Below, one piece after another: positions 1-37,736 of a DNA stretch of 37,736 nucleotides (its first letter is position 1; each line of letters starts with the position of its first letter). The translations under genes and the position numbers were made by a program. This DNA comes from Desulforudis sp. (GTDB taxonomy: Bacteria > Bacillota > Desulfotomaculia > Desulfotomaculales > Desulforudaceae): positions 1-37,736 of the forward strand of contig JAHRFU010000136.1 of NCBI GenBank assembly GCA_019084485.1, written 5' to 3'. The notes under the pieces are model-generated. The model did no database searches. It saw nothing but the letters and a program-made list of their open reading frames with translations, and was not told where the DNA came from.

Positions 1-95
1 AGCAGCCCGAGTGTAACCGTAGTCTTGCCCTGTCCACTGGCCGGTGCCGCGATCATCAACCGCGGGTAATGTTGTAGCAGTTCGTTTTTGCCCAT
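1..95 (-). CDS. cbiA: Cobyrinic acid a,c-diamide synthase, N-terminal fragment
   Basis: The minus strand opens with ATG at 95, preceded by a GAAGGTG ribosome binding site about 10 bases upstream, and reads out of the window. The visible residues begin MGKNELLQHYPRL and continue into a P-loop, APASGQGKTTVTLGL. This arrangement is typical of the N-terminus of CbiA/CobB, the glutamine-dependent ATP enzyme that amidates side chains a and c of cobyrinic acid. It is the last visible gene of the cobalamin operon and lies 85 bases downstream of cbiH. Only 31 residues can be read. Cobyric acid synthase or another DTB-synthetase-like ATPase could start similarly, but the context favours CbiA. Confidence 0.8.
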   Translation of the reverse strand, partial: MGKNELLQHYPRLMIAAPASGQGKTTVTLGL

Positions 96-117
96 TCTTA
101 GTTATCACCTTCAAAAG

Positions 118-141
118 TTAAATAAGTTAAGCCTCGACCCC
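118..141 (-). repeat. Dispersed repeat copy A (GGGGTCGAGGCTTAA type)
   Basis: On the plus strand TTAAATAAG is followed by TTAAGCCTCGACCCC. The same unit, with small changes, occurs at 181-196 and at 16272-16295. Each copy sits at or just after the 3' end of a minus-strand gene. This copy lies in the gap between cbiH and cbiA. There is no obvious stem, so it does not look like a terminator. Confidence 0.55.
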
Positions 142-180
142 TTACTGGACGGTCCCACTCTAATTAAGAAATAAGAACAA

Positions 181-196
181 TTAAAGCCTCGACCCC
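181..196 (-). repeat. Dispersed repeat copy B, forming the end of cbiH
   Basis: The plus-strand sequence TTAAAGCCTCGACCCC matches copy A (127-141) and copy C (16280-16295). On the minus strand this copy supplies the last codons and the TAA stop of cbiH, so the repeat appears to have contributed the end of the reading frame. Confidence 0.55.
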
Positions 197-912
197 AGGG
201 GGTAACCCCGGGGGGTGATCATTTTGCCGCGCCAGACGAAGGTTTGGCTGGAGCCTACCACCAGCAGGGCGAGCATGTCGGCGTCGTTTAGGGTGAGTTC
301 CTGCAGGGTGATCACGCGGTGTTCCTGCCCCTCGCGGAAAGCGTTGCGCACGATTCCTACTGGAGTTTCGGGGGCGCGGGTTTCCCGCAGGATGGCCAGC
401 GCCGCCTCGAAGGGCGCGGTCCTGGTCCGGGAACGGACGTTGTACAGGGCAAGCACGAAGTCGGCTTCGGCTGCGGCCCGTACCCGCCGTTGGATCAATT
501 CCAAGGGCGTGAGCAGGTCGGACAGGGAAATTACGGCGTGATCGTGGGCGAGGGGCGCTCCTAGGAGAGCGGCGGCCGCTAGGGATGCAGTAACCCCTGG
601 CACCACCCGGAAGGGCAGTTCCAGATCGCGACGGGCCAGTTCTTCCAGTACCAAGCCAGCGAGTCCGTACACCCCGGCGTCCCCGCTGGACACCACACAG
701 ACCCGCCACCCCTCTTCCGCCGCCGCCACAGCGGCCCGGACGCGCTCGACCTCACGGCGCATGCCGCTGGCGATCAGCTGTTTTCCATCCAGTTGGTCGC
801 GGATCAGATCCAGGTACAGACCGTACCCGGCTACCACGTCCGCCTCCGCCAAGGCCTCCCGAGCGGCTGGGGTCAGATGGAGGGCGTCGCCCGGCCCGAT
901 CCCGGTGACCAC
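181..912 (-). CDS. cbiH: Cobalt-precorrin-3B C17-methyltransferase
   Basis: CbiH/CobJ transfers a methyl group from SAM to C17 with ring contraction in the anaerobic cobalamin pathway. The protein starts with the SAM-binding loop VTGIGPGD, has the second glycine motif SSGDAGVYG and the family motif VPGVTASLAAAALLGAPL, and ends with KMITPRGYP, as CbiH proteins do. The GTG at 912 is chosen because the homologous part begins there and GAGGAT lies just upstream; the frame stays open to 1002 but that part is out-of-frame cbiG. The start overlaps the end of cbiG by 40 bases, suggesting translational coupling. The final residues and stop are encoded by a dispersed repeat (181-196). Length is about 243 residues, normal for the family. 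Confidence 0.92.
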   Translation of the reverse strand: MVTGIGPGDALHLTPAAREALAEADVVAGYGLYLDLIRDQLDGKQLIASGMRREVERVRAAVAAAEEGWRVCVVSSGDAGVYGLAGLVLEELARRDLELPFRVVPGVTASLAAAALLGAPLAHDHAVISLSDLLTPLELIQRRVRAAAEADFVLALYNVRSRTRTAPFEAALAILRETRAPETPVGIVRNAFREGQEHRVITLQELTLNDADMLALLVVGSSQTFVWRGKMITPRGYPLGSRL

Positions 913-1685
913 AAGCGATCCTCGGCCAGGGCCACCGTCACTTCGTCCGCCACCAGGCGCGGCAGGATGATCCGCCCGTTGTGAACTGCCAGAAAGGCAC
1001 ATGGTTCAGCCACTCCTCCCACGTTAAAAAACTTGCGTGCACACCGTGACTCTCCAAATAGCCGGTCGACACTCCGGATGGCTTCCCGGTCAAAAAACCG
1101 GAGTCCGACGCCGAGTTCCGCACAGGCCCTGTGCAGCCCCGCTTCATGGGCCTTAAAATCAGCCGTGGCCGCTACCCGAATCGAATTCTTGTCCCGGCCG
1201 ACCATCGCCAGTCCCCTTTCGACGGCCTCCATTATCCGGGGGGCTCCCACACCACGCCTGCAGCCCAGACCCAGTGTCAACGTGCGCTGCCCCTCGCTGC
1301 CAGTGGTCACCACCGGCTCGGCACCGACCACCGCCGCCACTCGGTAGGCCAGGGCATTGGCACCGCCCTCGTGTCCGGAGAGCAGACTGATCGCATAACG
1401 GGCCGCAGTATCCAGAACCACCACCGGGGGATCGGCCCGCTTGTCCATGGGCAGGCCGGAAATGAAACGGACAGCAATGCCCACCGCCATTACCAAAACC
1501 AGACCCTGCCCGGCCCGGAACAACCGGGCGATCAATTCGGCGGGCAACTCCAGATAGGCAACCGCACTCCGGGCCGAAACGCTCAGCTGAGCGGGGACAT
1601 ACAGGGTGCCCGAGAGAGCTTCGGCCACCGCCACTCCGGCCGCACTCCCGGCCTCGTTAATCACCACCACTGCCGGATTAGTCAT
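873..1685 (-). CDS. cbiG: Cobalt-precorrin-5A hydrolase, compact form
   Basis: CbiG opens the delta-lactone of cobalt-precorrin-5A and releases acetaldehyde. The N-terminal domain is recognised by VMAVGIAVRFISGL and LLSGHEGGANALA, and the C-terminal domain by LTLGLGCRRGV followed by the VAATADFKAHEAGL region. At 270 residues the protein is shorter than the roughly 350 of enteric CbiG. The N-terminal domain runs almost directly into the C-terminal one at VVTTGSEGQRTLTLGLGC, so the usual middle domain of about 90 residues appears to be missing. The ATG at 1685 overlaps the end of cbiF by 8 bases. Both flanking domains look intact, so I regard it as functional. Confidence 0.9.
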   Translation of the reverse strand: MTNPAVVVINEAGSAAGVAVAEALSGTLYVPAQLSVSARSAVAYLELPAELIARLFRAGQGLVLVMAVGIAVRFISGLPMDKRADPPVVVLDTAARYAISLLSGHEGGANALAYRVAAVVGAEPVVTTGSEGQRTLTLGLGCRRGVGAPRIMEAVERGLAMVGRDKNSIRVAATADFKAHEAGLHRACAELGVGLRFFDREAIRSVDRLFGESRCARKFFNVGGVAEPCAFLAVHNGRIILPRLVADEVTVALAEDRLWSPGSGRATPSI

Positions 1686-2418
1686 CCTGTGTCCGCTCCT
1701 TTGAATAGAGGTAGCTCTCCAGTCCGTCCTGATCCAGAAAAGACCCCACCAGAATCAAGGCGTGCCGCTTCAGACCCGAGGTTCTAACCGTCTCAGCCAG
1801 CTCGGACAGTCGACAGCGCAGCACCTCTTGATCGGGCCAAGTCGCCCGATACACAACAGCCACCGGGCAGTCCGGCCCGTAAGCAACGAGCAGTTCGCCC
1901 TGCACTCGTTCGGCGTCCCCCACACTGAGGTAAAGAACCATCGCTGCCCCGGCCTGGGCTAGCAGCGGCAGGCTCTCGCTTTCGGGCACCGGGGTGCGGC
2001 CCGAGCGCCGGGTCAGGATCAGGGTCTGTGTGCCCCCGGGTAGGGTGTACTCCACGCCTAGAGCGGCGGCTGCGGCAAAACAGGCGCTCACGCCCGGTAC
2101 AATTTCATATGGAATGCCTAGGCGGCGAAGCTCGCGGATCTGCTCCGCAATCGCCCCGTAGAGAGACGGGTCCCCGGTGTGCAGGCGGGCCACGTCCCGC
2201 CCGGTCGCATGTGCTTCGTTCATCAGCGAAAGCAGGACGTCAAGGTTCAGCTTGCTGGAATCGTGTATGGCGGCATCGGCCTGTGCCCAGCGCAGGACTT
2301 CCGGGTTTACCAGGCTGCCGGCGTAAATCACTACCGGACACTGTTCCAGCAGCCGCCGGCCCTTGACTGTGATCAGTTCCGGATCTCCGGGACCGGCCCC
2401 GATGAAATAGACGGTCAT
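1678..2418 (-). CDS. cbiF: Cobalt-precorrin-4 C11-methyltransferase
   Basis: This is a SAM-dependent tetrapyrrole methyltransferase that methylates C11. The N-terminal loop YFIGAGPGDPELITVKG, the VIYAGSLVNPEVL segment, the RLHTGDPSLYGAIAEQ motif and the VPGVSACFAAAAALGVE motif are diagnostic of CbiF/CobM. The length of 246 residues is normal for the family. It overlaps cbiL upstream by 4 bases (ATGA type) and cbiG downstream by 8 bases, so it is translated as part of a tightly coupled set. The start ATG at 2418 coincides with the family start. Confidence 0.95.
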   Translation of the reverse strand: MTVYFIGAGPGDPELITVKGRRLLEQCPVVIYAGSLVNPEVLRWAQADAAIHDSSKLNLDVLLSLMNEAHATGRDVARLHTGDPSLYGAIAEQIRELRRLGIPYEIVPGVSACFAAAAALGVEYTLPGGTQTLILTRRSGRTPVPESESLPLLAQAGAAMVLYLSVGDAERVQGELLVAYGPDCPVAVVYRATWPDQEVLRCRLSELAETVRTSGLKRHALILVGSFLDQDGLESYLYSKERTQDD

Positions 2419-3143
2419 CGGTGCTCACCCGCCCGTTTCCGGACCAGGATCACCGAAAGGTAGCCCCGCTCATTATCGAGGAGCGACTCCAGATCCCAGG
2501 TGATAAACTCACCGTCCTGCGACACGTGGCTCGCAAATACCGCATCGCGATCCAGGCCCATTTCCTGCAGCAGGCGCACCACCGCCGCCAGCTGCTTGGC
2601 CACCTTCATCAACACCACGGTATCGTACTCTTCCAGGGCACGGCGCACCGGGGCCAGATCTCCGCGCGGCACCGGGACGACGGCAATCCGCTCGTCCTTC
2701 TCCCCCAGCGGGAAATTCGTAGCTGCGGCCGCCGCCGCGAAACTGGTCACCCCCGGCACGGACCGGATCTGGGTTTCCGGGAGCAGCTTACCAAGTTCCT
2801 TCAGCACGTAGCAGTAGGTGCTGTAGGTCAGGCAGTCCCCCAGGGTCAGGAACACCACCCGTTCCCCGCGGCCCACCCGGGCCGCGATTTCCTTGGCCGC
2901 TACCACCCAATAGGGCACCAGTTCTTTTTCATCACGCCGCATGGGAAACTCGAACTCCAACACCGGTTTGTCCCCCACGAACGGCCGCGCGATCTCCAGC
3001 GCCAGACTCTCACCGGCGATACTGGACTTGGGTACCACCACACAGTCGGCCTCCTCGATCAGCCGCCGCGCTTTGAGGGTTACCAGCTCCGGGTCGCCCG
3101 GGCCAAGCCCGATGCCCCAGAACGCACCCTTGCTCTCATCCAT
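2415..3143 (-). CDS. cbiL: Cobalt-precorrin-2 C20-methyltransferase
   Basis: CbiL/CobI performs the C20 methylation, the first committed SAM step of the corrin-specific branch. The protein begins MDESKGAFWGIGLGPGDPEL and has VVVPKSSIAGESLAL, FLTLGDCLTYSTYCYVL and VPGVTSFAAAAAATNFPLG, all characteristic of this methyltransferase. The open frame reaches 3434, but that upstream part is cbiE read out of frame. The ATG at 3143 has GGAGG ten bases before it and gives 242 residues, about the family length. It starts 5 bases after the end of cbiE and overlaps cbiF by 4 bases. Confidence 0.94.
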   Translation of the reverse strand: MDESKGAFWGIGLGPGDPELVTLKARRLIEEADCVVVPKSSIAGESLALEIARPFVGDKPVLEFEFPMRRDEKELVPYWVVAAKEIAARVGRGERVVFLTLGDCLTYSTYCYVLKELGKLLPETQIRSVPGVTSFAAAAAATNFPLGEKDERIAVVPVPRGDLAPVRRALEEYDTVVLMKVAKQLAAVVRLLQEMGLDRDAVFASHVSQDGEFITWDLESLLDNERGYLSVILVRKRAGEHR

Positions 3144-3148
3144 TCGTA

Positions 3149-3793
3149 TCAGTCCTCCGTCAGGATTACGATACTGCGTCCCGAACCCTGCACCCAGAGG
3201 GCAAGATCCGCCACCCGCCCGCTGATCCGGTACTCTGAGGAACGCCCCAGATCCGACATCACGTGGGCGGTCCGATGCCCAGCAACCCCCGAAATCAGTT
3301 CCAGCACCCGGCGTGGCGTCCAGGCCGGGGAGCAGAATACCGCCGCTAAGGGAGTGACACTGAACTGCTGCAGAATGTCCGGAACACGTTCGTCGCGTAC
3401 CCCGTGCAGGCTGAAAACCCGCGCCTGCTCCCAAGGTCGGGCCAGACGCGCGAAGGCCAGTTGCACCGAGCTGATTCCCGGTACTATTTGAACCCGGTCC
3501 GGCCCGAGCAGGCGTGACACCGGTCCCGCCAGGCTGTAAACGCCGGGGTCGCCGGTGACCAGCAGCACCACCCGGAGGCTCTCCATCCTCCCGGCCACCA
3601 GGTCGACCACTTCCCAGGCGTGAGCCCCAACCACCAGACGCTCGGCCTTGGCCCCCGAGAAGAGGTCAAGCAAGAACTGCGGTCCGCACAAAAGCTCCGC
3701 TTTCTGCACCGCCAGCCCGGCCTGCACGGTCAGATACTCCCGCCCGCCCGGACCGCAGCCGACGATGGTCAGCTTGCCCGGTACCGGATTCAT
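3149..3793 (-). CDS. cbiE: Cobalt-precorrin-7 C5-methyltransferase (CbiE subunit)
   Basis: CbiE methylates C5 and normally works with CbiT, which methylates C15 and decarboxylates. The motifs LTIVGCGPGGREYLT, LLVTGDPGVYSLA and VPGISSVQLAFARLARPWE identify the CbiE half of the CobL family. At 214 residues the protein contains only the CbiE domain, and no CbiT gene or domain follows. The next gene is cbiL. The start ATG at 3793 overlaps the stop of cbiD by 4 bases. If the strain makes cobalamin, CbiT must be encoded outside this window. Confidence 0.92.
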   Translation of the reverse strand: MNPVPGKLTIVGCGPGGREYLTVQAGLAVQKAELLCGPQFLLDLFSGAKAERLVVGAHAWEVVDLVAGRMESLRVVLLVTGDPGVYSLAGPVSRLLGPDRVQIVPGISSVQLAFARLARPWEQARVFSLHGVRDERVPDILQQFSVTPLAAVFCSPAWTPRRVLELISGVAGHRTAHVMSDLGRSSEYRISGRVADLALWVQGSGRSIVILTED

Positions 3794-4890
3794 CGCGCTT
3801 CACCCACGATGTTGCCGCCAAAGTCACAGAGATGGACCGACACTTCCACTTCCCCTTTCAGGCGCTCCCGCACCAGTTCCTGAATACGTCCGGCCAGCAG
3901 CGCCGGCAGCTGGGTGTAGCCGGCCTCAATCACGGCCAGCTGAATGCCTTCGACAGTAGGCAGTTTCATTAACTCCCGCACCATGGGGCGGGGCAGCCCG
4001 GCTGCGGCAAAGAACTCCAGCACGGCCATGTTTGCCGGGGGGGAGTGCTTGCTGTGAGTCTGCCAATGACCGTCCAGGACCTTGGCCAGCTTCCCCGCAT
4101 GACCAACCAGGGTGACCGCGGCAAAACCGCGCGCGCGGGCCTCGTCCAGCATAAATCCGAGAAAGTCGCCCATTTCCACGATCTGAGCCTCGTCCGGGGG
4201 CGGCTGGAGACGCCGTGCGGCACGATGTCCGATGTTGCCGGGCACCAGACACACAGTCCGGTAACCGGCCGCCCGAACGACGTCCAGGAGCGGCGGCAAC
4301 GAACGGCGCAAGGCGTCCAGACTGCGCGGCTCGACATAACCGGTGGTGCCCAGAATCGAGATCCCACCGACAATGCCCAACCGCCCGTTGAAGGTGCGCC
4401 GGGCCAATTGCTCCCCACCGGGTACCGAAATGGTAACCATCCAGCCCACCCCGGCGGAGACCAGGTCGGCCAGCGCCTCGCTGATCATCCTCCGCGGCAC
4501 CGGGTTGATGGCCGCCTCACCCACCGGCACCGCCAGACCGGGTAAAGTCACCCGGCCCACACCCTCTCCCCCGTGCAAACTGACCCCCGGCTCGGCCGCA
4601 AACCCCACTTCGGCGTGGATAGCGGCACCATTGGTCACGTCCGGGTCATCCCCGGCATCCTTGATCACGCAGCAGCGGGCAGCCGTTTCGCTCCAGGAAA
4701 CCTTGCGCACCGGGAGAGTGACTTCGTCCCCAATCGGAAGCCGGATCGTCACCTGCCCGGGACACCAGCCCTGTGTAAGCCAAAGCGCTGCCCCCCGGGC
4801 GGCCACCGCCGCACAGGTTCCCGTAGTCAAACCGCGCCTTAGTCCCATCCCGCCGTAAGGAACACCCTTTACGTTTTTCTGATCCACCAT
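3790..4890 (-). CDS. cbiD: Cobalt-precorrin-5B C1-methyltransferase
   Basis: CbiD methylates C1 with SAM in the anaerobic pathway and has no counterpart in the aerobic one, so it marks this as the cobalt-early route. The family signature RRGLTTGTCAAVAARGAAL near residue 18, the SVPGGEQLARRTFNGRLGIVGG-type central segment (around residues 155-177), the segment GTTGYVEPRS and the LVGHAGKLAKVL motif are present. Length is 366 residues, normal for the family. The ATG at 4890 lies 16 bases downstream of cbiX. The 3' end overlaps cbiE. Confidence 0.95.
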   Translation of the reverse strand: MVDQKNVKGVPYGGMGLRRGLTTGTCAAVAARGAALWLTQGWCPGQVTIRLPIGDEVTLPVRKVSWSETAARCCVIKDAGDDPDVTNGAAIHAEVGFAAEPGVSLHGGEGVGRVTLPGLAVPVGEAAINPVPRRMISEALADLVSAGVGWMVTISVPGGEQLARRTFNGRLGIVGGISILGTTGYVEPRSLDALRRSLPPLLDVVRAAGYRTVCLVPGNIGHRAARRLQPPPDEAQIVEMGDFLGFMLDEARARGFAAVTLVGHAGKLAKVLDGHWQTHSKHSPPANMAVLEFFAAAGLPRPMVRELMKLPTVEGIQLAVIEAGYTQLPALLAGRIQELVRERLKGEVEVSVHLCDFGGNIVGEAR

Positions 4891-4906
4891 CCCGACACGC
4901 CCCCGC

Positions 4907-5365
4907 TTACTTATCCGGGATTACTTCGACGAACTCCCCCTGACCAGGGGGTACCGGATAATTCGCCCGATCCGGCACTTCAATCTCCCGTACATCCGGG
5001 AGAGACAGTGACTCATCCACACGCCGGGCCAGGATCTCGGCCATGACCACGTCAAAACCCAGATGCTTCCCGAACACGATCCGCGTCTGTGGATACTCTA
5101 CCGCCAGTTTCTGCAGTTCCTCCGGGATGTCCACCAGGATATGCAGCCCGGCGTGCAGGAAGTAAGGGATGACCATTATCTCCTCGGCACCTTCCGTCAC
5201 ACAGGCCTTTATGGTCTCCGGCAGGTGCGGCCCGAGCCGGGATAAGAAACAGACCTTCACTAGTGACACACCGGTCAACTCACGCAGTTTCCCAGCCAAA
5301 CCATCCATCTCCCTGGCCGCACCCGGCACGCGGCTGCCGTGACCCAGTAAAACAATCGCTCGCAT
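4907..5365 (-). CDS. cbiX: Sirohydrochlorin cobaltochelatase, short form
   Basis: CbiX inserts Co(II) into sirohydrochlorin, the entry step of the anaerobic branch. The start of the protein, MRAIVLLGHGSR, carries the class II chelatase histidine, and a second histidine pair lies in PYFLHAGLHILVDIPEELQ. At 152 residues this is the single-domain short form, which is expected to work as a dimer. The ATG at 5365 has GGAGGA ten bases upstream and matches the family N-terminus; the open frame continues to 5443 without a plausible start. The gene lies 34 bases downstream of the cbiO-cbiC fusion and 16 bases upstream of cbiD. A siroheme ferrochelatase is possible on sequence alone, but the operon favours cobalt. 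Confidence 0.88.
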   Translation of the reverse strand: MRAIVLLGHGSRVPGAAREMDGLAGKLRELTGVSLVKVCFLSRLGPHLPETIKACVTEGAEEIMVIPYFLHAGLHILVDIPEELQKLAVEYPQTRIVFGKHLGFDVVMAEILARRVDESLSLPDVREIEVPDRANYPVPPGQGEFVEVIPDK

Positions 5366-5399
5366 CAACCAAACTCCTCCGTTTATTAGATATCTATCG

Positions 5400-7010
5400 T
5401 CACTGGGCTTCTCCGTTCCCACCGGCCAGTATGGCCAGGGCATGCAGGGTAGCCACCGCCAGGCTGCTCCCCCCGCGCCGGCCGGCCACGCAGATCCAGG
5501 GGACGTCCAGCCCCATCAGTTCTTGCTTGCTCTCCTCCACGTGCACGAACCCAACCGGCATCCCGACGACCAGGGCGGGACGGATCTCACCCTCGCGGAT
5601 CATTCGGTTCAGCTCCAGCAGGGCTACCGGGGCGTTCCCGATAAGGACGATCCCGCCGCCCAGGAACGGACGCGCGCGGCGCACCGCAAACAGAGACCGG
5701 GGCAGTCCCGCGGCCTGCGCTTCCGCCGCCACCGCCGGATCGGCCACCGTACAGTGAATGTCTTCGCTGGTATAGCCCGCAAAGGCCCAGCGCAACCGGG
5801 CCAGGGAGAGTCCGGCGCGAATCATGTTCGCATCCGCGTATAGCGGTGCACCTCGCCGCAGAGCCGTGATTCCGGCTTCGACCGCACCCCCACTGAAGTG
5901 CACCGCCCCCAGCAGCCCAAAGTCCGCCGTGGTGTGAATCAGTCGCCGCACCACCGCCCACTCCCCGGCTGAGAAGCTATGCGCCGGAGCCTCGGCCTCA
6001 ATCCGGCGGAAGGACTCAGCCTCGACCTCCGCACCGGTCATTGGCTTTTTGTAGAGGGCGTAAATACGCGGTTCGCCTGTTTTCGTAGCCTTAACACCAT
6101 CCCGGCCCGTTTCGAGTCCGTTTCGGATCCGGGCTCCCTGTTCCAGGGTATCGAGCAACTCCTGCTGGTTCCGCGGGGGCGGCGCTTCCACAGCCAACCC
6201 GCGGCGGTATGCCTCCGTAAAGAAGTCCAACACCCAGGGACGGGTCAGACCAGCCCTCTTCAGAAGCGCATCGTCCTGAAAGACGGCCTCAGGCGGACCC
6301 GCTTCGAGCAGGCACCCCTCGGCCAAGACCAGACAATGATCCGCCAGGTTCCAGGCCAGATCAACGTCGTGGGTCGAGAAGACCACCGTGATCCCGTCGT
6401 CCCGCAACCGCCGCAGCAGGTCCGCCATCAGAATCGCCCCCTGCGGGTCGAGCCCCGCCGTCGGTTCATCACAGACCAGGACTTTAGGCTTCATCGCCAA
6501 TACCCCGGCCAGGGCCGCCCGCTTCTTCTCGCCGTGCGACAGGGCGTGGGTGGGGCGTTCAGCCAATCCGGTAAGACCTACCGCCGTCAGTGCCTGATCC
6601 ACGCGTTGCCGCACCTCGCCTTCCCGAAGGCCGAGGTTCAAAGGACCGAACGACACGTCCTGGTAGACACTAGCCGAAAACAGCTGGGCCTCCGGGTCCT
6701 GAAAGACCATTCCCACCTCACGGCGCAGAGCTTTCAGTTCCCGGTGGCCGTAGGAAAGCGGTTTACCCCGGAAAGACACTGTCCCGGCGGTCGGGCGGTG
6801 TACCCCGAGCAGGTGCATAAAGAGAGTCGTCTTTCCGGCCCCGTTCGCACCGAGCACCGCTATCATCCGGCCCCGTGGCAGGGAAGCGGTCACGCCCCGC
6901 AACCCCGGAGTTCCGTCAGCATAGGTGTAGACCAGTTCCCGTATCTCGAACACGGAATCTTCCGGTTGACTCTCCCCCTTGAGCACGCTCAATCGGTCAT
7001 CCTTTCCCAT
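5400..7010 (-). CDS. cbiO-cbiC: Fusion of cobalt transporter ATPase CbiO and cobalt-precorrin-8 methylmutase CbiC
   Basis: One frame of about 536 residues joins two normally separate proteins. Residues 20-290 form an ECF-type ABC ATPase: Walker A (LGANGAGKTT), Q-loop (VFQDPEAQLFS), signature (LSHGEKKRAALAGVLA), Walker B (VLVCDEPTAGLDP) and switch histidine (FSTHDVDLAW). After a linker with PPPRNQQELLDTLEQ, residues from about 335 form CbiC, with the catalytic-His motif RRLIHTTADFGLLGAVHFS and the C-terminal VGMPVGFVHVEESKQEL and GRRGGSSLAVATLHAL. CbiC moves the C11 methyl to C12 to give cobyrinic acid. The ATG at 7010 is the likely start; the open frame further upstream overlaps cbiQ. No stop or frame change is visible between the halves. 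Confidence 0.9.
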   Translation of the reverse strand: MGKDDRLSVLKGESQPEDSVFEIRELVYTYADGTPGLRGVTASLPRGRMIAVLGANGAGKTTLFMHLLGVHRPTAGTVSFRGKPLSYGHRELKALRREVGMVFQDPEAQLFSASVYQDVSFGPLNLGLREGEVRQRVDQALTAVGLTGLAERPTHALSHGEKKRAALAGVLAMKPKVLVCDEPTAGLDPQGAILMADLLRRLRDDGITVVFSTHDVDLAWNLADHCLVLAEGCLLEAGPPEAVFQDDALLKRAGLTRPWVLDFFTEAYRRGLAVEAPPPRNQQELLDTLEQGARIRNGLETGRDGVKATKTGEPRIYALYKKPMTGAEVEAESFRRIEAEAPAHSFSAGEWAVVRRLIHTTADFGLLGAVHFSGGAVEAGITALRRGAPLYADANMIRAGLSLARLRWAFAGYTSEDIHCTVADPAVAAEAQAAGLPRSLFAVRRARPFLGGGIVLIGNAPVALLELNRMIREGEIRPALVVGMPVGFVHVEESKQELMGLDVPWICVAGRRGGSSLAVATLHALAILAGGNGEAQ

Positions 7011-7050
7011 TCGGACAATATCGCCCCCGGCTTTCGGACCATCAAAATCA

Positions 7051-7812
7051 TCAAACCGTAACCGCAAGCAGGAGCAGGCTACCTCCCAATAATGCCGCCA
7101 GGACCACATTTCCGGGATACATCCGCCGCGGTGTTTCCAGCACCCTGAGGTTGCCGTCGTACCCGCGCAAGGTGAGGGCCGTGTACAGCCCCCCAGCCCG
7201 CTGATAAGCGCGCAGCAGGAGGTTGGCCAGCAGGCCGCCCCAGGCTCGGTAACTTGTTCCCAATCCGGTATAGCCAAGACGCAGGGTCTGAGCCCGACGC
7301 ATCTCAAGAGCCGTATCCAAAAGCACAAACACAAAGCGATACACCAGCATCAGGATCTCCAGAAAAAGGGCCGGTACCCGGCAGCGCCGCAGCAGCCCGA
7401 GGAGGTCCGGCAGCGGCGTGGACAGGGCCAGGAAGTACAGGCAGGAAACCGCACCCAGCATCCTAACCAGAATATCCCGGGCCATCCCCAGTCCGGCCTG
7501 CGTAGCCCCGACATAGAGCCCAAATATCTCAAACCAACGCCCGTCCGGAACCGGCCCGGTGCTCACCGAGAGGGCCACCGCGGGCAGTCCCAGAAGCAGG
7601 AAGGCCACCGGAACCAGGAGCAGCCGCCCATAGAGCAGCCACGGTGTCCGCCCCGCCCAAACCGTGAGGGCAGCCATCAACCCGAACACGATCAGGGGTA
7701 TCCACCAGGCTTGTGCCGCCAGGCAGGCCCCCAGGGTCAGGACGGCCAACAGGCCCTTTTCCGCCGGGTGCCGTGCAGCCAGCGGGCCGGCATAGGCGAT
7801 CCGGTCAATCAG
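7051..7812 (-). CDS. cbiQ: Cobalt ECF transporter transmembrane component
   Basis: CbiQ is the T component that couples the ATPase to the CbiMN substrate unit in the membrane. The protein is very hydrophobic, with about five membrane segments, and has the coupling motif LTLRGYDG plus MRRAQTLRLGYTG. The conserved N-terminus [19 protein letters not shown] is encoded from 7809 downward, but no ATG, GTG or TTG lies before it in frame. The first usual start would be TTG at 7749, which would delete this conserved part. I therefore extend to a CTG/ATT pair at 7812/7809 that overlaps the cbiN stop and follows a G-rich stretch. Initiation there would probably be coupled to termination of cbiN. Confidence 0.85.
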   Translation of the reverse strand: MIDRIAYAGPLAARHPAEKGLLAVLTLGACLAAQAWWIPLIVFGLMAALTVWAGRTPWLLYGRLLLVPVAFLLLGLPAVALSVSTGPVPDGRWFEIFGLYVGATQAGLGMARDILVRMLGAVSCLYFLALSTPLPDLLGLLRRCRVPALFLEILMLVYRFVFVLLDTALEMRRAQTLRLGYTGLGTSYRAWGGLLANLLLRAYQRAGGLYTALTLRGYDGNLRVLETPRRMYPGNVVLAALLGGSLLLLAVTV

Positions 7813-8111
7813 CGGGAGGCCCCCCTTTTCCGCCCGAAGTAGTAGCCGATGAAACCGGCACCCAACGCCGCCTGCAGGGCAAATAGCAGGCTTTCCACCT
7901 CACCCGACGGCGGCTCCCAGAAGGGCTCGGCCCAGGGTTCATAGTCGGGCCGGATTTCGGCAATCAGCGCCTGGGCCTGCTCATCGGCACCAGTGAACAG
8001 TTCCGCATCCGGGTCACCCGAACCGGAGACCAGAAAAAGGGGCAGAGCGGCCAGCAGGATGACACCCAGGATCAGCAACAGGTTAGCGTGCAGGAGTTTC
8101 AAAACGTACAC
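7809..8111 (-). CDS. cbiN: Cobalt transport accessory protein CbiN
   Basis: CbiN is the small two-helix partner of CbiM needed for cobalt entry. The 100-residue protein has an N-terminal membrane helix ([18 protein letters not shown]), the loop [12 protein letters not shown], the motif [19 protein letters not shown] and a second helix [15 protein letters not shown]. These match CbiN over its whole length. The start ATG at 8111 lies inside the end of cbiM, a 29-base overlap. The stop overlaps the apparent start of cbiQ. Confidence 0.95.
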
Positions 8112-8772
8112 CTCCGGGAAGCACCGACAAGTCGGCCAGTTCTCGGGAACTGTATCTCTTAAGTCCGTTGAAGACGACGACGGTCAGGAAACCGGAGCTA
8201 ATCGCCAACGGTATCTGGGTCAGGGCGAAGACCGTCCCGAACTTGGCAAAGGAAGCAGCGAAGCCGCCCACCGGATCGGGAAAGGCCAGAGCCAGTTGAA
8301 AAGACGTGGTCACATAGGTCATCAAATCCGCTCCGGCCGCCGCCATAAATACCGACACCGCAAAGGACAGGCGTAGAAATCGGCAGAGGCGGAACAGGCC
8401 GAAGGCGGCGAAAGGACCAGCCACGGCCATGGAAAAGGTGTTGGCACCCAGTGTGGTAATCCCTCCGTGAGCCAAAAGCAACGCCTGCAGCACCAAGACT
8501 ACGCAGCCAAGCACGCACATTACCGACGGGCCGAACAGCACTGTCCCCAGGCCGACCCCCGTGGGATGGGAACTGGAACCGGTCACGGACGGAATTTTAA
8601 GCGCCGAAAGCACAAAGGTGAAGGCCCCGGCCAGACCCAAGAGCATCTTGATCTCCGGATTCTTCTTAACTACCCGACCAACGGAATATAAGCCATAAGC
8701 CACAAAGGGCACTGACACTGCGGTCCAAGCCGCGGCGTGGCCGACCGGCAGCATGCCTTCCATAATATGCAT
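8083..8772 (-). CDS. cbiM: Cobalt ECF transporter substrate-binding component
   Basis: CbiM binds Co(II) and forms the substrate unit with CbiN. The protein begins MHIMEGMLP, whose N-terminal histidine is part of the metal site of this family, and carries [16 protein letters not shown] and [18 protein letters not shown]. About seven membrane segments are visible in 229 residues. The ATG at 8772 has AAAGGAGG eleven bases upstream. It is the first gene after the cobalamin riboswitch and its terminator, so cobalt uptake and corrin synthesis are repressed together when cobalamin is plentiful. Confidence 0.96.
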
Positions 8773-8820
8773 AGAATCGTATAACCTCCTTTAGCTGAGT
8801 CCCAAGCTTGGACGTCCAGG

Positions 8821-8862
8821 AAAAACAAAATCCCCGACCCGTTAAACAACGAGCCAGGGATT
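8821..8862 (-). terminator. Intrinsic terminator of the cobalamin riboswitch
   Basis: On the minus strand a 15-bp stem (8848-8862 pairs with 8829-8843, allowing several G-U pairs) encloses a four-base loop and is followed by TTGTTTTT. It lies between the riboswitch aptamer and the cbiM ribosome binding site, so it is the likely expression platform that stops transcription when cobalamin is bound. Confidence 0.88.
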
Positions 8863-8924
8863 ACGTATTCAATCCTGGTATAACAATCACACCCCCTTAT
8901 TCCGCGAGGCGGGTATGGTTCCAT

Positions 8925-9125
8925 TCTGGGCAGGTCTTCTGACTCCCGGATCATCCTACCGGCCACACCTTCCCGGCAGCTGACTGCCAGTGGCTGGTTG
9001 TGGCTTTCGTTCCCGGTTACAGCGGCGGGTCCGTACCGGATTCGCACCGGTTTCCCTATTCTCCCCACCGGACCGAAAGGCCCGGGGGCACCCAAAACGA
9101 GTCTCCTATTCAGTTCGGCCGAAGA
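8925..9125 (-). ncRNA. Cobalamin (B12) riboswitch aptamer
   Basis: Read on the minus strand the segment contains the conserved blocks of the cobalamin aptamer in order: AGGGAAACCGGTGCGAATCC, ACGGACCCGCCGCTGTAA, GCCACTGGCAGTC and the B12 box AGTCAGAAGACCTGCC. The aptamer is preceded by a consensus promoter and followed by an intrinsic terminator and cbiM, giving a standard off-switch for the whole cobalt/cobalamin operon. The ends are approximate. Confidence 0.95.
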
Positions 9126-9165
9126 TTTCCGGTAATTGCCGGTTATCTTCCCAAGAATATACTTC

Positions 9166-9195
9166 ATTATAGCTAGTCAGGAAGAGAGCAGTCAA
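9166..9195 (-). promoter_or_regulatory. Promoter of the cobalamin operon
   Basis: On the minus strand TTGACT (9195-9190) and TATAAT (9171-9166) are separated by 18 bases. This is close to the vegetative sigma consensus and places the transcript start near 9158, just upstream of the riboswitch. Confidence 0.82.
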
Positions 9196-9371
9196 GACAG
9201 ATACAAATTAAATTCGGCCAACACCCCCACATCCGTAGCCAAGATGTTGCCGAACTACTTGGAGGCAAGAAAAATATGTTTGAAAAGGTTATAATGGAGG
9301 CAATGGCCTCGGGTCTAAAAGAGTGCGCGTACCCAAGCTGCTGTTTGGGCAAAACATACGGAGGAATAAGC

Positions 9372-9905
9372 GTGATTGTTTCCCGGCTTGAGTCCGTGGA
9401 TACCAGGCTTCTGTACTTGATCCATAACGGTGTACGATGCACAATCTTGGATCGGATCCTTCCTTTCCTGACTAACTCAGCTGGCGCCACCGCTGCCATC
9501 AGTTTGGCTATCCTTATTCTGTCGGCCGGTCTAGTCTCCGGTTTCTCTGTTATAACAGAAACTGGCCTCCGAATGGCCGCGGCCCTTGCTACCAGTCACC
9601 TCGTCGTGCATAGTATTAAGCGGTTCGCAAACAGAGCCCGTCCCGCGAAAACCCTAAATATCCGCGATTACCACGTGGCTATCTGTGCCTATTCTTTCCC
9701 CTCTGGTCACAGCAGCGCTGCTTTCGCCCTGGCAGCCTGCCTTCTCCCCATTGGTTTCGCGGTCGGTCTTCCAGCCATCCTTTGGGCCGGAACCGTTGCC
9801 TTTTCGAGGATGTATCTAGGCCTTCATTACACCACTGATGTCGTGGCCGGTGTCCTAATCGGATCCTTCTTCGGAACCCTAGCGTGTGGATTGATCAACC
9901 TGTGA
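9372..9905 (+). CDS. PAP2-family membrane phosphatase
   Basis: The protein carries the three phosphatase signatures of the PAP2 superfamily: KRFANRARP, YSFPSGHSSAAFA and SRMYLGLHYTTDVVAG, spread between about five membrane helices. Such enzymes dephosphorylate lipid phosphates, often undecaprenyl pyrophosphate or phosphatidic acid, on the outer face of the membrane. I start at the GTG at 9372 because GGAGGAAT lies just upstream and the protein then has the usual 177 residues. An ATG at 9276 would add 32 residues without family resemblance, and a TATAAT at 9290-9295 suggests the transcript begins later. The gene diverges from the cobalamin operon. The exact substrate cannot be told from sequence. 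Confidence 0.88.
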   Translation: MIVSRLESVDTRLLYLIHNGVRCTILDRILPFLTNSAGATAAISLAILILSAGLVSGFSVITETGLRMAAALATSHLVVHSIKRFANRARPAKTLNIRDYHVAICAYSFPSGHSSAAFALAACLLPIGFAVGLPAILWAGTVAFSRMYLGLHYTTDVVAGVLIGSFFGTLACGLINL

Positions 9906-9971
9906 GGTATTCATCACAATCCACCCAACCGCCGACCCAAAAGGCCCGGAAGCAGGTGTAAAAACAGCGAT

Positions 9972-10085
9972 CTAGGCTCGGGCCAGGGTCCGGAAGTTCT
10001 CTAGGCGTCCGGTAAGGTACAGGTAGGCCATAATCCCCAGGTGAATCCCCATGCTGGTTGAACGGTATACCAGCCACATCAGCAC
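9972..10085 (-). CDS. Small membrane ORF or remnant, 37 residues
   Basis: A short minus-strand frame reads LMWLVYRSTSMGIHLGIM and continues with AYLYLTGRLENFRTLARA before TAG. Third codon positions are mostly G or C, as in the neighbouring real genes, and one membrane helix is likely. The frame stays open to about 10115 but lacks a good start there; GTG at 10085 and ATG at 10079 are the first candidates and neither has a clear ribosome binding site. It may be a small membrane protein or the 3' end of a gene whose 5' part is lost. No family is recognised. Confidence 0.35.
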   Translation of the reverse strand: MLMWLVYRSTSMGIHLGIMAYLYLTGRLENFRTLARA

Positions 10086-10136
10086 GAGGGCAGGCAGTTC
10101 GAACAGTAGGACACTTCTTTAGAATACCGTAGAGTC

Positions 10137-10161
10137 AAAAAAGGGGACTGTCCCCTTTTTT
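10137..10161. repeat. Short palindrome AAAAAAGGGGAC / GTCCCCTTTTTT, possible bidirectional terminator
   Basis: Two perfect 12-base arms flank a single central T. The palindrome touches the stop codon of the PEP synthase-like gene and has T runs on both strands, so it can act as a terminator in either direction. From general knowledge, very similar AAAGGGGAC palindromes are scattered in many genomes as REP-like elements. Confidence 0.7.
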
Positions 10162-13100
10162 CAGGCCGGGTGGCCGACTTTCCGGTGGCTCCGCAATCGG
10201 TTGCTCGTCTGGAACGGAGGGCAACGTAGGTCTTTTTCGGGCGGCATATCCACCTTCAATTCGGCCACCGTCTTAATTCCCTTCAAAAAGGTGTCCAGTT
10301 CGTAGCGCAGGCTTTCCACAGGATTGTTTTCAACCACTCCGGTAGGCCTAATCACAATCGCGTCCAGATGGTAGTGGCCGGTGCGGTAGGCTACGGCGGC
10401 GCGGCCATGCCCATCCAGAATGTACTTTGCCCCCTGATCCCAGACCAGCAGCACCGGGACGCGGTCGTCGCGCAGCATGCAGATCTTGTCCCTAGTCTCC
10501 GGGATGTGGTAGTGCAGGTCGTGCGTGGGCCGCAGTTCGCGGACATCCACGTTTTCCACCCTTACCGTGATGTTCTTTCCGTAGATCTGCCGGTACACCC
10601 TGTTGAGCAGAATCCGGACCAACCCGTGGAGCATTGTTTGATGCCTGCCGTCACCGGCTACCTGGTCGATGATGTGGGCCGCCGTATCACAGAGGGCACG
10701 CTCCTCGTTCCTTTCGCCGTGCAGGGTGTGGCTAACGAGTTCGTGGTAGAAAACCGTTAACTGCTCCACTTCGGAAAGGGTAAAGAAGCTCGGGTGGATC
10801 AGCACACTGCCGGCGTCGATATCGGCTTCCGCCACCCACTCCAGATCGGGGGTAACCACCAGACTGAACCGGTAGCCCTGACCACAGCGGGGGTAGTCGC
10901 GAATCACGGACGGGGCCGTGTAGCTCATGAGCACCCCCAAGGCCCGGAGTTGGGACGTGCTGAGTTCCCCTTTCAGGACGGTCAGCCGGGTACCGCCTTC
11001 CCTGATCCTGATTTCGGCTCGGACCGTGGGCCATCCCCGAAAACACTGTTTCTGCAGGTAGGGAACCCGGTACGGATAGGCCAGGCGGGCGTTCCCGATG
11101 CTTTTTGAAAACCCCTTCGTCTCGTACTTGACCCCGGAAAGCACCGTGACCCCACATTCGTTCGTCTTCCGGTAAACCACCCGCCCAATCCGATCCAGCA
11201 CCGCTCGCACTTCATCAGGAGCCACCAGCATTCGCGAGCTCTTCAGATCGGCCGCCAGCACATACTGGGCTAGTTTCGGTTCATGCACCGACACGAAATC
11301 AAGGCCCCGCCGGAGGTAGCGCTCCAGTAACAGCACATTGGCGGGAATGGCAATCTCCATACCGACTGCGATGCCACCCAGACCCTCCTCAGCGAGGATC
11401 GCCAAGGCCCGGTCCAACTCTTTCAGTGTCCGAACCTGTGTTAGTTCCACCCGCAGGGGAATGCCGTGAGCGATCACATTCCGGAGCGCCCGCAATTCCC
11501 AGCGAAGGAACTCTTCATAGGCCGGATCGGTCCACCGGGACAGGCCGGAAAACCCCATCAGGGGGTTCTCATCCGGACTCTCTAAACGCATTCCCCCTCT
11601 GAGCCGGGAAAACCCCGGCGCATCCAGATCGTTGGTACTAAACACCGGAATCGTACCCGGTAGCCTGGATATACACGCTATGGTCAAAGCCTCGCGGAAC
11701 GCGCCAGTGTAATACGTTTCAGGATCATGGTGTTCCGCCTTCAGATCCAGTGGGTGGCACCCGATCTGCTGCAGGATTTCTTCAGCTCTAATCCGACTGC
11801 ACGGCAGTTTCCGGATCACCGCTTCGCTCCCCTCAGCACCGGGGGGAGTGCTTAGAACATCCGGGGCCGGATCCGGCGCACCGACCACAGTCAGCCTGGC
11901 TTCGGCTTCAGCTACCGCCCGCACCACCGCCACATAACTGGTGTCCGCCACCCCGATCGAATCGATACCCATCCGGACTAACAACTCGGCAAAGGCCGGG
12001 TCGTTGGATGGTCGCTGTCCGCACAGTCCCGTTTTCACACCGAGCTTCCGGGCCGTCTTAATCACGGTCTCCAGAGCTTGAACCACCGCCGGATCAGTCT
12101 CATCAAAGACTGCATGCATGCGGTCGTTGTCCCGCCCGACCGCCAGCACAAACTGAGTCAGGTCATTGGAACCGATGGAGATGAAATCCAACCGCGCCTG
12201 GCCAGCCTGATCCGTCAGGAATGACTCCAGATCCAAAGCGTTATACGGCACCTCCACCATCATCCCGATCCTGAGTTCTTCCTCACCCCGCCGCAGTCCC
12301 TCTGCGCTCAAGAAATCCAGGGCCTTGCCCAACTCAGCGGAAGTTCTGACCACCGGGAACATCACGGCCACATTCCGGTAGCCCATTTCCCTGGCCAGTT
12401 TGATCGCCTCCAGTTCCCAGCGGAAAACGGCGGCGTAAGAAGGGTCGATCATCCGGCCTTCGCCGCGGAAGCCCAGCATCGGGTTAGCCTCCCGCTGCTC
12501 AAACAGATAGCCCCCCCACATCTCGTGGTATTCATTGCTCTTGAAGTCCGTAGTCCGGTAGATGACCGGCTGATCGGGGGACTGTGTCGCGGCGATGGAG
12601 GCAATCGCCTGTCCGAGGGTCTCGACGTAGAACTGACGACCGGAGTGATACCCCCGGATCACTTCTGTGATCTTATCCCGGAGTTGGTACAGGTCGGCGA
12701 AGCGCCCCCCGTCCGCAAATTCACCATAATCGAAGGCGAATAGAGCCTGAGGATGGATTTCCATCCGGGCCAATACAAACTCGGCCCGCAGCAGGCTGAC
12801 CCCGTAATGAGAGGGGTAGGCAGCGATCGGGAAACGTCGGGCCACGAAAGGGCTGGCCATGATTAAACCAATCTTGGTCTTAGTCACCGGAAGCTGATCA
12901 ATGTGGATGCTTTCCCCAGTCTCCACCAGGAAGTCATCCAGGGAATAGGGATGCCGGTACACCCGCCCTGCTTCACCGTCGACGGTGACGGTCACCTCCG
13001 GTGACTCTGCAAGGATTTGGCGGAGGGTGTCCAGCGCGGGCTTGCCGACACCGACCACCGCCGGTTTACGGAGTTCCCTGGCCACGATTGCGGCGTGGGA

Positions 13101-14447
13101 GGTCGAACCGCCGACGGCTGTGATGAAACCCCCCGCCACCTGCATCGCGGGCACCATATCCGGAGTGGTGAACTCCGCACAGAGGATATCTCCTGGCCCG
13201 ACGCGGCTCATCTGGGCGGACAGCGCCTGGGGGTCACGGGCATCGATCAGCACCAACCGGCCGCACGCCGCTCCCAAACCCGGAGTGCCTGAACACAGCA
13301 GTTCGGCCTGCTCCAGCATGTCGTGGCGAACAACCTTCTTCTTCTGCTTAATCACTCCCGGTTCTTCACCGACAAACACTGTCTCCGGCCGGGCCTGGGT
13401 GATCCAAACCTGGTTCTCTTCATCAATCGCGAACTCAATGTCCCGGAGGTCTCCGTAGTGTTCCGAGACGGTAAGCACCACCGCGGCAATCTCCTTGGCC
13501 TGTACATCCGTGACTGCAAAACTCTGTTGCAGTGTTTCCGGCACCGGCACCGTCGTGGTACCACCAGCCGCCTCATCGTAGACCACCATTTCTTCTTTGG
13601 CACCAAGCCGCTTCTCCAGAATCACGATCTGTCCATCCGGCGCAACCGCGAGCAGGTAGTTGTCCGGGGTCTGGATTCCGCTGACGATGCCCTCGCCCAG
13701 GCCCTCACCGACATCCAGGTAGACCACGCCCCGGGTGGTGCCGTGTCGGGCATTCCATCCGGTTTCAATGTCCACACTGAAGGCCGTGCCGGATTTTCGG
13801 CTCCGGATCATCCGCTGGACCACTACCGCGATCTCAACCTGCAGGTGGTCGAAGCCCTTTTCGATCCGGTAACTGATCGCCCGATCCGTAAACAGGGAGG
13901 CCCAACACCTACGCACGGCTGCGATCACCGCATCTTCGCCCCGCACATTTAGATAGGTATCCTGCTGGCCGGCGAAGGAGGCGTCGGGCAGATCCTCGGC
14001 CGATGCCGAGCTGCGCACCGCCACCGGGAGTTCCGGATTTCCGGCATCGGCCGCCAGTGCGCGGTACTTGCGGGTAATCTCCCGGACGATCTGTTCCGGA
14101 ATAACGATGCCGGACCGGTCGATCAGATCCCTGATCCCCTGACCGGCCACGGCCAGTCTGGTTACGTATTCTGAATCGGACGGGTCGAGGCCTTGGAGCA
14201 AGGCCCGAATCCGCTCTGTGAGGCGGCGGTCACTCCTGAGAAAAGTGCGGTAGGCTGCAGTGGTCACTATAAACCCGGGGGGCACCGCGATCCCCGGTAT
14301 CCCCATAAGTTCTCCCAGATTGGCCCCCTTCCCGCCGGCCAGAGCCACGTCTCCAACCCGAATCTCTTCAAATCCGACGGTCAACGGTACTGTCCGATCA
14401 CCCTCGACCCCGATGCAATCTGTTGTCAATTCTGCGTAAGTCTCCAA
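10161..14447 (-). CDS. PEP synthase-like multidomain protein with extra C-terminal domains (1428 residues)
   Basis: Residues 1-850 look like a full PEP synthase, which makes phosphoenolpyruvate from pyruvate and ATP. They contain an ATP-grasp part (GGKGANLGELMG, VRSSASAEDLPDASFAGQQ), the phosphohistidine domain with His451 in GGSTSHAAIVARE, and a PEP-binding TIM barrel ending in GLCGQ with Cys809. Typical PEP synthase ends near residue 800. Here residues about 880-1110 repeat the barrel (NPLMGFSGLSRWTDPAYEEF parallels an earlier NPMLGFRGEGRMIDPSY), but SNDLTQF is replaced by HEPKLAQY and the catalytic Cys motif is absent. Residues 1130-1428 add an HELVSH segment (1235-1240) and YILDGHGRAAVAY (1342-1354), which resembles ParB/sulfiredoxin-fold proteins. 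The TTG start has GGGGGAGG upstream. The enzymatic part is confident; the rest is inference. Confidence 0.85.
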   Translation of the reverse strand: METYAELTTDCIGVEGDRTVPLTVGFEEIRVGDVALAGGKGANLGELMGIPGIAVPPGFIVTTAAYRTFLRSDRRLTERIRALLQGLDPSDSEYVTRLAVAGQGIRDLIDRSGIVIPEQIVREITRKYRALAADAGNPELPVAVRSSASAEDLPDASFAGQQDTYLNVRGEDAVIAAVRRCWASLFTDRAISYRIEKGFDHLQVEIAVVVQRMIRSRKSGTAFSVDIETGWNARHGTTRGVVYLDVGEGLGEGIVSGIQTPDNYLLAVAPDGQIVILEKRLGAKEEMVVYDEAAGGTTTVPVPETLQQSFAVTDVQAKEIAAVVLTVSEHYGDLRDIEFAIDEENQVWITQARPETVFVGEEPGVIKQKKKVVRHDMLEQAELLCSGTPGLGAACGRLVLIDARDPQALSAQMSRVGPGDILCAEFTTPDMVPAMQVAGGFITAVGGSTSHAAIVARELRKPAVVGVGKPALDTLRQILAESPEVTVTVDGEAGRVYRHPYSLDDFLVETGESIHIDQLPVTKTKIGLIMASPFVARRFPIAAYPSHYGVSLLRAEFVLARMEIHPQALFAFDYGEFADGGRFADLYQLRDKITEVIRGYHSGRQFYVETLGQAIASIAATQSPDQPVIYRTTDFKSNEYHEMWGGYLFEQREANPMLGFRGEGRMIDPSYAAVFRWELEAIKLAREMGYRNVAVMFPVVRTSAELGKALDFLSAEGLRRGEEELRIGMMVEVPYNALDLESFLTDQAGQARLDFISIGSNDLTQFVLAVGRDNDRMHAVFDETDPAVVQALETVIKTARKLGVKTGLCGQRPSNDPAFAELLVRMGIDSIGVADTSYVAVVRAVAEAEARLTVVGAPDPAPDVLSTPPGAEGSEAVIRKLPCSRIRAEEILQQIGCHPLDLKAEHHDPETYYTGAFREALTIACISRLPGTIPVFSTNDLDAPGFSRLRGGMRLESPDENPLMGFSGLSRWTDPAYEEFLRWELRALRNVIAHGIPLRVELTQVRTLKELDRALAILAEEGLGGIAVGMEIAIPANVLLLERYLRRGLDFVSVHEPKLAQYVLAADLKSSRMLVAPDEVRAVLDRIGRVVYRKTNECGVTVLSGVKYETKGFSKSIGNARLAYPYRVPYLQKQCFRGWPTVRAEIRIREGGTRLTVLKGELSTSQLRALGVLMSYTAPSVIRDYPRCGQGYRFSLVVTPDLEWVAEADIDAGSVLIHPSFFTLSEVEQLTVFYHELVSHTLHGERNEERALCDTAAHIIDQVAGDGRHQTMLHGLVRILLNRVYRQIYGKNITVRVENVDVRELRPTHDLHYHIPETRDKICMLRDDRVPVLLVWDQGAKYILDGHGRAAVAYRTGHYHLDAIVIRPTGVVENNPVESLRYELDTFLKGIKTVAELKVDMPPEKDLRCPPFQTSNRLRSHRKVGHPA

Positions 14448-14603
14448 CCTTCAAAACCTCCCCCGAAAAATAAAATGACCCTCCTGGTGCCACCCGGCTC
14501 CGATAGAGGGCGCAAATAATTCGGGGAATACTCACTCGGACAAGCTAAATTACCTGGTTAAACCATGTTGACTAATACTACCGCAACAGGGTGGCATCTC
14601 CCC
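14448..14603 (-). promoter_or_regulatory. Structured 5' leader of the PEP synthase-like gene
   Basis: The transcript is expected to start near 14600. Two complementary pairs interleave in the leader: GGGGA (14603-14599) with TCCCC (14527-14523), and TGCCACCC (14596-14589) with GGGTGGCA (14495-14488). In order 1, 2, 1', 2' they must form a pseudoknot or exclude each other. The second partner lies within a possible weak terminator, CCCTC/GAGGG followed by TCATTTTATTTTT, just before the ribosome binding site. A regulatory switch is inferred, not shown. Confidence 0.4.
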
Positions 14604-14606
14604 ATC

Positions 14607-14635
14607 AATATAACACTATTGCGGATCTATGTAAA
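14607..14635 (-). promoter_or_regulatory. Promoter of the PEP synthase-like gene
   Basis: On the minus strand TTTACA (14635-14630) and TATATT (14612-14607) are separated by 17 bases. The AT-rich surroundings and the position between two genes fit a vegetative promoter. Confidence 0.6.
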
Positions 14636-14724
14636 CACAATCCTCAATGGCGTCGCAAATAAACCACATAATTAGTCCACCTCGGTTAAATAGTATGTCA
14701 CATTCCCTTGGTGGCCTAGAGGAA

Positions 14725-15762
14725 TCACGGCATTACGACGATGTTTGTCGGGAGCATCCGTAGCTTTCCATCTGAGGGACGGTTCATAATTTCGTTGTTG
14801 AAGACGAAGACACTGGATCCACCCCCGTCGAGGTTGTAGGCATCGACCACGCCGAACTTACTCAGGGTGATCTGAAGGTCTTCCAGGGTCACCCCGCTCG
14901 ACCAGTCCGCCTGCCGCCCGTCTACGACGATGAAGATCATGTCGCCGTTGGCGTACTCCCCGACGATGGTGCGTGGTTGACGCTGGTTCTGCCACTTCTG
15001 CGGAAGTGGTACGGGCGTCTGATCGCGGATCAGGATCGGTACGAAACTAACCCCCTGCCTGGCTCCGAGTCTGTTCAGGTCACTTTGCGCGTAGCAAATT
15101 GCGCCCACCAGTTTCCCCCGCCCGTCAAATCCGACGAAGAAGATATCCTCTTTGGATGGCTGGAAACTGCCGATCAGTTTTCCGTCCACCATCGTATTCC
15201 CGATCGGCAGGACGTGCGTCTTGTCCCCACTCGGAGCGGTGAAGTAGCCCCCGCCATTTATTCCGAAGATTGCACCCGTCCGCTGTACGGCACCCAGGGT
15301 AGTCTCGCCGTCCACCGGGTTATGCACCACCCTTAGCACCGATGGGTCATAAGGCTTCACCTTGGCGATATAGCCCCGGTAGCCGATCCCACTCAGGTGA
15401 AATACCTTAATCTCCACCCGGGAAGACCGGTGGACCCGGACCGGGGGCCCGAGCTTGTCCAGGATGTGTTGTTCATACGTGTCATCAGACAGGTTCTTCT
15501 GAATCCCGGTTTGCTGGGAAAGCTGCTCCAGGAGTCGCTGCTGCTCCTGCAGGTTCTGCTGCTGCTGCTCCAACGAATCACGCATGAAACCGACAGCGTA
15601 CTGGATGTTGTAGGTTTCATCCTTCAGAGCGACCACGGCCGAATCAAGCTCCCGCGTGGGCAGCACCATACCCGCCGCCGCCTGTCCAAACGCCGAAACG
15701 GTGATCAGCACCCCGATGAGCGGTGCCGCGACGAAAAGCAAAATCAGGTTAATTCTTAACAT
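14725..15762 (-). CDS. Secreted phosphodiester glycosidase (NAGPA) domain protein
   Basis: The N-terminus is a membrane anchor or signal segment (LILLFVAAPLIGVLITVSAFG). It is followed by a glutamine-rich coiled coil (about residues 50-95) and, from about residue 130 on, a domain with GAIFGINGGGYF, MIFIVVDGRQ and VVDAYNLDGGGSSVFVF. These match the NAGPA/exopolysaccharide family of phosphodiester glycosidases, which act on sugar-phosphodiester links outside the cell. Length is 345 residues. The start at 15762 overlaps the preceding membrane coiled-coil gene by 14 bases, so the two are co-translated and may act together. The substrate is not predictable. Confidence 0.82.
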   Translation of the reverse strand: MLRINLILLFVAAPLIGVLITVSAFGQAAAGMVLPTRELDSAVVALKDETYNIQYAVGFMRDSLEQQQQNLQEQQRLLEQLSQQTGIQKNLSDDTYEQHILDKLGPPVRVHRSSRVEIKVFHLSGIGYRGYIAKVKPYDPSVLRVVHNPVDGETTLGAVQRTGAIFGINGGGYFTAPSGDKTHVLPIGNTMVDGKLIGSFQPSKEDIFFVGFDGRGKLVGAICYAQSDLNRLGARQGVSFVPILIRDQTPVPLPQKWQNQRQPRTIVGEYANGDMIFIVVDGRQADWSSGVTLEDLQITLSKFGVVDAYNLDGGGSSVFVFNNEIMNRPSDGKLRMLPTNIVVMP

Positions 15763-16162
15763 CGGGAGACTTCCTCAGCACATTCAGGCTCTGCTGCAGT
15801 TGGGCCAGTTGGCGATCCAGTTCCGTGATCCGCTGCGACAGCGCTGCCCGGGTGGAATCGGAACTGGCCAGCGTCCTATCCGCATCTTCCAGGGCATCTT
15901 TAACCCCTTCCAGCTCCACCTGGATCGCGTCCAGACGCTCGTTCAAAGCCTGGACGTGCAAGGCGTTGGTCTCCTGCACCGTCCGTATGGAGCTGTCAAT
16001 GTAGTCGGTTGCATAGTAATAGGCGCCATAAAGGAGACCGCCCCAGACGGCCACCGATAAGATCGTAAGCAATAAAGGCTTGACCCAGGGCTTCGCGGTC
16101 CTGGGCCTGCGGCGTATCGGTTCAGAGGAAAAACTCCCCGGAGTTGGTGCATCCATGTCCAT
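15749..16162 (-). CDS. Single-pass membrane protein with periplasm-facing coiled coil
   Basis: About 137 residues comprise a short basic cytoplasmic tail (IRRRPRTAKPW), one membrane helix (LLLTILSVAVWGGLLYGAYY) and a long coiled coil with heptad-like leucines (LNERLDAIQVELEGVKDALE). No catalytic motif is visible. ATG at 16162 follows AGGAAGGTGG closely and a second ATG lies six bases further in; the frame also extends to a TTG at 16180 that lacks a better binding site. The downstream glycosidase gene overlaps its end, and that protein too has an N-terminal helix plus coiled coil, so the two might pair through their coils. Function unknown. Confidence 0.7.
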   Translation of the reverse strand: MDMDAPTPGSFSSEPIRRRPRTAKPWVKPLLLTILSVAVWGGLLYGAYYYATDYIDSSIRTVQETNALHVQALNERLDAIQVELEGVKDALEDADRTLASSDSTRAALSQRITELDRQLAQLQQSLNVLRKSPDVKN

Positions 16163-16217
16163 ACCACCTTCCTCTCCCAATTATACCTTGTCCGCGAAAA
16201 AGGTCGACTCCTAAATA

Positions 16218-16243
16218 GACTCCGCTGCCTAGGCAGCGGAGTC
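16218..16243 (-). terminator. Perfect 26-base palindrome, probable terminator after the hemolysin III gene
   Basis: Arms GACTCCGCTGCCT and AGGCAGCGGAGTC are exact complements. On the minus strand the stem is followed by TATTT, a weak T tract. It lies between the end of the hemolysin III gene and the start of the coiled-coil membrane gene. A tandem duplication CCAATTAATA lies immediately beside it (16243-16262). Confidence 0.55.
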
Positions 16244-16271
16244 CAATTAATACCAATTAATAATTCAAAAC

Positions 16272-16295
16272 TTAAATAACTAAAGCCCCGACCCC
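16272..16295 (-). repeat. Dispersed repeat copy C (GGGGTCGGGGCTTTAG type)
   Basis: Plus-strand TTAAATAAC continues into TAAAGCCCCGACCCC, matching copy A at 118-141 over almost its full 24 bases and copy B at 181-196 over the core. It begins at the stop codon of the hemolysin III gene. Confidence 0.55.
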
Positions 16296-16948
16296 TAACC
16301 GATGTAGAGGATATAACGGAGCATCATCCAAAAGTGCGCGAAGCTCCCGGCAATCACGAAGAGGTGGAATATCTCGTGAAAACCCAGTACGCCCGGAATC
16401 GGGTTCGGGCGTTTCAGACCGTAGATGACCGCTCCGATCGTATAGGAGAGGCCACCGATGGCCATCCAGATCATCCCGCCGGGTGGGATGGTCTGGATCA
16501 GCGGCCAAGTGGCCACTACGATCAGCCAGCCCATAAAGAGGTAGATTCCCGTAGAAAGCCAGCGCGGTGCCTGCAGCCAAAAGAGTTTTAGAAATATGCC
16601 AGCTAACGCCAGGGTCCAGACCGAAACCAGCAGGCTCCAACCCCACTCACCGCGCAACGGGATCAGGCAGATCGGGGTGTAGGTTCCGGCGATCAGCAAA
16701 AAAATCATAATGTGGTCCAAGCGGCGGAGTACCCTGCTTCCCCGTTCTGAGAGCGGCAACAGATGATACAGGGAACTGGCCGTGTACAGCAGGATCAGGC
16801 TGGCCCCGAAGATCGCGAAAGCGACCACGTGCCAGGCTGTTCCGTCGCGAACCGCCAGAACGACCAATACAACCAACGCCGCCACAGACGCCAACGCTCC
16901 TGCAAGGTGCGTGAGCCCGCTGACCGGGTCCTTCAACTTTCTAATCAC
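16295..16948 (-). CDS. Hemolysin III family (YqfA/PAQR-like) membrane protein
   Basis: Seven membrane helices are visible in about 217 residues, together with the family motifs DPVSGLTHLAGALAS at the N-terminus, SSLYHLLP, RRLDHIMIFLLIAGTYTP and GFHEIFHLFVIAGSFAHF. The histidines in these motifs form the presumed metal site of the PAQR-like fold. Despite the name, a hemolytic role is not established for most members. The GTG at 16948 is chosen because homologues begin with IRKLKDPVSG; the frame stays open to 17068 without family resemblance. The stop coincides with repeat copy C. Confidence 0.88.
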   Translation of the reverse strand: MIRKLKDPVSGLTHLAGALASVAALVVLVVLAVRDGTAWHVVAFAIFGASLILLYTASSLYHLLPLSERGSRVLRRLDHIMIFLLIAGTYTPICLIPLRGEWGWSLLVSVWTLALAGIFLKLFWLQAPRWLSTGIYLFMGWLIVVATWPLIQTIPPGGMIWMAIGGLSYTIGAVIYGLKRPNPIPGVLGFHEIFHLFVIAGSFAHFWMMLRYILYIG

Positions 16949-17160
16949 ACTCAACTGCCCTTTCGCCAACCTGAAGTACCCAGAACTAAGTCTCCCCCCT
17001 ATATATACACTCCCCCTACCAATTATCCTGCAAATGCAGACAGAGGAAATAAAAGGACGGTCACACATCCTTTTTCCAAGACATACGATAAAGCGTAAAT
17101 AGAGTTATTACCCGCGGCTAACATGCTTTCCCTTTGTTAACGTGAAAGGATGATGCTCAG

Positions 17161-17436
17161 ATGTGGTTCCGACGCAGGCGAAAACCGGACTTTGATCATC
17201 CGGTGCAAGACCTGGCCTCTCTACCCACCGGAAGCCTGGCCGTGGTTGGCGAATTACGAGCGGCCACGCAGTTCCGGCGGCGGCTTCTGGATTTGGGGTT
17301 TGTTCCGGGGACGATCGTTAGAGCGGTCAGGAGAAGTCCGGTGGGTGATCCGATCGCCGTAGATATTCGCGGCACCACGATCGCCCTGCGTCTGGATGAC
17401 GCCAGGCAGATCACAGTCAGACCGGTTCACGGTTAA
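17161..17436 (+). CDS. feoA: Ferrous iron transport protein A
   Basis: FeoA is a small SH3-like cytoplasmic protein that supports FeoB. The 91-residue sequence has an arginine-rich lead (MWFRRRRKP) and the FeoA core RRRLLDLGFVPGTIVRAVRR followed by DPIAVDIRGTTIALR and the ending ARQITVRPV. The ATG at 17161 follows AAAGGATGATG. It lies 36 bases upstream of feoB in the same direction, forming the usual feoAB unit. It is divergent from the hemolysin III gene. Confidence 0.92.
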   Translation: MWFRRRRKPDFDHPVQDLASLPTGSLAVVGELRAATQFRRRLLDLGFVPGTIVRAVRRSPVGDPIAVDIRGTTIALRLDDARQITVRPVHG

Positions 17437-17472
17437 TTAGCACGGAGACGTTGCCAAGAGGAGTGACTTGTT

Positions 17473-19635
17473 GTGGAAACCGGCGGTCAGTCGCGGGAAT
17501 TCATCTACAATGCGAAGGTTTCCGACGTAAGGGGGGGAGAGCGAAAAGACCCGCTCATCGCCCTGATGGGAAATCCAAACACCGGCAAGAGTACCGCCTT
17601 TAACGCCCTCACCGGGTTAAGACAGCACACCGGGAATTGGCCGGGAAAAACCGTGTTGCTGGCGCGGGGCTCATACGCTTACCAGGGACGATCTTTTGAG
17701 TTGATAGACCTGCCAGGATGCTACTCCCTCTATGCCAATTCACCGGACGAAGAAGTAGCCAGGGACTTTCTCTGCTGGAAGCAACCCGATGCGACCGTGA
17801 TTGTCGTCGACGCCACTTGCCTGGAACGGAATCTGAACCTGGTTTTGCAGGTGCTCGAAATCACCGGCAAGGTTGTTGTCTGTCTTAATCTAATGGATGA
17901 AGCGAAGAAAAAGCGGATTGCCGTGGATCATCAGGCGTTGGCCGGTGAACTGGGAGTACCCGTTGTTCCCTGTGCTGCCCGGTCCGGACTAGGCATGGAT
18001 GAACTGGTCGACACCGTAGCCCAGCAGGTTGACGGAAAAATCATAACCAGGCCATATTCCATAACCTACCCGCCTGAAATCGAGGAGGCCGTGCAAACGC
18101 TGGAAGAGAGAATCCGTGACATCGCCCCCGTACACCTTCAGGCACGCTGGGTGGCGCTAAGTCTTCTCTCCGGAGATCTCCAGTTCTACAATGCCTGGCA
18201 ACAGTGGCAAGTCCCATCAGAACCTGCTCCAGGAGGTGACCGCCGGGTGAATCAGCGCGCCATCCCGAGCCTTAGCGCTCTGACCAAGGACCTGGCTATC
18301 GAACCGCAATTGATCCACGATCAACTCGTGAAAAGCATCTACTGGGAAGCAAACCGGATCGCCACACGGACGGTATCAGTGCAGGGATCCGGCCCGGATC
18401 TGGATCGAAAACTGGATAACATCTTTACCTCCCGTTGGTTTGGCTTCCCAATCATGCTGTTAATGTTGGGCGTGGTTTTCTGGATTACCATTGTCGGATC
18501 CAACTACCCGTCCGAGGCGCTGGCCACAGTCTTCTTCGCGGGTCAGGATCGGCTGGCCGAACTGTTCATTTGGCTGGGGGCCCCGGCTTGGCTCAAGGGC
18601 ATCCTCGTAGACGGCGTTTACGGTACCCTAGCCTGGGTAGTGGCCGTGATGCTCCCGCCGATGGCCATTTTCTTTCCGCTGTTTACGCTTCTGGAGGACC
18701 TGGGCTACCTGCCCCGGGTGGCCTTTAATCTGGACCGTTTCTTTAAAAGGGTTGGGGCCCACGGGAAACAATCCCTGACCATGGCCATGGGGTTTGGCTG
18801 CAATGCTGCAGGCGTTATTGCCTGCCGCATCATTGATTCCCCCCGGGAACGCCTGATCGCTGTTCTAACCAATAATTTCGTTCCCTGCAACGGCCGGTTT
18901 CCCACTCTAATCGCTTTGTCCCTGCTATTCATCGGAGGCGGAGTCGGTGCCCATTATGCAACCACCGTCGCCGCGGCATCAGTGGTCGGTATCGTGCTGG
19001 TCGGAGTCGCCGCCACCCTGGCCGTTTCCTGGATCTTGTCCCGCACCATTCTGCGAGGGCTGCCTTCGTCGTTTACGCTGGAGTTGCCACCCTACCGGGT
19101 GCCGCAGATCGGTTCAGTCATCGTGCGTTCTTTCCTTGACCGTACTCTGTTCGTACTGAAGCGGGCGGTTATCGTCGCCGCACCGGCAGGGGTTGTAATC
19201 TGGATCGCTGCTAATATCCACGTGGGCGAAGCCAGCTTCCTCGGACACTTTGTCGGGTTCCTCGACCCCTTCGCCCGGGCTATCGGCCTTGACGGGCATA
19301 TTCTGGGGGCCTTCATCCTGGGACTACCGGCAAACGAGATCGTCCTTCCGATCTTAATAATGAGCTACGTCGCCGAGACGGCCATGTTAGAACTGGACAG
19401 CCTGCAGGCCCTGCGTGATCTGTTGGTGATCGAGCACAACTGGACCTGGCTGACTGCAGTGTGCACGATGCTCTTTGCACTGCTCCACTTTCCCTGCGCC
19501 ACTACGCTGTACACTATTCAGAAGGAACAGAAGAGCATCAAATGGACCGTACTGGCCGCGCTCATCCCGCTGGCCATAGCCATCACGGTCTGCTTTGTGG
19601 TGGCCCAGACCGTACGGTTCTTAGGGCTGGTTTGA
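17473..19635 (+). CDS. feoB: Ferrous iron transport protein B
   Basis: FeoB is the Fe(II) permease with an N-terminal GTPase. The G motifs are GNPNTGKST (33-41), the switch region with HTGNWPGKT, DLPGCYSL (79-86) and NLMD (139-142). The membrane part holds the two Gate domains, with GFGCNAAGVIACRII and NFVPCNGRFPTLIAL, the latter bearing the conserved cysteine, and later LGLPANEIVLPI. The 720-residue length is normal for the family. GTG at 17473 has GAGGAG about ten bases upstream. No feoC follows; the next gene is a convergent MntR/DtxR-type regulator. Confidence 0.95.
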   Translation: METGGQSREFIYNAKVSDVRGGERKDPLIALMGNPNTGKSTAFNALTGLRQHTGNWPGKTVLLARGSYAYQGRSFELIDLPGCYSLYANSPDEEVARDFLCWKQPDATVIVVDATCLERNLNLVLQVLEITGKVVVCLNLMDEAKKKRIAVDHQALAGELGVPVVPCAARSGLGMDELVDTVAQQVDGKIITRPYSITYPPEIEEAVQTLEERIRDIAPVHLQARWVALSLLSGDLQFYNAWQQWQVPSEPAPGGDRRVNQRAIPSLSALTKDLAIEPQLIHDQLVKSIYWEANRIATRTVSVQGSGPDLDRKLDNIFTSRWFGFPIMLLMLGVVFWITIVGSNYPSEALATVFFAGQDRLAELFIWLGAPAWLKGILVDGVYGTLAWVVAVMLPPMAIFFPLFTLLEDLGYLPRVAFNLDRFFKRVGAHGKQSLTMAMGFGCNAAGVIACRIIDSPRERLIAVLTNNFVPCNGRFPTLIALSLLFIGGGVGAHYATTVAAASVVGIVLVGVAATLAVSWILSRTILRGLPSSFTLELPPYRVPQIGSVIVRSFLDRTLFVLKRAVIVAAPAGVVIWIAANIHVGEASFLGHFVGFLDPFARAIGLDGHILGAFILGLPANEIVLPILIMSYVAETAMLELDSLQALRDLLVIEHNWTWLTAVCTMLFALLHFPCATTLYTIQKEQKSIKWTVLAALIPLAIAITVCFVVAQTVRFLGLV

Positions 19636-19652
19636 GTACACCTGCCTCTGGT

Positions 19653-20111
19653 TCATTCGTGTTCCGGTGCGTACCCGTCCCGCAACCCGTCGCCCGCCTT
19701 GCTGCGCTGTTCTCGGTACTCCTGGAAGGCATTGAGGCATTCCGGATAATGATGCATAAAGGTGATCAGGTTTTCGATCGCCCGGATGGTCGGGAGCGAC
19801 AGGTAGTGTTCCATTGCTTCCGCCTCTTTGGCGGCGTCTGATTCTGAGCCCAGAACACGGACGAATTCCTGCAGAACCCGGTTCCGTTCATTCAGAAACC
19901 GTCCCAGCTTTTTCCCCTTGGGAGTCAGTACTACCTCCCGGTATGGGTGGTAAGTCAGGTAGTTTTTCCTGGCCAACTTCTGAAGAGCCCTGGTTACTGA
20001 GGGCAGTTTCACATTTAAGGTGGCGGCTACGTCCGTCACCCGCACACTGTCACTCCCGCCGGAGAGACGGTATATCTCTTCCAGGTAGTCTTCCAAGCTC
20101 GGGGACAACAT
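19653..20111 (-). CDS. MntR/DtxR-family metal-dependent repressor
   Basis: The 152-residue protein has an N-terminal winged helix and a dimerisation domain, and lines up with Bacillus MntR from its first residues (MLSPSLEDYLEEIY). Of the MntR metal ligands, Asp8, Glu11 and the Glu/Glu/His group in EAEAMEHYL are kept. The residue matching His77 is asparagine (NERNRVLQEF), which suggests altered metal affinity or choice. The gene is tail to tail with feoB, 17 bases apart, so it may control feoAB in response to iron; this is inference. ATG at 20111 has GGGGG about ten bases upstream; GTG at 20120 is an alternative start. Confidence 0.88.
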   Translation of the reverse strand: MLSPSLEDYLEEIYRLSGGSDSVRVTDVAATLNVKLPSVTRALQKLARKNYLTYHPYREVVLTPKGKKLGRFLNERNRVLQEFVRVLGSESDAAKEAEAMEHYLSLPTIRAIENLITFMHHYPECLNAFQEYREQRSKAGDGLRDGYAPEHE

Positions 20112-20274
20112 CTGATTCACACCCCCACTATGCCTACCCGCCAGGCGACGGAACATCCTCCTAACAGTCTACGTCGATCCGGAGAGGGAAAAGAACTACT
20201 GCAGGAAAGTCCTCCCACCCCTACACTTTTGTGATAGCATAGAATCATTGACCACCCAAAAGGGGGCCCACCCT

Positions 20275-20631
20275 GTGGAAAAGATCTTGCAGCAAATCCT
20301 CGAGGAACTGAAAGACCTACGCCAGGGTCAGGATATCCAGGGCAAACGCGTGGAACGCGTGGAAAAGGGACAGGAAGCCTTGGGTGTGCGTTTGGAACAC
20401 CTGGATAATGGACAGGACTTGCTTGCCCGTCAGCAGACAACTCAGGGCCGGCAGATCGAAAAACTACACTCTGATCTGACCAAACTCGCCGTTCACGTTG
20501 AAGGCGAAATCACCGATAAAATTCGTGGTTTGTACGATGACCGGGAAGTTCTTAGAAACGTTATTACGGATACCCTACATCGTATCGAAAATAGGCAGGA
20601 TAGGCACGGAGAGCAGCTAAACATGCACTAG
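20275..20631 (+). CDS. Coiled-coil protein of unknown function
   Basis: The 118-residue protein is almost wholly charged helix. Heptads occur in EKILQQILEELKDLRQGQD and related repeats such as GKRVERVEKGQEAL and VRLEHLDNGQDLLARQQ. It resembles small coiled-coil proteins that are common in Desulfotomaculum-type genomes and have no known function. GTG at 20275 is preferred because AAAAGGGGG lies seven bases upstream; a TTG at 20248 would add nine residues. No membrane helix, signal or catalytic motif is seen. Confidence 0.7.
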   Translation: MEKILQQILEELKDLRQGQDIQGKRVERVEKGQEALGVRLEHLDNGQDLLARQQTTQGRQIEKLHSDLTKLAVHVEGEITDKIRGLYDDREVLRNVITDTLHRIENRQDRHGEQLNMH

Positions 20632-20716
20632 CAAGAAATACAGATGCTACGCACCAAGAGAAGCTAAGACCCTACCCCCTGGACTACTCACGGCCACCAC
20701 GCTCCTCTAATCCGGC

Positions 20717-20845
20717 ATGCACCGAAAGTTGGTAACCCGCACTGAGGTTAAGGAGGAAATATCGGCTGCCCTGGATATAGTTAAGGACCGCTACGGCGAA
20801 GAGGCTGCTAAAACGGCAAGTTCGCTCAGAAAACCTTTACCTTAG
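20717..20845 (+). CDS. Possible small ORF, 42 residues
   Basis: ATG at 20717 opens a frame reading MHRKLVTRTEVKEEISAALD and then IVKDRYGEEAAKTASSLRKP before TAG. The composition is that of a charged helical peptide, but the codon usage is less GC-biased and no strong ribosome binding site is present. It could be a remnant of a longer gene. Otherwise the 20632-21010 stretch shows no gene, RNA or repeat that I can recognise. Confidence 0.3.
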   Translation: MHRKLVTRTEVKEEISAALDIVKDRYGEEAAKTASSLRKPLP

Positions 20846-21010
20846 CATCCAAAACCGGCTGGATGGTCACACTATGCCGAAAGAACATTCTTTTCTAATT
20901 TCTCCACAGCCCGACAACAAGTACAGGTAGGCTGGAGGAAACGAAAGGCGGAGTAAAAATGCGGAGCGACTAAGGATTCGTTTACTAAGAAAGAGTAGCC
21001 TTCATGAATC

Positions 21011-21060
21011 TTGATTCACTCTCAAAATTATGCTATGTTAAATGCATAGATATTGAGAGC
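21011..21060 (+). promoter_or_regulatory. Promoter and nested inverted repeats before the toxin-antitoxin module
   Basis: TTGATT (21011-21016) and TATGTT (21034-21039) are 17 bases apart. CTCTCAA with TTGAGAG, and inside them CTATG with CATAG, form nested inverted repeats that cover the -10 region. This is the expected layout for autorepression by an antitoxin-toxin complex; binding is inferred. Confidence 0.55.
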
Positions 21061-21074
21061 GAGGGGGATTTGAC

Positions 21075-21347
21075 TTGCCAAACATCCGGCCGATTTCGGA
21101 TTTACGGAATAATGCCAATGAAATCTCAGAGTTTTGCCGCAGGGAGCGCGAGCCGGTTTTCATTACAAAAAATGGTGTAGGCGATATGGTCGTTATGAGC
21201 ATCGAAGCATACGAGAGGCAACAGGCACTGATTGAACTCTATGGAAAGCTGGCCGAAGCCGAGGCTGAGATTGCCAATGGCGCGGCGGGCGAGGACTTTT
21301 TTGAGGTCGCGAAGAAGCTCCGAGGAAGTGTTCGTGGAAAAGTATAG
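21075..21347 (+). CDS. Phd/YefM-family antitoxin
   Basis: The 90-residue protein begins MPNIRPISDLRNNANEISEF and has EPVFITKNGVGDMVVMSIEAYE, the DNA-binding N-terminal fold of Phd/YefM antitoxins, followed by a helical, charged tail that would wrap the toxin. The start is TTG at 21075 with GAGGGGGA upstream. It overlaps the downstream toxin by 14 bases, the usual arrangement. It is expected to neutralise the toxin and repress the operon at the inverted repeats upstream. Confidence 0.88.
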   Translation: MPNIRPISDLRNNANEISEFCRREREPVFITKNGVGDMVVMSIEAYERQQALIELYGKLAEAEAEIANGAAGEDFFEVAKKLRGSVRGKV

Positions 21348-21636
21348 GTTACTGGTTTTTCCCTCGGCTAAGCAGGACTTGCAAAACATTGTCGACCATA
21401 TCAACGAGCTTTCGCCGGATGCTGCGTTCAAGCTGTACGACGAAATTGTGGGAGGTATCGGCTCGCTATCGCAAATGCCTGGTCGTTGTCTGCTGTTGAA
21501 AAGCTCGGTGTTGAGGGTGAAGGGCTACCGCGTTTTGATCGTGCACAACTATCTGGTGTTATATGTCGTAAACGGCAACCGCGTGGAAATCCGCCGTATC
21601 CTATACGGGCGCAGGCAATATGAATCTTTGCTGTAA
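21334..21636 (+). CDS. RelE/ParE-family toxin
   Basis: The 100-residue protein has the RelE/ParE pattern: a beta strand (YRLLVFPSAKQDLQNIVDHI), two helices, then SVLRVKGYRVLIVHNYLVLY and VEIRRILYGRRQYESLL. The C-terminal arginine/tyrosine region matches this family, whose members are mRNA interferases or gyrase poisons. GTG at 21334 lies after GAGGAAG and inside the end of the antitoxin gene; an in-frame ATG at 21232 would overlap the antitoxin too deeply. Which target it has cannot be decided from sequence. Confidence 0.86.
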   Translation: MEKYRLLVFPSAKQDLQNIVDHINELSPDAAFKLYDEIVGGIGSLSQMPGRCLLLKSSVLRVKGYRVLIVHNYLVLYVVNGNRVEIRRILYGRRQYESLL

Positions 21637-21704
21637 ACAATATAGAGTCTCTCGACTCCCTTGACTCTAGCGCTAATAGCCAATGCTGGTCAAACAAAGG
21701 ATTT

Positions 21705-21743
21705 CATAGTGGCCGTACCTAATAGATGGGTACGGCCACTATG
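21705..21743. repeat. Perfect 15-bp inverted repeat with 9-base loop
   Basis: CATAGTGGCCGTACC (21705-21719) and GGTACGGCCACTATG (21729-21743) are exact complements. No T tract follows on either strand, so a simple terminator is unlikely. It lies in a stretch of about 550 bases (21637-22185) with no confident gene. Nearby 21644-21669 holds a weaker TAGAGTC/GACTCTA pair. Confidence 0.75.
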
Positions 21744-22010
21744 CGTCTAATGCAAATGGCTGGCTCTCCTGTCCACAACATGCGTTGGATCTGATGATTC
21801 GAGGCATTGGTCATATCGTTAAGCCATGCGGCGAGTCTTTCCAACAGAAGCGCTAAAGCCTGGGCAAACCGAAGGTCGGCCATCTCGTCGCAACAAGCGT
21901 AGAACAGACCACCCAAGGTCCGTTCGTCTTGCTGGCAGCGGCTCTCTGATGTGCGCAACTTGAGATAGTAAAATATTCTTTCTTCCTGTGGTTCTTTCCT
22001 GCAGTTCCAA
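21719..22010 (-). pseudogene. Possible degraded gene between the toxin and the histidine kinase
   Basis: Two overlapping minus-strand frames look weakly coding. One starts LELQERTTGRKNILLSQVAH near 22010 and the other carries LGGLFYACCDEMADLRFAQA and LALLLERLAAWLNDM and ends at 21719 inside the inverted repeat. Neither has a good start and they are in different frames, as if one gene had suffered a frameshift. No family is recognised. The rest of 21637-22185 shows nothing else I can name. Confidence 0.25.
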
Positions 22011-22185
22011 ATTTATATGACTCGGTACCCCTTTCGCCGGCCGTTGTCCTCAGGTATCAAGAATTCGTATGAGGGCTTCAAGGGCGGCCGGATGGTTTAC
22101 AATCTGTACATGACCGGGTACGCTGGGAGGGTGTGTTCAGGCGCGTGCAGAAAGTGTACCTTGATGTCTTGAGGTAGGGTTTCTA

Positions 22186-24483
22186 CTACCGGGGTTTTTG
22201 CGGTTGATTGAAACGGACGAAGGCCGTGGTCCCATCCGGTCCGGTTTCCACGTCGATCTTAGCGTCGTGCCTTAAGGCAATCCGGAAGCAGACGGCCAGT
22301 CCTAGCCCGGTGCCGTAGTCCTTGGTGGTTACGAAAGGCGCGCCGAGTTTTTCGAGAATCTCATCTGGCATTCCCTCCCCCTCGTCACGCACCGACAGCA
22401 CTACAGATTCACCGTCTACGAATGTTTTGATGAATAGATTCCCGCCTGGGTGCATCGCTTCAAGTCCGTTGCGGCCAAGGTTTATGATCAATTGCCGCAT
22501 TTCACTGGCGTCCAGAAGCAGAGGCGGGATATCCCCCAACTCGGTGTGGATGTAGTTGTCCCTAGTGGCGGCGTCCGCCTGGACTAGCGGGAGTAGCGAA
22601 CTGATAATCACATTTAGATTCTGTTCCTGCAGGTTAATGACCTTACCCTTGGCCAGAGAGAGGAACTCCGTAATGATCGCGTTTCCCCGGTCCAGTTCCT
22701 GAATCATCAGGTCGAAGTATGATTTGTATTTACTAAGTTCGGCCTTCTCCCCGAATAGCTGCAGGAAACCGCGTACGCTGGTCATTGGATTGCGGATTTC
22801 ATGGGCGATGCCGGCCGCCATTTCACCGATCAGATCCAGCCGATCCAGGTATGCCATCTGTTTCTCCATCTGTTTACGCTCTGTGATGTCCCGCATGGTC
22901 TGAATGGCCCCGACCAAGTCACCGCTGCTGTCAGAGAGCGGTGAAACTGTTACCCACAAATGCGCCCCCCGGCCGCTGTAGGCCGAAGGCACAAATATTT
23001 CCGTGAAAAGGGTGTCGTCCCGTCTTTCGATCCGCCCATACTCCTTCTCAATCTCCGGGTTATTCTCGAAAACCAGGTCGATCAGAGCCGGCCGGCGCCA
23101 TTGATAAAGGGGCAGGGCATAGGCATAACAGCCCCTGTTGATGATTTCATCCTTGCTCACCCCGGACATTTCCTCCATCGCCCGGTTCCAGGCGATTACT
23201 TTCTGTTCCTTATTCACGGCAAAGGTGGCGTCAGGCAGAAACTCAATGATGTCCACCAGTTGTTGGTGGGAGGCACGCAGGCTTTCTTCGGCCCTCTTCC
23301 GCTCCGTGACGTCCTCCCCGATCCTGGCCAAACCGATGACGCTCCCCTGAGAGTCGCGCAGCAGGGAGTTGTTCCAGTCGATGAGTCGCTGCTCCCCGCT
23401 TCTGGTATGGATCGCCTTTTCACCGTCAGTAGGTAGAATACCCTGTGAGACCTCTTCCACAATCCGTCTGACCTGCTCCCTCCGATCAGCCGGGACAAAA
23501 GTTCCCACCCAGCAACGACCCAAAACGTCCTCCCGTGTCCACCCGGTAAGTTTCAACAAAAAGTCATTGCAGAAGGTCACCCGGCCATCGGTATCCAGAA
23601 TCACCGCCAGAAGCTGGACTCTTTCCAGCATCTCGCGGAACCGACGTTCCGATTCGCGGAGCATTTCGTTGGACTTGTGCAGGGCATCATACTGGTGCTT
23701 AAGCTCGACACGCATTTGGTCGAATGACCGGGCCAGATGCCCGATCTCGTCACGGGTGCTGACTGGAATGCTCGTTTCCAAATCTCCCTGGGCCAAGCGG
23801 TTCGCAGCGCCGACCAGTTTATTAATCGGCCTGGTCAGGGAGTTGGTTAACAGCCAGATGACCCCGATGATGAAAATCATGATCAAGCTGAAAGTGTAAG
23901 CCACATCCTTAATGGCTTCCTCAACCATCCTGTCCACAAAGTGCTTGTTGGCACCCACGTACCAAATGCCGATGATTTCCCCGGCAGCGTCCCGGATCGG
24001 TTTGTAAGCCGCCTGGTACTTCACCCCAACGACCTCGGCCTCTCCGAAGAACTCACCGCCCTCTTCGAGGACCACCCGGCCCACCTCATCGGATACCTTT
24101 GTACCCACAGCCCGCCGTTCATTGCGAATGACATTGGTCGCAATGCGTATATCCCCCTGGAAGATGGTGCAAGTATCACCGGTCAGGCGCCCAATCTCGT
24201 CAACAATGTAGTGGTTCCCGTTCATCAGGGTCTCGCCTTTGAACAGGGCTCCGTCGATGATCGCCCAATCTCCCGGATAGCGGGTCTCCAGGAAGGCCTC
24301 TCCCAGCAACAGATCCCCCCTGGCTTTTTCCACCGCTGCCTGGTTCGCCTCATCCCTGATTTTAGTCATAGTCCAAAACACCGTTGTCACGAGACCCAGG
24401 ATTACCACCAAGCTGATGGTGATGATAAACCGCCAGTGGATAGACTGAAAGTCATAAAACCGTTGTTTGGGGAAGCCTGCCAT
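22186..24483 (-). CDS. Orphan sensor histidine kinase (Cache-HAMP-PAS-PAS-HisKA-HATPase)
   Basis: The 765-residue protein has a first membrane helix (FIITISLVVILGLVTTVFW), an extracellular single-Cache-like domain with DTCTIFQGDIRIATNV and IIGIWYVGANKH, a second helix (IMIFIIGVIWLLT), a HAMP domain (LTRPINKLVGAANRLAQGDL), two PAS domains, a phospho-accepting His near residue 550 (MAAGIAHEIRNPMTSVRGFL) and an ATPase domain (DEGEGMPDEI, DYGTGLGLAV). The last region resembles sporulation kinases that phosphorylate Spo0F or Spo0A. No response regulator is adjacent, so it is an orphan; a link to Spo0A is inference. ATG at 24483 has a weak binding site. Three TTGTCGTA-type half-sites lie just upstream. 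Confidence 0.92.
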   Translation of the reverse strand: MAGFPKQRFYDFQSIHWRFIITISLVVILGLVTTVFWTMTKIRDEANQAAVEKARGDLLLGEAFLETRYPGDWAIIDGALFKGETLMNGNHYIVDEIGRLTGDTCTIFQGDIRIATNVIRNERRAVGTKVSDEVGRVVLEEGGEFFGEAEVVGVKYQAAYKPIRDAAGEIIGIWYVGANKHFVDRMVEEAIKDVAYTFSLIMIFIIGVIWLLTNSLTRPINKLVGAANRLAQGDLETSIPVSTRDEIGHLARSFDQMRVELKHQYDALHKSNEMLRESERRFREMLERVQLLAVILDTDGRVTFCNDFLLKLTGWTREDVLGRCWVGTFVPADRREQVRRIVEEVSQGILPTDGEKAIHTRSGEQRLIDWNNSLLRDSQGSVIGLARIGEDVTERKRAEESLRASHQQLVDIIEFLPDATFAVNKEQKVIAWNRAMEEMSGVSKDEIINRGCYAYALPLYQWRRPALIDLVFENNPEIEKEYGRIERRDDTLFTEIFVPSAYSGRGAHLWVTVSPLSDSSGDLVGAIQTMRDITERKQMEKQMAYLDRLDLIGEMAAGIAHEIRNPMTSVRGFLQLFGEKAELSKYKSYFDLMIQELDRGNAIITEFLSLAKGKVINLQEQNLNVIISSLLPLVQADAATRDNYIHTELGDIPPLLLDASEMRQLIINLGRNGLEAMHPGGNLFIKTFVDGESVVLSVRDEGEGMPDEILEKLGAPFVTTKDYGTGLGLAVCFRIALRHDAKIDVETGPDGTTAFVRFNQPQKPR

Positions 24484-24520
24484 ACCGCTGTCAACCCACT
24501 TCCGAGCAAATCCACATACA

Positions 24521-24560
24521 ACGACAACATTCTTGTCGTAATATAAAGAGATTTGTCGTA
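24521..24560 (-). promoter_or_regulatory. Cluster of TTGTCGT half-sites upstream of the histidine kinase
   Basis: ACGACAA (24521-24527) and TTGTCGT (24533-24539) form a 7-bp inverted repeat around CATTC. TTGTCGTA occurs again at 24553-24560, exactly 20 bases (two helical turns) from the first TTGTCGTA at 24533-24540. This spacing fits a cooperative operator 38-78 bases before the start codon. The regulator is unknown. Confidence 0.5.
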
Positions 24561-24642
24561 TGGTGTCTGTTCTCCTTCTATAATCCGGTTAATATCTCTG
24601 AAATCCTTAAACCCGCCAGTCAACGGGTTGGCCCTGGACAAA

Positions 24643-24669
24643 GCAAAACCCCGGGTATCCGGGGTTTGC
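24643..24669 (-). terminator. Probable terminator after the lipoprotein gene
   Basis: On the minus strand GCAAACCCCGG, a short loop and CCGGGGTTTTGC form a strong stem followed by TTTG. It lies just past the stop of the lipoprotein gene and before the kinase regulatory region. The T tract is short. Confidence 0.65.
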
Positions 24670-24689
24670 TGTTGGTCACCTATTCGACT

Positions 24690-25958
24690 TCATTGCCCTG
24701 TTGATTGTTCTCCTCGGGCTGCCTCTTCCTCAGGAGCGGCTTCATCTTCATCCGGCGCAGGCGCTTCAGGAGGTGCTTCGGGAGCCGGTGCGCCCGGGGA
24801 AGGGGGAACCGCCCGCTCCGTCACACCGGGCCGAGGCGTCGGTGCCGGATCACGGACTTGCTCCGCAGTCTCCGGTTGCTCCCTCCCGCCTTCCGTAACG
24901 GTGTCCAGCACCCAGATATCGGCCGTCCGGAGCAGGCCGATGATCAGCGTGGCGGTGTCACTGCGCCCGTCGGAAAACCGCTGGTTCAATTGCAGTTCCA
25001 CTCTTGCCCGGCCGTCCGGAGGCTCCACGACCCGGGCTTCACGGACAGTCTCCAGTATTGGATAGGCAACATTCGGGCCGGTGTGTAGTTGCGCCATCAG
25101 CAACTGGTCTCGCCGTTCGGCCAGCCGGCGCGGACTGACGAAGGGTTCGAGGCGGTCAACCATCGTGGCTACTACCTGATCACTGGCTCCGTTTTCCCCC
25201 AGCACCTCCAGGTTGCGGGTAGCTTCCAGGGCCGCGGCAAAAGCACCCTGGTCCGTCCGGTACAGCTGATAGGCAGCCAGTCTCAATCCCCGCTCAGCAT
25301 CAATTCGTTCGTTCACTTGGGCCGCAGTCATCGGCCGCCGGAAAGTGCGGAGTTCCGAAACCACCTCGGCTTCACCCGCAATGAATTCCCGTTTTACCAG
25401 CCCGACCTGGGGAGCATAGTACTCAAAGACGGTGTGTTCCTCGCCCCGGCGAGTGATCTTGATCTTGACCACGTCCTCATATTTACCGGCCGGTGTGGTC
25501 ACTCGGGCGTTATTGGCCACGATCTCACGGCGCTCGGGACCGTTGGCCCAACCCTGTCCCTCGGTGAAGGGAGCCTGAAGAATCACCAGTTCCTCTTCCT
25601 CGTCGGTCTCCACTCTAAGCAGGTTGACCGGCACTTGATAGTCCTCCCTCGCCAACTGCCGGGTAACGCGGTCGGGGCGCACTTCGTAGATCACCGCCAA
25701 TGTTGTGCCGTTGTCGGTTACGAACTGAGCACGGTTACCGATCCGGTGCAGCGCCCGGGCCGTAAGGGCCGCGAACTCATTTCCCTCCCCCTGATAGTCC
25801 CAGAAAGTACCGGGCTCAGTGGGAAAGTAGTCTCCCGCAGTAATGCCGCCGACCGGGTCAATACGGTCATCACCCGGGCTTCTAGCCGCGGAGCAACCCG
25901 CGACCAGAATAATGGTCAACGCCAGGAAGCAGATAAGGATCTTCCTACCTCTCAACAT
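24690..25958 (-). CDS. Lipoprotein with Pro/Ala/Glu-rich tail, unknown function
   Basis: The N-terminus is a lipoprotein signal peptide (KILICFLALTIILVAGC) with the lipobox ending at the cysteine near residue 22, so the protein is anchored on the outer membrane face. The segment DYFPTEPGTFWDYQGEGNEF resembles the start of small beta-sheet domains found in other clostridial lipoproteins. A region resembling a folded C-terminal domain (VELQLNQRFSDGRSDTATLI) follows. The last 65 residues are low complexity, rich in Pro, Ala and Glu (PSPGAPAPEAPPEAPAPDED), likely a flexible wall-spanning tail. The length is 422 residues. No enzymatic motif is seen. ATG at 25958 fits the signal peptide. Confidence 0.8.
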   Translation of the reverse strand: MLRGRKILICFLALTIILVAGCSAARSPGDDRIDPVGGITAGDYFPTEPGTFWDYQGEGNEFAALTARALHRIGNRAQFVTDNGTTLAVIYEVRPDRVTRQLAREDYQVPVNLLRVETDEEEELVILQAPFTEGQGWANGPERREIVANNARVTTPAGKYEDVVKIKITRRGEEHTVFEYYAPQVGLVKREFIAGEAEVVSELRTFRRPMTAAQVNERIDAERGLRLAAYQLYRTDQGAFAAALEATRNLEVLGENGASDQVVATMVDRLEPFVSPRRLAERRDQLLMAQLHTGPNVAYPILETVREARVVEPPDGRARVELQLNQRFSDGRSDTATLIIGLLRTADIWVLDTVTEGGREQPETAEQVRDPAPTPRPGVTERAVPPSPGAPAPEAPPEAPAPDEDEAAPEEEAARGEQSTGQ

Positions 25959-26031
25959 CGGGAAAAGCCTCCTTTAGATATTGGTCGATATTCTATTCTG
26001 CGCTGAGGAAGCCAAATTAACCCAAGGATGC

Positions 26032-26064
26032 AAAAAAAATGATCCCCCCAAACCCTTGGGGGGA
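26032..26064 (-). terminator. Intrinsic terminator after the 26101-26514 gene
   Basis: On the minus strand TCCCCCC (26064-26058) and GGGGGGA (26049-26043) form a stem around an eight-base loop, followed by TCATTTTTTTT. The T run and GC stem are typical of a strong rho-independent terminator. Confidence 0.85.
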
Positions 26065-26100
26065 CCTTCGGTAACTGACCATTCAGCGGTTTCTAGTAAG

Positions 26101-26514
26101 CTAGCTCAACAGGCGGCGCAGAACGGCAAAGAAACCATCCACCTCATCACTTTTCGACGGTATGTCCAGTATTAGCATTTCGCCCCCCGGGGCAAACCGG
26201 AAAATCCACTCCGCCTTACCCCAATTCATTCCACGCACCGGATTACACGATACCTTCCCGCTGACCTTCTGCAAAAGCGAGAGGGGGTACACATTGAGAT
26301 CCAGCTTTTCACCTGTAACGCTGAGCGCCATCAGGTTGTTCTGGGTGCAGATAAAATAGCGGGCGGTAAATGAACCATCAGACTGCTGTACCCGAAAAAC
26401 CTCGTACCATCCGTGGATCACGCTGTCAGAACCGATGATCTCATCCAGCAGTTTGCAGACGGCGTCACTCATATACCAATTCTCCGCAGCACTAATCAGG
26501 TCTTTTCCCTTCAT
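26101..26514 (-). CDS. Conserved-looking protein of unknown function
   Basis: The 137-residue protein begins MKGKDLISAAENWYMSDAVC and contains HGWYEVFRVQQSDGSFTARY, then a strand-rich middle (LMALSVTGEKLDLNVYPLSL) and an ending DEVDGFFAVLRRLLS. The pattern of alternating strands with one final helix would suit a PH-like or small beta-barrel fold, but this is only a guess. No membrane segment or signal is seen. ATG at 26514 has GAGGTGG six bases before it. It lies 36 bases downstream of the acetyltransferase gene in the same direction and ends at a strong terminator, so the two probably form an operon. Confidence 0.68.
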   Translation of the reverse strand: MKGKDLISAAENWYMSDAVCKLLDEIIGSDSVIHGWYEVFRVQQSDGSFTARYFICTQNNLMALSVTGEKLDLNVYPLSLLQKVSGKVSCNPVRGMNWGKAEWIFRFAPGGEMLILDIPSKSDEVDGFFAVLRRLLS

Positions 26515-26550
26515 TCGTACCACCTCTTCAGTCCTTGCTGGACTAAACGG

Positions 26551-27006
26551 TTAGTCCAGGTCGATAATCAGGGACTCCTCATTACAGTTTGGGAAATGCG
26601 GACAGTTGATGCACTCCTTCCAGACCTTCTGGGGCATATTCTCCTTCGGTTCCCGGTGGAAACCGCACTTCTCAAAAAAACCAGGCTGATAGGTAAGGGT
26701 AAATACCCGGGGCAGGTGCAGTTCGCGTGCTTCCTTGAGCAGGGTGTCCACCAGGCTACGCCCGATCCCCCGGCCTAACGTGTCCTCATCCACGGCAAGG
26801 GCGCGGATTTCGGCCAAGTCCTCCCAAATAATGTGAAGCCCACCCGCTCCGACTACCCGTCCCGCTTCTTCGGCCACCGTAAACTCACGAATCCCCTCAT
26901 AGAGCAGCGAGCGCGGCCGGGCCAGCATTAAGCCCTTATTGGCGTAGTGGGTAATCAGACTGTGAATAGTCTCGACGTCGGTGATCCGGGCCTTCCGTAA
27001 GAGCAT
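26551..27006 (-). CDS. Short ArgA-type N-acetyltransferase (GNAT)
   Basis: The protein is a single GNAT domain: LRKARITDVETIHSLITHYA at the start, the acetyl-CoA loop region EIRALAVDEDTLGRGIGRSL with RGIGRSL, and TYQPGFFEKCGFHREPKENM. The last part, WKECINCPHFPNCNE, carries three cysteines. This layout matches stand-alone N-acetylglutamate synthases of Gram-positive bacteria, which make the first intermediate of arginine synthesis. The length of 151 residues fits. The start at 27006 is an ATG. No other arginine genes are nearby, so the assignment rests on sequence alone. Another amino-acid acetyltransferase remains possible. Confidence 0.8.
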   Translation of the reverse strand: MLLRKARITDVETIHSLITHYANKGLMLARPRSLLYEGIREFTVAEEAGRVVGAGGLHIIWEDLAEIRALAVDEDTLGRGIGRSLVDTLLKEARELHLPRVFTLTYQPGFFEKCGFHREPKENMPQKVWKECINCPHFPNCNEESLIIDLD

Positions 27007-27081
27007 GTCCTGTTGTACCTTTCTTCGGTTCAGTGTGCTACTATCTTAACACTCCTGTCCCCTGAAGCGCACCCACCCACC

Positions 27082-28785
27082 CTAATGTACGGGGAACAAC
27101 TGTACGAACTTCTCCACAACCAAGGGGTCGAACTGTGTTCCCGCACACCGCAGAAGTTCATCAGTGGCTGTCTCGTGGGGCATTGCCGGGCGGTAGGGCC
27201 GGTCGTTGGTCATGGCGTCATAGGCGTCCACCACTGCCAGAATACGGCACTCCAAGGGAATCCCCTCACCCTGGAGGCCCAGGGGATAACCCTGCCCGTT
27301 CCACCATTCGTGATGCTTGAGGATCCAGTCCGCAATCGGGATCATGTCCGGAGCGGAGAGCGCGATACGGTGCCCGATCTCGCAGTGTCGCCGCATTTCG
27401 CTCGTCTCTTCGGGCATGAGCGAGGCGGGCTTGAAGAGGATGCGGTCCGGTATACCGACCTTGCCGATATCATGGAACTGCGCCAGAAGACGCAGGTCGG
27501 ACACCTGGTGTTCAGGCATCCCCAGCACTATCGCCACCCGGACAACAAGTGTTTGCAGCCGGTCCGCGTGTCCCTCGGTCACAAAATCCCTTGCTTCCAA
27601 TGCCTTCATCAGGGTTTGGACGATTGCACTGCGGGCACTCATACTCCGGTGCAACTTCTCCCGGTACATATTGTTATCGGCCTCTTTGAAAAGGTCGTTT
27701 ATTGTGACCGGCCCGCTAGTATCGCCGATTGCGAACCCGACGGACATACTCAAAGGAAGCTCGGTGTGTGAATGGTTATAAGCAGTGACTCTGTCCCTGA
27801 TCTTCCGACAGGCGCTTTCGATGACCGCCTCTGGAGCACTTGGGAGCACCACGGCAAACTCGTCGCCCCCGATACGCGAGACAATGTCCCCGTCGCGGAA
27901 GGTGCTTTGGATAATCCCGGCGGCGGCGGATAAGAGACCATCGCCGGCTTCGTGTCCCAACGTGTCGTTAATCAGTTTCAACCCGTCCACATCACAGACA
28001 ATGATTCCAACCCGATCATGCCGCCCTCGTTCCAGACGGCGCATCTCATCCTCGAATCGAATCCGATTGTACAGCCCCGTCAGCGGATCGTGTGCGCTGA
28101 GGTAGTTGAGCTTGTCTTTGGCGCGCATCAATTCATTGTTAGAGACAACCATCGCTTGGTTTGCGGCAATTAACCCTTGGTTGGCTCCGGCAATCTGCTC
28201 GTTCAAAGCTTCCAGCTCGGCGATTAACCTCTCCCGCTCTCTCTTGAGTGTTGTGTGTTCGATACTCTGTTGCCCGAAGCGAGATATCAAGCCTGTAAGG
28301 TTCGTAAAAAACCGGGCAAACATTAGCAATTGGGATTCCGGGATGATGCGCACACGGCGCACCGCCTCCAGGTAGGCCTCTTCATCAAATCCGAGCTGCC
28401 GGGCTTGGAATCGGAAACGAGTCTCGTTCGGGGGAGACAGAAATACCTGACTCACCGCTAGAGTCGCCACGTGGCACCCGGAGACCATAATCGGTGTGGC
28501 GGCAACAGCGAGACCATTATGGCAAACGCGGAGAACCTCCCGTTGTCTATGGCCGACTTCCCCCACAATACGCCGATCACTCTCCCAACAGCGGGCCGCC
28601 CCAGCCGGGGAAAGACGATGATAATTGAGACAAAGATCACTCCAGCCGGAATGCGTTACCACCATCCCCTGGGTATCGAGGATGGACGTTGCAATGCCGG
28701 CAGCCGCCGAAAAATCATCCTGCAACTGCTGTAGAATACTCGGATCAATCAAGTCCTGAAGAGAACGCCCCTCAAACCCGCTCAA
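27082..28785 (-). CDS. PocR-GGDEF-HD-GYP cyclic-di-GMP protein
   Basis: About 567 residues hold three parts. A PocR-type sensory domain comes first (residues 10-180), with LQDLIDPSILQQLQDDFSAA, the cysteines in LCLNYHR and AARCWESDRR, and LAVSQVFLSPP. A coiled coil follows. A GGDEF domain has the intact motif RIGGDEF and the inhibitory-site motif RDGD five residues before it, so it should make cyclic-di-GMP and be product-inhibited. The C-terminal HD-GYP domain has HDIGKVGIPDRILFKP, HCEIGHRI and HHEWWNGQGYPLGL, so it should degrade cyclic-di-GMP. I start at TTG 28785 because AGGGGGG lies nine bases upstream; the frame remains open to 28809. The gene stands alone. PocR domains are thought to bind small organic ligands; the ligand here is unknown. 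Confidence 0.9.
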   Translation of the reverse strand: MSGFEGRSLQDLIDPSILQQLQDDFSAAAGIATSILDTQGMVVTHSGWSDLCLNYHRLSPAGAARCWESDRRIVGEVGHRQREVLRVCHNGLAVAATPIMVSGCHVATLAVSQVFLSPPNETRFRFQARQLGFDEEAYLEAVRRVRIIPESQLLMFARFFTNLTGLISRFGQQSIEHTTLKRERERLIAELEALNEQIAGANQGLIAANQAMVVSNNELMRAKDKLNYLSAHDPLTGLYNRIRFEDEMRRLERGRHDRVGIIVCDVDGLKLINDTLGHEAGDGLLSAAAGIIQSTFRDGDIVSRIGGDEFAVVLPSAPEAVIESACRKIRDRVTAYNHSHTELPLSMSVGFAIGDTSGPVTINDLFKEADNNMYREKLHRSMSARSAIVQTLMKALEARDFVTEGHADRLQTLVVRVAIVLGMPEHQVSDLRLLAQFHDIGKVGIPDRILFKPASLMPEETSEMRRHCEIGHRIALSAPDMIPIADWILKHHEWWNGQGYPLGLQGEGIPLECRILAVVDAYDAMTNDRPYRPAMPHETATDELLRCAGTQFDPLVVEKFVQLFPVH

Positions 28786-28867
28786 TATCCGAGTCCCCCC
28801 TGGTAACAACTGGTGTAATCATTGAGTAAGAGGCTTCGACACGAACCAGCAAATTCCTTCCAGAGGC

Positions 28868-29296
28868 CTAGGCTTTCTTGTTTAACACTGAGTTCAGTTC
28901 ATGCCTCAGGGATCGTAGATCCAGGTACCGGCCGGGACAGGCGGTTTTGGCACCGTTCACCTCACCGTGTCCGAGTATCCCGGTGGCCGGAATGCGGTGC
29001 TCGACCATCAGCCGCCGGAGCAGTGATGCCAGTGCCGTAACCTGCTCCGGGTGGGGGCGTCGGATTTCGAAGTTGCCGATGAGCGCCACTCCCAGAGCAT
29101 TGGTGTTCATGCCTCCCGCCACGCAATGGGCACCGCGTTCGCACTGGACACGTCCCGGCACGAGGGCCCCGTCCCGCTCAATTACGAAGTGGTAGCCGAT
29201 ATCCCGCCACCCCAACCGCCGGTGATAGTTTCTGATCTGGGCGGTGTTCTCCTCCTCCGCCCCGGTATGGTGCACAATGATGTACTTCCAATGCAT
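28868..29296 (-). CDS. N-acetylmuramoyl-L-alanine amidase (T7 lysozyme-like)
   Basis: A single amidase_2/PGRP domain of 142 residues. Zinc ligands are visible as VHHTG near residue 10, GHGEVNGAK near residue 110 and the cysteine in TACPGR. The motifs DIGYHFVIERDGALVPGR and GMNTNALGVALIGNFE match the family. It cuts the amide bond between muramic acid and the stem peptide. No signal peptide or wall-binding domain is present, so release would need a holin, lysis or another route. It lies downstream of yvrJ. ATG at 29296 has a GGAGTGAG sequence a few bases upstream. Confidence 0.9.
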   Translation of the reverse strand: MHWKYIIVHHTGAEEENTAQIRNYHRRLGWRDIGYHFVIERDGALVPGRVQCERGAHCVAGGMNTNALGVALIGNFEIRRPHPEQVTALASLLRRLMVEHRIPATGILGHGEVNGAKTACPGRYLDLRSLRHELNSVLNKKA

Positions 29297-29337
29297 TTGC
29301 TGCTCACTCCTTTCTCCTGTCCACCGGACGCTACTAA

Positions 29338-29535
29338 TTAACGCCGGTCTTTACCGTCCTCCAGGATGCGTCTGGCATCGTCGACGTCAACGCCGCCCTG
29401 ACGAGCCATGACCACGGTCAAAAGGCTGATCGACCGCTCCAGACCACGGATACAGGGTTCTAAACGAACCAGCAGATAACTCGCCACAACCATCGGAAAG
29501 CCGTAATTGCCGATCACCAACAGTAGATCATCCAT
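29338..29535 (-). CDS. yvrJ: YvrJ family small membrane protein
   Basis: The 65-residue protein begins MDDLLLVIGNYGFPMVVASY and continues with LLVRLEPCIRGLERSISLLT. This is the YvrJ signature: one membrane helix followed by an amphipathic helix. ATG at 29535 has GGGAGGTG upstream. In many spore-forming Firmicutes YvrJ genes stand next to DUF2922 and DUF1659 genes, exactly as here. Topology resembles small holin-like proteins, and an amidase gene follows, but function is unproven. Confidence 0.85.
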   Translation of the reverse strand: MDDLLLVIGNYGFPMVVASYLLVRLEPCIRGLERSISLLTVVMARQGGVDVDDARRILEDGKDRR

Positions 29536-29620
29536 CCGCTGCACCTCCCTCGTCCGGCAGCCTCCCGGCATTTCGCCAACTGCCGCATTGATCCGCGGAA
29601 ATCCGGCCCCCCCCCACAGA

Positions 29621-29656
29621 AAAGTTTGAAGGCCGGAGGTTATCCCCCGGCCTTCC
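29621..29656 (-). terminator. Terminator between the DUF2922 gene and yvrJ
   Basis: On the minus strand GAAGGCCGG (29656-side) and CCGGCCTTC form a 9-bp stem, extended by two more pairs around ATAA, and are followed by AAACTTTTC. It lies 14 bases past the DUF2922 stop, so part of the transcript probably ends here and part reads through into yvrJ. Confidence 0.75.
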
Positions 29657-29669
29657 CTGAACACTTCTA

Positions 29670-29894
29670 TTAAATCAGGTCCAGGTCGGTTGTCTCGCGC
29701 TGGACGATCCGGGCCCCGGCGATGCCGATCAAGGCCCCACCGCTGGAGGAAAAGACGTCCCCGGCAATAATGCCGTTCATCGCCGTCTCCACCAGTTGAC
29801 CGGTAAGGTCGGCCTTCGGGTCGGGAACCCTGAGCGTCACCGTGGTTCCGGCGGTACTGGAAAAGCGCAGTTCAAGCGTTCTAACCACAGCCAT
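29670..29894 (-). CDS. DUF2922 protein
   Basis: The 74-residue protein starts MAVVRTLELRFSSTAGTTVT and includes RVPDPKADLTGQLVETAMNG and GGALIGIAGARIVQRETTDL. It matches the DUF2922 pattern of a small beta-rich protein with a final strand ending in a Thr/Asp-rich tail. ATG at 29894 has GGAGGTG eleven bases upstream; the open frame further up shows no family resemblance. The genes for DUF1659 (upstream) and YvrJ (downstream) complete the usual set. The molecular role is unknown. Confidence 0.85.
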   Translation of the reverse strand: MAVVRTLELRFSSTAGTTVTLRVPDPKADLTGQLVETAMNGIIAGDVFSSSGGALIGIAGARIVQRETTDLDLI

Positions 29895-29959
29895 TTTTTT
29901 GTTACACCTCCCGTCCGGATAAGGAAGTCGCACCGAAGCGACCCAAGCCACGAGGGCGA

Positions 29960-30190
29960 TTACTCACCGTCGTCGGCCAACTCACTGTTGCGCTGGTACT
30001 CCACGGCAGTCATGATGTGTTCCTGCAGACCGGCAAAAGCCTCGGCCACAGCATAGACATCACCATTTGCAGCGGTCGGCTTGATCCCTGACCAACGGCG
30101 CGTCCGGTAGATCGGCTTGCCGTCATCAGTCAACCCCACACTGAGCCTAAGAACTAGGGTTCCAAAAAGGGGCAGTGCCTGTACAGCCAT
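29960..30190 (-). CDS. DUF1659 protein
   Basis: The 76-residue protein has SVGLTDDGKPIYRTRRWSGI, then KPTAANGDVYAVAEAFAGLQ, the DUF1659 pattern of two strands carrying a Lys/Arg-rich segment and a helix. ATG at 30190 has GGAGGTG upstream. It lies 66 bases after the 30257-30589 gene and 65 bases before DUF2922, all on the minus strand, so the group reads as one operon. No function is established. Confidence 0.85.
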   Translation of the reverse strand: MAVQALPLFGTLVLRLSVGLTDDGKPIYRTRRWSGIKPTAANGDVYAVAEAFAGLQEHIMTAVEYQRNSELADDGE

Positions 30191-30256
30191 TCTCTCTTCA
30201 CCTCCTATCGGTGGTGGAAGGACTCACCCGGACTGGAAACGGGATGTCCCAAAACT

Positions 30257-30589
30257 CTATACCTTACGACCGCTGGTCGTCCGCCTGCCAATATCCGCTA
30301 TGTACGGAGGGGAGGCCTCCGCCGCCTGCATGCGGTATTCCCTCGATGCCACGCTGGTTGGGGCCTGTACAGGATCCTTTCCGGCCTGTCCGACCCGCTG
30401 CAAAATCTGATTCCGCATTAGAACCGGATCCGTACCACTAACCCGGCAAATCCGGTCAAAGAGGTCAGTATCCAGAAAGCGGCGGGCACTCCGGTATTCC
30501 CTGCCGGTCCGGAACCGGGAAAACCGGGCCAGATCACGGCAGGCCTGTTTCAGCACCGCTATTCCCAACTCCCGATATTCCTGCTGCAA
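30257..30589 (-). CDS. Unknown protein preceding the DUF1659/DUF2922/YvrJ set
   Basis: The 110-residue protein begins LQQEYRELGIAVLKQACRDL and contains REYRSARRFLDTDLFDRICR and GTDPVLMRNQILQRVGQ. It is strongly helical and basic, with a tail lacking clear structure. TTG at 30589 has GGAGGCGAGGG upstream. Short helical proteins of this pattern often sit in phage-like or spore-associated clusters, but I do not recognise a family and make no functional claim. The gene is the first of the group that runs to the amidase. Confidence 0.65.
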   Translation of the reverse strand: MQQEYRELGIAVLKQACRDLARFSRFRTGREYRSARRFLDTDLFDRICRVSGTDPVLMRNQILQRVGQAGKDPVQAPTSVASREYRMQAAEASPPYIADIGRRTTSGRKV

Positions 30590-30652
30590 AACCCTCGCCT
30601 CCTGAGAAGGCCGCCCTTCTGATAGGAGTATACCGGAGGCTTTGACCGTGTC

Positions 30653-30698
30653 AAAAAAACGAAGGAGCCAGAAGGTGGAATAAGCACCCTCGGGCTCC
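30653..30698 (-). terminator. Terminator after the GIY-YIG gene
   Basis: On the minus strand GGAGCC and GGCTCC, with an inner GGTG/CACC-type pairing, enclose a loop and are followed by TTCGTTTTTTT. It separates the GIY-YIG gene from the operon that starts at 30589. Confidence 0.82.
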
Positions 30699-30784
30699 GA
30701 CGCTCATCGAAAATCAGTAAATATCTATGCTATCTGTTATTTGCGTACTAATATGGCTTGATAGTCCGCACTAATTATGTTTAT

Positions 30785-31075
30785 TTACGTATTTACCGGG
30801 CTTCCCGCTCCGTCCCCCTGATTACTGTTCACAAGCTGCAGCTTGTCTCTCCGGGGCCTCCTCTTGATCTCGGCCTCTCTTCCCACCGCTGAAGAGCGGT
30901 TGTCGAATGCTTCGGAATACACGAGGCGTACCGGCAGGCGGGAACGGGTATACTTGCTGGCCTTACCGTCACCGTGCGCCTTCAAACGCTGTTCCAGATC
31001 AACGGTATAGCCGGTGTAAAGACTGCCGTCAGAGCATTCCAAAATGTAGACGAAATAGTGGCTGTTAACTGCCAT
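30785..31075 (-). CDS. GIY-YIG domain (URI-type) nuclease-like protein
   Basis: The 96-residue protein is one GIY-YIG domain: YFVYILECSDGSLYTGYTVD carries the two halves of the motif (VYI and YTG), followed by LEQRLKAHGDGKASKYTRSR with the catalytic arginine and SSAVGREAEIKRRPR with the glutamate. It belongs to the small UPF0213/YhbQ-like group, thought to act on branched or damaged DNA. ATG at 31075 fits the family start. The last 15 residues are variable. It forms its own transcription unit closed by the terminator at 30653-30698. Confidence 0.88.
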   Translation of the reverse strand: MAVNSHYFVYILECSDGSLYTGYTVDLEQRLKAHGDGKASKYTRSRLPVRLVYSEAFDNRSSAVGREAEIKRRPRRDKLQLVNSNQGDGAGSPVNT

Positions 31076-31217
31076 ATGAGGCCGCCTCCCTTTATTTGAT
31101 CACCCAGGCCAAGCCCTGGGGCTGGAACAACCGGCTTTGTTCCTTTATGATAGATGGTGTGTTGTAATTGAGTCCATAGCAATTATTACGAAAAACTCAC
31201 CGGGGAGGCGTTAGACT

Positions 31218-31448
31218 ATTAAAACGGTAGACTTACGCAGTGATACCATCACCCAGCCGACCGAGGAGATGCGCCGGGCTATGGCTCAGGCGGAGGTCGG
31301 TGACGATGTCTTCGGCGCCGCCCTCTCTGCCCGGGGGGTACGCTGCGTCTCCTTCGGACCGCAGCTAGTTCGCTTCGTGACCCATAAGGATGTAAACCGC
31401 AGGGACATTGAGTACACCTTGAAAATCGCCCAGGAAGTGCTTTGCTAG
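31218..31448 (+). pseudogene. ltaE: Threonine aldolase remnant with the catalytic core deleted in frame
   Basis: The frame reads [20 protein letters not shown] and [12 protein letters not shown], the exact N-terminus of low-specificity threonine aldolases, and then passes directly to [20 protein letters not shown] and [20 protein letters not shown], the C-terminus of the same enzyme. Roughly 260-270 central residues, including the PLP lysine, are missing, yet the frame is intact. A GGGGAGG site precedes an ATT at 31218; no ATG, GTG or TTG opens the frame, since TAG stands just upstream. A 76-residue product could not bind PLP and is surely inactive. I treat it as a pseudogene. Confidence 0.75.
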
Positions 31449-31796
31449 CACACTGTTGCCCTCGGTGCCAACATAGCCGAATCCGATTTCACCCTAGGCA
31501 CCCTTATGGTGGGCTTCTTCGAAAAGATCCAGATAGTCTTCCCGAGTAATCGCACGACAGTTGGCTCGGTGTCGAGCCGTTGAATGCGGAGGCTTCGGCT
31601 AGTCGTGGGAAATCAGTCTGGTTCACGTATTCCAGGTCGGAAAAGCGATTGGGCTGCACCTGATTGAATAACGGTACAGTCATACCCATCCTTGCTCAAC
31701 CCCCGGAAGAGAAAAACCAAATGACAGCGTCAACTGCTCCCCGCCCTCCTGAATGCTAATGGTGGTGTGTAAGGTAGTGATTATCGGAGTAACTCA
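31449..31796 (-). other. Gene-poor stretch with probable coding debris
   Basis: No complete gene is visible in these 348 bases. On the minus strand a frame from 31689 reads TVPLFNQVQPNRFSDLEYVN and QTDFPRLAEASAFNGSTP, while a different frame near 31500-31562 reads RAITREDYLDLFEEAHHKGA before a stop. Together they look like two pieces of one decayed gene separated by a frame change. I do not recognise the family. No terminator, RNA or mobile element is apparent. Confidence 0.3.
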
Positions 31797-32114
31797 TTAC
31801 TGGTCGTCCGGCGACCGCCCGACATCCCTGAGGAGTTCCTTCACCGCCCGGGAGGCGGCTTCGTTCTGTTCAAGGACAACACCCAGCCGGATTCCCAGCA
31901 ACAGGTAGGAGCGCAGAGCCTCGGGCAGCAGCCCGGGATTATCCGGGTCCGCAGCGGAGGGGGGTATGAACTCGTGCAGAAACTCAAGGGCCGCCCGTGA
32001 GATGAAACACTCCAACCCAGGACACTGCTCCAACACCTCTTCGGTACTGGGTGCATCGGCAAAAATCCGAGCGTATTCCTGGATGGCGCGTATTCCAAAA
32101 CTGCGGTGTTCCAT
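31797..32114 (-). CDS. Hypothetical helical protein
   Basis: The 105-residue protein starts MEHRSFGIRAIQEYARIFAD and continues APSTEEVLEQCPGLECFISR, LLPEALRSYLLLGIRLGVVL and AVKELLRDVGR. It is almost entirely helical and acidic, without membrane segment or signal. ATG at 32114 has GGGAGGG about ten bases upstream; the frame is open to 32210 but without a better start. No family is recognised. It lies downstream of the agr-type locus but 163 bases away, so membership is uncertain. Confidence 0.6.
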   Translation of the reverse strand: MEHRSFGIRAIQEYARIFADAPSTEEVLEQCPGLECFISRAALEFLHEFIPPSAADPDNPGLLPEALRSYLLLGIRLGVVLEQNEAASRAVKELLRDVGRSPDDQ

Positions 32115-32277
32115 CGTCTCCAAGCCCTCCCTTTCGCAGCCATGTATGCCGACTGTCATAACGATACCGGATACCGATCTTTGTAGCTGACGGTGACTCG
32201 CTAGATCCATACCCTGATTATACCCGGATTTGATCGTAATTTGAACTACTCACGACCATGTACAGGTCGGCATCAAG

Positions 32278-32880
32278 TTATTGGCTCTTTTGTATAGAGA
32301 CAACAGGAGGGCGTGTTCCACCACTCGGTACCGCTTTCGTCCACTGGATCGGCTCAGGGCGACATGATCGGTTGTTGACCGGGCTTTCCACAACGGTTGC
32401 CGGGGGTTCAGTAGGCCGCATATCCTTAAACAGCCTTATCCCACCCCGCCGGTACAACCACCAGGCGATTAAGGCGATTACCACGACATGCGGCAGCCCG
32501 GCAAGCGCATACCACAATGACTGGGTCGACAGTTCCCCGATTCGGGTTGCCATCAGAGATAGGACTGCTCTGGTAAGAGTCTGTTCCACTAAAACCAATA
32601 CCGCCACAGAGCAAGCATAGGCCAGAAAAACTCTGTTTAAGGAAATACGCTCCCAAGTACTGATCACTACGGACATCATCATTAAGGAAAACAAGGTATG
32701 GGCCGGAAATGGAGCACCGCTATTTCGGATGACGAAAATGATGCTGAGGAGGAGTAAACCCAGACACACAGTCCGAACCGGATAGACCTTCAGCCCTAAC
32801 AAAGCATAGACCAGGAATACCATGGCCAGGCATTCAGGAATACCTTGTACAATTGCTGATACTACACTGAGGGGTGACAT
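32278..32880 (-). CDS. Multi-pass membrane protein B, AgrC-sensor-like, paralogue of 34877-35353
   Basis: About six membrane helices fill residues 1-155. The protein lines up over this whole part with membrane protein A: IPECLAMVFLVYALLGL, RNSGAPFPAHTLFS, VISTWERISLNRVFLAY and ALIAWWLYRRGGIRLF all have close counterparts. The pattern of a ligand-sensing bundle without kinase resembles the N-terminal domain of clostridial AgrC receptors; this is inference. A cytoplasmic, Pro-rich tail of about 45 residues (from MRPTEPPATVVESP on) is absent in A. ATG at 32880 has GGAGGG upstream. It is the last gene of the agr-type locus, 101 bases after the kinase. Confidence 0.75.
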   Translation of the reverse strand: MSPLSVVSAIVQGIPECLAMVFLVYALLGLKVYPVRTVCLGLLLLSIIFVIRNSGAPFPAHTLFSLMMMSVVISTWERISLNRVFLAYACSVAVLVLVEQTLTRAVLSLMATRIGELSTQSLWYALAGLPHVVVIALIAWWLYRRGGIRLFKDMRPTEPPATVVESPVNNRSCRPEPIQWTKAVPSGGTRPPVVSIQKSQ

Positions 32881-32981
32881 CTAATCCCTCCACGTCCCAT
32901 ATTCACTGCAGACCGCATTCTTATCCAAAGACACTACCCGTAATTCACTAATTGAAACCCAAATCGCGGGAGATTTCGGAC

Positions 32982-34877
32982 CTAACCAACCGGATTCGCT
33001 CGGGGTAATGTGATACGAAAAGTGGTACCTTCGGGGGATGAATCGACGCTCAGGCTGCCCCCGTGGCTTTTGATGATTTCGTTGGAGATGGCCAGACCGA
33101 GACCGGTGCCGGATTCCTTGGTGGTGAAGAAGGGTAGGAAGATCTGGTCCACCTTCTCGGGCGGAATCCCGCACCCGGTGTCGCTCACCAGGAGATAAGC
33201 CTGATCCCCGTCACCGCCACAGGAGATCGTTACCCGCCCACCGGCTGGAGTGGCCTCAAAGGCGTTGTTCACGAGATTAAGCACAACCTGCCGCAGCAGT
33301 TGGGCGTCGGCACGGATCGGTAAGACCTCGGATGGAAGCTCTTTCACCAGTTCGACCTGGCGGCTTAGGCTATCGTTGTAGATCAGTTCCCAGATCCAGA
33401 GCACGGCTTCCCGGAGATCGAGATCCTGGAAAGCAGGTTTGGACGGCTTGGCCATTTGCAGGAAGCGGTTTAGGATTTCCTGCATCCGGCTGATCTCCTC
33501 AAGAACAACGGTCAAGTACGAGGTGGCCTTTTCCACGTTCCGCGACTCAATAGCCAGTTGCGTAAAGCCCTTGATGGACGTCAGGGGATTTCGCAGCTCG
33601 TGCACCACTCCGGCCGCAATCTCTCCGAGCGATGACAGGTTACGGACCCGCTGCAGTTCCAACTCGTGCTTCTTCTGCGCGGTGATATCGTTTACGGTCA
33701 GGACGGTCCAGGCCTGGCCGTCGGGGGCGTTACTCCAGGTACTCCGGTTGATCATTAAGAACCGGTCGTTTATGGAGAGTTCACAGCCGGCGCCCCGCTC
33801 CTTCAGAATCTCCTGTGGAATGTAGCTATTGTGCATTTCCAGGATGTCCGTGCCGTCTCTCCCGTCCAGGTTCCCATCCAGACCCAGGTAGCGACAGGCA
33901 GCGTCGTTGTGGACATGGATCCGGTTTTTCCCGTCCAGGAAGATTACCCCGGTGTTCCACTCGGCCAGCAGCCGGTGCAGGAGAAGCTCCGACTCCCGGC
34001 GCTTTTGCCGATCAGTCATGTTTTGGACCAGGATAACGTCCGCCTTCTCTTCGCCCAAGGAAACCGGGTGACGGCTTACCTGTACCGGCACCGGCAAACC
34101 CTGTTCACCCGACAGATCACCCAGGTAGACCTGATCTTCCGGTTGGGCGGCCAGAGTCCGAATCGTATTCAGGTTATGCTCCGCTTCCCTGTTCGCACTG
34201 CCGGTCAACCGGTCCAGGTAGCGGTTGGCCGAAATGGTCCGTCCCTGCCGGTCCACGGCCAGGACTCCGACCGGGAGGGCGTCGAACACGGTCTGAAGCA
34301 GGAGGGAGGTGTCCGCCAGATCCTGGTTGACCCTCCGGTTGAGTTCAGTAGCTTCCGCCAACAGCCAGGCTACAAAGACCAGCACCGAACAGGTCACCAG
34401 ATAGTCGGCAACCTCCCACTGCGTGAACTGAGCCCGAAAAAGGAAGCCTATTCCCAAGATAGAGACCACGGCAATCGGTACGGCCAGCATTCCCCGGCGG
34501 CCCAGCATCAGTGTGGAGATCACGACCGGGAAAAGAAAGAGGGCAGTCAAGTGATTCAGCTGGTACGGAACAAACAATACGAGCACAACCACTGAGAACA
34601 GGGAGAAAACGGGGAAGGCCAAATGGCTGGGCGTATACTCCGAACCGATGCGCATCAGGCGCAGGCTTACGAGGCAGACAGCCAGGAAAACCAGTGTGAG
34701 GACAAGGCCCTCCGTCGTCCTAACCGGGGGGTATACAGGCCTGTCCGGAAAGATGAGGGAAACCACCATCACGACCGCAAAGAAATTGACCAGCGTAGTA
34801 GTCAGAACCGATGTCGAAAAGAGGTCACTGTAGCGCGGATGTACACTCTCACGATTACGGTTTTCAGAGGAAATCAT
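32982..34877 (-). CDS. Membrane sensor histidine kinase of the agr-type locus (6TM-PAS-PAS-HisKA-HATPase)
   Basis: The 631-residue protein has about six N-terminal helices (for example LVNFFAVVMVVSLIF and YLVTCSVLVFVAWLLAEAT), two PAS domains (VFDALPVGVLAVDRQGRTIS and TGVIFLDGKNRIHVHNDAAC), a phospho-accepting His near residue 422 (IAAGVVHELRNPLTSIKGF) and an ATPase domain (NLVNNAFEATPAGG, DTGCGIPPEKV, GTGLGLAISNEI). This is the KinB/NtrB style rather than the HPK10 class of classical AgrC. ATG at 34877 overlaps the stop of membrane protein A and has AGAGGTG upstream. No response regulator follows, so transfer to a distant partner, perhaps Spo0A, is likely; this is inference. Confidence 0.92.
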   Translation of the reverse strand: MISSENRNRESVHPRYSDLFSTSVLTTTLVNFFAVVMVVSLIFPDRPVYPPVRTTEGLVLTLVFLAVCLVSLRLMRIGSEYTPSHLAFPVFSLFSVVVLVLFVPYQLNHLTALFLFPVVISTLMLGRRGMLAVPIAVVSILGIGFLFRAQFTQWEVADYLVTCSVLVFVAWLLAEATELNRRVNQDLADTSLLLQTVFDALPVGVLAVDRQGRTISANRYLDRLTGSANREAEHNLNTIRTLAAQPEDQVYLGDLSGEQGLPVPVQVSRHPVSLGEEKADVILVQNMTDRQKRRESELLLHRLLAEWNTGVIFLDGKNRIHVHNDAACRYLGLDGNLDGRDGTDILEMHNSYIPQEILKERGAGCELSINDRFLMINRSTWSNAPDGQAWTVLTVNDITAQKKHELELQRVRNLSSLGEIAAGVVHELRNPLTSIKGFTQLAIESRNVEKATSYLTVVLEEISRMQEILNRFLQMAKPSKPAFQDLDLREAVLWIWELIYNDSLSRQVELVKELPSEVLPIRADAQLLRQVVLNLVNNAFEATPAGGRVTISCGGDGDQAYLLVSDTGCGIPPEKVDQIFLPFFTTKESGTGLGLAISNEIIKSHGGSLSVDSSPEGTTFRITLPRANPVG

Positions 34878-35353
34878 CACAGCACCTCTTGCCTTTCTCT
34901 GAACGGTCTGATTCCGCCGCGCCGGTACAACCGCCAGGCGATCAGGACGACCACCAAGGTGTTCGGTAGGGGGACAAGTGCCAACAACAAGGGCTGAGTC
35001 TTCAGCTCATCCACGGGGAGTCCGACGGCCGACACAATTGCCGTGGACAGTACAGTCTCCAAAACAGCTACCAGTATCAGAGTGAAGGCCCAGGCCAGGA
35101 TCACCCTCTGCAAGGCGATGCGTTCCCAGGTGCTGATGGTTACGGACATAACCACAAAGGAAAACAGGGCGTGAGCCGGGAACGGGGCGCCGCTGTTTCG
35201 GACGATATAAACCAGACTCAGGAACAACAAACCCAAACCCACGATTCGTGCCGGACCGGTCCTCAATCCTAACAGGGCATAGACCATAAAGACTATGGCC
35301 AGGCATTCCGGAATCCCCAGCACAAAAGCCGTTACAACGTCGAAAGGCAGCAT
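34877..35353 (-). CDS. Multi-pass membrane protein A, AgrC-sensor-like
   Basis: The 158-residue protein has about six helices and no soluble domain. It begins MLPFDVVTAFVLGIPECLAI and contains RNSGAPFPAHALFSFVVMSV, TISTWERIALQRVILAWAF and LIAWRLYRRGGIRPF. It is clearly homologous to membrane protein B (32278-32880). The fold, with a conserved Pro-Glu in the first helix and a central loop NSGAPFPAH, resembles the sensor bundle of clostridial AgrC proteins cut free from its kinase; I infer a role in sensing the AgrD peptide. ATG at 35353 has GGAGG seven bases upstream. The stop overlaps the kinase start, so the two are translationally coupled and probably form a complex. Confidence 0.75.
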   Translation of the reverse strand: MLPFDVVTAFVLGIPECLAIVFMVYALLGLRTGPARIVGLGLLFLSLVYIVRNSGAPFPAHALFSFVVMSVTISTWERIALQRVILAWAFTLILVAVLETVLSTAIVSAVGLPVDELKTQPLLLALVPLPNTLVVVLIAWRLYRRGGIRPFRERQEVL

Positions 35354-35453
35354 ATCATATCCTCCCCGCACACCTGTAAGACCGGATCGGTTCTCGATAA
35401 AGTCCGCATTGCCTCGCGGAACGCTCTCCCAGAAAAGGTGTTTTCCACAGAGA

Positions 35454-35483
35454 ATGGGGGACGGGCTTTAAACCATCCCCCAT
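35454..35483 (-). other. Strong hairpin after agrD
   Basis: On the minus strand ATGGGGGA (35483-35476) pairs with TCCCCCAT (35461-35454), with a further GG/CC pair inside. No T tract follows, so it is not a classical terminator. It lies 12 bases past the agrD stop and could stabilise the agrBD part of the transcript or cause partial termination before membrane protein A. Confidence 0.55.
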
Positions 35484-35494
35484 CTCCTTCAGAC

Positions 35495-35620
35495 TCAGAT
35501 CCTCTTTGGTGGTTCGGGCTGATAAAAACTCCAAGCACAGGCCGAGGCTGATCCGATCATTGCGAAGAGTGAGAGTACAGTCGTAAGTGTGACGAGTAAA
35601 GCGATTTTCAGTCTACCCAT
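35495..35620 (-). CDS. agrD: AgrD-type cyclic lactone autoinducer pre-peptide
   Basis: This 41-residue ORF starts MGRLKIALLVTLTTVLSLFA and ends SACAWSFYQPEPPKRI. It has the three parts of AgrD: an amphipathic N-terminal leader that anchors it to the membrane, a signal core and an acidic-proline tail. The tail YQPEPPKRI lines up with DEPEVPKEL of Staphylococcus AgrD, placing the cleavage after Phe32 and predicting a five-residue thiolactone Cys28-Ala-Trp-Ser-Phe32. ATG at 35620 has GGAGAGGGGGTG upstream. It begins 6 bases after agrB, the standard order. The tail carries one Glu instead of three acidic residues, a mild difference from the staphylococcal type. Confidence 0.92.
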   Translation of the reverse strand: MGRLKIALLVTLTTVLSLFAMIGSASACAWSFYQPEPPKRI

Positions 35621-35626
35621 CTAAGA

Positions 35627-36271
35627 TCACCCCCTCTCCTTTGTAACCCCTAAAACGGCAGCGCCGTATCCCATTACGCGATCCAAAGCGTCCGTCAGGA
35701 GATGGGCGGGACGGGTCAGCACGAACGCGCTGCAGACCAGCCCCAAAGCACCGGCCGGTACCAGGGTCGGGGACGAAAACACCTGCAGGAGGCCGATCAA
35801 CACCAATGAAACAAAAAGTACGGCCAGGATACTGTATCTTTTCAGTCGTAATCTGCGTTCCGGATCCCCGATCGGATTGACCGGGTTGTCAACCGGGGCC
35901 AGCTTTGCCGCAAGACAGAGTGTAACAGCACCGGCAACCAGTACGAAGTAGAGTTCACTGCCCGGTATGTGAGGGGAGAGTACCACTGCCGACTTCCCCA
36001 GGGCCGGGAACATCAGGGCGGAGGAGGCCGAACAGCGCCAGGGGGTGGAACAGTGGGCACCGCCGGCAAAGTTGCGGACTACGGCATAGGCCCCCAAAGC
36101 CACCAGAGTCTCCGGGAGACAACCCAGCAACCAAGCCGTAATCACCACGGCCAGGGTGGCGAGTAACGTGGATAGAATGCTTTCCGCTCCGAACCTTACG
36201 ACATCGGCCTTGTTCTCATCCAGGGACAACTCCTTGGTCAGATACCGGGCCAGCCTTTGCGCGCTCTCCAC
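35627..36271 (-). CDS. agrB: AgrB-type peptide-processing membrane protease
   Basis: AgrB cuts the C-terminal tail from AgrD and closes the thiolactone. The start MESAQRLARYLTKELSLDEN matches the family, and the catalytic segment RNFAGGAHCSTPWRC has Arg66, His73 and Cys80 spaced exactly as Arg70, His77 and Cys84 of the staphylococcal enzyme. Five or six helices follow. I choose GTG at 36271 because GGAGGTTGG lies upstream and homologues begin at this point; an ATG at 36289 has no binding site. Length is 214 residues, slightly longer than the staphylococcal form. It is the first gene of the signalling locus. Confidence 0.93.
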   Translation of the reverse strand: MESAQRLARYLTKELSLDENKADVVRFGAESILSTLLATLAVVITAWLLGCLPETLVALGAYAVVRNFAGGAHCSTPWRCSASSALMFPALGKSAVVLSPHIPGSELYFVLVAGAVTLCLAAKLAPVDNPVNPIGDPERRLRLKRYSILAVLFVSLVLIGLLQVFSSPTLVPAGALGLVCSAFVLTRPAHLLTDALDRVMGYGAAVLGVTKERG

Positions 36272-36310
36272 GGCGACACCAACCTCCATAAGATACCATA
36301 ACAGAGTAAT

Positions 36311-36412
36311 ATCTAGGATTTCTTCGTCAATCGCTGAATTCCTCTGTAAATTGGACAGATATGCTGTCGTTTTATGATTTAATTCGGCGAATAGGCAGTG
36401 TATATCCTAGAT
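36311..36412 (-). promoter_or_regulatory. Possible regulatory region of agrB with distant inverted repeats
   Basis: ATCTAGGAT (36311-36319) and ATCCTAGAT (36404-36412) are reverse complements 84 bases apart, in the region between hcp and agrB. A TTGACG lies between them on the minus strand, but no well-spaced -10 box is clear. They could be two operator sites or the ends of a leader stem. Confidence 0.35.
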
Positions 36413-36469
36413 CCGGGAATCCCCCGCCGATACTTACCCTTGTGTCTTCTATTGTCATAATCCGGTTGC

Positions 36470-37736
36470 TTAGCTCCCGAGAATCGCTGCCAGGTCCTCA
36501 TCCGGAGTGGTGATCGGCTTCAGGTCGAAGGTCTTTACCAACACATCCAGCACGTTCGGCGTGATGAAGGCGGGCAGGCTCGGCCCGATGCGGATCCCCT
36601 TGATCCCCAGATGCAACAGGGTCAGCAGGATCGCCACCGCCTTCTGCTCGTACCAGGAGAGTACCATCGAAAGCGGCAGGTCGTTCACCCCACACTCGAA
36701 GGCATTCGCCAGCGCCACGGCGATCTGGACAGCCGAGTAGGCGTCGTTGCACTGCCCGATGTCCAGCAGGCGCGGGATACCCCCGATGTCTCCCAACTGC
36801 TGGTCAAAGAAGCGGAACTTGCCGCAGGCCAGGGTCAACACCACGGTGTCCTTGGGGGTCTTATCCACGAACTCCGCGTAGTAGTTGCGCCCAGGCTTTG
36901 CACCGTCACAGCCCGCGACCAGGAAGAAGTGCTTGATGTCGCCGCTCTTTACGCCGGCGATGACCTTGTCCACCACGCCGAGGACGGCATTGCGGGCAAA
37001 GCCGACCATCACGCTGCCCTTGTCTTCATCCGAGTTAAAACCGGGCATCTCCAGGGCCTTTTTGATAACCGGACCGAATGCACCGTATTCGACGTGTTTG
37101 ACCCCCGGCCACCCGACCACGCTGGTGGTGAAGATGTTGCCGAAGTAGGACGCCTGTGGCTCCTGGATGCAGTTGGTGGTCATCAAGATCGCCCCCGGGA
37201 ACTGGGGGAACTCCTTTTTCTGGTTCTGCCAGGCGGTGCCGAAGTGGCCGTAAAAATGGCCGTACTTCTTCAGTTCCGGGTAGCCGTGAGTGGGCAGCAT
37301 CTCACCGTGGGTGTAGACGTAGATGCCCGAACCCTCGGTCTGCTTAAGGATCTCCTCCAGGTCCTTCAGGTCGTGGCCCGACACCAGGATGCACTTGCCC
37401 TGCTTGTGCCCGAGGGGGACTGCGGTCGGTACCGGATGGCCGTAGGCTCCGGTGTTCCCGAAGTCCAGAAGCTCCATTGCCCGCAGGTTGACCGCACCAC
37501 ACTTCAGGGTCAAACCGACCCAGTCGTTAAGACCAAGGGTGGCGTCGCTTAGAGCGGCCAATCCCTCATGCAGGTAAGCGTAAACAGCATCGTCTTCCTG
37601 ACCCAGGATCTGCGCATGGAGGGCGTAGGCGGCTACCCCCTTGATTCCGATCACCGTGGTCAGCTGCAGAGACTGGACATCGGCGTCGGCGTTGTGGTCA
37701 TAGGGAAGACCGACCGACTCACCCTGGCGAACCAGG
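36470..37736 (-). CDS. hcp: Hybrid cluster protein (hydroxylamine reductase), C-terminal 421 residues
   Basis: Hcp carries an Fe-S-O hybrid cluster and reduces hydroxylamine or nitric oxide, protecting anaerobes from nitrosative stress. The visible part has TLKCGAVNLRAMELLDFGNT, MLPTHGYPELKKYGHFYGHF, MTTNCIQEP, the hybrid-cluster cysteine region LACGKFRFFDQQLGDIGGIP, GQCNDAYSAVQIAVALAN and SWYEQKAVAILLTLLHLGIK. These include the Cys, Glu and His ligands of the hybrid cluster. The frame runs off the right edge, so the N-terminal four-cysteine cluster motif and the start are outside. It is upstream of agrB on the same strand, with about 200 bases between. Confidence 0.95.
   Translation of the reverse strand, partial: LVRQGESVGLPYDHNADADVQSLQLTTVIGIKGVAAYALHAQILGQEDDAVYAYLHEGLAALSDATLGLNDWVGLTLKCGAVNLRAMELLDFGNTGAYGHPVPTAVPLGHKQGKCILVSGHDLKDLEEILKQTEGSGIYVYTHGEMLPTHGYPELKKYGHFYGHFGTAWQNQKKEFPQFPGAILMTTNCIQEPQASYFGNIFTTSVVGWPGVKHVEYGAFGPVIKKALEMPGFNSDEDKGSVMVGFARNAVLGVVDKVIAGVKSGDIKHFFLVAGCDGAKPGRNYYAEFVDKTPKDTVVLTLACGKFRFFDQQLGDIGGIPRLLDIGQCNDAYSAVQIAVALANAFECGVNDLPLSMVLSWYEQKAVAILLTLLHLGIKGIRIGPSLPAFITPNVLDVLVKTFDLKPITTPDEDLAAILGS

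Follow-up and report, generated by a model that had tools for sequence, protein, structure and literature searches.

A split agr-type locus in Desulforudis with a putative stand-alone AgrC-type sensor beside an orphan kinase of the predicted Spo0F-directed kind

The DNA analyzed here, a 37,736-nucleotide stretch from Desulforudis sp. (contig JAHRFU010000136.1) referred to below as the window, carries a minus-strand quintet of genes, agrB, agrD, A, the kinase gene K and B, which occupies positions 32278-36289 and comprises the following features:

35627..36289, minus strand: agrB, predicted AgrD-processing and -exporting membrane peptidase (PF04647, E=8e-38)
35495..35620, minus strand: agrD, 41-aa pro-peptide with a predicted five-residue Cys thiolactone core, CAWSF, followed by YQPEPP (TIGR04223, E=1e-7)
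34877..35353, minus strand: protein A, putative stand-alone 5TM AgrC-type sensor subunit of 158 aa, member of a family named FAM here
32982..34877, minus strand: kinase K, orphan 6TM-PAS-PAS-HisKA-HATPase protein (Pfam), with an alternative GTG start at 34880
34266..34880, minus strand: N-terminal 6TM part of K, with homology to the 6TM region of agr-linked GGDEF/HD-GYP proteins
32278..32880, minus strand: protein B, putative second FAM sensor of 200 aa with an extra C-terminal tail of ~45 aa

The agr system, the textbook example of peptide quorum sensing in Gram-positive bacteria, has a single receptor kinase and a single LytTR regulator: classical AgrC holds both a six-helix sensor and an HPK10 kinase, and AgrA (LytTR) follows. 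A sensor and a GHKL (HPK10) kinase combined in one AgrC protein are not what is encoded here, since A carries no kinase and K is of the HisKA type. All five genes listed in a preliminary description of this DNA were confirmed on the minus strand. The agrB gene, for which an alternative ATG start at 36289 lies 18 bases upstream of the start chosen previously, is the sole AgrB match in the genome at E<=1e-5. The agrD score exceeds the TIGR04223 cut-off, and the core position was taken from an alignment of cores. Protein A is 158 aa long from an ATG preceded by GGGGAGG and 164 aa long from an alternative GTG, and Pfam assigns to K two PAS stretches, a HisKA domain (4.5e-15) and a HATPase_c domain (1e-29). 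The translational coupling proposed for A and K is borne out by a TGATG sequence in which the stop of A overlaps the start of K, an overlap that is identical in the sister species. The reported lack of a response regulator also held: none adjoins the five genes, AgrA is absent from the locus, and the two LytTR genes of the genome lie on other contigs. The nearest relative among the genomes searched is a Desulforudis MAG.

Proteins A and B align over 153 aa with 57% identity and no gaps (E=3e-56), which upholds the homology claimed for them; the description of both as lacking a soluble domain needs a small correction for B, whose C-terminal tail is polar, proline-rich and absent from A. Both are five-helix proteins, in correction of the earlier reading, and A was modelled by AlphaFold2 as five helices (pLDDT 91.4, pTM 0.87). 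Membership of A and B in an unrelated membrane family had been named as counterevidence, and no Pfam or NCBIfam family matched either protein above chance; sequence and fold searches of the PDB with A likewise returned no match. The distribution of the family was assessed genome-wide in 60 members of the order, using A as the first query and then a 46-member FAM profile. An AgrB gene was located within 3 kb of 104 of the 118 FAM matches, where a rough figure for the chance expectation is ~0.4% per match, and a FAM gene within 3 kb of 90 of the 105 AgrB genes. FAM is tied to agr loci. Across the phylum, the family was detected in 113 of 299 sampled genomes. A search of all genomes by peptide patterns recovered the sister species alone, because the family is too divergent for such patterns, and searches of phages and plasmids for AgrB gave few relatives.

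Comparison of ~116 loci distinguished four architectures with 20, 30, 22 and 28 loci (classes 1 to 4, respectively), counts that are approximate because gene calling relied on a simple ORF criterion and custom-built profiles. In class 1, FAM continues within one protein into two additional helices and a SPOB_a/HATPase_c_5 (GHKL) kinase; a response regulator is found in 18 of the 20 loci, which mostly lie beside AgrB/AgrD and LytTR genes. In class 2, FAM is followed by a separate gene for a 2TM-GHKL kinase of ~280 aa. Class 3 loci combine FAM, which in most cases is directly upstream of agrB, with a 6TM GGDEF/HD-GYP protein; AgrB is present in 22/22 and a response regulator in 0/22, and nearly all full-length proteins retain an intact HD-GYP motif (HDIGK, HHE, G.GYP), while most present a GGDEF or GGEEF pattern. 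Class 4, which includes the window locus, combines FAM with a membrane 6TM PAS/HisKA kinase, with a response regulator in none of the 28 loci. The domain content of example loci from each class was confirmed by Pfam. Two loci in the gene map, L058 and L074, have AgrB, AgrD and a HisKA kinase without FAM; L074 begins at a contig end, and L058 (genome G041) has an adjoining FAM match in the profile search. The gene order put forward previously, agrB-agrD-A-kinase-B, is kept up to the kinase in 11 further loci, but B is absent from the locus of the same genus. The proposal that sensor and kinase are separate proteins is corroborated by the occurrence of FAM fused to a GHKL kinase in class 1 and as a separate gene in class 2, and the comparison supports a split-receptor arrangement much wider than first proposed.

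The fused loci allow the split to be placed. Helix assignment by hydropathy yielded five helices for FAM, seven for the fused protein and two, plus the kinase part, for the split kinase, so that the class-2 cut falls between TM5 and TM6 of the fused layout. The NCBIfam staphylococcal AgrC model is co-linear with the fused protein (residues 81-433 corresponding to AgrC 40-395 of 414), an alignment that indicates co-linearity and is no independent proof of the sensor because most of its score stems from the kinase part; the split kinase aligns to AgrC 143-397 of the same model. Profile comparison of FAM alone with the canonical AgrC of Paraclostridium and E. eligens was not significant, and direct homology between FAM and canonical AgrC is therefore not claimed. 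The previously suggested comparison of A with AgrC sensor domains hence gives a divided answer: for A by itself, no significant match to the canonical AgrC sequence was obtained, but its domain stands N-terminal to an agr-linked GHKL kinase in the 20 fused loci. The identification of A and B as putative AgrC-type sensor parts separated from their kinase is supported. In S. aureus, an engineered AgrC comprising residues 134-430 with two helices (TM5-6C) retained constitutive kinase activity (PMC3841183). Judging from their predicted layout of two TM helices plus kinase, the class-2 kinases are a natural counterpart of this truncation, with the difference that the missing half has its own gene here; the window kinase is of a different, 6TM type.

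The preliminary description recognized the 6TM region of K, yet it did not notice that this region is itself an agr-specific module common to the GGDEF/HD-GYP proteins. Class-4 kinases and class-3 proteins share a homologous N-terminal 6TM region, as an hhalign comparison over 187 columns shows (probability 99.9%, E=7e-32), and no relation was found between the 6TM module and FAM. In a scan of whole genomes with a 6TM profile, which was built from agr-linked members and favours close relatives, 56 of 62 matches at E<1e-20 were located within 3 kb of AgrB or FAM. The AlphaFold2 model of the module of K reached a pLDDT of 82, and its fold search with Foldseek gave sub-threshold leads to membrane cyclases only. 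The FAM tree separates sensors coupled to GHKL kinases from those coupled to 6TM partners into two supported sides; the few exceptions are two split rows with long branches among the 6TM-coupled sensors. Within the 6TM side, eight changes of output label are needed, at least five of them forced by starred branches, and the 6TM tree calls for at least three. The cytoplasmic output has thus been swapped several times; the membrane partner follows the sensor clade. FAM and 6TM distances also correlate given AgrB (partial r 0.45, 0/2000 permutations), a pattern that would be the expected trace of a physical sensor-transducer pair, although shared descent of the locus contributes to it and is incompletely removed. 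Since the same sensor stands beside an ordinary agr kinase in some relatives and beside a c-di-GMP enzyme in others, the sensing half resembles a plug-in component.

The two sides differ in their predicted peptides as well. The core is CAWSF in the window and CVWSL in the sister species, and AgrD proteins of classes 3 and 4 present Cys at the fifth position before a YQP-like motif in 41 of 43 cases and one position earlier in the other two. Cores of classes 1 and 2 have Cys in 10 of 37 cases and mostly Ser (Fisher p=8e-11 for Cys versus class, relatedness ignored). That 6TM partners go with Cys (thiolactone) peptides and GHKL partners with mostly Ser (lactone) peptides constitutes a testable rule.

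The residues of K at the specificity positions (H+7, 8, 11, 12, 14 and 15) read TSGFQL. Those of verified Spo0F kinases are TAGFQL in KinA, TSGFQI in KinC and TTGFQL in Dtox_1918 of Desulfotomaculum acetoxidans, which acts via Spo0F and Spo0B and not directly on Spo0A (PMC6136694). The class-4 kinases inspected share [TA]-x-G-[FY]-Q-[LMFY] at these positions, and the kinases of the genome that are paired with a response regulator differ from this pattern. An H-box reading HEIRNPM instead of HELRNPL was observed in 12 kinases. The genome encodes Spo0A, a Spo0F next to an aldolase gene, and a Spo0B carrying QVGLQL, the residues reported for D. acetoxidans Spo0B. The specificity residues make Spo0F, at the head of a Spo0F-Spo0B-Spo0A relay, the most likely target of K, rather than Spo0A itself. 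The earlier idea of a kinase serving Spo0A would accordingly hold for Spo0A as the end of the relay, not for direct transfer, given TSGFQL and the presence of Spo0F and Spo0B. An AgrC encoded elsewhere and serving the locus was also considered and rejected: no intact AgrC and no GHKL kinase (HATPase_c_5) over the family cut-off were found in the genome; apart from the window locus, the genome has just one agr-like locus, a decayed split-agr locus on contig C114.

The reading that we regard as fairly probable is that of an agr system with a split and rewired receptor, in which the AgrB/AgrD peptide acts through A on K and thence on Spo0F, Spo0B and Spo0A, with B as a second sensor. Based on their families, AgrB would make a Cys thiolactone with the core CAWSF from AgrD. 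A would be the counterpart of the AgrC-like recognition half and would bind the extracellular peptide. The signal would then pass sideways in the membrane from A to the 6TM module of K, as suggested by translational coupling, by the pairing of their clades and by the fact that they occur almost exclusively together. K, an orphan kinase, would phosphorylate Spo0F, from which phosphate would reach Spo0A via Spo0B and cell density would feed into sporulation, steps suggested by the specificity residues of K and by the Spo0F, Spo0B and Spo0A genes of this genome.

The 6TM module of K could, however, bind the peptide directly. In the corresponding alternative, which appears unlikely but deserves the most weight among the competing explanations, A and B aid peptide making or export as partners of AgrB, and the receptor is the 6TM region of the partner, be it the kinase or the GGDEF/HD-GYP protein. 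FAM does lie near AgrB/AgrD throughout, most class-3 loci having it directly upstream of agrB, and the 6TM module is tied to agr as strictly as FAM, has a receptor-like topology and yields the weak Foldseek leads to membrane cyclases. The fused loci, however, have FAM as the N-terminal part of a kinase, in the place of the AgrC recognition half; moreover, FAM clades track the membrane partner, GHKL or 6TM, and A is coupled to K and not to agrB.

The role of B bears on a further alternative. Duplicated sensors had been put forward as part of a distinct signalling design, but B is absent from the same-genus genome (G001, locus L024), which has A alone (91% identical), and B was rejected as system-defining. 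The gene is intact, with an A-B dN of 0.31, a dS of 1.31 and a dN/dS below 0.3; B is under purifying selection. In the FAM tree, B is sister to the pair of A proteins (support 100/91), which would make the duplication older than the species split and imply loss of B in the sister species, unless a fast rate in B misleads; doubled sensors occur in ~8 separate lineages. B is probably a retained second sensor that either takes part in a hetero-oligomer or has changed its specificity. It is rather improbable that A or B is instead a negative element, either a decoy receptor or a kinase inhibitor, that sets a threshold and is not an activating sensor. The gene for B lies 3' of that for K, the sister species does without it, and the C-terminal tail of B is new; a removable sensor half could work by inhibition because AgrC with TM5-6 only is constitutively active (PMC3841183). 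For A, however, such a role would be a sub-case of sensing and no alternative to it, and B keeps the conserved residues of the family besides being under purifying selection. That K is an unrelated sporulation kinase neighbouring agr by chance, with the peptide acting elsewhere, is very improbable. The genome does encode, away from this locus, several orphan kinases whose specificity residues are identical, one of them at 22186-24483 of the window, but the recurrence of the gene order in 11 other loci, the restriction of the 6TM module to agr loci, the overlapping stop of A and start of K and the lack of another intact AgrC stand against this reading.

With A as the putative sensor of K, the locus resembles the agr systems of Staphylococcus, Listeria and Clostridium in having AgrB, AgrD and what would be a multi-helix membrane peptide sensor, and its fused relatives are co-linear with AgrC; unlike in those systems, the sensor is separate, the kinase is 6TM-PAS-HisKA and not GHKL (HPK10), AgrA is absent, and GGDEF/HD-GYP is a possible output among the relatives of the window locus. 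K shares with the orphan PAS kinases of Spo0 systems (B. subtilis KinA-E; D. acetoxidans, PMC6136694) its orphan status, PAS domains and T-x-G-F-Q-L residues, along with Spo0F, Spo0B and Spo0A genes in the same genome, but differs from them in its agr-restricted 6TM module and in its setting next to genes for a peptide signal and a putative detached sensor. Searches of the open-access literature found neither a split AgrC nor an agrBD pair beside GGDEF/HD-GYP genes, which is not proof of novelty.

The putative sensing half of the agr receptor has its own gene, with at least three kinds of output, and the loci provide a natural experiment on the AgrC cut site, which lies after the last sensor helix and before the two helices that precede the kinase. 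A is a small, confidently modelled putative sensor suited to structural study, and the PDB yielded no comparable sensor structure. We incline, with some reservation, to the view that a free-standing peptide-sensing subunit detached from AgrC serves as a plug-in receptor in this phylum, paired with a dedicated 6TM transducer whose output, a Spo0F-directed kinase or GGDEF/HD-GYP, has been repeatedly swapped. The split sensor predicts direct peptide control over the Spo0 phosphorelay and c-di-GMP, by which agr peptides would control sporulation or c-di-GMP without AgrA.

Among the AgrD proteins of about 80 loci, the first residue of the core is Cys where the output protein is of the six-helix (6TM) type and mostly Ser where it is a GHKL kinase, a difference that, judged from sequence, would correspond to a thiolactone versus a lactone. 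In three related genomes (loci L050, L056 and L080) the gene order is FAM-agrD-FAM-agrB-HisKA, FAM being the 5TM AgrC-type sensor family that includes proteins A and B of the window, and agrD is thus flanked by two sensors. The following features lie outside the window's agr locus:

window:22186-24483, orphan HisKA kinase, 765 aa, specificity residues TSGFQL
L128:4412-5572, decayed split-agr locus on contig C114 of the window's own genome
NZ_CP061968.1:14451-15071, AgrB on a 27-kb record labelled Klebsiella pneumoniae plasmid
L135:1402-2265 and L138:3948-4817, FAM-like domain proteins, 287-289 aa

The Spo0F-type residues TSGFQL are common to two orphan HisKA kinases of the window, the one listed and the 6TM-PAS-PAS-HisKA kinase of the agr locus. 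The decayed locus retains a FAM gene in two frames, a SPOB_a kinase cut short and an N-terminal fragment of agrB. L025, in the same-genus genome, is an intact locus with FAM and a separate GHKL kinase. The AgrB of NZ_CP061968.1 shares 35% identity with the window AgrB over 93%, and the record looks like a Gram-positive contaminant.

The FAM-like proteins of L135 and L138 adjoin a separate GHKL kinase and a response regulator, without agrB or agrD, and are possibly receptors for a signal produced at another place.
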